Shown here one piece after another: positions 1 to 47,451 of a DNA stretch of 47,451 bases (the first letter of the stretch is position 1; every line of letters starts with the position of its first letter). The stretch covers positions 1 through 47,451 of the forward strand of contig CANQZW010000009.1 in assembly GCA_947628435.1 (NCBI GenBank), read 5' to 3'. The notes beneath the pieces were generated by a model. It was not told the DNA's origin. It was given only the letters and a program-made list of their open reading frames with translations, and searched no databases. The DNA comes from an uncultured Bacilli bacterium. Lineage in GTDB: Bacteria > Bacillota_I > Bacilli_A > RF39 > UBA660. Made by a program: the position numbers and the translations under genes.

Positions 1-90
1 AATGTTTTGTACAACTACATTTTAACAAAGGTCTTCCTTTTTTCATACCTTTTCCCCAAACTATTTTACATAATCAACAATTAGGAAAGT

Positions 91-117
91 TTTACTTTCC
101 TTTTTTTTTATGATAAA
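91..117 (+). terminator. Intrinsic terminator of an upstream gene outside the window
   Basis: GGAAAG-TTTTA-CTTTCC followed by a T-tract. Confidence 0.75.
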
Positions 118-141
118 ATACTTTGTAATTGAGGTGTTATT

Positions 142-690
142 ATGTTTAAAAAACTAAAAATATTAAACGAAAAAGATAAAAGATTAAGAACCATTAGCAA
201 GGATGTAATTTTTCCTTTAACAGATGATGAAAAAAAAGTAATTAATAATGCTATGGAAAATCTAAAATATAGTCAAATAGAAAAGTATGCAAAAAAATAT
301 GATTTAAGAGCTGGTTGGGGATTATCTGCAATCCAAATTGGAATCGCTAAAAGATGGTTTGTTATAGTAGAAGAACAAGAAGATCATACATTTAAAAACT
401 ATTTTTTTGCAAACCCTAAAATAATAAGTAATAGCACTGAGAAGATATATGTTGAGCAAGGAGAAGGCTGTTTAAGCGTAAATCGTGAAGTTCCTGGAAT
501 AATTCCACGTTATGCTAGAATTACCGTAGAAGCATATGATATTGATGGAAATAAATTTAAAATAAGACTAAGAGAAGATTTATCAATTTGTGTTCAACAT
601 GAAATAGATCATTTAAATGGAATCTTATTTGTTGATAGAATCGATAAAAAAAAACCATACAAAGATAAAGAAAAATATAGAGCCATTTAA
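142..690 (+). CDS. def: Peptide deformylase
   Basis: Motifs GWGLSAIQIG, EGCLS and QHEIDHLNG. Confidence 0.95.
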   Translation: MFKKLKILNEKDKRLRTISKDVIFPLTDDEKKVINNAMENLKYSQIEKYAKKYDLRAGWGLSAIQIGIAKRWFVIVEEQEDHTFKNYFFANPKIISNSTEKIYVEQGEGCLSVNREVPGIIPRYARITVEAYDIDGNKFKIRLREDLSICVQHEIDHLNGILFVDRIDKKKPYKDKEKYRAI

Positions 691-838
691 TTAATGGCCC
701 TTTTTTTATTTTAATTTTTATTACCAAAGTACTATTAATAGTATTTCAACGTTAAAAATTATTAGGAATTTTTCTTATGTTTTTATATTATTACATATCT
801 TAACCTCTTAAATATAATAATATTAAAATAAACAATAT

Positions 839-1216
839 TTATAATAAAAAACTAAAATAACTTATGTTTCTTAAAACCATGTATATAAAAAGTAATATTA
901 TTATAAATATAATAACTTTAAAAGATGGAAATAATAATTTGTTTTCTTTAACATAAATAAATGAAGCATATATAAAATATATTATAAAAACTATCAATAA
1001 TATAAACATTAAAGGATTATAATTAAATGCGTCAAAAAACTTAAATTTAAAAATTGATTTTATCATTCTAGTTCCACCACAACCCGCACAATATATATTA
1101 AAATATTTTTTATAAAAGCACTGATAGTGTGTAATATCTAATAATTTAATACATAATAATAAAACCAAAAACGAAAGTAAAGTAAAAATTACAACGTTAA
1201 GTATTCTTTTTTTCAT
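839..1216 (-). CDS. DUF2752-like small membrane protein
   Basis: CAGCGGTR motif followed by FNYNPLMF and TM helices. Confidence 0.75.
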   Translation of the reverse strand: MKKRILNVVIFTLLSFLVLLLCIKLLDITHYQCFYKKYFNIYCAGCGGTRMIKSIFKFKFFDAFNYNPLMFILLIVFIIYFIYASFIYVKENKLLFPSFKVIIFIIILLFIYMVLRNISYFSFLL

Positions 1217-1248
1217 ATAATCTAAAAAACTATGATTTAATCATAGTT

Positions 1249-1680
1249 TTAGTAATAAACTCCTCTTGAGTTATTAACAGAATCAAAAGCTTCAGTAAAA
1301 GAGGCAAAAATTCCAAGTGCATATAATCCAATAAACGCTAATAATATTAATGCACTAATTATAATACCCGCAATTGAAAGTCCTTTGCCAGAACCTTCTA
1401 ATTTTTTTGAATTACATAATCCAATTATTGAAAAAATAAGTCCTAACAAAGACGTTGATCCACAACACAATAAAGATACTAATGCTAATACAAAACCAGC
1501 AATTGCAAATCCGTTGGACTTCTTTTCATTTGCTGTAATAAGTTTACTTTCTTGAACTTCCTTTACTTCAAAATTTTTTCCACATTTTTTACATACTTTA
1601 CTATTTTCTTCTAATTGAGTTCCACATTCTGAACAAAACTTAGGCATATATATCACTTCCTTACAATAAAAGTATAACAA
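1249..1680 (-). CDS. Zinc-ribbon / DUF4190-like membrane protein
   Basis: N-terminal CSECGTQLEENSKVCKKCG zinc ribbon plus two hydrophobic segments; internal Met (MPKFCSEC) is the likely start. Confidence 0.7.
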   Translation of the reverse strand: MLYFYCKEVIYMPKFCSECGTQLEENSKVCKKCGKNFEVKEVQESKLITANEKKSNGFAIAGFVLALVSLLCCGSTSLLGLIFSIIGLCNSKKLEGSGKGLSIAGIIISALILLAFIGLYALGIFASFTEAFDSVNNSRGVYY

Positions 1681-1701
1681 TTTAATTTTTCATAGTCAAT
1701 T

Positions 1702-4662
1702 TTATTCTTCTTTTTCTTCTTTTATATCTTCTAATTTTACACTAACAAGTTTAGAGACTCCTGATTCTTGCATCGTTACTCCATATAAAACATCGGCATA
1801 TTCCATGGTTTTTTTCTTATGGGTAATAACGATAAATTGGGTTTTATTCTTAAATTCACTTAAAAACCTACCAAAATTATCTACGTTTACCTCATCCAAA
1901 GCCGCCTCTACCTCATCTAATATGCAAAAAGGAACGGGTCTTGTTTGTAATATAGCAAACAAAAGAGATATCGCAGTTAGCGTTTTTTCACCACCAGATA
2001 AAAGGGATATATGTTGAAGTGTTTTACCAGGTGGTAAAGCTTTTATTTCAATACCAGTTGTTAAAATATTTGATGGATCAGTAAGTTTTAACTCTGCATC
2101 CCCGCCATCAAACAATCTTTTAAACACTTCTTTAAATTTTACTTTAACAATCTCAAAAGTTTCAATAAACTTTTCTTTCATTATTCCGTCTAATTCTTTT
2201 ATTATTTCTAGTATTGTGTTTTCTGCTTTAGTTAAATCTTCTTTTTGAGATAACAAGAATTCATGTCTTTGACAAATTCTATCATATTCTTCTATTGCAC
2301 CTATATTAACATCGCCTAATTTTTTTATTTCTAATTTACACTTATCAACTATTTTTCTTGCTTCTTGTTTATCCATTTCAAGAAAATAATTAGTTTTAGC
2401 TTTTTCATAGGTCATTGAATAATCTTCTGTTAAAGTATTAAGTAAATTATCTAATTGTACATCTGCACGATTTACTTTAATTTCTAAATCTTTTAAAGAT
2501 TGAGTTTTTTGATAAAATTCTTGATTATTTATTTTATACTCTTTTTCAATGGTTGAAATTGATTGTTTATAATCATCTATTTGATTTTTAACATCATCTA
2601 TTTTTGAGATAATTAGTTTTTTTTCTTTTTCCTTTTCATAGTAATCTTGTACTATTTTTTCTTCTTCTTTACTTAATGTTCCATTAATTAAATCATCTAT
2701 ATTATTTACTTCTTCTTTTAATTTTTCTTTTTCTTCTTCATATGATTTTTGTCTTTCTACCTCATATCTTAAAGATACTTCTAAGTTAGTTTTTTCAGAT
2801 AAAAATTCATTTTTTTCTTCTAATATAGTTTTATATTTATTATCTACCTGATTAATTTCCTCTTCTAGAATTTCCCTTTTTAGTTGTAAATCATTAAGAA
2901 GTTTTTTATTATCATCTAATTCATGTTTTTGAGTTATGATATTAGGCTGATTTTTAACAATACCACCAGTTAGTGATCCTCCAACATGTAAAAGTTCACC
3001 TTGTAACGTTACTATTTTATACTTATAATTTATTTCTTTTGCTATTACAGTTGCAGCATCTAAATCATTTACAACTATTGTAGTTCCTAACTGATTTTTA
3101 ATAATGTTATTATACGTTGATTCATATTTAACTAGGTCTGATGCTATACCTATAAAATCTTTTTGTTGTCTTAATATTTTATAAGTTGTATTATCAACTT
3201 CTTTTGGTTTTATTATACTAAGTGGAAAAAAAGTTGCTCTACCATATTTATTAATTTTTAAATATTCAATGGCTTTTTTTGCAGAAAATTCATCTTCTGT
3301 TACTATATAATTTGAAGCTGATGACAAAGCTATTGAAATTGCCATAGAATACTGTTTTTGAGTTTCGATTAAATTACCTATAACACCTTTAATTCCAGAA
3401 AGTTTTGGATTATCTAAAATCATTTTCACAGCATATGGTAATCCTGCGTTATTATCAATAAGGTTTGTTAACATGTCTATTTTATATTTTGTTTCATTTT
3501 CTAATCTATTTTGATTAGTTAACTTAAACTCATTATCATCATGTATCTTTTTAATTTTTAAAAACTCTTCTTCTTTAGAATTTAATTTTAAAGTGCATGA
3601 ACTTATTTTTTTATTTAATATATCAATAGTATTTTTAACTGAAAAAATTTCGTTTTCTTTTTTTAAAATAGATTCTTTTATGTTAACTATGTTGTCATGA
3701 ACTTTTGCATCATTAACATTGTATTTTTGTCTTTCAATTATTAAATTCTTTTTTCCTAGTAAGCTTTGCGATTCCTCAGTTATTTTTGTTAAACTACTTT
3801 GTAATTTATATAACTCTTCTTCCTTTTTTGTTTGTTCTAATTTCAATTGTTCTATTTCAGATGAATCTACGTTACCTTGCTTTTCTAATTTTATTATTTC
3901 ATTATTTAACTTTGTAATTAATTGTTTATTATTTTGATACTCATAATTTATACTATCGACTTCACTAACTATTAAAGAAACTTCTATCTCATCTAATTTC
4001 TTTTTATTTTCCAAATACTTTTTAGCGTTAATACTTTGTTGTTTTAAAGGTTCTAAATTAGTATTAAGCTCCAAAATAATATCGTTAATACGATTCATAT
4101 TATCATGAGTTCTATCTAATTTTCTTAGTGCTTCTTCTTTTCTTTTTTTATACTTTAGAGTACCTGCTGCTGCTTCAAAAATAATTCTTCGCTCTTCCGG
4201 TTTATTTGATAAAATAGCCCCAATATCCCCTTGTGAAATAATGTTAAACGATTCTTTTGAAACACCCGTATCAACAAATAAATCTTGTATATCCTTAAGT
4301 CTTACTTTTTCATTATTCAAATAATATTCATTTTCACCATTTTTATATATGCATCTTTTAACGCTTACCTCAGTATAATCAGTTGGCAAATATTTATCTA
4401 TATTATCAAAAACTAAGGTAACACTTGCACTTGAAGATGATTTTCTTGATTTACTTCCAGAAAATATTACATCACTCATAGCACCTTCTCCACGAAGTTG
4501 CTTAACAGATTGTTCACCTAAAACCCAACGTACCGCATCAACTATGTTACTTTTACCACTACCATTAGGACCAACAACTCCAGATATTCCAGGGGTTAAA
4601 TCTATCTTAGTTTTTTCTGCAAAAGACTTAAATCCTACGGTTCTTATTTCTTTTAAATACAT
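1702..4662 (-). CDS. smc: Chromosome segregation protein SMC
   Basis: Walker A GPNGSGKSN, hinge region, signature LLSGGEKTLTA, Walker B ILDEVEAALDE. Confidence 0.97.
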   Translation of the reverse strand: MYLKEIRTVGFKSFAEKTKIDLTPGISGVVGPNGSGKSNIVDAVRWVLGEQSVKQLRGEGAMSDVIFSGSKSRKSSSSASVTLVFDNIDKYLPTDYTEVSVKRCIYKNGENEYYLNNEKVRLKDIQDLFVDTGVSKESFNIISQGDIGAILSNKPEERRIIFEAAAGTLKYKKRKEEALRKLDRTHDNMNRINDIILELNTNLEPLKQQSINAKKYLENKKKLDEIEVSLIVSEVDSINYEYQNNKQLITKLNNEIIKLEKQGNVDSSEIEQLKLEQTKKEEELYKLQSSLTKITEESQSLLGKKNLIIERQKYNVNDAKVHDNIVNIKESILKKENEIFSVKNTIDILNKKISSCTLKLNSKEEEFLKIKKIHDDNEFKLTNQNRLENETKYKIDMLTNLIDNNAGLPYAVKMILDNPKLSGIKGVIGNLIETQKQYSMAISIALSSASNYIVTEDEFSAKKAIEYLKINKYGRATFFPLSIIKPKEVDNTTYKILRQQKDFIGIASDLVKYESTYNNIIKNQLGTTIVVNDLDAATVIAKEINYKYKIVTLQGELLHVGGSLTGGIVKNQPNIITQKHELDDNKKLLNDLQLKREILEEEINQVDNKYKTILEEKNEFLSEKTNLEVSLRYEVERQKSYEEEKEKLKEEVNNIDDLINGTLSKEEEKIVQDYYEKEKEKKLIISKIDDVKNQIDDYKQSISTIEKEYKINNQEFYQKTQSLKDLEIKVNRADVQLDNLLNTLTEDYSMTYEKAKTNYFLEMDKQEARKIVDKCKLEIKKLGDVNIGAIEEYDRICQRHEFLLSQKEDLTKAENTILEIIKELDGIMKEKFIETFEIVKVKFKEVFKRLFDGGDAELKLTDPSNILTTGIEIKALPPGKTLQHISLLSGGEKTLTAISLLFAILQTRPVPFCILDEVEAALDEVNVDNFGRFLSEFKNKTQFIVITHKKKTMEYADVLYGVTMQESGVSKLVSVKLEDIKEEKEE

Positions 4663-4673
4663 AAATCCACTTC

Positions 4674-5351
4674 CTAACTAATTTTAGCCTGTTTATCAAG
4701 AGCATTATGAGCAGCTTTTTGTTCTGCCTCTTTTTTAGATTTAGCAGTTCCGGTTCCTAAAACAATGTTATCTACTATAACATTTACCGTAAATGTTCTA
4801 TCGTGTGATGGGCCTTGTTCTTTTATAACTTCATAATTAACAGATTTTTTTGTAGTTTGCACCATTTCTTGAAGTTCTGATTTATAGTCCATAAAAAATT
4901 TCTCTGGTTTTTCTTTTATAAACGGAATAACAATTTCATAAACTATTTGTCTTGCCTTTTTATAGCCTTGATCTAGGTATACCGCACCTAAAAAAGATTC
5001 AAACATATCTGCAAGTGTTGCTTTTCTATATCTACCGCCTGATGCTTCTTCTCCCTTTCCTACTTTAACATACAAAGGGAAATCAAGTAATAAAGCATAC
5101 TCATATAAAGCATTTTCACACACATACATTGATCTTATTTTAGTCATTTTGCCTTCTTCATAATTTGTTTCATTATAAAGATAATCACTCATTATTAAAT
5201 CAAGTACTTTATCTCCTAAAAACTCTAATCTTTGATAATCTTCCTTTAAATTATGCTCATTACAATATGATGAATGTGAAAAGGCTGTATCATAAATATG
5301 CATATTATTAGTTTTAATGTTAAACCTCTTAAGTAATTCCATATCTATCAC
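4674..5351 (-). CDS. rnc: Ribonuclease III
   Basis: RLEFLGDKVLDL, FESFLGAVYLD and a C-terminal dsRBD; next to smc. Confidence 0.95.
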   Translation of the reverse strand: MIDMELLKRFNIKTNNMHIYDTAFSHSSYCNEHNLKEDYQRLEFLGDKVLDLIMSDYLYNETNYEEGKMTKIRSMYVCENALYEYALLLDFPLYVKVGKGEEASGGRYRKATLADMFESFLGAVYLDQGYKKARQIVYEIVIPFIKEKPEKFFMDYKSELQEMVQTTKKSVNYEVIKEQGPSHDRTFTVNVIVDNIVLGTGTAKSKKEAEQKAAHNALDKQAKIS

Positions 5352-5419
5352 CCATTAAATTATAACAAAAAAACTAGATTTAATCTATAATAAATAAAAA
5401 AGACTTTATAAAGTCCTTT

Positions 5420-8290
5420 TTAGTTGCAGCCCTGTAAACTATTTAATACTATTTGTAACTTAGAAAATCTTTTTTCTACTTTACCGTATACTTTATATAC
5501 GCCAGGAATTTTAATATTAAAATATTTGTTATAAACATTAGGAAACATAATAACTTCAATATTTGCATATGAATCGCTTGCGTTTATAAACATCATTTTC
5601 TCATTATTTTTAGTATTTATTTCTTTTTTTCTTTCAAAATATAAAACAATAGATATGTTTTTATCAAAATAATCATTAATTTTATTTAAAGTAACACTAT
5701 CTTCTAATATATATTTATTAGTTGGATGATTACTAATATAAAAACCATAAATACTTTCTTCTTGTTTTGTTAACTCAAAAGTAGAATATTCATCATATTT
5801 TTTTAATTCTGGTTTAACAACTAAATCATCATCTAAATCAGAACATAACTCAGCATAATTTATTGCCTCATCTAAATTTTCTATTAAGGTTCTTCTATTA
5901 ATTTTAAAACAATCTAATGCCCCTGATAAAATTATGTTTTTTAAAATATCTTTTCCTAACTTATACTGTCTTTTTACAAAATCTAAATATGAATTAAATT
6001 CTCCATTTTCTTTTCTATCAAGAACAATTTGTCTTGCAATTAAAGTACCAATACCCCTAATTATTGATAATGGATATATAAGTTTACCATCTTTTATTTC
6101 ATATTTTTCACCCGATAGATTTATAGTTAAAGCAGATATTTCAACGCCTAATTTTTTACATTCATTTATAAGAGTTTTTGTTTTACTTAAAATACCAATG
6201 TTATTATTTAATATTTCACATTCAAAATAAACAGGATAATGCACTTTTAAATATGCTATTTTATATCCTAAAATTGCATAAGAAACAGAATGTGCTTTAT
6301 TAAAACCATAATTTGCAAATCTTAAAATTAGATCATACACTTGTTGTGCTACATTTTTATCATAACCCTTATTAATGCTATCACTTATAAATTTCTGTTT
6401 ATATTTTAATAAAATATCTTGCTTTTTCTTACTCATTGCCCTTCTTAATTCATCTGCAAGAGCATATGAAAAACCAGCCATTTTACGTGCTATTTGCATT
6501 ATTTGTTCTTGATATATTATTATTCCATAAGTTGAACTTAAAATAGGCTTTAAATCATCATGAACGTAAGTAATTTTTTCTTTACCATGCATTCTTTTAA
6601 CGTATGAATCTATATTCTGCATTGGTCCTGGTCTAAAAAGTGCTACCGCCGCAATTAAATCATCTATTTTTTCAGGCTTTAAGTCCAAAATAAATTTTCT
6701 CATACCCGCCGATTCAAATTGGAATATACCATCTAAAGAACCTTCTTTAAACAAATCAAACGTTTTTTTGTCATCAAGAGGTATATCACTAAATTTAAGA
6801 TTTTTAACTGAATTTAATATGTTATCTACAACACTTAAGTTTTTAAGCCCTAAAAAATCCATTTTTAAAAGTCCAAGTTCTTCTATATAGTTCATAGTAT
6901 AACCACATAAATAAGAGCCGTCTTGGTTAACCGATAAAGGAACATAATTTCTTAAACTTTTACTAGATATAATAATTCCAGCAGCATGAATGGAAAGATG
7001 TCTTTTTAATCCTTCTAGATGCATTGAAATATCATATACTTTTCTTAAACTTTCATCATCGTTTAATATTCTTTTAACATTAATATTATTAAGTTGACTC
7101 TTTAAATCCTTCTTCTCATCAAAATTACTAAGTAAATTATCAACTTTAAAATTACTAATATCAAATATTCTTGCAACATCCCTTACTACTTGCTTTGAAA
7201 GTAAACAAGAAAAAGTTATTATTCCTGATACTTTATCTTTTCCATATTTTTCTACGACATAATTTATAACATCATCTCTTTTAAAAGCATCAAAATCAAC
7301 GTCTATATCAGGCATAGTAACCCTTTGTGGGTTTAAAAACCTCTCGAATAATAAATCATACTTAATTGGATCAATATCAGTAATACCCAAACAATAAGAA
7401 ACTAAAGATGAAGCACTAGACCCCCTAGTATTTACCATTATCCCATTTTTTTTGGCATATTTAACATAGTCCCATACAACTAAAAAATAATTACAAAATC
7501 CCATTTTTATTATTACGTCAAGTTCGTATTTTAATCTTTGTACATATTCTTTAGATACGTTATTATTTAATCTTTTTTTAAGACCTGTTATACATAAATT
7601 AGTTAAATATTTTTCTTCATCAAACAAAGGATCATCATTATATACTGGTAACAAATCATTTCGCTTTGGGATATTTACATTACATAATTCACTTAAATAT
7701 GTACTTGTTTTGTTATCTTCAATATCAAGTTTAACATCAAGCGTTACATCATCTTTACCTTCGTATTCATCTTCTTTTATCTTATATAAATATTTTAAAT
7801 ACTTTTCATCTTCTTTATTTAAAGTTAAAGTCTTTTTTATAAAAACTTTATTACCCTTTATTAAATCTTTTTCCAAAGAAGAAGAGTAACCAATAAAAAC
7901 ATCAGAAGAATATAATTCTAACTTTTCTTTTTTATCTTTATACTTAAAAGGTAAAACAATAACTAAATCAGATAAATATTTAGTTAATATATTAAAATCA
8001 AGTTTTTTTTCACTAATAAAAGTACTTATGTTACATAAATTTTGATAACCCTGATAATTTTTTGCATATAATAAAATTGTGTAATCTAATTTAACTTCCA
8101 AACCAATAATTGGTTTAATACCATTTTTTTTACATTTATCATAAAACTCCATTGCACCAAATAAATTATCATCACATATTGCTGCAGCTTTTATTTTATA
8201 ATCAGAAAGTTTAGCTATTAAATCATCTATTTTTATTAAACTTGTAAGAAGCGAATAATCTGTTTTTATCCATAGTGGTACGTAATTCAT
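5420..8290 (-). CDS. dnaE: DNA polymerase III alpha subunit, DnaE type
   Basis: MPDIDVDFD, RGSSASSLVSYCLGITDIDP, FRPGPMQNID, NYGFNKAHSVSYA; start refined to MNYVPLW. Confidence 0.95.
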   Translation of the reverse strand: MNYVPLWIKTDYSLLTSLIKIDDLIAKLSDYKIKAAAICDDNLFGAMEFYDKCKKNGIKPIIGLEVKLDYTILLYAKNYQGYQNLCNISTFISEKKLDFNILTKYLSDLVIVLPFKYKDKKEKLELYSSDVFIGYSSSLEKDLIKGNKVFIKKTLTLNKEDEKYLKYLYKIKEDEYEGKDDVTLDVKLDIEDNKTSTYLSELCNVNIPKRNDLLPVYNDDPLFDEEKYLTNLCITGLKKRLNNNVSKEYVQRLKYELDVIIKMGFCNYFLVVWDYVKYAKKNGIMVNTRGSSASSLVSYCLGITDIDPIKYDLLFERFLNPQRVTMPDIDVDFDAFKRDDVINYVVEKYGKDKVSGIITFSCLLSKQVVRDVARIFDISNFKVDNLLSNFDEKKDLKSQLNNINVKRILNDDESLRKVYDISMHLEGLKRHLSIHAAGIIISSKSLRNYVPLSVNQDGSYLCGYTMNYIEELGLLKMDFLGLKNLSVVDNILNSVKNLKFSDIPLDDKKTFDLFKEGSLDGIFQFESAGMRKFILDLKPEKIDDLIAAVALFRPGPMQNIDSYVKRMHGKEKITYVHDDLKPILSSTYGIIIYQEQIMQIARKMAGFSYALADELRRAMSKKKQDILLKYKQKFISDSINKGYDKNVAQQVYDLILRFANYGFNKAHSVSYAILGYKIAYLKVHYPVYFECEILNNNIGILSKTKTLINECKKLGVEISALTINLSGEKYEIKDGKLIYPLSIIRGIGTLIARQIVLDRKENGEFNSYLDFVKRQYKLGKDILKNIILSGALDCFKINRRTLIENLDEAINYAELCSDLDDDLVVKPELKKYDEYSTFELTKQEESIYGFYISNHPTNKYILEDSVTLNKINDYFDKNISIVLYFERKKEINTKNNEKMMFINASDSYANIEVIMFPNVYNKYFNIKIPGVYKVYGKVEKRFSKLQIVLNSLQGCN

Positions 8291-8350
8291 AGCTATCACT
8301 TTCCTTTCTAATAATATTTTACTACAAATAAAGTTTTTTTCATATTTTAA

Positions 8351-8379
8351 TTTGACTATTTACTAATTATATGGTAAAG
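8351..8379 (+). promoter_or_regulatory. Candidate sigma-A promoter for rpmB
   Basis: TTGACT-17 bp-TAAAGT, followed by the SD AAGGAGG at 8401-8407. Confidence 0.6.
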
Positions 8380-8415
8380 TTATTAGGCAAACACGTATTT
8401 AAGGAGGAATTAAAT

Positions 8416-8583
8416 ATGGCTAAGAAAGTATCAACTAGAAAAGGATTACACGGAAATAATCGTTCACATGCTTTAAACGCAACTAAAAAAGTACAAAAAG
8501 TAAATATGCAAAAAGTATTGGTTGACGGAAAAACCGTTATAATGAGTGCTAGAGAAGCTAAAAAGCAAAAGAAAGCAGCATAA
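8416..8583 (+). CDS. rpmB: 50S ribosomal protein L28
   Basis: MAKKVSTRKGLHGNNRSHALNATKK; the upstream ORF extension is replaced by ATG 8416, which follows AAGGAGG. Confidence 0.85.
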   Translation: MAKKVSTRKGLHGNNRSHALNATKKVQKVNMQKVLVDGKTVIMSAREAKKQKKAA

Positions 8584-8585
8584 TA

Positions 8586-8622
8586 AAAACACTTAAAAAA
8601 ATAATTTTAAGTGTTTTTTTTA
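8586..8622 (+). terminator. rpmB terminator
   Basis: AACACTTAAAA...TTTTAAGTGTT followed by a T-tract. Confidence 0.7.
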
Positions 8623-9108
8623 TTTACAACTACCATTTAATCCATAAAAATAACCATCAAAATAGTAACCATCATCTGTAACATCATATCCTTTTTGTTC
8701 ATCTGATGAGTAATTCTTATTCTTACAAACAACTTGGCTTTTTCCACTAGTTAATAAATCATTTTCTCCAGTTTCTGGATTAGTTGCATCAGCTTCTAAA
8801 TATTCTTTTATGTCATCAATGGTAACATATTTTTGGCTATTATCAGTAGAACATATCTTGAAATGACCTTCTTCTTTACATAGTCCTATACACTCCACTA
8901 TTTCACCAGTTTCGTTTCTACATTGATTTGTTGCTGCTATATAAGCTTCTGCCGCATCAACAATTTCTTTTGCAGCGATATACTTAGCTTTAGCCCTAGA
9001 ATTTTTTATGCTCTTTAATACATTTGTTGTTGCAATAACAAGTATTATTCCTAGTATTACTATTACTGCAAGTAATTCAATTAAAGTAAAACCATTTTTT
9101 TTCTTCAT
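8620..9108 (-). CDS. Type IV prepilin-like protein
   Basis: MKKKNGFTLIELLAVIVILGIILVIA class III signal (G^FTLIE); start refined downstream of the ORF start. Confidence 0.85.
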   Translation of the reverse strand: MKKKNGFTLIELLAVIVILGIILVIATTNVLKSIKNSRAKAKYIAAKEIVDAAEAYIAATNQCRNETGEIVECIGLCKEEGHFKICSTDNSQKYVTIDDIKEYLEADATNPETGENDLLTSGKSQVVCKNKNYSSDEQKGYDVTDDGYYFDGYFYGLNGSCK

Positions 9109-9167
9109 ACTATCACCTATCACCATAATATCATTATGATGATTTTTAGTCAATTTTATACTTAATA

Positions 9168-9194
9168 AAAAAAAGAAACTTTTACGTTTCTTTA
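9168..9194 (-). terminator. Terminator downstream of the repeat-protein gene
   Basis: Minus strand AAAGAAAC-GTAAAA-GTTTCTTT followed by a T-tract. Confidence 0.6.
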
Positions 9195-9321
9195 CTTTTT
9201 AAGCTATATAATTTTTAGTAGGCATCTAAAAAATAATTACATACATTATAGCTTAAAATTCATTTAAATTACAATTATAGTAAAAATTTCATTAACTAAT
9301 TTCATTTTAAACTATTAAATC

Positions 9322-11439
9322 TTATTTACTTTTGCTTTTTCTATATTGTTCAACGTTTTCTGTATTTATTTCAAATCCATTCAGATGTATCGTATATGTT
9401 AATGGTTCTGGAATAATTAAACCTTCAGCACTTGTTAAACTTTTTAAATATAAATCTCCGCCTAAACTTTGTGGTAATACCAATCCTTCGGCACTATTTA
9501 GACTTCTTAAATCTAAATCAAAACCTAAACTTTGTGGTAATACCAATCCTTCGGCACTATTTAGACTTCTTAAATCTAAATCAAAACCTAAACTTTGTGG
9601 TAATACCAATCCTTCGGCACTAGTTAAGCTTCTTAAATCTAAAGAACCGCCTATATTTTGTGGTAATACTAATCCTTCGGCACTAGTTAAGCTTCTTAAA
9701 TCTAAAGAACCGCCTATATTTTGTGGTAATTTTAATCCTTTGGCACTAGTTAAGTGGCTTAAATATAAAGATTTTCCTATACTTTGTGGTAACACTAGCC
9801 CTTCGGCACTATTTAGACTTCTTAAACCTAAATCAAAACCTAAACTTTGTGGTAATACCAATCCTTCGGCACTAGTTAAGCTGCTTAAATCTAAAGAACC
9901 GCCTATATTTTGTGGTAATACTAATCCTTCGGCACTAGTTAAGCTTCTTAAATCTAAAGAACCGCCTATATTTTGTGGTAATTTTAATCCTTTGGCACTA
10001 GTTAAGTGGCTTAAATATAAAGAACCGCCTATATTTTGTGGTAATTTTAATCCTTCGGCACTAGTTAAACCGCTTAAATCTAAAGAACCGCCTATATTTT
10101 GTGGTAATTTTAATCCTTCGGCACTAGTTAAGTAGCTTAAAGATAAATTACCATCATAATAAATAGTATCTTCATTTATTTTTTCATCTTTATTTAATGA
10201 TGCTATTTGTCTTTCTTCACAATTAAAAATAATTGCCAAATCTTTTCTTTTATTATTTCTTTCATTTTTTATTTCTTTAATTCTTGGGTCTTTTCCATAT
10301 CCAAACCCATATATTTTATCATTTATCTCATATAAAAACGTTAATTCCTCTTTTGTTAATTCTTCTTTGTTTTTATGCTTTTTATATATTTTTGTTAACT
10401 TTTTCATGTCATTAACTTTTTTATAATATTCTTCTTTATCTGGGAAATCTTTAATCTTTTCTTCTACTACCTCTTCCATTTCAGATTCGATGTTTTGATT
10501 TTCTGCTACTCCTCTTATTTCACCTATTTTATTTCCTTCCATTCTTATCGCAATTCTTGGTACTTTATACTCATCTTTTTCATCTAAAGTGTAATATACA
10601 TAAAAGTCTCCATTGGATAATTGATTTTTTGCAGTATTTTCCCCTGCCGTACACCATCCTGTATTATATCCTTGTAATGAGTTTACCAAAGGCATATGAT
10701 TACTTCCCTTTTCATACTTTACCCATTTACCTATGTTTCTTTTTATTATATTTTTATTATTACTTAGTACCTTTGTTAATATATAAGTATATATTTTAGG
10801 AAATGAGCCTACACTTACCAATCCTTCTAAATCTTTATCATCTATTTCTTCTTTGTTCATTGCTTTTATTATCATGTCTATTGATTTAGATAATGCTTCT
10901 CTATTTAAATCACAAAATGGACTTACAGTATGTTCACTTCTTTTATAGAATACTTGTTTTTCTTTATCATATTTTCCTATTTTTAGCATTCCTTGAAAAG
11001 CCCAGTATTTTGCCCAAAACGGATATACCTTTGCATCGTCACTTAAAAAATAATCTAACCATCTATCCATACTTTTCTTTTGGTTTTCTATTACTTCTTT
11101 TTCTAGTTCTTTTTTCATTTCATCAGTTATTTCAACATGTCCAAATCCTCTTTCAAGAGCTAATTCTTTTTGTTTTTCATAATAACTTTGTGGTATGTTT
11201 TCTTTTTTTATAACATACTTTTCATAGTAACATTTTTTTAAATATTCTATATGTTTTGATTTTTCTTTTACTTTATTATGAGTATCCTCTAACTTTTCTA
11301 AATACCTTTTAATATTATTAAACTTATCATATTCATTTCCTTTTCCATGATGAAGCACCTGCTTATCTTTATATAAGTCTTTATATAATCTATCTATTAA
11401 TCTTATATAATCTTTTTGTTTATTCATATAACATACCAT
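9322..11439 (-). CDS. Repeat-containing protein: N-terminal WCTA-type domain plus C-terminal 21-aa leucine-rich-like repeats
   Basis: NTGWCTAGENTA...GDFYVYYTLDE...PRIAIRMEGNKIGEIRGVAENQ domain, then about 12 units of SAEGLxLPQNIGGSLDLRSLT. Confidence 0.8.
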   Translation of the reverse strand: MVCYMNKQKDYIRLIDRLYKDLYKDKQVLHHGKGNEYDKFNNIKRYLEKLEDTHNKVKEKSKHIEYLKKCYYEKYVIKKENIPQSYYEKQKELALERGFGHVEITDEMKKELEKEVIENQKKSMDRWLDYFLSDDAKVYPFWAKYWAFQGMLKIGKYDKEKQVFYKRSEHTVSPFCDLNREALSKSIDMIIKAMNKEEIDDKDLEGLVSVGSFPKIYTYILTKVLSNNKNIIKRNIGKWVKYEKGSNHMPLVNSLQGYNTGWCTAGENTAKNQLSNGDFYVYYTLDEKDEYKVPRIAIRMEGNKIGEIRGVAENQNIESEMEEVVEEKIKDFPDKEEYYKKVNDMKKLTKIYKKHKNKEELTKEELTFLYEINDKIYGFGYGKDPRIKEIKNERNNKRKDLAIIFNCEERQIASLNKDEKINEDTIYYDGNLSLSYLTSAEGLKLPQNIGGSLDLSGLTSAEGLKLPQNIGGSLYLSHLTSAKGLKLPQNIGGSLDLRSLTSAEGLVLPQNIGGSLDLSSLTSAEGLVLPQSLGFDLGLRSLNSAEGLVLPQSIGKSLYLSHLTSAKGLKLPQNIGGSLDLRSLTSAEGLVLPQNIGGSLDLRSLTSAEGLVLPQSLGFDLDLRSLNSAEGLVLPQSLGFDLDLRSLNSAEGLVLPQSLGGDLYLKSLTSAEGLIIPEPLTYTIHLNGFEINTENVEQYRKSKSK
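9369..10145 (-). repeat. 63-bp tandem repeats encoding about 12 21-aa units
   Basis: Period of 63 bp (ccttcggcactagttaagcttcttaaatctaaagaaccgcctatattttgtggtaatactaat); boundaries approximate. Confidence 0.9.
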
Positions 11440-11512
11440 CCTTATTTAGATTATAACATTTTTTATTTATTATTGTAAATTAAAGATAAATCTCATTAAA
11501 ATAACAATATAA

Positions 11513-11541
11513 AAAAGTGTCTTATTAAGACACCCTTTTTA
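11513..11541 (-). terminator. Terminator after nrdD-nrdG-dut
   Basis: GTGTCTTATTAAGACAC hairpin with an A-tract on one side and a T-tract on the other; possibly bidirectional. Confidence 0.65.
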
Positions 11542-11623
11542 TTAAAAGTATAATTTTTTTCTAATCAAAATTATCTAAAAAATCATCTATTTCTTCTACA
11601 TACCTTTTAACAATTATTTATTT

Positions 11624-12085
11624 TTACTTTTTATCAGTGGAACCAAACCCTCCGGTACGAACACCACTTGCGTTATCATCATCTGATATTAAATATTTCA
11701 TAAATATTGCTTGTCCTATTGCCTCACCTTTTTTTATTGTTACAGCTTGTTCTTTTACGTTATAAAATGAGAACATAATCGCTCCATCATTATCAGGATT
11801 GCCATAATAATCAGCATCTATTATTCCAACGCTATTTGAAAGTATAAGACCCTTTTTTTTAGGATTTGAACTTCTATTACAAAGCATTAAGTATTCATCA
11901 TCTTTCATGTAAGCCTTTAATCCAGTTTTAACTAACGTTGGATTAATTCCTGGCTTAAATGGTTCAATTATAATGTCTTCTGCAGCTTCTATATCATATC
12001 CTGCAGAAAATTTCGTTTTTCTTATTGGTAAATTTATGTTTTTATCTTCAAAACCTTTTGCTATTTCAAAACCTCTTGTTTTCAT
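11624..12085 (-). CDS. dut: dUTP diphosphatase
   Basis: SAGYDIEAAED, SSNPKKKGLILSNSVGIIDADYYG, RTGGFGST. Confidence 0.92.
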   Translation of the reverse strand: MKTRGFEIAKGFEDKNINLPIRKTKFSAGYDIEAAEDIIIEPFKPGINPTLVKTGLKAYMKDDEYLMLCNRSSNPKKKGLILSNSVGIIDADYYGNPDNDGAIMFSFYNVKEQAVTIKKGEAIGQAIFMKYLISDDDNASGVRTGGFGSTDKK

Positions 12086-12086
12086 T

Positions 12087-12599
12087 TTATACACCTACTA
12101 TTTCTTTTTCATCTATTAATATAACTTTATTTTCTTTTAGTGATTTTTGAACATCAATTACTCTTTGATTAGATGAACCACACCATTTTAATCTAAAGTC
12201 ATGAAGTTCATCTTTATATTGTCCATCTACTAAAACATCAATGTATTTTAGTACTTCTTTATCTTTTAAATCTCTATCAAATAAAAATCCCGTCCAACAC
12301 CAAATAGTTTTGTTTGGAAATTTTTCTTTAAATGATTTAGCAAGTTTGGTAGTTGCTTCTATGTTTAAAGGATGCATTGGTTCTCCGCCTAAAATTGATA
12401 GCCCAACAACATAATCTTTTTCACATAATTCTAATACTTTACTAATTGTTTCATCAGTAAACTCTTTACCACCTTTAAAGTCATGGGTTTCAGGGTTAAA
12501 GCAATTTTTACAGTTAAATGTGCAGCCTTGCATAAAAACTGATACCCTAACCCCTGGGCCATTTGATATGTCCATTTTTCTTATTTTATTGTATCTCAT
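12087..12599 (-). CDS. nrdG: Anaerobic ribonucleotide reductase activating protein
   Basis: Radical-SAM CTFNCKNC; adjacent to nrdD. Confidence 0.93.
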   Translation of the reverse strand: MRYNKIRKMDISNGPGVRVSVFMQGCTFNCKNCFNPETHDFKGGKEFTDETISKVLELCEKDYVVGLSILGGEPMHPLNIEATTKLAKSFKEKFPNKTIWCWTGFLFDRDLKDKEVLKYIDVLVDGQYKDELHDFRLKWCGSSNQRVIDVQKSLKENKVILIDEKEIVGV

Positions 12600-12601
12600 A
12601 A

Positions 12602-14764
12602 TTAGCATTCATCAGCATCTTTATTATCAATGTGAATTACTCTTTCTTTTATTTCTTGTGTTCTACCTTTGTTCCAGAAGTTAGTTCCAATGTAACCACA
12701 AGTTCTTCTTGCAACGTTTAATTTATCATGATTTCTATTACCACAGTTAGGACAATACCACTCTAAATTATCGTCTAAAAGAATTTCACCATCATAACCG
12801 CACTCTTGGCAATAATCTGATTTAGTATTTAATTCAGCATACATAATGTTATCATAAATGAATTTAATTACCTCCATTACGGCATCTAAATTATTGGTTA
12901 AGTTTGGAGTTTCAATATAACTTATTGCACCACCTGGAGAAAGTTCTTGGAATTCACTTTCAAGTTTTAATTTTGTAAATGCATCTATTTCTTCAAATAC
13001 TGGAACGTGATATGAATTAGTTATGTAATCCCTATCAGTAATACCTTTAATCTTACCAAAACGTTCTCTTAAGCACTTAGCAAATTTATAAGTAGTAGAT
13101 TCAATTGGAGTTCCATAAACACTATAATCAATGTTTTCTTCAGATTTCCATTTTTTACATGCTTCATTAAGCTTTCTCATTACTGATAGACCAAACTCTT
13201 TACCTTCACCATTATCGGTATGAGAGTGTCCCGTCATAAACTTAACACATTCATACAATCCAGCGTATCCAAGAGATATGGTTGAGTATCCATTATGAAG
13301 TAAATCATGAATAGACTCTCCCTTACCTAATCTTGCAAGAGCTCCATGTTGCCATAAGATAGGTGCAACATCGCTAGTTACCTTAGATAATCTTTTATGT
13401 CTTGCCTGTAAAGCCCTATGACATAATTCAAGTCTTTCATCCATTATCTTCCAGAATAAGTCCATGTCTTTATCAGAAGATAAAGCAGCATCTACTAAAT
13501 TAATGGTAACAACACCTTGGTTAAACCTACCATAATATTTAGGGTTTCCGTTTTCGTCAACGTAAGGAGTTAAAAATGATCTACATCCCATGCATGGGTA
13601 GCATTGTCCGTTACCATTTTTATCTATCTTAAGTTTTTTCATTATTTTTTCTGATATGTAATCAGGAACCATACGTTTAGCCGTGCATTTAGCAGCAAGC
13701 TCCGTCAAATAATAATATTTACTTTCTTTATGCACGTTATCTTCTTCAAGTACGTATAAAAGTTTAGGAAATGCAGGAGTTATGTAAACACCTTTTTCGT
13801 TTTTCATACCTTGCGTACGTTGTTTTAAAACCTCTTCTATAATCATTGCAAGCTCTTCTTTGTATTCTTCTGTTTCTCCTAAGTACATGCAAACAGATAA
13901 GAATGGAGCTTGTCCGTTAGTTGTTGTCATAGAATTAATTTGATATTGGAAGGTTTGAACTCCATCTGTAATTTCTTTTTTCAAATCTTCTTTAGCATAT
14001 TTTTCACAGTCAGCCTTACTAAATTTTCTATCTTTATATTTCTTTAAAAAGCGATTATAACTTTCTCTTACAAAAGGTGCTAAATGAGTAAGAGTTACCG
14101 TTGCACCACCGTACTGACTCGAATTAACCGCCGTAATAAGCTGAGTTGCAATCGTCATGGCAGTTAAGAATCTATGTGGTTTTTCAATCATAACCCCGTT
14201 AATGTTAGTTCCGTTTTGAAGCATGTCCTCAAGGTTTATTAAATCACAGTTATGAAGGGCGTTTTGGGCAAAATAATCCATGTCATGAAAATGAATTATT
14301 CCCTCATCATGTGCCTTTACTACGTCTTCTGGAAGTAAAAACCTTCTTGTTATATCAGTTGATGTAATACCTGCAATATAATCTCTTTGGGTAGTTACAA
14401 CCCTAGCGTTCTTATTTGAGTTTTCAGTGTTCCAGTAATCGTTTTCACCATCAATTAGCTCTTTTATTGAAAGGTCAGTAGTATTACTTTTTCTTACTAA
14501 CTCCCTTGTGTATCTATAAGTTATATATTTTTTAGCTAAAGCATATTTACCAATTGACATTAACTTTGTCTCTATGATATCTTGAATGTCTTCAACTAGC
14601 ATTCTTTTTTTACCTAAGCCCTCAATATATTTAATTATGTTTTTAATTTGTGTGCTTGATGCTCTTTCTTCTTCATCTACTTCTTGGTTAGCTTTCATTA
14701 TTGCGTTTTCAATTTTTTCTGGACAATAATCAACTATGTGTCCATCTCTTTTTATTATTTTCAT
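12602..14764 (-). CDS. nrdD: Anaerobic ribonucleoside-triphosphate reductase
   Basis: ATP cone, C-terminal CQECGY...CPNCG zinc site, glycyl radical motif RRTCGYIG. Confidence 0.96.
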   Translation of the reverse strand: MKIIKRDGHIVDYCPEKIENAIMKANQEVDEEERASSTQIKNIIKYIEGLGKKRMLVEDIQDIIETKLMSIGKYALAKKYITYRYTRELVRKSNTTDLSIKELIDGENDYWNTENSNKNARVVTTQRDYIAGITSTDITRRFLLPEDVVKAHDEGIIHFHDMDYFAQNALHNCDLINLEDMLQNGTNINGVMIEKPHRFLTAMTIATQLITAVNSSQYGGATVTLTHLAPFVRESYNRFLKKYKDRKFSKADCEKYAKEDLKKEITDGVQTFQYQINSMTTTNGQAPFLSVCMYLGETEEYKEELAMIIEEVLKQRTQGMKNEKGVYITPAFPKLLYVLEEDNVHKESKYYYLTELAAKCTAKRMVPDYISEKIMKKLKIDKNGNGQCYPCMGCRSFLTPYVDENGNPKYYGRFNQGVVTINLVDAALSSDKDMDLFWKIMDERLELCHRALQARHKRLSKVTSDVAPILWQHGALARLGKGESIHDLLHNGYSTISLGYAGLYECVKFMTGHSHTDNGEGKEFGLSVMRKLNEACKKWKSEENIDYSVYGTPIESTTYKFAKCLRERFGKIKGITDRDYITNSYHVPVFEEIDAFTKLKLESEFQELSPGGAISYIETPNLTNNLDAVMEVIKFIYDNIMYAELNTKSDYCQECGYDGEILLDDNLEWYCPNCGNRNHDKLNVARRTCGYIGTNFWNKGRTQEIKERVIHIDNKDADEC

Positions 14765-14820
14765 GTTGTACTCCTTTCCTACTTTACAATTTTAATATAG
14801 CACAATTAAAAAAAAGTTGT

Positions 14821-14838
14821 ATGTTGCATTTGCAACAT
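14821..14838. promoter_or_regulatory. Candidate Crp/Fnr-family operator
   Basis: Perfect inverted repeat ATGTTGC-ATTT-GCAACAT in the nrdD / Crp-family divergent intergenic region. Confidence 0.5.
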
Positions 14839-14876
14839 TTCGAAAAAAATGATATTATTTTATCAAGAGGTGTAAA

Positions 14877-15506
14877 ATGAACAAATTATTCAATAAAATT
14901 AATGTAAAGGAGCAAACAAAATTACTAAAATTATTAGAAACTAATGTTTTTAATTTTAAAAAAGATACCATTATATTATCAACTATAAAAGAAAATATAA
15001 TAGGTGTAATCCTACAAGGATATGCCCAAATAATAAGAACTGATTATAATGGAAATAGGACAATAATTGAAGAATTGGAAGAAAATGATATTTTTGGTTC
15101 TTCGATATCTTCTTTATCAAGTAATGAATGCCAGATTATAACTAAAGAAGATACAAAAGTATTAATAATAGATTATGATAGAATAATTGAATTAGAAAAT
15201 AACTCTTTTCCCTATTATAATCAATTTATTAAAAACTTACTTGAAATAACAACTAATATAATTGATGAAAAAAACGAAAGAATACAAATACTAACTAAAA
15301 AAACAATCCGTGATAAATTACTTGAATATTTTAATATATATTCAAAAAAACACGGAACAAAAATAATATATTTACCATTTAGTTTTACCGATTTAGCAGA
15401 TTATTTAGCAGTAGACAGAAGTGCTATGTCAAGAGAACTTAAATATTTAAAAGAAGAAGGTTTTATTAATACAAAAGGAAGAATAATTACCCTACTTTAC
15501 AGATAA
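14877..15506 (+). CDS. Crp/Fnr-family transcriptional regulator
   Basis: cNMP-like beta-roll and a C-terminal HTH (LADYLAVDRSAMSRELKYLKEEG); only one Cys, so not a classical 4Fe-4S Fnr. Confidence 0.85.
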   Translation: MNKLFNKINVKEQTKLLKLLETNVFNFKKDTIILSTIKENIIGVILQGYAQIIRTDYNGNRTIIEELEENDIFGSSISSLSSNECQIITKEDTKVLIIDYDRIIELENNSFPYYNQFIKNLLEITTNIIDEKNERIQILTKKTIRDKLLEYFNIYSKKHGTKIIYLPFSFTDLADYLAVDRSAMSRELKYLKEEGFINTKGRIITLLYR

Positions 15507-15587
15507 TTTTTTAAATTTAATTCTTATATGTTACAATAAAATTAAATTTTATCATAAAATTTTCAACTATCTTTAGGAAGTGGTTAT

Positions 15588-16481
15588 ATGAATTCAGTAC
15601 AAAAATTAATTAAAGAAATATGTGATAAAAAAAACATTAAGGTTAATTTTGTCTCTAAAAATTGGATAATGGTTTTACAAAAAGATAATAAAATCAGATA
15701 TTTAACTGGTTATAAATTCCCATTAAATAATCATGCTATTGGTCAAATATGTGATGATAAATATGCTTTGTATGATGTTTTAAAGTTGCTTAATTTACCA
15801 GTTGCCGAGCATCATATTTTATTTAATAATTATAATAAAGAAGAAGTATCTTTGTATGCTAAAAAATTTAATTATAATATGGTTGTTAAAAGCAATTTAG
15901 GAACATGTGGCAATAATATGTACCACACAACTACTTTAGAAGAATTATTCACCTATATTGATAAATTACTATCTAAAAATTATTCAATTAGTATCTCACC
16001 TTTTTATAATATTAAGAATGAATATCGCACAATTCTTCTTAATAAAAATGTTGAGTTGTTTTATGGTAAGCAAAAGCCTTGTGTTATAGGAAATGGAGTT
16101 AAAACAATATATGAGTTGTTATGTGAGTTTAATCCATATTATTTTAATAAATTATCAAACAAAGATAAATTATCTAAAGTCCTACCTAAAAATGAAAAAT
16201 ATGAATATAATTGGCAATTTAATTTGTCAAAAGGAGCAAAACCATTTTTTAGTTCCAATGAAAAATTAAACGTGAGCATTCAATCACTAGCCAAAAAAGT
16301 TGCTAACGCATTAGATTTAAATTTTGTTAGCGTTGATATTATTGAACTTTTTACGGGTGAAATATTAGTACTTGAGGCAAATAGCGGGGTTATGATAGAG
16401 AACTTTATAAAATTAATACCTGATGGTAAAAAAATTGCTAAAAATATTTATACCAAAGCAATAGATGAAATGTTTAAATAA
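15588..16481 (+). CDS. ATP-grasp domain protein (cyanophycin synthetase / GshAB ATP-grasp-like)
   Basis: MVVKSNLGTCGNNMY, NEYRTILLNKNVE, FVSVDIIELFTGEILVLEANSGVMIENF. Confidence 0.7.
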   Translation: MNSVQKLIKEICDKKNIKVNFVSKNWIMVLQKDNKIRYLTGYKFPLNNHAIGQICDDKYALYDVLKLLNLPVAEHHILFNNYNKEEVSLYAKKFNYNMVVKSNLGTCGNNMYHTTTLEELFTYIDKLLSKNYSISISPFYNIKNEYRTILLNKNVELFYGKQKPCVIGNGVKTIYELLCEFNPYYFNKLSNKDKLSKVLPKNEKYEYNWQFNLSKGAKPFFSSNEKLNVSIQSLAKKVANALDLNFVSVDIIELFTGEILVLEANSGVMIENFIKLIPDGKKIAKNIYTKAIDEMFK

Positions 16482-16499
16482 TTTATAAAATAAAAAAAA

Positions 16500-16533
16500 G
16501 AAGAATCACCTTACTTTACGGGTGATTCTTTAT
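16500..16533. terminator. Bidirectional terminator between convergent genes
   Basis: AAGAATCACC-TTACTTTAC-GGGTGATTCTT. Confidence 0.65.
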
Positions 16534-17032
16534 AAAATATACATTTAAATATTCTTCTTACGATTGGCTGTATAAAAAATATTTGTGTAAAAAACGCAAA
16601 CGGAAAATTAAGTACTACCGTTTGTAAAAAATTTGGTATAAAATTAATCATAAATGAGCTTAATTTCCATGTTACATCATTAAATACAAGAACTGGGAAT
16701 ACGCCTTTATAAAGAATGGTTGCTAAAAAACTCATCCATGGGCACATTATTCCAACCGTTGCACATATAATTGCTGATTCTACTATCATTGGGCTATTTT
16801 TCTTAGGATCTATTGCCTTAAAAGCCAGCTTAATAGCCAAAGGGCTTGCAATAAATACCTCCGATAAATAAGCTAAAACAAACTCAATTGGAATAAGCGT
16901 TAAAGCAAATTTAAAATTTACGTTAAGGATACCACCATTTTCAATTGATAGGCAATAAAATACAAAACACGGTACCGTTATAATAACAGTTAATAGTGCA
17001 AATATTAATCCTTGTTTTCTTGTTTTAATCAT
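16511..17032 (-). CDS. DUF2798-like membrane protein
   Basis: Four hydrophobic helices in a repeated layout (RKQGLIFALLTVIITVPCF...); family assignment from memory. Confidence 0.6.
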   Translation of the reverse strand: MIKTRKQGLIFALLTVIITVPCFVFYCLSIENGGILNVNFKFALTLIPIEFVLAYLSEVFIASPLAIKLAFKAIDPKKNSPMIVESAIICATVGIMCPWMSFLATILYKGVFPVLVFNDVTWKLSSFMINFIPNFLQTVVLNFPFAFFTQIFFIQPIVRRIFKCIFYKESPVK

Positions 17033-17065
17033 CTATATTCTCCTTTCCATACTATTTTTTACAAC

Positions 17066-17140
17066 AAAAAAACGTAAAGTTTTATCATAAGTCTAATTAT
17101 AACGTTTCCGTAATCAGATTTACGAGTAAAAACTCTACGT
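17066..17140 (-). promoter_or_regulatory. Candidate transcription attenuator / riboswitch-like leader
   Basis: Minus strand 12-bp stem ACGTAGAGTTTT / AAAACTTTACGT enclosing smaller hairpins and followed by T6; lies upstream of the gene ending at 16511. Confidence 0.45.
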
Positions 17141-17171
17141 GTGTCGTTTCTTTGTTATAAAATACTTTTAA

Positions 17172-17200
17172 AGTATACCAAAGAATAAAAATCAAATCAA
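17172..17200 (-). promoter_or_regulatory. Candidate sigma-A promoter for the leader and DUF2798-like gene
   Basis: Minus strand TTGATT-17 bp-TATACT. Confidence 0.6.
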
Positions 17201-17212
17201 GATATTATTTTA

Positions 17213-18979
17213 TTAATCTTTTTTAATTCTTTTTTCATTTATTTCATTAACCAATAACTTTACAAACTCATCTTTACCAGTAGAATACGTCTTTTCAGAA
17301 CCGTGTCTTCTATAACTTATTAAGTTTTCTTGTTTTTCTTTATCGCCTAGTATTAAAGTAATTGGTATTTTCTTAGTTTGGGCTTCTCTCATCTTATAAG
17401 ATAGTTTTTCCTCTCTATCATCAAGATGAGAACGAATGTTATTTTGTTCTAATAATTCTTCAACTTCTTTAGCATAATCAAGATGAAATGCATTATTAAC
17501 TGGAATTATTTCAATTTGAACTGGTGCAAGCCATAGTGGTAAATTACCTTTGGTCTCTTCAATAATATAAGCCATAAAACGATCTAATGATCCTAAAATA
17601 GCACGATGCAAAACAACTGGTGTCTTTTTTTCACCATTAGCGTCAACATATTTTAAATCAAACTTAGCTGGTAAACAGAAATCTAACTGGCAAGTTGATA
17701 GAGTATATTCATTTCCAACGGCTGGCTTAACATTAACATCTAACTTTGGTCCATAGAAAGCTGCTTCACCAATTTCTTCAGTATATTCAATACCAAGTTC
17801 ATCTAAAACCGCACGAAGTTCATTTTCTGCCTTATCCCACATAGCATCATCAGGATGATACTTTTCTTTATCAGCAGGATCACGTAAAGATAAAACACAA
17901 CGATAATCCGTAATATTAAAATCCTTGTAAACATCAAAAATTAAGTCAACAACATTTTTAAATTCATCTTTAATTTGTTCTGGTGTAACAAAGATATGAG
18001 CATCATTCTGGCAGAAATGACGAGCTCTTTCAATCCCTTTAACAGCACCACTAGCTTCATAACGAAAATCATGAGCAATTTCACCAATACGAATTGGAAG
18101 TTCTTTATAAGAATGCAACTTATTAGCATAAATCATCATATGATGTGGGCAATTCATTGGTCTTAAAACGAATGCCTCACCATCAATCTCCATAGCTGGG
18201 AACATATTTTCTTTATAGTGATCCCAGTGACCACTTGTCTTATATAAATCAACCGTACCAACACAAGGTGTCATAACATGTAGATAACCTAGCTTACGTT
18301 CTTTGGCCTTAATATAATCTTCTAATTGTTGCCAAACAATATAACCTTTTGGTAAGAACATTGGTAATCCGCGTCCAATTAAATCATCAGACATAAATAG
18401 TTCTAATTCTTTACCAATTTTACGATGATCACGCATTTTAGCTTCTTCTATTTCGTTTAAATAGTTATTTAAGTCTTCTTCGGTTTCAAAACATACACCA
18501 TATATTCTTTGAAGCATCTTATTTTTAGAATCCCCTTTAAAATAAGCTCCAGAAAACTTAATTAATTTAAAATACTTCATTTTTTTTGTTGAATCAACAT
18601 GAGGCCCACGACAAAGATCAGTAAAATCACCTTGAGTATAGCAAGAAATAACAGTATTTTTATCATCCATTCTACTAATTAAATCTATTTTATATGGATC
18701 ATCTTTAAATTTTTCTAAAGCCTCTTTTTTAGATATTTCCTCACGATAAATTCTTTTATCAGCCTTAGCGCATTTTTTCATTTCTTTTTCAATTTTTACT
18801 AAATCTTCATTAGTTAAAGTTTTATCTCCTAAGTCAATATCATAGTAAAAACCTTCTTCTATAACAGGGCCTACCCAAAACTTAGCTTCTGGATATAAAT
18901 GTTTTACTGCCTGCGCAAGTAAATGTGCACAGCTGTGATTTAAAATGCTTAATTTTTCATTTTCTTTAATATTTATCAT
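17213..18979 (-). CDS. thrS: Threonyl-tRNA synthetase
   Basis: NHSCAHLLAQAVKHLYP, LRPMNCPHHMMIY, CQLDFCLPAKFDL, C-terminal anticodon-binding domain; start refined to MINIKENEK (TAATG overlap with the upstream gene). Confidence 0.96.
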   Translation of the reverse strand: MINIKENEKLSILNHSCAHLLAQAVKHLYPEAKFWVGPVIEEGFYYDIDLGDKTLTNEDLVKIEKEMKKCAKADKRIYREEISKKEALEKFKDDPYKIDLISRMDDKNTVISCYTQGDFTDLCRGPHVDSTKKMKYFKLIKFSGAYFKGDSKNKMLQRIYGVCFETEEDLNNYLNEIEEAKMRDHRKIGKELELFMSDDLIGRGLPMFLPKGYIVWQQLEDYIKAKERKLGYLHVMTPCVGTVDLYKTSGHWDHYKENMFPAMEIDGEAFVLRPMNCPHHMMIYANKLHSYKELPIRIGEIAHDFRYEASGAVKGIERARHFCQNDAHIFVTPEQIKDEFKNVVDLIFDVYKDFNITDYRCVLSLRDPADKEKYHPDDAMWDKAENELRAVLDELGIEYTEEIGEAAFYGPKLDVNVKPAVGNEYTLSTCQLDFCLPAKFDLKYVDANGEKKTPVVLHRAILGSLDRFMAYIIEETKGNLPLWLAPVQIEIIPVNNAFHLDYAKEVEELLEQNNIRSHLDDREEKLSYKMREAQTKKIPITLILGDKEKQENLISYRRHGSEKTYSTGKDEFVKLLVNEINEKRIKKD

Positions 18980-19758
18980 TATTCTTCCTCCTTTATATTT
19001 TCTGTTTTTAAACAAAAACTTCTTATATTAAAACCACCTTGTTTTTGATAATAATAATTTACTAAAGCTTCAATATTTTTATGCATAATATCTGGTTTTT
19101 GAATTTCAAAACAATTTATATATAATTTAATAAATTCCTCTTCTGGTAATTTAAACACATGATATTTTCTTTTATAATCCTCATTTGTTAGTATTTTATA
19201 TATCTTTGTTTTAGGAAGTTTTGGTATGCTTAAATATTCGCAGTAACTATCATAAATTTTATCTAATAATTTATAATAAATTAAATTAAACTCTGGATTA
19301 TTCTCATTTAAGCATGCTTTTAATTCATTTAAATTATCCCATATAAAATAATTATTATTATCTAATTTTCTAGCGCTAATATTATTAGATGGTCTATCTA
19401 TATAATCAAGTGCTAAATCTTGAAGCATTTTGACGCTTCCATCTAAATCATAAATTATTTTTCCATACGCAAACATATTAGCAGTACATAAATTATTATC
19501 ATTATATTCATCTTGCATATATTTTTTTATTCTCCATTCCGGATTTTTAAAATATTCTATTAAATAACTATTAGAATCAACATTACCTTTTTCTTGATAA
19601 TTTACGCTATTTTTCATAACTAAATAAACATCAATATCTGAATATTCGTTATAATTATCATTTGCGTAGCTACCACATAAAATAGCTCCTACAACATCAT
19701 CATCTTCTTCATATTTTTTTAAAAACTCTTTTAAAGCAAATTTCCATTTTTCTATCAA
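18979..19758 (-). CDS. MNT/ANT-like nucleotidyltransferase domain protein
   Basis: CGSYANDNYNEYSDIDVYLV (GSx..SDID nucleotidyltransferase motif). Confidence 0.75.
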   Translation of the reverse strand: MIEKWKFALKEFLKKYEEDDDVVGAILCGSYANDNYNEYSDIDVYLVMKNSVNYQEKGNVDSNSYLIEYFKNPEWRIKKYMQDEYNDNNLCTANMFAYGKIIYDLDGSVKMLQDLALDYIDRPSNNISARKLDNNNYFIWDNLNELKACLNENNPEFNLIYYKLLDKIYDSYCEYLSIPKLPKTKIYKILTNEDYKRKYHVFKLPEEEFIKLYINCFEIQKPDIMHKNIEALVNYYYQKQGGFNIRSFCLKTENIKEEE

Positions 19759-19778
19759 TTAAAACACCCTCTTTCTAT

Positions 19779-19985
19779 AAAAAAAAGATGATACCAAAGG
19801 AGTGCAAAAGCACGGTACCATCCTTACTTTAACTTAATTTGATAACGTGTATAACTAAACACGGGGTTCTTTTTCAAGTCCAGCTTACAAAGTAGTAATT
19901 ACATAATTAGTTTATCTAATTTTCACCATCATAGACTCTCTTTGAAACATTATTACATAATCATGTCTTTGATTATCGCATTTCT
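19779..19985 (-). ncRNA. T-box leader RNA, candidate Thr specifier ACC
   Basis: Minus strand AAGGATGGTACCGTG T-box (19811-19825), terminator with T-tract (19779-19786), AAAGAGAGTC stem I bulge region (19935-19944), candidate specifier GAACC near 19865-19869; 5' end approximate. Confidence 0.9.
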
Positions 19986-20059
19986 AACAAAATAATACTA
20001 CAAAAGATAATTTAAGTCAAATAAATTTAAATAGGTATTTATTTTTATATTTTAATTAA

Positions 20060-20983
20060 TTATTTTCTATTATTTTCACCAATCATTTCAATATCTTCAG
20101 TAAGTTGTTTTATTCTTTCAATTATTCTAAGTGCTTTTAACTTTTCTGATTTATTTGATGTTGTAACACTTAAATGCTCCTCTAACTCTTTAATATTCAA
20201 ATTAGATGTTATAAAAGTTGGTAATTTTTCTTGCATTCTATATTGTAAGATACTACCTAAAATTTCATCTCTATTCCACGAGGTTACTGCCTCTGCTCCC
20301 AAATCATCTATTAAAAGTATCTTAGCATATTTAATCTCATTAAACTTATTTTTGAATTCATCACTTGAACTAGACTGAAAACTATCCTTTAAACTTCTTA
20401 AATACTCAGGCCAATAAACAATTACACCTTTAACGTTTTCTTTTGCAAGTTCATTTATCATAGCTGCCAAAAGATAAGTTTTACCACATCCAAAATTGCC
20501 ATGCAAATAAAGACCTTTTTTATAATTTTGCTTTTTATATTCTTTAATATAATTTAATATCCACTTTATTACTACTTGTCTGTTTTTATCATCAGTATAA
20601 ATATCCTTTATTTTGGCATTTTTTATTTCTTTTGGCACATCAAAATTAGTTACGTTATTTAAATACTTGTTTTCTTTATCAATTTTATTTTGATATTTAC
20701 ATGAAACATAAGAAAAACAAAGTTTATTATCAACAACTTTAGGTAAATAACAAAAGCCGTGCATATTATTCTTACATGCTAAAATAGATTTACACATCTT
20801 ACAATTTTTATACTCTTTTACAGAATCTTCTATTGAAGAGGTATATTTCATAAGCTCATCTTCTGGCAAATTTATTTTATCTATCATTTCTTTGAATTCA
20901 AAATCCTTTTTTGCTTCTTCAAAAGATGATCTTAATTTATTATTTATGTTGCTTTCTTTTTTTACTTCATTAATATTTTTCAT
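20060..20983 (-). CDS. dnaI: Primosomal protein DnaI, helicase loader
   Basis: Walker A LHGNFGCGKTYL, LLIDDLGAEAVTSW; follows dnaB. Confidence 0.9.
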   Translation of the reverse strand: MKNINEVKKESNINNKLRSSFEEAKKDFEFKEMIDKINLPEDELMKYTSSIEDSVKEYKNCKMCKSILACKNNMHGFCYLPKVVDNKLCFSYVSCKYQNKIDKENKYLNNVTNFDVPKEIKNAKIKDIYTDDKNRQVVIKWILNYIKEYKKQNYKKGLYLHGNFGCGKTYLLAAMINELAKENVKGVIVYWPEYLRSLKDSFQSSSSDEFKNKFNEIKYAKILLIDDLGAEAVTSWNRDEILGSILQYRMQEKLPTFITSNLNIKELEEHLSVTTSNKSEKLKALRIIERIKQLTEDIEMIGENNRK

Positions 20984-21010
20984 TAATACCACCTACTTAG
21001 TTAAGTTTTA

Positions 21011-22303
21011 TTAAGAAAACTCTTTTAACATTTCCTTAAGAGATTTTTCTTCTTCTTCACTTATTTCCTGTTTTTTTATGTCCTTATTAAACCACTCAGG
21101 CAATTTTTCCTTATTGATACTACTTAATTTATTTTGTACTTTTTTATTTTCTCTTTTATATTCTTTTTCTGCCGTTTTCATTGCCTCTTCAACGGTTTCA
21201 ACATTAAGTCTTTTCCATTGAGACGCAATAGCTTCAACATATGCTTTAGTTAATTTTTTATTATTTATTTTAAGAACATAATCAATTAAAACATTAGTAA
21301 CTCCTGGATTTAACTTAAAATCAGTAAGTAATGTTTCTAATAAATTTAAATCTCTAACTGATGGTTTTGCACCATTATTAACACCTTTAAGAAAATTATA
21401 TGGGCTAGTATTTTCAAAAATATAAATCATCTTAGCCCTTTTCGAAGATGCTCCTATTGGATTTTTTAAGTATTCTGGTTGATTTTTGAATATTAAAGAT
21501 GGCAATTTATTTTGATTTTCATACTTATAATAATTTCTTACGTTTTTTCTAAGTAAATTCTTATCAATAAGTCCATTTTCTTTAATAGAACTTAAAATAG
21601 AAGATTTCATATCAATAGCATCAAGGTTATATACAAAAGATAAATTATTAATTAATTCTTTAGATTCTTTACTAAAAGTTTTTTCATTAATTATCCCACC
21701 CGGTACAGAAGATATTAACAAATCAAAATCAAATGAGCTATCTATTTTTATTTGACCAGTTTTATTAACCCTTAAATCCTCATTTAAATTATCATATAAA
21801 GTCCCTGGCACACTTTCAAACACATCATCAAATCTACAAGTAATCTCTTCATAAGAAGACAAATTAATTTTTGGAATTTTAAAATATTTAAGTAAATTTT
21901 CATACTCTTTTTTTCCAACGTTATTATATAAAACTATATTTAAAATTGGATGATTAAAAAACTCGTTTGCGGATATTGGTGAAAACATTTCATAAACATA
22001 AGAATTAGAATTACCAGTTTTAACATAAGTTTTTAAAAGACCAATAGCTTCTAATTTTTTTCTTGCACTTATAATAGCATCCATTTTAATTCTTAAACTG
22101 GTCATTAAATGGTGATGAGTATACTCAGCACTTAAAAGTTCACTTTTATCTAAATCCGCCCAAAAAGTATAATACAAACTAGTTGCTATGCTCCCTATTA
22201 TAGGTTGGTATAACATGCTTATTATTTTTCTATCATTTTCATTTAATATAGTGCGGTTTACTACTACGAAAGTATCCGCTGGTAAAATGCTTATTTGCTT
22301 CAT
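21011..22303 (-). CDS. dnaB: Replication initiation and membrane attachment protein DnaB
   Basis: DnaB/DnaD-type layout (ISMLYQPIIGSIATSLYYTFW; C-terminal KAYVEAIASQWKRLNVETVEEAM); adjacent to dnaI. Confidence 0.88.
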   Translation of the reverse strand: MKQISILPADTFVVVNRTILNENDRKIISMLYQPIIGSIATSLYYTFWADLDKSELLSAEYTHHHLMTSLRIKMDAIISARKKLEAIGLLKTYVKTGNSNSYVYEMFSPISANEFFNHPILNIVLYNNVGKKEYENLLKYFKIPKINLSSYEEITCRFDDVFESVPGTLYDNLNEDLRVNKTGQIKIDSSFDFDLLISSVPGGIINEKTFSKESKELINNLSFVYNLDAIDMKSSILSSIKENGLIDKNLLRKNVRNYYKYENQNKLPSLIFKNQPEYLKNPIGASSKRAKMIYIFENTSPYNFLKGVNNGAKPSVRDLNLLETLLTDFKLNPGVTNVLIDYVLKINNKKLTKAYVEAIASQWKRLNVETVEEAMKTAEKEYKRENKKVQNKLSSINKEKLPEWFNKDIKKQEISEEEEKSLKEMLKEFS

Positions 22304-22370
22304 AATAGTAATCCTCCTTAAATAGTATTATAATTCATTTTTTATTTTATATCAATGTTTTAGTAAACTT

Positions 22371-22398
22371 AAAACATGTTATTTCTAACATGTTTTAA
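22371..22398. repeat. Inverted repeat / possible terminator
   Basis: AAAACATGTT-ATTTCT-AACATGTTTT. Confidence 0.55.
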
Positions 22399-22407
22399 GA
22401 ATATTAA

Positions 22408-23187
22408 TTATAAATTACATTTTTTACTTTTAAATAATATCACAGTTAATACCAAACTAATTGATGCTAAGAAAAAATATAAATTAACGTTATCTTTTGT
22501 ATTTGGATTTGAAACTTCTTTTGCTGGTAAAATAGTATATACGTTTACACCTTTATTAGCCTTAATATTACAAAACCAAAAATATTTTATAGAAACGTCT
22601 TTTTCACTTGCAATTGGAGTTTTTGTATCACCTGTTTTTATTTCGTCTAGATTAATATCTCCAGTCGTACCAACTACGGTATCATAATTTAAAAGCGTAA
22701 AATTTACATAAGTAACATTATCTTTTATGAACATTTTCCATCTGTATGTATATATGCCACTTTCTTTTACTAATAAAGAAAATCTAGGCGCCCAAGTAGC
22801 ACTTAATTTTACTTCATCATCTTTAGTTTTTTGAGTTGTTACAACAGCTTCTGACACATACTGATTATCACTGTTTTTTAAACCTAAAGTTATTTCAAAA
22901 AGCTCATCCTTATCCATGGTATCAAAATTTATTTCTACGTTAACCTCTTCTGTTATACCATCTTTTAACTTAGTTGAACTTTTTTTACTATATGGCCCAA
23001 CATTCATTCCCATTTCTGCATCATATATACCTTTAAGATTAGTTATATTATCAGATATTTTTTCTTTGCTACCATATCCTTCTTGTGCGTACCAATCATT
23101 ATAGTTATAAGTCGTTAATGCACTTGCTTTAAAAACAAATCCAAATACTGCAACAAAAAAAACAATCAAAGAAATTATTTTTTTCAC
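22408..23187 (-). CDS. Secreted/surface protein with signal peptide and C-terminal sorting-like tail
   Basis: MKKIISLIVFFVAVFGFVFKASA signal; C-term NPNTKDN + hydrophobic helix + KSKK. Confidence 0.6.
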   Translation of the reverse strand: MKKIISLIVFFVAVFGFVFKASALTTYNYNDWYAQEGYGSKEKISDNITNLKGIYDAEMGMNVGPYSKKSSTKLKDGITEEVNVEINFDTMDKDELFEITLGLKNSDNQYVSEAVVTTQKTKDDEVKLSATWAPRFSLLVKESGIYTYRWKMFIKDNVTYVNFTLLNYDTVVGTTGDINLDEIKTGDTKTPIASEKDVSIKYFWFCNIKANKGVNVYTILPAKEVSNPNTKDNVNLYFFLASISLVLTVILFKSKKCNL

Positions 23188-23299
23188 AATTCACCTCCTC
23201 TCATATTTTTTAAAAATATGATAACTAATAATATTTTGGTGAAATTTGTGATATTTTATAACTTCTTTGACATGATTTTTTTAATTTTAAAATTATTTT

Positions 23300-24628
23300 T
23301 TATTTTTCTTTTACAGCCTTAAACATCTTTTTCCACAAATTATTTTCAGAATAATTTAAAATTCCAACTTTATATACTCTAAGCCCGTATTTTATTAAAA
23401 TAAAATTTAATAACATTAACAAAATAATTGCAATTATCAAAATTTGTACTGTTATTTGCCCAGAAAAAAGCATACTAGGTGCAAGAGAAACAGAAATTAG
23501 TGGAATAACACTTACTATCTTTATAAATAAAGAACCTGGAAAAGAAGTTGATATTAATATTAAATAAAAACCTATTACGCTAATAACCATAAGTGGTGTT
23601 TGTAATTGCTGATAGTTTTCCATGTTTGTTGTCATAGAAGCAAGAATACCTGCTAATAAAGAGTAAGCTAAAAAACTAAGAATAATTAATAAAATTATAA
23701 GTGGAATAACGTATCCTAACTTATTTATTATTCCGCTACTTGTAATTACCTCTAATGCCTCTTTTACATCTAATTGAGATGCAACATCAGTAATTAATGC
23801 TTTGCTAGTAGAAGGTGAAATAAGCTTTCTAATAAAAATACCAACAGCACTATAAAGTATTAATAATATACCTTGTAAAATAACAAATATATTACTTGCT
23901 AATACTTTTGAAAAAAAGTGTGTTTTAGCAGAAACATTTCCCAATATTATTTCCATTCCACGGGTAGATTTTTCCTCATTAATTTCTGCACCTATCATTT
24001 GTACTAAGAAAATAATAAGCATAAAACAAGGTAATACAACTATAAGTGACAAAACAGATAATAATAATCGTGAACTTTCTTCATTTTTACTCTTATCATT
24101 ACTAATAAAACTTCTTGTTATTTCAACTTGCTTAGATATTTTAGCAAGTTTATTTTTATCTATGTTAGAATTTGCCAAAGCAATATTACTTTTAGCGGTA
24201 TTTAAACTTGATACAATAGCTTGATACGTCATGGTATCAACATATGAATCCGTTATAAAATCTACTTTAAATATGTTTTCTTCATCATTATTTATAATTA
24301 GCAAAATATCATCGGTTCCTTTTAATTTTTTCTTTTGCTTTTTTTCATCAGAAACCTTATTTATTACAATCTTATAATTTTCAACATACTTACTTACATC
24401 TACCAAACTATTTTTTATTTCTTTATAATAATTAGTATTATCAATAATATTTATTTTAACATCATCATTAAAATCCCCACCAAAAAACTTAACTACTGAA
24501 TCAATGTTAATTAAACCTACCGTAATTATAAAAACTATTATATTTGCTATTAAAAACCATTTGTTTTTAACTTTTTTTAATAAACTATGTTTTGTTAAAA
24601 ACTTAAACTTATTTTCCATATGTTTCAC
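23300..24628 (-). CDS. ABC-2 type transporter permease (NatB-like)
   Basis: Large extracytoplasmic loop between TM1 and TM2, QMIGAEINEEKSTRGMEIILGNVSA; overlaps the ATPase gene. Confidence 0.85.
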   Translation of the reverse strand: MKHMENKFKFLTKHSLLKKVKNKWFLIANIIVFIITVGLINIDSVVKFFGGDFNDDVKINIIDNTNYYKEIKNSLVDVSKYVENYKIVINKVSDEKKQKKKLKGTDDILLIINNDEENIFKVDFITDSYVDTMTYQAIVSSLNTAKSNIALANSNIDKNKLAKISKQVEITRSFISNDKSKNEESSRLLLSVLSLIVVLPCFMLIIFLVQMIGAEINEEKSTRGMEIILGNVSAKTHFFSKVLASNIFVILQGILLILYSAVGIFIRKLISPSTSKALITDVASQLDVKEALEVITSSGIINKLGYVIPLIILLIILSFLAYSLLAGILASMTTNMENYQQLQTPLMVISVIGFYLILISTSFPGSLFIKIVSVIPLISVSLAPSMLFSGQITVQILIIAIILLMLLNFILIKYGLRVYKVGILNYSENNLWKKMFKAVKEK

Positions 24629-25508
24629 CTACTTTCGAAACAAAAATCTCTTCTAAACTAGGTTGTTGAAGAGCAAACTTAGTTACGTTATTTACCGTTT
24701 TTAAATATTCAAATACATTTTTACAATAACTTTCATCTTTTATACTAACCTCATATGAACTAGATGTTTTAACAGCTTTTATAACACCATCTATCTTCTT
24801 TAAATCAGATAACTTAACATCACCTTCAATTACTATCTTTTTTATTTTATAATCATTTTTAATATCTTTTAAATAACCTTCAAGCACTGATTTTCCTCTA
24901 ACCAAAATTACAAGTTTTTCACAAAAAAATTCTACGTGATCCATACGGTGAGATGAAAATATTATTGATGTTCCTTTTTGTTTTAAATCTAATATAACAC
25001 TTTTAAATAATTCTATATTTATAGGATCTAATCCCGAAAAAGGCTCATCTAAAATAAGTAAGCTAGGTTCATTTATAATAGCTGCTATAAATTGAACTTT
25101 TTGCTGATTACCTTTTGATAAAGTATTTATTTTTCTATCCTTATACTCTTGTATACCAAACTTCTCAAGCAACTTATCTAATCTTTTTAAAATAGTTTTT
25201 TCATCAAGTGATTTTAAAGCCCCATAAAAAAGCATTTGCTCTTTTACCGTAAGTTTAGTAAGTAAACTCCTTTCCTCTGTTAAAAAACCAATTTTATCAG
25301 TAATATCATAGTCAATTTTTCTTCCATTAAAAGTTATGTTACCAGAATTTGGCTCTATAAGGTTCATAATCATTCTAAAAGTTGTTGTTTTGCCCGCTCC
25401 ATTTACACCTAAAAGTCCAAAAATTTCACCTTTTTTAACCTCAAACGAAAGATCATCAACAGCCTTAAAATCCCCATAATATTTTGTTATGTTACTTACC
25501 TTAAGCAT
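24609..25508 (-). CDS. ABC transporter ATP-binding protein (NatA-like)
   Basis: GVNGAGKTTT, LSKGNQQKVQFIAA, LLILDEPFSGLDP. Confidence 0.93.
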   Translation of the reverse strand: MLKVSNITKYYGDFKAVDDLSFEVKKGEIFGLLGVNGAGKTTTFRMIMNLIEPNSGNITFNGRKIDYDITDKIGFLTEERSLLTKLTVKEQMLFYGALKSLDEKTILKRLDKLLEKFGIQEYKDRKINTLSKGNQQKVQFIAAIINEPSLLILDEPFSGLDPINIELFKSVILDLKQKGTSIIFSSHRMDHVEFFCEKLVILVRGKSVLEGYLKDIKNDYKIKKIVIEGDVKLSDLKKIDGVIKAVKTSSSYEVSIKDESYCKNVFEYLKTVNNVTKFALQQPSLEEIFVSKVGETYGK

Positions 25509-25519
25509 ACTTACCTCCT

Positions 25520-26791
25520 TTAATCTACGTATAAAATAGATGAATTATCAAAGTTTAATTCAATAAATTCACTTACGAACTTATCAAACTCATAATTTTT
25601 ATATATATCATAAACATTATTAATTATTTTTCCATAATTTATAATATTACTTTCAATTATATTTGCAATGCCAGATGGATTATCAAAACTTCTTATAGTA
25701 GAACTTAAACACGCTTTTTTATTAAGTTCAAATATGTTCTTATCAAAATTATTTTCAGTTAATCTTTTATTAATTCTATTAATAAATTCATCTTTATTTA
25801 TAACGTCTGCCTGGAAAAATAATAATACGATATTATCAAAATAAGAACAACTAAATAAAACACCAGTTTTAGTTATTTTATCTTTAACTAAATCTTTTTC
25901 AAAAGACGTTGTATTACCAAACTTCATATCCATTAAAAGATTCATAAATAGCCTTTTTTTAAATTTTTCTTCACCATCAACAGATGGAACTATAATTTTA
26001 TAACATATGCATACTTTAGGGTTTGTAACATTTCTTTTTATGTTTTTATACTTCGTATTAACTTCACATGGTTCATTCGTCTTTTTAATTTTTACATCAT
26101 AATTTAAAGAAAATTTCTTTTTATTTTGCTTTTCTTTAATCAAATCAAAAGTCTTTTTAACATCAACATCCCCATAAACAACTAAAAACATATTTGATGG
26201 ATGATAAAAAGTATTATAACACCTATATAAATCTTCTTTTGTTATTTTAGATACGTTTTTTTTATCACCAATAGTTCTATATTTATTAGGATTATTAACC
26301 AACGCTAATGAAAACATCTCCTCAAACATAAATCTTTCTACATCATCATTTGTCATATTTATCTCTTGATTTATAATTCCCTTTTCTTTTTCTACGTTTT
26401 CATCAGTAAAATAAGGATTCCAAACAAAATCAATAAGGGTACTTAAACATTCAAAAAAATTATCATTAGTAGAAAAATAATAATTAGTTACAAAATGACT
26501 TGTGTATGCATTTACTCTTGCACCATACTTCTTAAACTTATCAAATACCTTTTCATTATCTTCTGATTCAAATAATTTATGCTCTAAAAAATGTGCAATT
26601 CCTTTTGGAAAACTAACTATTTTATCCTCGTTTATCGGTTTAAAATCATTAATTGAAGATCCATATTTTGTAAAGAAATATGCTCCTTTTTTAGAAAAAC
26701 CTTTACTTTTATAAACATATACGTTTAAACCACTATCTAACTTTTCATGATAAATTTTCTCATCTAAAGAAGTCATAATAATTTCATTCAT
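25520..26791 (-). CDS. ymfH: M16 family peptidase (YmfH-like)
   Basis: HXXEH motif HFLEH and paired M16 gene organisation. Confidence 0.85.
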   Translation of the reverse strand: MNEIIMTSLDEKIYHEKLDSGLNVYVYKSKGFSKKGAYFFTKYGSSINDFKPINEDKIVSFPKGIAHFLEHKLFESEDNEKVFDKFKKYGARVNAYTSHFVTNYYFSTNDNFFECLSTLIDFVWNPYFTDENVEKEKGIINQEINMTNDDVERFMFEEMFSLALVNNPNKYRTIGDKKNVSKITKEDLYRCYNTFYHPSNMFLVVYGDVDVKKTFDLIKEKQNKKKFSLNYDVKIKKTNEPCEVNTKYKNIKRNVTNPKVCICYKIIVPSVDGEEKFKKRLFMNLLMDMKFGNTTSFEKDLVKDKITKTGVLFSCSYFDNIVLLFFQADVINKDEFINRINKRLTENNFDKNIFELNKKACLSSTIRSFDNPSGIANIIESNIINYGKIINNVYDIYKNYEFDKFVSEFIELNFDNSSILYVD

Positions 26792-28032
26792 TGCGAAATT
26801 CCCCCTTTTAAAAAATAGCATAAGTTTGGCTTTATCTTGCTTGCAAAAGTCTCAATATCATCTTTACTAACTTTTTTTAAGTTACTTATATATTCTTCTA
26901 TGTTAGGTAAATTAAAAATATCAGCATTATATTGCCTTGATGTAATATTAAACATGTTATCTTGAGAATCTAACAAAGATGTTATAATTTCTTTTTTAGC
27001 ATTTTTTAATTCTTCATCTGATATTTTAACCATGTCTTTTAATATCAAAAAAGTAAGTTCCTTAGCTTTTTTATAATCTTTTTTTTCTATACCCATTATT
27101 ATTTCCATTAATGAATCATCTTTTTCTAATCTTGCAAAAACATAATAAGCCAAAGAATTTTTTTCTCTTATATTATTAAATAATCTTGAAGAACCAGAAC
27201 CACCTAATATTATTCTGTATAGTGGTGCAACATAATTCAATTCATAAAAACTTAAGTTTTTTAAATAACATACAATTGATAATACATTTTGAGTACCATA
27301 ACCAACTCCATTTTTAATTATAAGTTCATCTTTTTCATCATCATTATTAATGATTAAATCATCTTCCCATTTTTTATTTGTTTTAACTTTAGATGTTATA
27401 ATTTCTATAAGATCATCATCTATATCATCAGAAAGCATAAGCTGTATTTCACTATTATTAATCATATCAAGATAATCCTCATACAACGATTTAGCACTCA
27501 TCTTATCTAAATATTTTATTTCGCTCATAAAAGAATAAGACTTTTTTTTATTTAGGCTTTCAAAAACTTTTTTTTCACAATACGCACTTGAATCTTCCTT
27601 TATTTTTTCTAAGGAACTTCTATACGCTTTTTTTATTATATCAAATGTTTCTTCATCAAAGCATCCATCTTTAACTAGCGGATTAAAAATCATTTCACAA
27701 AAAGTAGAAATAACGTTTTTTAAGTTTCCTTTTTTTGTATACTTATCTTTTAATGATGCAAAAGTAAAAGAATTTACTATATAATTACCATATCTTACTG
27801 ATGACGTGCAATAATATGAATCATAATTTTCTAATGAATTAATATATAATTTTTCATTAGTAGGATATTTATAACAAGATTCTATAAGAATATTTTTAAG
27901 CATTCTACGATAAGTTGCGTTTTTCTTAGTTATTTTACTTTTAAAATAAATGGTACCAGTTACTGATTTAAATTTATTGCTTTTTAAAATGGTAACAGGA
28001 ACGTTATTAAATAATTTTTTTGTTATTATCAT
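26788..28032 (-). CDS. ymfF: M16-like protein lacking HXXEH (YmfF-like)
   Basis: M16 fold signatures (GGSGSSRLFNNIREKNSLAYYVFA); overlaps the ymfH-like gene. Confidence 0.8.
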   Translation of the reverse strand: MIITKKLFNNVPVTILKSNKFKSVTGTIYFKSKITKKNATYRRMLKNILIESCYKYPTNEKLYINSLENYDSYYCTSSVRYGNYIVNSFTFASLKDKYTKKGNLKNVISTFCEMIFNPLVKDGCFDEETFDIIKKAYRSSLEKIKEDSSAYCEKKVFESLNKKKSYSFMSEIKYLDKMSAKSLYEDYLDMINNSEIQLMLSDDIDDDLIEIITSKVKTNKKWEDDLIINNDDEKDELIIKNGVGYGTQNVLSIVCYLKNLSFYELNYVAPLYRIILGGSGSSRLFNNIREKNSLAYYVFARLEKDDSLMEIIMGIEKKDYKKAKELTFLILKDMVKISDEELKNAKKEIITSLLDSQDNMFNITSRQYNADIFNLPNIEEYISNLKKVSKDDIETFASKIKPNLCYFLKGGISQ

Positions 28033-28057
28033 ATTAAAACCTCCATTTATAATATGG

Positions 28058-28768
28058 CTATTTTATAAGAGCTGATTCTAAAGCTAACTTAATCATTTCA
28101 TCAAAACTGTTTTGTCTTTCATCACTAGATAATTCTTCTTTAGTAACCATATTATCAGATACTGTTAAAATACAAGCTGCTTTTTTATTAAAGAAATTGG
28201 CGTTATGAAAAAGTGCAAAAGATTCCATTTCAACCGCAACGCAACCATATTCATTAAATAAAACATCTGGTTTATCAACCTCGCCATAAAATACGTCAGT
28301 ACAATAAACAACTGATTTAAGTAGTTGGATATTAAGTTTATTCGCAACATTACTTATTATTTCATTTAAGTCTTTATCACTGCTTAAAACTTTTTTATCA
28401 TCATTATTTTGAATCTTAGCATAGTTTGATTTAGAATATGACTTTTCTACTAACAAAACAGATCTTAAAGGAATTTTTTTTGTTGTAGCTCCAGCACTTC
28501 CTATTCTTATTATTTGATCAACGTCATAATCTTTAAATAATTCGTACGAATAAATACCAATTGATGGATTTCCCATACCATGTGCCATTATCGTTAAACG
28601 CTTTTTTTTATAATACCCAGTATATGCATACATTCCTCTTACTTGATTAACTAATTTATAATCTTCTAAGTATTTTTCTGCAATATATTTTGCCCTAAGC
28701 GGATCTCCTGGCATTATAACCGTTTTAGCAATATCTTGTTTTAAAGCTTCATTATGTGGTGTTGGCAT
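28058..28768 (-). CDS. deoD: Purine-nucleoside phosphorylase
   Basis: MPTPHNEA, VIMPGDPLRAKYIAE, IRIGSAGA, VEMESFALF. Confidence 0.93.
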   Translation of the reverse strand: MPTPHNEALKQDIAKTVIMPGDPLRAKYIAEKYLEDYKLVNQVRGMYAYTGYYKKKRLTIMAHGMGNPSIGIYSYELFKDYDVDQIIRIGSAGATTKKIPLRSVLLVEKSYSKSNYAKIQNNDDKKVLSSDKDLNEIISNVANKLNIQLLKSVVYCTDVFYGEVDKPDVLFNEYGCVAVEMESFALFHNANFFNKKAACILTVSDNMVTKEELSSDERQNSFDEMIKLALESALIK

Positions 28769-28893
28769 TGTAACACTCCTTTCATTATCTATTTTTATTA
28801 TACCATGCAAATATTAAAAACCCTCTTATAATTGTTGAATTTTTAAAAAATTATGTTAAAATATACAATCAAAGAAAAGGAAGTAGTAAAAAA

Positions 28894-29937
28894 GTGAATG
28901 ATTATTGTTTTAGTAAAGAAAAACTTAATAGCGAATATAAATACGTAAAAGAAAAACTTGATCAAGAAAATTTACCAAATAATATAATAGCTGATTTAAA
29001 TTTGAAAATTGCAACACTAGATGATATACGTAATACTTTTAAACTTAAAACTTATATTAAAAATTTAATTAATTTACCAACGTATGATAAAAATTTTAAT
29101 TATAAGGTTGCACAAGAAAAGCTTAATAAATACGTATCAAAATTACAACATGAAATTATAAAAAATACGTATGAATATTTTTTAGGTAATGACTTTAAAA
29201 GTAATGATGAAATAATGTCTTTTTATCTATCAAAAAAATCAATATTAACATATGCAAAAGAAACATTCTTAAGTATCGGTGGAAATAGTAAAAAATTAGA
29301 CATCATAATGGGTCCTAAAAACAACTTATTATTTTTAAGTAATCGTATAATAGCTGGCTTATTTTATCCTTATGGAAAAAAAGGTTATATATTATCTTAT
29401 GATACAGATAATATAAACTCTTTTTGTTGTCTTAATCACGAGCTTGGTCATTACTATGAACATTGTATTCATAATTTATCTAAAATTAACGATGAAAAAA
29501 CTTTTTTATATAGTGAGGTATTAAGCATATTTAATGAACATATTGGATTGGATATTTTAAAAAAACATAACGTAATTAATGATAATGATATATTAGAAAT
29601 TCAAAGATGTATATTATTAAATAACATAAATACTATTAGTAACTATTTTGATTTGAGATTTTTAGTAAATAAAGATAACAAAAATATTTCAGAAAAAGCT
29701 AAAATACATATGTATAAAAATGCAATTGAAGATGCATCATATTACTACTCTTATATTATAGCTATAAATTTTTATTACCAATACCAATGTGATCCTATAC
29801 TTGCAATAAAAAATTTAAACCATTTATTTAGGAAAATAGATAATAATAATGAAGAAAAAGTTTTAAAAGAAAGTGATATTGATATTAGTTCAAACGTATT
29901 AAAAAAACATCTAAACAAATTAAAGAGGAACAATTAA
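28894..29937 (+). CDS. Zinc metallopeptidase, short M3/oligoendopeptidase-like
   Basis: HExxH motif LNHELGHYYEH; start codon uncertain (GTG near 28894). Confidence 0.65.
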   Translation: MNDYCFSKEKLNSEYKYVKEKLDQENLPNNIIADLNLKIATLDDIRNTFKLKTYIKNLINLPTYDKNFNYKVAQEKLNKYVSKLQHEIIKNTYEYFLGNDFKSNDEIMSFYLSKKSILTYAKETFLSIGGNSKKLDIIMGPKNNLLFLSNRIIAGLFYPYGKKGYILSYDTDNINSFCCLNHELGHYYEHCIHNLSKINDEKTFLYSEVLSIFNEHIGLDILKKHNVINDNDILEIQRCILLNNINTISNYFDLRFLVNKDNKNISEKAKIHMYKNAIEDASYYYSYIIAINFYYQYQCDPILAIKNLNHLFRKIDNNNEEKVLKESDIDISSNVLKKHLNKLKRNN

Positions 29938-32099
29938 TCTTGTTCCTCTTCATTATTATTTTCTTCATATTTAACTAAAACTTCTCTAGGTTTAGAACCA
30001 TTAGGAGGACCTACTATTCCTCTTTGCTCAAGTAAATCAATCATTCTAGCAGCTCTATTATAACCTAATCTATATTTTCTTTGTAGCAAAGAAGCGCTAG
30101 TTTTACCACTTTTTATTACAAAATCAACTATTTCATTATACAAAGGATCATCATATTGATCATCTTTTTCATCATAACTTGATGAACCTTGTGGTTTATC
30201 TGTTATGTTAGTAAAAGTCTCATCATACTTTGCTTTTTGTTGTTTAATGGTGTAGTCAACTACTCTTTGAACCTCTTCTTCTGATACAAATGATCCTTGA
30301 ATTCTAGTTGGAGTACCTTCTCCCATAGGAAGAAACAACATATCACCTTTACCAATTAATTTTTCAGCACCCGTCATATCAAGAATAGTTCTAGAATCAA
30401 TCGAAGATGATACCGTAAAAGCTATCCTTGATGGGATGTTAGCCTTTACAACACCGGTAATAACGTCAGTTGATGGCCTTTGAGTTGCAACAATTAAATG
30501 AATACCCGCAGCACGGGCCATTTGAGTTATTCTCATAATAGAATCCTCAACTTCTTTTGCTGCAACAAGCATCAAATCAGCAAGCTCATCTATTAAAACT
30601 ACTATGTAAGGTAATTTTTTTGCATCTTTATCACCAGCATCTATCTTACTTTGAATCTTATTATTATAACCTTCTATATTTTTAGTTCCAGTTTCACTTA
30701 AAAGATCATACCTATTCTCCATTTCTTCAACTATCTTTTTTAAAACGATTGAAGCCTTTTTAGGATCATTAACCACTGGTGCTAAAAGATGAGGAACACC
30801 ATTATACATTGAAAGCTCAACCTTCTTAGGATCAACCATAACAAGTTTTACCTCATCTGGTTTAGCCCGCATTAAAATGCTCGTAATAACCGAGTTTACA
30901 CAAACAGATTTACCACTACCCGTTGCACCTGCAATTAAAAGATGAGGTGTTTTATTTACTTCCATCCACCTTGGATTACCCATTATATCCTTACCTAATA
31001 CTGCTAGTAACTTACTATTTTCCTTTTCTTTAGGAACTGCTGCTAAAACCTCCCTTAAAGAAACTGGTGTCGTTACTTTATTTGGAATATCAATTCCAAT
31101 TGTACTTTTACCAGGTATTGGAGCTTGTATTCTAACATCTTTTGCAGCTAAAGCAAGTGCTATTTCCTTACTTAAACTAAGTATTTTACTAACTTTAGTA
31201 CCAGATTTTATTTCTAATTCATACTGAGTTACAGTAGGCCCAACATGTGCTTCTACTACTTTTCCGTATATGTCAAAATCACTTAATACTTGTTCAAGTA
31301 ACTTTATGTTAGAAGATATGTTTTCTTCATTAACTTTAGTATTTACCTTCTTTGGAATACTAAGTAAGGATAATGGAGGAAGCTTATACTCTCCATTAAT
31401 TGGTTCTTTATCATCTTCTTGATCATCAATATTAACATGATTCAAATCATTTACGCTTGATATAACAACCCTTTTATCATTTTCTTCATCCTCACTATCA
31501 TCTTGCTTTTGTTCATCAGCTTCTTTATTACGCTCTTTTTTAGAGCTAAAGAAAGATATAACTTTTTTTATCATTACTACTGGTGAAACGTTAAAGATTA
31601 GTATAATACCAAATATAATAAGAACAAAGCAAATTATTTTAGAACCAAGTACATCAAAGGCTAAAACAAATAAATAAGAGAATATTGCACCTAAAATTCC
31701 TCCGCCTTCTATAAAATTAACATCATTAAAACCTGAGACAATATTTGCAATAGTATCCTCAAAAACAGCTTTACCAATATTAGTATCACACATTATGTAT
31801 TTAATGTGTGAAATACAAAGAATTGCTATTGAAAACAAATAAAAACCTATCAATTTCTTTGTAAACAACTTTGGCTTTTGCCTTAATATTAAAACGTAAC
31901 CTCCTACAATTAAAAAGAAAATTAATCCCCAATTATAAAAAGCACCAAATAAAAATATTCCAAAATTACTAACCATTCTTCCTACAAAACCTGATCTAAG
32001 CAATCCTAAAATTGTTAAAACTATATATAAAATTCCAAATATTTCAACAGGAATTTTTCCTTTTTTCTTGTTAGAAGATGATGTTTTTTTCTTTGCCAT
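29934..32099 (-). CDS. ftsK: DNA translocase FtsK/SpoIIIE
   Basis: Four TM N-terminus, AGATGSGKSVCVNS, ATQRPSTDVITG, C-terminal gamma winged helix. Confidence 0.96.
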   Translation of the reverse strand: MAKKKTSSSNKKKGKIPVEIFGILYIVLTILGLLRSGFVGRMVSNFGIFLFGAFYNWGLIFFLIVGGYVLILRQKPKLFTKKLIGFYLFSIAILCISHIKYIMCDTNIGKAVFEDTIANIVSGFNDVNFIEGGGILGAIFSYLFVLAFDVLGSKIICFVLIIFGIILIFNVSPVVMIKKVISFFSSKKERNKEADEQKQDDSEDEENDKRVVISSVNDLNHVNIDDQEDDKEPINGEYKLPPLSLLSIPKKVNTKVNEENISSNIKLLEQVLSDFDIYGKVVEAHVGPTVTQYELEIKSGTKVSKILSLSKEIALALAAKDVRIQAPIPGKSTIGIDIPNKVTTPVSLREVLAAVPKEKENSKLLAVLGKDIMGNPRWMEVNKTPHLLIAGATGSGKSVCVNSVITSILMRAKPDEVKLVMVDPKKVELSMYNGVPHLLAPVVNDPKKASIVLKKIVEEMENRYDLLSETGTKNIEGYNNKIQSKIDAGDKDAKKLPYIVVLIDELADLMLVAAKEVEDSIMRITQMARAAGIHLIVATQRPSTDVITGVVKANIPSRIAFTVSSSIDSRTILDMTGAEKLIGKGDMLFLPMGEGTPTRIQGSFVSEEEVQRVVDYTIKQQKAKYDETFTNITDKPQGSSSYDEKDDQYDDPLYNEIVDFVIKSGKTSASLLQRKYRLGYNRAARMIDLLEQRGIVGPPNGSKPREVLVKYEENNNEEEQD

Positions 32100-32276
32100 T
32101 AATTGCACCCCACTATTTATCATTAAATTAATTATATCACGTAAAATAAAAGATGTAAATTTAAGGTTACATAATTAGACACTAATTTTTCACCACGTTT
32201 ATTTTATTAAATAACAAATATCCCCATTTATATCTTCGTATAAATTATTATTTTATATTTAAATACACTCATTAAA

Positions 32277-32308
32277 AAAACGCTTTATTTATAAAGCATT
32301 TTAAACTT
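32277..32308 (-). terminator. Terminator downstream of the OGG1-like gene
   Basis: Minus strand AATGCTTTA-TAAA-TAAAGCGTTTTTTT. Confidence 0.7.
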
Positions 32309-32318
32309 TTTTATATTT

Positions 32319-33152
32319 TTAATTTTTATTTCTTCCATAATTAAATAAGTATTGTATAGCAATAGCACTATACTTACCATAAGTTTTTTTAGCAAAATCT
32401 CTTATGTTTTTTTCACCAATTATTTTATAATCATTTTTCATTACTTTTTTAACCCACGTATCAATTGGAAAAACATCGTACTTTTGATAAGCAAATAAAA
32501 GTATACAAGATGCAACCTTAGGTCCAATACCAGCATTTTGCATTAATTTATCCAAGGCAATATTAGTATCTAAATTATAAAATTCATTTAAATCTATCTC
32601 ATTATTATTAAGCTTATTAACCATTTGTTTTAAATATTTATCCCTAAATCCTACCTTACAACCTCTAAAGTCTTCTAAAGTTACGCAAGATAAATCTTTA
32701 TAACTTGGAAAAAGATAATATTCCTTATTATTAAAAATAACCTTTTTTCCATATTTTTTTGCTATGTTATTAAGTGCACTTGCGATTTGTAAAACACCAT
32801 TATTAGCAGAAATAATATAAGCCATAATGGTTTCAAAGGGATCTTGTTTTATCATTTTAAGTCCAGTTGAAAACAAAACTGCATCTGTTAGTTTTTCATC
32901 GCTTTTGATTAAAAAATCATTCATAGCACGATAATCATTTTTTAAATCAAAATACTCTTCTACTACATTTTTTAAATCTTTTTCATTATTAGAACTTACG
33001 TATAAATAATCATCGTCTTTAAAGACGTTTATTACTCGGTCTTTTAATATAATATCAAAGCTTTTATTTTCATTTTTAAAAAACCTAAATATTTGACCAC
33101 AACAAATAGTACTTTCTAAATCAAATGGTTTTTCTATCTTTATTTTTATCAC
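32319..33152 (-). CDS. 8-oxoguanine DNA glycosylase (OGG1 type)
   Basis: HhH-GPD NAGIGPKVASCILLFAYQKYDVFPIDTWVKKVM. Confidence 0.88.
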   Translation of the reverse strand: MIKIKIEKPFDLESTICCGQIFRFFKNENKSFDIILKDRVINVFKDDDYLYVSSNNEKDLKNVVEEYFDLKNDYRAMNDFLIKSDEKLTDAVLFSTGLKMIKQDPFETIMAYIISANNGVLQIASALNNIAKKYGKKVIFNNKEYYLFPSYKDLSCVTLEDFRGCKVGFRDKYLKQMVNKLNNNEIDLNEFYNLDTNIALDKLMQNAGIGPKVASCILLFAYQKYDVFPIDTWVKKVMKNDYKIIGEKNIRDFAKKTYGKYSAIAIQYLFNYGRNKN

Positions 33153-33762
33153 TTTTAAACTCCTTATTCATAAACATATTAGATATTATAAGTATTATTA
33201 ATCCTAATATTACGCTTGCTAAAACATCGGTTAAATAATGTGCTCCAAAATATATTCTACTAAAACCAGTTAAAAAAATCATTAAAGAAAAACCTATAAG
33301 TAATGGTTTTTTATATTTACCTTTTACTTTTTTATAAATTAATAACATCAAAGTTCCATAAAAAACAAAAGCACAAATCGTATGCCCAGAAGGATAACTA
33401 AAACCACCTTGAATTATCCACTTCCAACTTGGTCTTACCCTTTTTATCATAAATTTTAATAATTCCATTAAAATAACCGAGGTAAATACGTTTGCAACTA
33501 CGTACTTAAAGTCTGATAATATTTTTCGTTTGAAAAATATCATAAAAGTTATTATAAGAAGAATAACAACTCCAGTAGTTGAAGCAAGATTGGTTATGAT
33601 ATATAAAAAATTTGTTACTAAATTACTTTTTAACTTTATTACAGCATTAAAAACGTTTTGATCTATAACATCTAATTTACCTACTACTACAAAAATAGTT
33701 AACATAACAAAAAGAATCAAAAGTATTGATATAAAATAATATTCTTTTTTTATTTTTTTCAT
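33121..33762 (-). CDS. PAP2-family phosphatase
   Basis: KFMIKRVRPS, YPSGHT, SRIYFGAHYLTDV. Confidence 0.9.
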   Translation of the reverse strand: MKKIKKEYYFISILLILFVMLTIFVVVGKLDVIDQNVFNAVIKLKSNLVTNFLYIITNLASTTGVVILLIITFMIFFKRKILSDFKYVVANVFTSVILMELLKFMIKRVRPSWKWIIQGGFSYPSGHTICAFVFYGTLMLLIYKKVKGKYKKPLLIGFSLMIFLTGFSRIYFGAHYLTDVLASVILGLIILIISNMFMNKEFKSDKNKDRKTI

Positions 33763-34889
33763 TAATTTTCACCTTTTCTTTTTTTAGAAAGTTTAGTTAA
33801 TTCTTTTCTCATATCATCGCTTAATCTTTCTTTTACATCTTGATTCAAATCTGAGAATACGCCTAAATTATTTGTTTTTTGCATTTCTTTAGTTCTTATT
33901 CTAGCTTGAACTTTAATATTTTTATAAAATACGTTCGTATTTAGTGATTTATACCCGTTATTTTTAGGTAAAGCAATAAAATCTAAAACGCCTTCATCTT
34001 CCGGAGTACAAAATTGATGAATTGCACCTAACGCTTGGTAACACATCAAATATTCACTTAAAACCATTTTTATAGCTAGCAAATCATCTATTTGATTAAG
34101 TTTAATACCCTTTTTTAAATCCTCATAAATACCACCAGAATTTTTAATTCTATAATTAAAATCCATTGCTATTCCATTTTCACTTAGAATATCCTGAGTT
34201 TTAGTTCCTATTTTATCTAGGTATTTATTATAAAGTTCTTTTAGTTTGTTTCTTAATTGCTCAAGTTTTAAAAATTCTTCTTTATCAAGATAATATAAAC
34301 AAAGATCTTGTAATTCATCTTTTAACTGATAAATACCAAGTATTTTTGTTATAGGAACATCAAAATTCATTGTATCAGTTGCAAACCTAATTTGTTTTTT
34401 TCTTTCTAAAGCATCTAACGTATACATATTATGCATTTTATCGCCACCAATTTTAACCGCTATTATTCTTGGTTCTTCTTGAGATGATAAAAGTATTTTA
34501 TTATGAGTTTGTTGCTCACTACCATTACCAATTTTAGTAACACCATCAACTATTTTGGTTATAGTTTGTCCAAAATCTTGTTCACACTGTGCTAGTGTAT
34601 ATGAGGTATCTTCTATTGTATCATGTAGTAAAGCTGCTGAAACCGTCTGAAAATCAAGCCCAAAATTTGCTAATATACTTGCTGCACCAATGGGATGAAC
34701 AATATAATCTTCTCCGCTTTTTCTTTTTTGATTTAAATGAAGGTAGCTAGCCTTATATAAAGCTTTATAAATAATTCTAATTTGATCACTGTTAAATTGT
34801 TCACACTTAGGTATAAGCCTTAAAAACTCCTCTTTATTATTAGCAAACATGCCATTTAACTTTTGAAAATGCTGTTGTATTTGTCTCAT
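33762..34889 (-). CDS. Short RelA/SpoT-like protein without TGS/ACT domains
   Basis: HD-type LLHDTIEDT...VDGVTKIGNG...KMHNMYTL and a synthetase-like region YRIKNSGGIYEDL...DFIALPKNNGYKSLNT...RIRTKEMQ. Confidence 0.75.
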   Translation of the reverse strand: MRQIQQHFQKLNGMFANNKEEFLRLIPKCEQFNSDQIRIIYKALYKASYLHLNQKRKSGEDYIVHPIGAASILANFGLDFQTVSAALLHDTIEDTSYTLAQCEQDFGQTITKIVDGVTKIGNGSEQQTHNKILLSSQEEPRIIAVKIGGDKMHNMYTLDALERKKQIRFATDTMNFDVPITKILGIYQLKDELQDLCLYYLDKEEFLKLEQLRNKLKELYNKYLDKIGTKTQDILSENGIAMDFNYRIKNSGGIYEDLKKGIKLNQIDDLLAIKMVLSEYLMCYQALGAIHQFCTPEDEGVLDFIALPKNNGYKSLNTNVFYKNIKVQARIRTKEMQKTNNLGVFSDLNQDVKERLSDDMRKELTKLSKKRKGEN

Positions 34890-34974
34890 ATTACTTTCCC
34901 CCTAAAATATTTAATTAATAATAATATAAATATAATACTATAAAAAATAAAAAAAAGCACTAGCAAAACTAGCA

Positions 34975-35922
34975 CTAATTAATTAATTCTTCAAATATTT
35001 TTAATGATAATTTAATAGGATCATGTTTTAAAGAATCAAATTTAGTTGTTATAAAATCATCCTTAATTATTTTAATATTTTTATTTTTTAGCTTATCTGC
35101 GTCAATTACAACGGGATCCTTTTCTTCTTCACGATGATATTTATCAATAAATTTTTTAGATATTTTTCCATTATTTACAATAACGGTTTGAATCTTTCTT
35201 TTACCTAAATATTTATTTAATACGTTTATGTGATCACAAACCGTAAAATTATCCGTTTCTCCTGGTTGGGTAAACATATTACAAACATAAACAATTTTAC
35301 CCTTAGATTTATCTATGGCGTTTATAACATCTTTACATATTAAGTTACAAGCTATACTCGTATATAAACTTCCCATACTAAGAATTATCATATCCGCGTT
35401 TTTTATGTCATTTATTACGGTTTTATTTATAACAGGATCTTTTTTATAATAAATATCTTTTATCCTTTTATTTTCCTTTGTAATATTATGTTCACCTTCT
35501 ACTAAGCTTTCATCTTCCATAACCCCAACTAAAGTAACATTATCCTCAGTTAATGGTAAAACTTTACCCTTTAAATTTAAAACCTTAGATAAAGACTTTA
35601 TTCCATCTGACATGTTTCCAGTTATGTTACATAAAGCTGCTAAAAGAAGATTACCAACAGCATGTCCATTTAAATCACTATTAGTATTGAAACGATATTC
35701 TAATAAACTCTCAAAAAGAGGTTCAGTATCAGATAATGATGCTATTACCTTCCTTAAGTCTCCGACCGCTGGAATATCAAATTCCTCTCTTAATTTTCCT
35801 GTTGACTTTCCATCATCACAAACAGATACAACAACCGATATATCAACCGGAAATTGCTTTAATCCCCTAACTAAAGTAGAAGTTCCCGTTCCACCACCTA
35901 ATATAACAACTTTTTTATTCAT
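34975..35922 (-). CDS. yvcK: YvcK-family gluconeogenesis factor / CofD-like
   Basis: VVILGGGTGTSTLVRGLKQFP, VCDDGKSTGKLREEFDIPAVGDLRK. Confidence 0.92.
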   Translation of the reverse strand: MNKKVVILGGGTGTSTLVRGLKQFPVDISVVVSVCDDGKSTGKLREEFDIPAVGDLRKVIASLSDTEPLFESLLEYRFNTNSDLNGHAVGNLLLAALCNITGNMSDGIKSLSKVLNLKGKVLPLTEDNVTLVGVMEDESLVEGEHNITKENKRIKDIYYKKDPVINKTVINDIKNADMIILSMGSLYTSIACNLICKDVINAIDKSKGKIVYVCNMFTQPGETDNFTVCDHINVLNKYLGKRKIQTVIVNNGKISKKFIDKYHREEEKDPVVIDADKLKNKNIKIIKDDFITTKFDSLKHDPIKLSLKIFEELIN

Positions 35923-36448
35923 TATAATCACCCTTTAAAAATTCATTATATAAAAGTTCATCTTTTATTGAAGTTTTTTCTCCATGACCTGGATATAGCT
36001 CTATATTTTTATCATAAGTTTTTATTTTCTTTAAAGATTTTCTCATTTCCTTAAAATTACCACCTTCTAAGTCACATCTTCCAATAGTTCCTTTAAAAAT
36101 AAAATCACCAACAAACATAACTTTATAATCTTTAAAATAATATGTAACGGCATCTGTCTTATGTCCTTTAGTAGGAATTATTTCAAAAGAAAATGGACCT
36201 ATATTTTGTAATTTACTACTTTTATAATCTATTACAATAGAATTATAATATTTCTTTATATCATCTAACGCCCCTATATGATCAAAGTGATAATGTGTAA
36301 TTAAAATTGCTAAAACTTTTTTATTTCCAACTAAATTAATTATTTTTTCTTTTTCATCCCCAGGATCAATTATTAATGCATAATTATTAATACAAATAAC
36401 GTAACAGTTTTCTTTAAGTTGTCCAACACAGACTTTTTCTATATTCAT
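35915..36448 (-). CDS. Metallo-beta-lactamase-fold hydrolase (glyoxalase II-like)
   Basis: THYHFDHIGA, GHKTDAV, FVGDFIFKGTIGR, YPGHG. Confidence 0.9.
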   Translation of the reverse strand: MNIEKVCVGQLKENCYVICINNYALIIDPGDEKEKIINLVGNKKVLAILITHYHFDHIGALDDIKKYYNSIVIDYKSSKLQNIGPFSFEIIPTKGHKTDAVTYYFKDYKVMFVGDFIFKGTIGRCDLEGGNFKEMRKSLKKIKTYDKNIELYPGHGEKTSIKDELLYNEFLKGDYNE

Positions 36449-36449
36449 T

Positions 36450-36905
36450 TTATAACTCCATAATTAAAGCCTCATATAACAGATCAACTAAATGATTAGT
36501 AGGCTCTAAGTTATACTTTCTAATAAGCTCATCAAACACATCAAACGTAACTTCTAAATTAAGAAATTTAAATACTGAAAGCTTTTCATTTTTTAAGTTT
36601 GATAAGTAATCTTTAGTATACTCATTATCTATTATTAACAATGGTAAATCGCCTATAAATTTTTTAAATCTTCCCATTATTGTTTTTGAGCTTTTTACAT
36701 AATTAAAAGAATCATTATCATAATTAATCATGTTTAAAATATCTGGTATATTAATAAGTGTTTTATCTAATCTATAATCAAATCTTTCCTCTAACTTTAT
36801 TCCTTTTATTTTTAATGCACAAAGTTGTGCTATATCTCCTACTTTAGCGTTCGAACTGGTAGGAATAATTTCTAAAATCACATACTCTGAAGATTTTAAA
36901 TCCAT
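36450..36905 (-). CDS. DnaQ-like (DEDD) exonuclease-fold protein, catalytically degenerate
   Basis: Aligns by eye with DnaQ/PolC exonuclease pattern (YVILEIIPTSS...AQLCALKIKG...RFDYRL...FKKFIGDLPLLIIDNEYTKDYL) but lacks DxE. Confidence 0.5.
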   Translation of the reverse strand: MDLKSSEYVILEIIPTSSNAKVGDIAQLCALKIKGIKLEERFDYRLDKTLINIPDILNMINYDNDSFNYVKSSKTIMGRFKKFIGDLPLLIIDNEYTKDYLSNLKNEKLSVFKFLNLEVTFDVFDELIRKYNLEPTNHLVDLLYEALIMEL

Positions 36906-36909
36906 ATTA

Positions 36910-37749
36910 TCACCTTTTTTCATTATTATCATATCTTTGTAAAAAATTATATTTTTTTCCATTAGTTTTATATTGTCTTATCGTATCTAGATTAACGTTG
37001 TCCGTAGCTTTAAATATATTATAAGGAATAAATTTATTTTCTTTTTCTAAACTTTCTATTAATTTTTTAATCTCTAATCTTTTTGAATTTTCATTTTTAT
37101 CATAGGTGTTTTTTTCTGTAAACCTACAAGCACAATTTAAAAATGTTAAACAATTATATTTTGCCCAAGCTTTTATATCACGCTCTCTTACCAAATAAAG
37201 TGGTCTTATAAGCTCCATATTATCAAAATTATCGCTATGAAGTTTAGGCATCATTCCTTTTATTTCTCCTGCATATATAATGCTTAATAAGGTAGTTTCT
37301 ATAACATCATCAAAATGATGACCTAAAGCAATTTTATTACACCCTAAATTCTTAGCATATGAGTATAAACATCCTCTTCGCATTCTTGCACATAAATAAC
37401 ATGGTGAGCCCTCATTTAAAGAATACACACTATCAAATATATCTGAATTAAAAATTGTTATATCAAGATTTAATTTTTTAGCATTTTCTTGAATTAAATA
37501 TCTATTTTCTTTATTATATCCAGGATCCATAACGATGTACTTAACATCAAATTTAATTTTTCCATGTTCTTTTAACTCTTGCATACATTTTGCTAGTAAA
37601 AAAGAATCCTTACCACCAGATATACATACTGCAACTACGTCACCTTCATTAATAAGCTTATAATCCCGTACTGCTTTTGTAAATAATCTCCATATTTCTT
37701 TTCTAAATCTAACTATTATACTATGCTGCACTTTATCATAATTTTTCAT
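36910..37749 (-). CDS. TtcA-like tRNA thiolation PP-loop ATPase
   Basis: SGGKDSFLLAK, CYLCARMRRG, ALGHHFDDVIETTLL. Confidence 0.85.
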   Translation of the reverse strand: MKNYDKVQHSIIVRFRKEIWRLFTKAVRDYKLINEGDVVAVCISGGKDSFLLAKCMQELKEHGKIKFDVKYIVMDPGYNKENRYLIQENAKKLNLDITIFNSDIFDSVYSLNEGSPCYLCARMRRGCLYSYAKNLGCNKIALGHHFDDVIETTLLSIIYAGEIKGMMPKLHSDNFDNMELIRPLYLVRERDIKAWAKYNCLTFLNCACRFTEKNTYDKNENSKRLEIKKLIESLEKENKFIPYNIFKATDNVNLDTIRQYKTNGKKYNFLQRYDNNEKR

Positions 37750-37841
37750 AAAACCACCCATTCGATATCTAGTAGTAATTTTATCATAAATTTAGTAATT
37801 TAAAAATACCAATATATCATATTATTAAATGGAGGTTTTAT

Positions 37842-38375
37842 ATGAATATTAAAAAATTAAAGATTATTGGGATTATAATTGCGTTTTTACTTACTTTTCC
37901 ACTTCATTTTTTATATGATAAATTACCATGTTTTTTAACAAGTATAATAGCACCCGTTAATGAAAGCATATGGGAACATATGAAAATATTATTTGGAGCA
38001 ATACTTATTTCAGGAATCATTGAAAAAATAATAGTTAAAACTAAAAAACTTAATATTAATAACGTTTTTATATCTAATTTTTTATCAGCACTAATATCAA
38101 TACCTATTTTTCTTATAATGTTTATGCCAGTTTATAATATAATTGGAAAAAATTTTGTAATAACTATTATAATAATGTTATTAGCAATTATAATAGCAAA
38201 AATAATGTCTTATGTAATTATGAAAAAGAAGAATTTAAATTTACAGAAAATTACAATAATATTTGTAATAGCTATATATATAATATTTGGTTTATTAACT
38301 TATTTTCCACCAAAAAACAATCTATTTTTAGATCCAATTAAAAATATATATGGAATACAAAATAAAAATAATTAG
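37842..38375 (+). CDS. Conserved multi-spanning membrane protein (DUF6512-like)
   Basis: IIAPVNESIWEHMKILFGAILISGIIE; family number from memory. Confidence 0.5.
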   Translation: MNIKKLKIIGIIIAFLLTFPLHFLYDKLPCFLTSIIAPVNESIWEHMKILFGAILISGIIEKIIVKTKKLNINNVFISNFLSALISIPIFLIMFMPVYNIIGKNFVITIIIMLLAIIIAKIMSYVIMKKKNLNLQKITIIFVIAIYIIFGLLTYFPPKNNLFLDPIKNIYGIQNKNN

Positions 38376-38403
38376 TAAGTCAACTAATTATTTTTTTAAC
38401 TAT

Positions 38404-39006
38404 TTATTTTAAGTCATTAACAACCTTCTTTAAAAAACCACTTTTACTTACCTTTGATTCTACTAAGTATGAAACTGATACAATAATGCTTCCTAAAAAT
38501 GCAACTAGCATATCTTCCATAGTATCAAAAACCCCTGTTGTAAGGTGATGTTGTACATCCATTTTTAAAAATACAAAAGCACCAAATTCTATAAACTCCC
38601 ATAAACTAGCTACCATAAGAGTAAAACAAATAATAAATAATGCGTTAAACCATTTATTTTTTTTATTATAAACCCCAAACCAATCCATAATAACTAAAGC
38701 TAATACGGAGGTTAAAATCCCAGATAAAAAATGAGTAAATAAATCAAACCACCATACGCTATTATAAAGATTTACAACGCTTCCTAAAAACTGGGCTAAA
38801 ATTATGAATACTACGTATACAAACTCCATATATGGACTTATTTTAAGCTTAAATATTTTATTAATAATTCTTGGAATAAATAAAACAAATATAATTGATA
38901 AACATGCTAATAATCTATCATATATTCCCATATTAAGATCTCTAACCGCATAACATAGTGAAGCTAAAGATGAAATAAATATTAAAACATTATTGAATTT
39001 TTTCAC
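38404..39006 (-). CDS. Membrane protein (DUF2238/YjdF-like)
   Basis: WWFDLFTHFLSGI, ASLWEFIEFG, DTMEDMLVAFLGS. Confidence 0.6.
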   Translation of the reverse strand: MKKFNNVLIFISSLASLCYAVRDLNMGIYDRLLACLSIIFVLFIPRIINKIFKLKISPYMEFVYVVFIILAQFLGSVVNLYNSVWWFDLFTHFLSGILTSVLALVIMDWFGVYNKKNKWFNALFIICFTLMVASLWEFIEFGAFVFLKMDVQHHLTTGVFDTMEDMLVAFLGSIIVSVSYLVESKVSKSGFLKKVVNDLK

Positions 39007-39025
39007 AATAACACATCCTTATTCC

Positions 39026-40024
39026 TTATTCTTTATTTTTTATATAATTATATGCATCCGCACACATTTCTTCAATATTTTTTTGAGCCTTCCATCCTAA
39101 TTTTTCATACGCATAACTAGGATCACAGTAACAAGCATCAATATCCCCTTTTCGTCTTTGCTTTATTTCATATTTAACATCAACTTTATTAACCCTTACA
39201 AAAGTGTTAACTAAATCAAGAACACTATAACCATTTCCAGTTCCTAAATTATATGCATCACAACCATTATCCTTAAAAATCTTTTCAATGGCCTTAATGT
39301 GTCCTTTAGCTAAATCAACCACATGAATATAATCCCTTACTCCAGTACCATCATGAGTGTCATAATCATTTCCAAAAACGCCTAAACAGTCTAACTCACC
39401 GGTTGCTACTTTAATAATATATGGCATTAAGTTATTTGGTATTCCATTTGGGTTTTCTCCTAAAAGACCAGATTTGTGAGCTCCAATAGGATTAAAATAT
39501 CTTAATATTGCAATGCCCCATGAGTTATCTGAATTATATAAATCTTTTAATATTTTTTCTATCATAAGTTTTGTTGTTCCATATGGATTTGTTGTAGATA
39601 AAGGAAAATTTTCTTTAATAGGTAAACTCTTAGGCTTTCCATATACAGTAGCAGAAGATGAAAATACTATTTTTTTAACGTTAAACTCATTTGCAACTTC
39701 TAGCAAAGACAAAGTTGAGTCTATGTTGTTTCGGTAATACATAAGAGGTTTTGAAACCGACTCACCTACTGCTTTATAACCTGCAAAATGAATTATAGCA
39801 TCTATTTTATTTTCTTTAAATATTTTTCTTAATATTTCTTTATCACAAACATCGGCTTTATAAAAAGATACTTTTTTACCAGTTATTTTTTCAATATACT
39901 TAACGACCTCTAGTTTTGAATTAGATAAATTATCAACAATTACTACTTCATAGCCCGCATCAAGTAATTCAACACACGTATGACTTCCTATAAAACCTGT
40001 TCCACCAGTTACTAATATCTTCAT
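39026..40024 (-). CDS. galE: UDP-glucose 4-epimerase
   Basis: GGTGFIGSHT, YGTTKLMIE, LRYFNPIGAHKSGLLGE. Confidence 0.96.
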   Translation of the reverse strand: MKILVTGGTGFIGSHTCVELLDAGYEVVIVDNLSNSKLEVVKYIEKITGKKVSFYKADVCDKEILRKIFKENKIDAIIHFAGYKAVGESVSKPLMYYRNNIDSTLSLLEVANEFNVKKIVFSSSATVYGKPKSLPIKENFPLSTTNPYGTTKLMIEKILKDLYNSDNSWGIAILRYFNPIGAHKSGLLGENPNGIPNNLMPYIIKVATGELDCLGVFGNDYDTHDGTGVRDYIHVVDLAKGHIKAIEKIFKDNGCDAYNLGTGNGYSVLDLVNTFVRVNKVDVKYEIKQRRKGDIDACYCDPSYAYEKLGWKAQKNIEEMCADAYNYIKNKE

Positions 40025-40070
40025 AGTTATCCTCCATATTATGTTTTAATTATATCATAAAAAAAGAATT

Positions 40071-40664
40071 CTATAAAGAATCCTTTAAATTTTTTATTCT
40101 TCCAGTTTTTGAAAACCAATCATCCTTACTCATTATTACCACATAATTATCTATTAAGTTTCCAATATCAGTTTTATAACTATCTTTCATTATTTTATAT
40201 GCTTTAAATCCAAGTTTATCAAGAACTCTTTTAGCCTTTAAGTTTCCATCTTGATAAGTGCAAGTTATACTATCATATCCCAAACTAAAAAGATACTCAA
40301 TTACGCATGCTAAAGCCTCAGTCATATAACCATTACCCCAATAATTCGGATGCATATTAAATGATACTTCAATAGAATTATCTTCTTTTGTTTCATCTTC
40401 TGTTAATATATTCCCTATTGGTTTTTCAAGATAATATATAATCCAATCAAACATATGTGCTTTTTTTATTTTAGCATAGTACTTTTTTATACCACCCTTA
40501 AACCAAGATTCAATTTTGCTGCTGTCTTGTTTAACCAACTTACAGACCCCATCTATGTTCTTTAGCTTTGAAAAATCATACTCATAAACTTTTAAAAAAT
40601 CTTCTTTTTCTCCCCTTTTCATTATCAAGCGTTTAGTTTTTAATAAAACAGTTTCATAATTCAT
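40071..40664 (-). CDS. GNAT-family N-acetyltransferase
   Basis: TKRLIMKRGEKED, NYWGNGYMTEAL, NLKAKRVLDKLGFK. Confidence 0.88.
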   Translation of the reverse strand: MNYETVLLKTKRLIMKRGEKEDFLKVYEYDFSKLKNIDGVCKLVKQDSSKIESWFKGGIKKYYAKIKKAHMFDWIIYYLEKPIGNILTEDETKEDNSIEVSFNMHPNYWGNGYMTEALACVIEYLFSLGYDSITCTYQDGNLKAKRVLDKLGFKAYKIMKDSYKTDIGNLIDNYVVIMSKDDWFSKTGRIKNLKDSL

Positions 40665-40860
40665 AAATACCACCACCTGCTTAATAATATAAGGCTATCT
40701 TGCCATGTATGGTTATTTATTATAATCGTTTAAATTACAATAATCAACATTATTTTTAAATATTTTCTAACTTTTTAAAGTTTTTTTTAAGTAATTAATT
40801 TTTTTTCAAAAAAGACTTGATTAAACATTATTTTCTTGATATTATAAATATGCAGTTTAT

Positions 40861-40937
40861 GGCGAGATAGCTCAGCTGGCTAGAGCGTTCGGTTCATACC
40901 CGAAAGGTCGAGGGTTCGATCCCCCCTCTCGCTACCA
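40861..40937 (+). tRNA. tRNA-Met(CAT), elongator type
   Basis: Full cloverleaf with CCA; anticodon arm TTCGG-TTCATAC-CCGAA; 1-72 G.U pair and no GGG/CCC anticodon stem, so not initiator. Confidence 0.95.
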
Positions 40938-40976
40938 GGTTGATAGGAAACTCGAAAAAATACGAGTAAAGATAGA

Positions 40977-41006
40977 AAACGTACTTGATAAAAGTGCGTT
41001 TTTATG
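40977..41006 (+). terminator. tRNA-Met terminator
   Basis: AAAACGTACTT-GATA-AAGTGCGTTTT + TTAT. Confidence 0.75.
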
Positions 41007-41013
41007 TTATTAT
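40985..41013 (+). promoter_or_regulatory. Candidate promoter of a plus-strand antitoxin-like RNA
   Basis: TTGATA-17 bp-TATTAT. Confidence 0.5.
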
Positions 41014-41019
41014 GAATAT

Positions 41020-41130
41020 GTCAAGGATGCCTTGCATAAAATAAAAAGGGAAGACTTAACTTTGCCGAGTTGAGTACTTGCCCTTAAGTGGTAAGCACTT
41101 AATCTATGCTAGATTGAGTGCTATTTCTTT
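41020..41130 (+). ncRNA. Candidate antisense (antitoxin-like) RNA, about 110 nt
   Basis: Promoter upstream; ends at AGCACTTAATCT-ATGCT-AGATTGAGTGCT followed by ATTTCTTT; overlaps the 3' end of the convergent small-peptide gene; ends inferred. Confidence 0.5.
41048..41083 (-). terminator. Terminator of the small-peptide mRNA
   Basis: Minus strand GGGcAAGuACUcAACU-CGGCA-AAGUUaAGU-CUUCCC followed by TTTTTATTTT. Confidence 0.55.
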
Positions 41131-41210
41131 ATACATAGAATCATTACAGAGACTATTAATAAAATGATAATTAGTATTAGAAATGAGATTAATAAATCTT
41201 TTTTCTTCAT
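41121..41210 (-). CDS. Small hydrophobic peptide, type I toxin-like (29 aa)
   Basis: MKKKDLLISFLILIIILLIVSVMILCIKK*; SD AAAGGAGG 9 nt upstream of ATG; one predicted TM helix with charged ends. Confidence 0.65.
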   Translation of the reverse strand: MKKKDLLISFLILIIILLIVSVMILCIKK

Positions 41211-41274
41211 AATATCAAGCCTCCTTTCTAAAAGAAAGTTGGCAAGCACTCAACAATTAAGTTTCCCTACAAAA

Positions 41275-41303
41275 ATTATACCAAACATTTGTTCTTAAAA
41301 CAA
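41275..41303 (-). promoter_or_regulatory. Promoter of the small-peptide gene
   Basis: Minus strand TTGTTT-17 bp-TATAAT. Confidence 0.65.
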
Positions 41304-41378
41304 TATGTTTTATAAAAATTTATGACAATTTAGAAAACACATTTGAATATTGTCAAAAACAATAAGAAGGTGATGATA

Positions 41379-42020
41379 TTGAAGATATTAAGAGATAATA
41401 TAAGTGATAGTGGATTTTATAATTATTATTTGATAGATGACAATAAAAAATTAGGAATAATATATTGTGATAACGATGATTTATATTTCACTCCTTTTGA
41501 TAGAAATCAGGAAACCAATTTTTTTATAACAAAAGAAAATATGGTTATTTATAATTTATTTGATGCATTATATAAATCATTTAAAAATGGAAATGTATTT
41601 AATGTAAGTGACTATGATTTGTCACAATGTAGTGATATTAATGAAAAAAGGAAATTATATACACGAGTTTTTGAAGCAAATAAAAACTTAAAAAATAGTG
41701 AATTATATAAAAAAGTTTTTAATAATGAAAAAATTATTTGGATTAGTGATGATAGTATTTCTTTTGACTATAAAAATGCTGATTCTATGACAATTAGTAA
41801 TGAAGGAGAATATTATAAATTAAGATTTACTTATTATGAAGACTCATATCCTCATTTAAGAAGTATTAGAATACGAAATGCTCGTAGTAGATATAAACCT
41901 TTCAATGCTCTTATGATGGATTTTTTCAATAACTTACAAAGATACGATCCGGACTATCATCAAATGCATATAGAAGAATATTTATACAGACAAGAAAAAC
42001 AAAAGAAATTAATAAAATAA
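41379..42020 (+). CDS. Hypothetical protein
   Basis: Long ORF; SD AAGGTG 6 nt upstream of TTG at 41379; no recognised family. Confidence 0.65.
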   Translation: MKILRDNISDSGFYNYYLIDDNKKLGIIYCDNDDLYFTPFDRNQETNFFITKENMVIYNLFDALYKSFKNGNVFNVSDYDLSQCSDINEKRKLYTRVFEANKNLKNSELYKKVFNNEKIIWISDDSISFDYKNADSMTISNEGEYYKLRFTYYEDSYPHLRSIRIRNARSRYKPFNALMMDFFNNLQRYDPDYHQMHIEEYLYRQEKQKKLIK

Positions 42021-42109
42021 GGTTGTCGCATTTCTTCCTTTAGGGTGACCAATTGATATGAACCTTGAGCTTTTATGATTTTTTTGTAAAAAGTTATGTT
42101 AAACTTTCA

Positions 42110-42141
42110 TAAAAAAGGCAACTGTAATTGCAGTTGTCTTT
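42110..42141 (-). terminator. Terminator downstream of the M29 remnant
   Basis: AAGGCAACTG-TAATTG-CAGTTGTCTTT with a T-tract on the minus strand. Confidence 0.7.
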
Positions 42142-42156
42142 AATGTATTACTATTT

Positions 42157-42567
42157 TTAAATATTAAAATTTCCTCTGTTTAAAATTAACTTTTTCCCCT
42201 TTGGTGTATCAGCAACAATTTCTAAATCTGGCGTTCCAATCATAAAATCAACATGGACATTTGAATTATTTATTCCAACTTTATCAAGTTCTTTTTGCGT
42301 TAAATTTTGATAATAATTAATTGTACTTGCGTTGCCCTTTCCGAGTGCCAAATGACAAGAAGCATTTTCATCGAATAGTGTATTATAAAATACTATTTTA
42401 GTATTAGATATTGGTGAATTGTTGTTAACTAAAGCTACTTCTCCAAGTCGATTTGAGTTTTTATAATTTTCAATCAATTCCTTTAAAGTATCAGTATTTT
42501 TAAAGCATAAACATTTATGAAGCAACAATTGTGCATATTTTCTATCTAATTTTTCAACTTCTGACAT
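42157..42567 (-). pseudogene. M29 (AmpS/PepS-like) aminopeptidase remnant with internal deletion
   Basis: C-terminal M29 signature LGEVALVNNNSPIS...LFYNTLFDENASCHLALG...HVDFMIGTPDLEI fused to a short N-terminal-like segment; 136 aa against about 400 aa expected. Confidence 0.75.
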
Positions 42568-42971
42568 ATTTTTACCTCTAAAATATTCCCTGTTTGACTT
42601 GATATTATAACATACTATTTTAATTTCATCAATTGTAATTAATGAAATTCATATCTAGGTTAAAATTCATTTAGTAATTAGGAATTTATTAACCATTTCT
42701 TAAGTTTTAAATATATTATCTTACGTACCCTATAAATATTATACCTAAAATTTTATGGTTAAGGTTTTAAAATATAAAAAGGGATGTTATAATATTTGTA
42801 ACTTATATTAATATATTTTTCGTATAAGTTTATTTATGTACGTAACTTATTTTTTTATATATACAATTTATTACGTTATCATAAATAAAAATTACTCACT
42901 TTTAATAATAGCAACCATATTGTTTACTTTAAAAAAATAAACAATAATTAAAGTTATATAAGAGGTATTAC

Positions 42972-43331
42972 ATGAATTATAAAGAAATGTTAGAAAAATT
43001 ATCTAAATCAAAATTTAGAAGTAGTTTTCATTTGAAGGAAAAAGATATAAAATACGTAAATGATAAAGGATTAGAAAAAATAAAAGAGCATGCGTATGAC
43101 TTTATAAACAAAAGACTTGCCCCATTTAATTTACCAAACGATGGAAAGCAAACGCCAATGAAAGGACATCCTGTTTTTATCGCTCAACATGCTTGTGCCT
43201 GTTGTTGCAGAAGTTGCCTTTTTAAATGGCATAAAATACCTAAAGATAAAAACTTAACAACCAATGAAATAGACTTTATTGTAAACCTATTAATGACATG
43301 GATAAAAAAAGAACTAGATGAAAGTTTATAA
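42972..43331 (+). CDS. DUF4186-like protein
   Basis: FRSSFHLKEKD...HPVFIAQHACACCCRSCLFKWHKIPK. Confidence 0.8.
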   Translation: MNYKEMLEKLSKSKFRSSFHLKEKDIKYVNDKGLEKIKEHAYDFINKRLAPFNLPNDGKQTPMKGHPVFIAQHACACCCRSCLFKWHKIPKDKNLTTNEIDFIVNLLMTWIKKELDESL

Positions 43332-43352
43332 AAAGCTATAAACTTTTTTTTA
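43322..43352. terminator. Shared hairpin terminator between convergent genes
   Basis: AAGTTTATA-AAAAGC-TATAAACTT followed by a T-tract; spans both stop codons. Confidence 0.65.
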
Positions 43353-43698
43353 TATTATCTATTTCTGTTTGCATTGCTTTTACCATTTTTTCAAGCATTA
43401 TAAGCGTTTGATTATCACTAGAACTACCAGTATTGGTATTTATATTACCAGCACTTTGTCCTTGCATTCCAGAAAAGGTATCAGCGTTATTTCTTCCTGT
43501 TTCTGTTGAACCAACCGGCTCTAATCCCCTTTCCTGCATAACCGCACGATAAAAAGCATTAGTAGATAACACTTGTGCAACAAGCATTAGCCAGTTTCCT
43601 ATTGCGTTTTGTTCGTTGGCGGTTGCATCATCAATTAATATGTAACCAACAACAATAGCAGATAAAGAAAAAAGTTTAGGAGGAATATTTGGCAACAT
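43336..43698 (-). CDS. Hypothetical membrane-associated protein
   Basis: ORF with SD; N-terminal hydrophobic segments, Ser/Asn/Gly-rich linker and C-terminal helix. Confidence 0.6.
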   Translation of the reverse strand: MLPNIPPKLFSLSAIVVGYILIDDATANEQNAIGNWLMLVAQVLSTNAFYRAVMQERGLEPVGSTETGRNNADTFSGMQGQSAGNINTNTGSSSDNQTLIMLEKMVKAMQTEIDNIKKSL

Positions 43699-43755
43699 TA
43701 TTTTATCCTCCTTCTATGAAATTATATTCATTAAAAATAACAATAATTTCTATTA

Positions 43756-44139
43756 TTAATTAAACGCTATTTCAACATCTATATTTTCATCTTTTAAAGC
43801 TATATAAAAAAATATAAATCCACTAATTAATATAAGTAATGATCCTATAAAAGCTAATTTAGTTAGCTCTTTTTTTTGATTTGAATCATAAATGTTAAGC
43901 TTTTCAACAGCTTTTTTGGCATCATTTAAAAAATATGTGTAAATAACTATTAATACTGCAAAAATACCTATTGTTATCTTTCTATATTTCTCTTTTGCTT
44001 TTATATCATTCCATATAAAATATTTTCTTTCAAAAATATTAGAATACCAACTTGCAAATATAATTCCAACATATATAAGCCATATAAAGTCTTCTTTGTC
44101 TAATTCTTTTAATTTTTCAGAAAGATAAGCATTATTCAT
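43756..44139 (-). CDS. Hypothetical membrane protein
   Basis: Three hydrophobic segments; no recognised family. Confidence 0.55.
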   Translation of the reverse strand: MNNAYLSEKLKELDKEDFIWLIYVGIIFASWYSNIFERKYFIWNDIKAKEKYRKITIGIFAVLIVIYTYFLNDAKKAVEKLNIYDSNQKKELTKLAFIGSLLILISGFIFFYIALKDENIDVEIAFN

Positions 44140-44188
44140 ATTAAATTATATTAAAAAAATTAAGAATATTTTCTTAACTTTTTAATCT

Positions 44189-44962
44189 TTATGCTTTAAA
44201 TATACTATAAAGTCTTGCTAATAGTGCTTGTGATAAAGGAGCTTTATAAACACTTTTTGGTTTTTCATCTTCTACTGCTCTTACTATTTTAACAACTATT
44301 GAGTCTAGTTTCTTTTTCTCAAATAATTTAAACAAAAAATGTTCAACGTTGTATAATTCCTTTTTTATATCACTAAAATATTTACCATCATCATATTTAT
44401 TGTCCAAAAATACCTCATTAAAACCAGTATGATATAAACCTGGTTCAATTAAAGTGACCTTAACGTTAGTTGCCATTAAGAATAACTCTTTTTGAAGAGA
44501 TTTTATAATCATAGTAATACTTGCTTTAGTTGCTGAATAAACGCCCGCGAAAGCAATGGGAAAGGTATCTGCTAATGATGACATAACAACTATTCTTCCT
44601 TTATCCTTTTCAACCATTTGCCTTAAAACTAATTGAAGTAGTCTAAATGATGAAAAAACGTTCACCTCAAAGTTTTCCCTTACCTTATCCATATCTGCTT
44701 CAATTATTGAGCCTCCAAGACCTATTCCTGCATGATTATATAAGACATCAACGTTTAAGTCTAAAACCCTTTTTCTATCTTCTTGTTTTGTTATGTCTAT
44801 TTTCATAACCTTTATATTTTTATAATCCTTAACTTTTTGCTTTACCGTTTCAGCTTGTTTTTCACTATGACAAGTAAGATATACTTCATGATCTCTTTCG
44901 GCTAAAGTTAAGGCTGTTAGATACGCTATTCCACTTGCTGCTCCAGTTATTAATATCCTCAT
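44189..44962 (-). CDS. Short-chain dehydrogenase/reductase
   Basis: ITGAASGIAYLTA, NHAGIGLGG, YSATKAS. Confidence 0.9.
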   Translation of the reverse strand: MRILITGAASGIAYLTALTLAERDHEVYLTCHSEKQAETVKQKVKDYKNIKVMKIDITKQEDRKRVLDLNVDVLYNHAGIGLGGSIIEADMDKVRENFEVNVFSSFRLLQLVLRQMVEKDKGRIVVMSSLADTFPIAFAGVYSATKASITMIIKSLQKELFLMATNVKVTLIEPGLYHTGFNEVFLDNKYDDGKYFSDIKKELYNVEHFLFKLFEKKKLDSIVVKIVRAVEDEKPKSVYKAPLSQALLARLYSIFKA

Positions 44963-44992
44963 AAAAAAATCACCATTATTATGATGACCTTC

Positions 44993-46306
44993 TTATTGTT
45001 TTTTATTCTTTAATAACTTTTCAAATTCATTTAATATTTCATATATATTCGTACAACTCATAAAACATATTACAGCATTATCATGTTTTAATAATTTATC
45101 CACTGTTTTAATAGATATTTTTTCTGCATTAGGAACGTTTTTAATTATTTCATCACTAGATACTTTAGGATAATCTTCCTTTTTTTCTCTATCACAATGA
45201 ATGTCCATAACATATGCTTTATCAGCGGTTTTTAAAGCCTCTATAAAATCATCCATCAAGTCCTTTGTTCTAGAATAAGTATTCGGTAAGAATACTGCTA
45301 CTATTTCTTTATTTGGATATTTTTGTCTTGCAGATGCTATGGTTACCTTTATTTCCGTTGGATGGTGAGCATAATCATCAATCGTTATAACATCACCAAA
45401 TAAATGTTCTTTAAATCTTCTTTTTGCATTTTCAAAAGTATGAAGTAAATTATGAATATCTTCTTTTTTTACACCTTCTAAATTACATACAATAATGCAT
45501 GCAAGTGCGTTTAAAATCATGTGATTACCAAATAATGGTATATCAAAATGACCATACAATTTATTATTCATATAAACATCAAAGGAACTTCCATTTTTAG
45601 TTAGTTTAACGTTTTTAGCAACAACATCATTACTATCATTAAAACCGTAATATATAACTTTCTTATTTAAATTTATCTTCCTTACGTTTAAATCATCACC
45701 ACAAGCTATAACAACGTTTGCCTTATTACAAAAAATTCCAAACGTATCAATTATTTCATTAATGTCCTTATAACACTCTGTATGTTCAAGTTCAATGTTA
45801 GTAACAATTGCATAATAAGGTTGATAAGATAAAAAATGTTTTTGATATTCACATGATTCTAAAGTAAATAACTCATTATCTTTATTAGCATAGCCAGTTC
45901 CATCTCCTATAAAATAATTACATCCTTTAGTATTTTTAAGCACGTGTGAAATCATGGTTGATGTTGTTGTTTTACCATGAGTACCACTTACCCCAATAGT
46001 TTTAAATTGCTTACTTAAATTACCTAATAAGTCGTTATATGCTACAATCTTTAATCCTAATTCTTTTACTCTTTTTATTTCTTTATGATCCATACTAAAA
46101 GCTTTAGAATAAGTAACAATAGTATCTTTATCAATATCATGATTAGAATCATAATATATTTTTATACCACGCTTATCAATACCTTCTTGAGTAAATTTAT
46201 ATTCTTTATAATCATCATAACCAATTACTTCATTTCCTAAGTCAAAAAGAATTTCTGCTAAAGTTGCCATTCCAGAGCCTTTTATTCCAATACAGTAATA
46301 TTTCAT
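44993..46306 (-). CDS. murC: UDP-N-acetylmuramate--L-alanine ligase
   Basis: GIKGSGMATLAEIL, GVSGTHGKTTTSTM, DDYAHHPTEIK. Confidence 0.95.
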   Translation of the reverse strand: MKYYCIGIKGSGMATLAEILFDLGNEVIGYDDYKEYKFTQEGIDKRGIKIYYDSNHDIDKDTIVTYSKAFSMDHKEIKRVKELGLKIVAYNDLLGNLSKQFKTIGVSGTHGKTTTSTMISHVLKNTKGCNYFIGDGTGYANKDNELFTLESCEYQKHFLSYQPYYAIVTNIELEHTECYKDINEIIDTFGIFCNKANVVIACGDDLNVRKINLNKKVIYYGFNDSNDVVAKNVKLTKNGSSFDVYMNNKLYGHFDIPLFGNHMILNALACIIVCNLEGVKKEDIHNLLHTFENAKRRFKEHLFGDVITIDDYAHHPTEIKVTIASARQKYPNKEIVAVFLPNTYSRTKDLMDDFIEALKTADKAYVMDIHCDREKKEDYPKVSSDEIIKNVPNAEKISIKTVDKLLKHDNAVICFMSCTNIYEILNEFEKLLKNKKQ

Positions 46307-46392
46307 AAGCACCACCTCTTTATAATTATATCACTTTTAATAAAAAAACTGTATGAATTTACAAAGTTTTGTGATATAATTCATTTGTACTT

Positions 46393-46440
46393 GCCGGTAT
46401 GGCGGAATTGGTAGACGCGCTGGACTCAAAACCTAGCGCG
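46393..46440 (+). pseudogene. 5' half of tRNA-Leu(CAA), interrupted after the anticodon loop
   Basis: GCCGGTATGGCGGAATTGGTAGACGCGCTGGACTCAAAA matches the tRNA-Leu 5' half; no T arm or TACCGGC acceptor partner follows. Confidence 0.75.
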
Positions 46441-46543
46441 TTTGATTCAAAATCGTTTGAAATAGAAAAATTAATTTTGTTAATGTTTATAAGGGTTGTC
46501 AATGATATTGAAAACTCTTTTTTGTTTGTTAAAACGTGTTCTA

Positions 46544-46563
46544 GTGGGGAATTTTGTGGGAAT
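46544..46563 (+). repeat. Arm-site-like direct repeats
   Basis: GTGGGGAAT-TTT-GTGGGAAT. Confidence 0.4.
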
Positions 46564-46655
46564 ATTTCAAGTTAAATCATTTACTTTTGTTATATAGTCT
46601 TTTATTAAATCTATTTCTGGTGTAGAATAGAATTACTAGAAAGGAAATGATATTT

Positions 46656-47324
46656 ATGGGAAATAAGTTATTTAAACCTACTATATCATTTGAAAATTCT
46701 AGTTATAGAGATATTATCATTTATTTAATCTATAATGGTAAAGAAAGACTAAAAAATGAAATTCCACATATTAAATTAGAAACAACTAAAGGACTAGTTA
46801 CTGTATATTTAGATGATACTATGAGAACAATTAAACCCAAAAATTTTGATAATAACGATAATTCATTAATTGCTTGTGCTTATGATTATATAAAATTACA
46901 TAAAGAATTATTATTGAAATATTGGAAGGCAGAAATAGAAGAACAAGAAGCCAAACAGATATTTTTTGAAGAAAAAAACGAATATTTTGGTATAGTTAAT
47001 TTAAGCAAGAAAATAACAGGTTTACCAGTAAATTTAATTGTATACTCTAATTATCTAACAGCAAGAGATAAGATAGTAAGATTTCAAAATGATTATGAAA
47101 ATAAGATAAATTATAAAAACACATTACCTATAAGCATAAGTAAAGACAACCCTAAAATTCTAATTAATAGAAAATTAAATATTAAGATTGAAGATTTTAA
47201 GTTAGTATGTAATTTTGTTAAAAATAACTATGGTACTTTACTAAACCATATTGAAAACAAACTTACTGATGGCGATTTAATAGATGAAATCAAGTTTTGT
47301 GGAGGTGCTACTAAACATGAATAA
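46656..47324 (+). CDS. Hypothetical protein with DUF4160-like region(s)
   Basis: PHIKLETTKGLVTVYLDD...IACAYDYIKLHKELLLKYWKAEI resembles DUF4160; start refined to MGNKLF after the SD GAAAGGAAA. Confidence 0.5.
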   Translation: MGNKLFKPTISFENSSYRDIIIYLIYNGKERLKNEIPHIKLETTKGLVTVYLDDTMRTIKPKNFDNNDNSLIACAYDYIKLHKELLLKYWKAEIEEQEAKQIFFEEKNEYFGIVNLSKKITGLPVNLIVYSNYLTARDKIVRFQNDYENKINYKNTLPISISKDNPKILINRKLNIKIEDFKLVCNFVKNNYGTLLNHIENKLTDGDLIDEIKFCGGATKHE

Positions 47325-47451
47325 AATATGGGAAAATTATGAAGATATACCTAATGAAATTAAAAAATTTATGGATGATACTATAAATTCTAAAGTATTT
47401 TATATTGATAATAATTATTATTGTCCTATATGTAGAACAAAGTTAGATAAC
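47317..47451 (+). CDS. Partial ORF with zinc-ribbon-like motif, runs off the window
   Basis: MNKIWENYEDIPNEIKKFMDDTINSKVFYIDNNYYCPICRTKLDN...; ATG overlaps the end of the previous gene by 8 nt. Confidence 0.55.
   Translation, partial: MNKIWENYEDIPNEIKKFMDDTINSKVFYIDNNYYCPICRTKLDN

What the first reader, a model, noticed from the sequence alone, without database searches (positions are those of the whole stretch)
41048..41267. Long-range 5'/3' UTR complementarity in the candidate toxin mRNA
The minus-strand 5' leader GGGAAACUUAAUUGUUGAGUGCUUGCC (41267-41241) can pair with the 3' UTR GGCAAGUACUCAACUCGGCAAAGUUAAGUCUUCCC (41082-41048). There is a 13-bp helix (UUGAGUGCUUGCC:GGCAAGUACUCAA, one G.U) plus 6-bp and 5-bp blocks. 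A local hairpin CUUUCU-UUU-AGAAAG (41238-41224) also abuts the SD. Known: end-to-end pairing and SD occlusion keep type I toxin mRNAs inactive (hok, BsrG). The 5' leader is same-sense with part of the antisense RNA, so the two would compete for the toxin 3' UTR.
Basis: partly seen in the sequence, partly recalled or inferred. Interest (0 to 1): 0.7.

Follow-up and report, generated by a model that had tools for sequence, protein, structure and literature searches.

The report
Toxin mRNA locked end to end
In a group of uncultured gut bacteria, the messenger RNA for a tiny membrane peptide that looks like a self-poison pairs its front end with its tail end; the pairing has been preserved by matched mutations across about 140 gene copies, so it is very likely a real built-in lock, in a gene that also appears to be switched on by DNA damage.

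Summary
The minus-strand transcript (41267→41048) encodes a 29-aa hydrophobic peptide; its 5' leader pairs with its 3' UTR (13-bp helix plus outer blocks; 220-nt fold z = −7.5).

The locus belongs to an undescribed multi-copy family: 139 distinct copies in five subfamilies from uncultured Bacilli MAGs. Both arms change together across subfamilies (93.7% of cells paired versus 30–48% when slid), and mismatches are G·U rather than A·C (4.5:1) in the mRNA sense. The two 3' hairpins show the opposite bias, so they are maintained in the antisense RNA. This resolves both RNAs and refutes a MITE/TIR origin.

Two further findings: the toxin promoter carries a LexA (SOS) box between −35 and −10, matching boxes at lexA and recA of the same genome; and the module sits at tRNA 3' ends in att-flanked cassettes of about 0.6–1.6 kb.

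Best reading: an SOS-inducible type I toxin–antitoxin whose full-length mRNA closes end to end beside an SD hairpin, while a 3'-overlapping antisense RNA competes with the leader for the 3' UTR. It works like TisB, AapA/hok and BsrG/SR4 combined, but is a member of none by sequence. Toxicity, expression and silencing are inferred.

The parts
41298..41303 (-). toxin -35 (TTGTTT, 17-nt spacer to TATAAT; weak)
   Evidence: sequence
41282..41294 (-). LexA/DinR (SOS) box GAACAAATGTTTG in the -35/-10 spacer
   Evidence: strict box in 42/124 toxin promoters vs 0.08 expected, 48 of 56 relaxed boxes at -26; same motif upstream of lexA and recA in this genome
41275..41280 (-). toxin -10 TATAAT; predicted transcription start at 41267 (GGG)
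   Evidence: prediction
41241..41267 (-). 5' leader arm (L1 GGGAAACUUAAUU, L2 UUGAGUGCUUGCC) of the end-to-end helix
41224..41238 (-). SD-abutting hairpin CUUUCU-UUU-AGAAAG, extended by GCC:GGC around the SD when the leader is free
   Evidence: family-wide SD-local hairpin
41220..41225 (-). Shine-Dalgarno AGGAGG
41121..41210 (-). 29-aa hydrophobic peptide MKKKDLLISFLILIIILLIVSVMILCIKK (candidate toxin)
   Evidence: five subfamilies with the same N-basic/hydrophobic plan
41070..41082 (-). 3' UTR arm T5 GGCAAGUACUCAA, pairs with L2
41048..41061 (-). 3' UTR arm T3 AGUUAAGUCUUCCC, pairs with L1
41037..41047 (-). U-tract UUUUUAUUUUA directly after T3: predicted mRNA 3' end
   Evidence: sequence; present in the copies collected
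40985..41013 (+). antisense promoter TTGATA-17-TATTAT with extended -10 TG
   Evidence: promoter-like pattern in 128/139 copies
41019..41130 (+). antisense (antitoxin) RNA, about 110 nt: 5' hairpin 41022-41034, hairpin over 41048-41082, terminator 41094-41122; ends predicted
   Evidence: fold -41.7 kcal/mol; strand-asymmetric wobbles
41094..41122 (+). antisense terminator hairpin (H), complementary to the region just after the toxin stop codon
   Evidence: H hairpin 5 G.U vs 87 A.C read in mRNA sense, i.e. maintained in the antisense strand
40861..40937 (+). tRNA-Met(CAT), host of the cassette
40934..41003 (+). tRNA 3' end plus conserved trailer/terminator (attL-like); its terminator contains the antisense -35
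41343..42020 (+). 225-aa cargo gene of the same cassette (no Pfam match)
42048..42069 (+). decayed right end ACCAATTGATATGAACCTTGAG (attR-like)

Best explanation
A type I toxin-antitoxin module of a new family. LexA represses the toxin promoter, so DNA damage starts transcription. While the mRNA is made, the SD is held in a local hairpin. Once the 3' end is out, the leader zips onto the 3' UTR (L2:T5 first, then L1:T3, ending at the U-tract) and closes the RNA end to end, leaving a stable, poorly translated full-length mRNA. A constitutive antisense RNA fully complementary to the 3' UTR starts pairing at the hairpins it carries (T' and terminator H), displaces the leader, and commits the mRNA to RNase III decay. 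The peptide is made only when mRNA outruns antisense, or after loss of the 3' arm. Each copy uses its own leader/3'UTR sequence, so paralogues are insulated. Shown: long-range pairing kept by compensatory change in the mRNA sense; antisense-strand hairpins; SD hairpin; LexA boxes; family distribution. Inferred: transcription, toxicity, translational silencing, displacement, decay, LexA binding.
For: 139 copies in five subfamilies share the architecture. Covariation: 15/18 pairs with both-side changes, 73 such cells vs 3-17 when slid and 22 when shuffled. Wobble asymmetry: leader:3'UTR 4.5 G.U per A.C; H hairpin 0.06; T hairpin 0.27. In 120/124 mRNAs the leader pairs with the 3' UTR at mean probability >0.5, worth about 10-20 kcal/mol. 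SD-local hairpin mean z -2.9, including perfect UUACCUCC-GAAA-GGAGGUGA forms. In the window copy predicted SD accessibility falls from 0.31 to 0.03 when the helix forms. Antisense promoter pattern in 128/139. LexA box in 42/124 toxin promoters vs 0.08 expected, 0 in antisense promoter regions. lexA and recA of the same genome carry matching boxes. Precedents: AapA3 full-length mRNA is inert through a 5'-3' long-distance interaction (PMC6733600); SR4/SR5/RatA bind toxin mRNA 3' ends (PMC6562991 and PMC7430163).
Against: No RNA or toxicity data; start sites are predicted. In most subfamilies predicted SD accessibility is already low without the long-range helix, so the helix may matter more for stability or termination than for SD masking. 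About half of the toxin promoters have no LexA box (68 of 124 lack even the relaxed one). AapA and hok antisense RNAs bind near the 5' end, not the 3' end, so the analogy is incomplete.
Confidence: 0.68

Rival explanations
1. The leader:3'UTR helix is mainly a transcription terminator and 3'-end shield: the mRNA's own 5' end supplies the 5' arm of its terminator at the U-tract, giving a stable RNA, and translation control lies in the SD hairpin alone.
For: The helix ends immediately before a conserved U-tract. The local T hairpin that would otherwise terminate the mRNA carries A.C, not G.U, mismatches in mRNA sense. SD accessibility is low with or without the helix in most subfamilies.
Against: The window copy and its subfamily show a predicted SD effect (0.15 vs 0.26-0.28). 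The local T hairpin, though imperfect, may be enough to terminate.
Confidence: 0.17
2. The small hydrophobic peptide is an SOS-induced membrane regulator, not a toxin, with antisense control but no addiction role.
For: No match to any curated protein family; LexA control is shared with non-toxin SOS genes.
Against: Multi-copy, cassette-borne, diverging paralogues with private antisense RNAs and several layers of silencing are the pattern of type I TA modules.
Confidence: 0.12
3. The long-range helix activates translation: by capturing the anti-SD end of the leader it frees the SD, and antisense binding to the 3' UTR releases the anti-SD to mask the SD (BsrG/SR4-like refolding).
For: The leader's last bases (UUGCC, UUACC) are shared by the long-range helix and the SD hairpin.
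Against: Folding predicts equal or lower SD accessibility with the helix formed in four of five subfamilies; in TKRE it is essentially unchanged (0.18 vs 0.15).
Confidence: 0.08
4. The inverted repeat is a DNA feature (MITE terminal repeat or gene-conversion product) with no RNA role.
For: The family is multi-copy and the module looks mobile.
Against: G.U:A.C asymmetry of 4.5 in the transcribed sense; homology continues through both promoters beyond the repeat; the cassette ends lie elsewhere.
Confidence: 0.02

Closest known systems
BsrG/SR4, BsrE/SR5 and TxpA/RatA (Bacillus subtilis)
   Same: small membrane peptide, antisense RNA overlapping the 3' end of the toxin mRNA, SD in a short helix, antitoxin terminator loop pairing with a hairpin of the toxin mRNA, 3' part of a helix (P1) targeted by the antitoxin (PMC6562991, PMC7430163)
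   Different: no peptide or RNA family match; shorter RNAs; LexA box; two-block helix between the extreme 5' and 3' ends; multi-copy family with private codes; tRNA-linked cassettes rather than prophages
AapA/IsoA (Helicobacter) and hok/Sok
   Same: full-length toxin mRNA closed by a 5'-3' long-distance interaction, with transient SD-sequestering hairpins (PMC6733600)
   Different: their antisense RNA targets the 5' part/RBS region (own knowledge); here it targets the 3' UTR and so competes with the leader itself; 3' trimming is not shown here
TisB/IstR-1 (E. coli)
   Same: SOS/LexA-controlled hydrophobic peptide held back by mRNA structure and an RNA antitoxin
   Different: IstR-1 is divergently encoded and binds a ribosome standby site (own knowledge); no pseudoknot/standby anatomy was looked for here
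Fst/RNAII (par of pAD1)
   Same: small membrane peptide, convergent small RNAs, repeated short complementary segments
   Different: Fst uses direct repeats that the antitoxin pairs with near the RBS (own knowledge); here the repeats are inverted and the leader has the same sense as the antitoxin

Membership tests
type I toxin-antitoxin (general kind) | small hydrophobic peptide gene with an overlapping antisense RNA gene | tested here: met
   (anatomy in 139 copies; antisense promoter pattern in 128); transcription itself not shown
type I toxin-antitoxin (general kind) | peptide toxic, antisense RNA rescues | not testable with these tools
   needs expression
TxpA/BsrG/BsrE family | protein similarity to a curated family | tested here: not met
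   no Pfam-A or NCBIfam match above cut-off for 12 representatives
TxpA/BsrG/BsrE family | antisense complementary to the toxin mRNA 3' end | tested here: met
   antisense promoter and terminator flank the 3' UTR
hok/Sok, AapA/IsoA | 5'-3' end-closing helix in the full-length mRNA | tested here: met
   (comparative and predicted, not probed)
hok/Sok, AapA/IsoA | antisense RNA complementary to the 5' UTR/RBS region | tested here: not met
   the antisense covers about 41019-41130, entirely at the mRNA 3' end
hok/Sok, AapA/IsoA | 3' processing activates translation | not testable with these tools
   needs RNA mapping
TisB/IstR-like (SOS-controlled) | LexA box in the toxin promoter | tested here: met
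   (sequence only)
TisB/IstR-like (SOS-controlled) | ribosome standby site targeted by the antitoxin | not tested
   not looked for
Fst family | Fst peptide family match | tested here: not met
   no curated family above cut-off
known Rfam RNA | covariance-model match | tested here: not met
   only tRNA reached a gathering score; sub-threshold hits only
MITE | element bounded by the inverted repeat | tested here: not met
   homology extends beyond the repeat on both sides

The most novel reading that the evidence does not exclude
SOS-inducible, end-closing type I modules serve as the addiction part of integrase-less gene cassettes at tRNA 3' ends in this bacterial family. Each cassette evolves a private RNA code in its leader, 3' UTR and antisense RNA, and the mRNA's own 5' leader acts as both the 5' arm of its terminator and a mimic of the antitoxin.
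Probability: 0.3. Interest if true: 0.85.

Novelty: new variant of a known kind. Interest (0 to 1): 0.72.

Why it matters
[quoted passage not shown] Leader and antitoxin carry the same sequence and compete for one target, so the family gives a clean system for asking how an mRNA chooses between self-closure and antisense capture. Wobble asymmetry assigns each helix to one of two overlapping RNAs without any experiment. The LexA box makes the trigger testable, and the insulated paralogues offer sets of RNA pairs to compare for specificity.

Tried and rejected
Pfam, NCBIfam and Rfam for a named family: nothing above cut-off. Viral contigs for the antisense 5' pattern: none. MITE/TIR explanation: rejected. 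The first broad element collection selected on leader complementarity and was discarded; one search selects without the leader. An earlier regular expression was too strict. Jahn & Brantl 2013, Arnion 2017 and the SPbeta record were not held, so bsrG was compared through reviews only. The marker pattern used for distribution undercounts copies because it is exact.

Full report
WHAT IS THERE. On the minus strand a promoter (TTGTTT-17-TATAAT, 41303-41275) precedes a leader starting GGGAAACUUAAUUGUUGAGUGCUUGCC (41267-41241), an SD (41225-41220), a 29-aa hydrophobic ORF (41210-41121) and a 3' UTR ending in GGCAAGUACUCAACUCGGCAAAGUUAAGUCUUCCC (41082-41048) and a U-tract. On the plus strand an extended -10 promoter (40985-41013) and a strong terminator (41094-41122) define an antisense RNA of about 110 nt over the toxin mRNA's 3' end. 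The 220-nt mRNA folds at -68.9 kcal/mol, z -7.5, with the leader paired to the 3' UTR.

A FAMILY, NOT A SINGLETON. The same genome holds further copies at C1, C23 and C13, plus a partial match at C12 near a contig end. Of 146 relatives searched, 74 matched (the weakest of these may be chance). An exact marker of the antisense 5' region occurs in 50 of 145 genomes of the same family. In a class-wide sample it occurs in 16 of 54 family genomes and 1 of 341 others, and in no viral contig. Named hits are MAGs, mostly of uncultured Bacilli, many from one 'Lapin' series, including Candidatus Ventrenecus. From these I took 139 distinct copies using only the antisense anchor, an SD and a hydrophobic ORF, never the leader. 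They fall into five peptide subfamilies (KKDLLISF, the window's; KKDFL; KTKTF; EKYL; TKRE).

THE HELIX IS SELECTED AS RNA. Cognate leader:3'UTR duplexes are -30 to -35 kcal/mol, against -11 to -21 with other subfamilies' 3' UTRs and -9 to -14 with shuffles. The paired sequences differ completely between subfamilies: GGAACAUUUAAU and UUGGGUG-UUGCC in C1, UUAGGUACUAUUC in C23, GGAUACAUUUGA and AUCAGAUG in TKRE. RNAalifold on 29 copies, chosen to be below about 80% identity, finds the long-range helix unprompted. In the pair count 93.7% of cells pair (30-48% when slid), 15 of 18 pairs show double changes, and no shuffle of 500 reaches the covariation score. Scored without favouring wobbles, leader:3'UTR mismatches are 199 G.U to 44 A.C; by block L1:T3 is 76:6 and L2:T5 is 125:16. 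A DNA repeat has no reason to show such a bias. Both G.U and U.G occur, so it is not simply a composition effect of one arm.

WHICH HELIX LIVES IN WHICH RNA. The same test on the two 3' hairpins reverses: T hairpin 26 G.U to 98 A.C, H hairpin 5 to 87, read in mRNA sense. A.C in the mRNA is G.U in the antisense RNA, so these hairpins are maintained in the antisense RNA. The evolutionary model is therefore: mRNA = leader closed on 3' UTR; antisense = 5' hairpin, T' hairpin, terminator. Counts include related sequences; unique contexts point the same way (G.U:A.C 38:6 for L1:T3, 57:13 for L2:T5, 14:27 for T, 4:17 for H).

THE SD. A hairpin next to or over the SD is present in nearly all copies (mean z -2.9, 135/139 below -1), at its purest UUACCUCC-GAAA-GGAGGUGA. 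The last leader bases are shared between it and the long-range helix. Folding predicts a closed mRNA in 120 of 124 copies. The predicted effect on SD accessibility is clear in the window copy (0.31 to 0.03) but small in several subfamilies, so silencing by closure is likely, not shown.

THE TRIGGER. The -35/-10 spacer contains GAACAAATGTTTG (41294-41282). GAACN4GTTY occurs in 42 of 124 toxin promoters against 0.08 expected, 48 of 56 relaxed boxes at exactly -26, and in no antisense promoter region. In this genome lexA has two such boxes about 53 and 82 nt upstream and recA has CGAACAAACGTTTG about 70 nt upstream. That these ORFs are LexA and RecA rests on a Pfam match for LexA and on reading the RecA sequence. 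The simplest reading is LexA repression of the toxin. About half the promoters lack the box; 20 carry a GTTCG-type motif near -35, meaning unknown.

THE SETTING. Of 102 copies on long loci, up to 46 lie within 250 nt of a tRNA or tmRNA, typically 105-119 nt, always with the antisense RNA running the same way as the tRNA (in a subset 26 of 81 within 200 nt against 4.7% of random positions). In a genus mate (L010) the window's module plus its 225-aa neighbour (94% identical, 40934-42045) sits at tRNA-Thr rather than tRNA-Met, and its right end repeats the tRNA 3' end and trailer. Eleven loci gave candidate left and right repeats; about eight look convincing, mostly 0.6-1.6 kb with about one cargo gene. 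This looks like cassette integration at tRNA 3' ends; no integrase was traced.

MECHANISM AND RIVALS. Leader and antisense RNA share sequence and compete for one 3' UTR. The most likely order is: SD hairpin during transcription, end closure on completion, antisense invasion and RNase III decay, translation only when mRNA exceeds antisense or loses its 3' arm. The strongest rival is that the helix mainly makes the terminator and protects the ends. An activating role is disfavoured by folding; a MITE is refuted. In the window's genome four paralogues are largely insulated (cognate leader:3'UTR -32 to -36, cross -11 to -27).

COMPARISON. AapA3 provides the precedent for inert end-closed mRNA and transient SD hairpins (PMC6733600); B. 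subtilis BsrG/SR4, BsrE/SR5 and TxpA/RatA for 3'-end antisense action (PMC6562991, PMC7430163). No library places the peptide or the RNA in any of them, so this is filed as a new variant of type I toxin-antitoxin, not as a member of those families. In the titles and abstracts returned by one literature search I saw no SOS-controlled 3'-antisense type I system in Gram-positives, but the library is partial and I did not read those papers through.

Noticed in passing
window 40934-42069; L010 1451-2640: About 1.1-kb cassette (TA module + 225-aa gene) flanked by tRNA-3'-end/trailer repeats, at different tRNAs in related species; right-end motif TTGTCGTACTTCTTCCTTTAGGG.
   Followed up: partly
L006 1-75 (tRNA-Val), L007 1594-1613 (tRNA-Ala): Conserved tRNA trailer CCANNTTGATAGGAAACTCGA plus terminator after tRNAs, without a TA module directly next to it; possible att site or tRNA-processing signal.
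   Followed up: partly
L163 4775-5809, L187 3824-6748: Arrays of several TKRE-type modules in one locus (475-bp period in L163).
   Followed up: no
toxin promoters without LexA box (e.g. L031, L033, L062, L079): Alternative recurring motif GTTCGCTTGTTT near -35, regulator unknown.
   Followed up: no
L232 (G000:C7 about 51280): Perfect LexA-type box CGAACAAACGTTTG next to a helix-turn-helix-like ORF and an integrase-like ORF: possibly an SOS-controlled integrated element.
   Followed up: no
G264:C32:11750-11777: Single antisense-marker hit outside the home family in the class sample; horizontal transfer or binning error.
   Followed up: no
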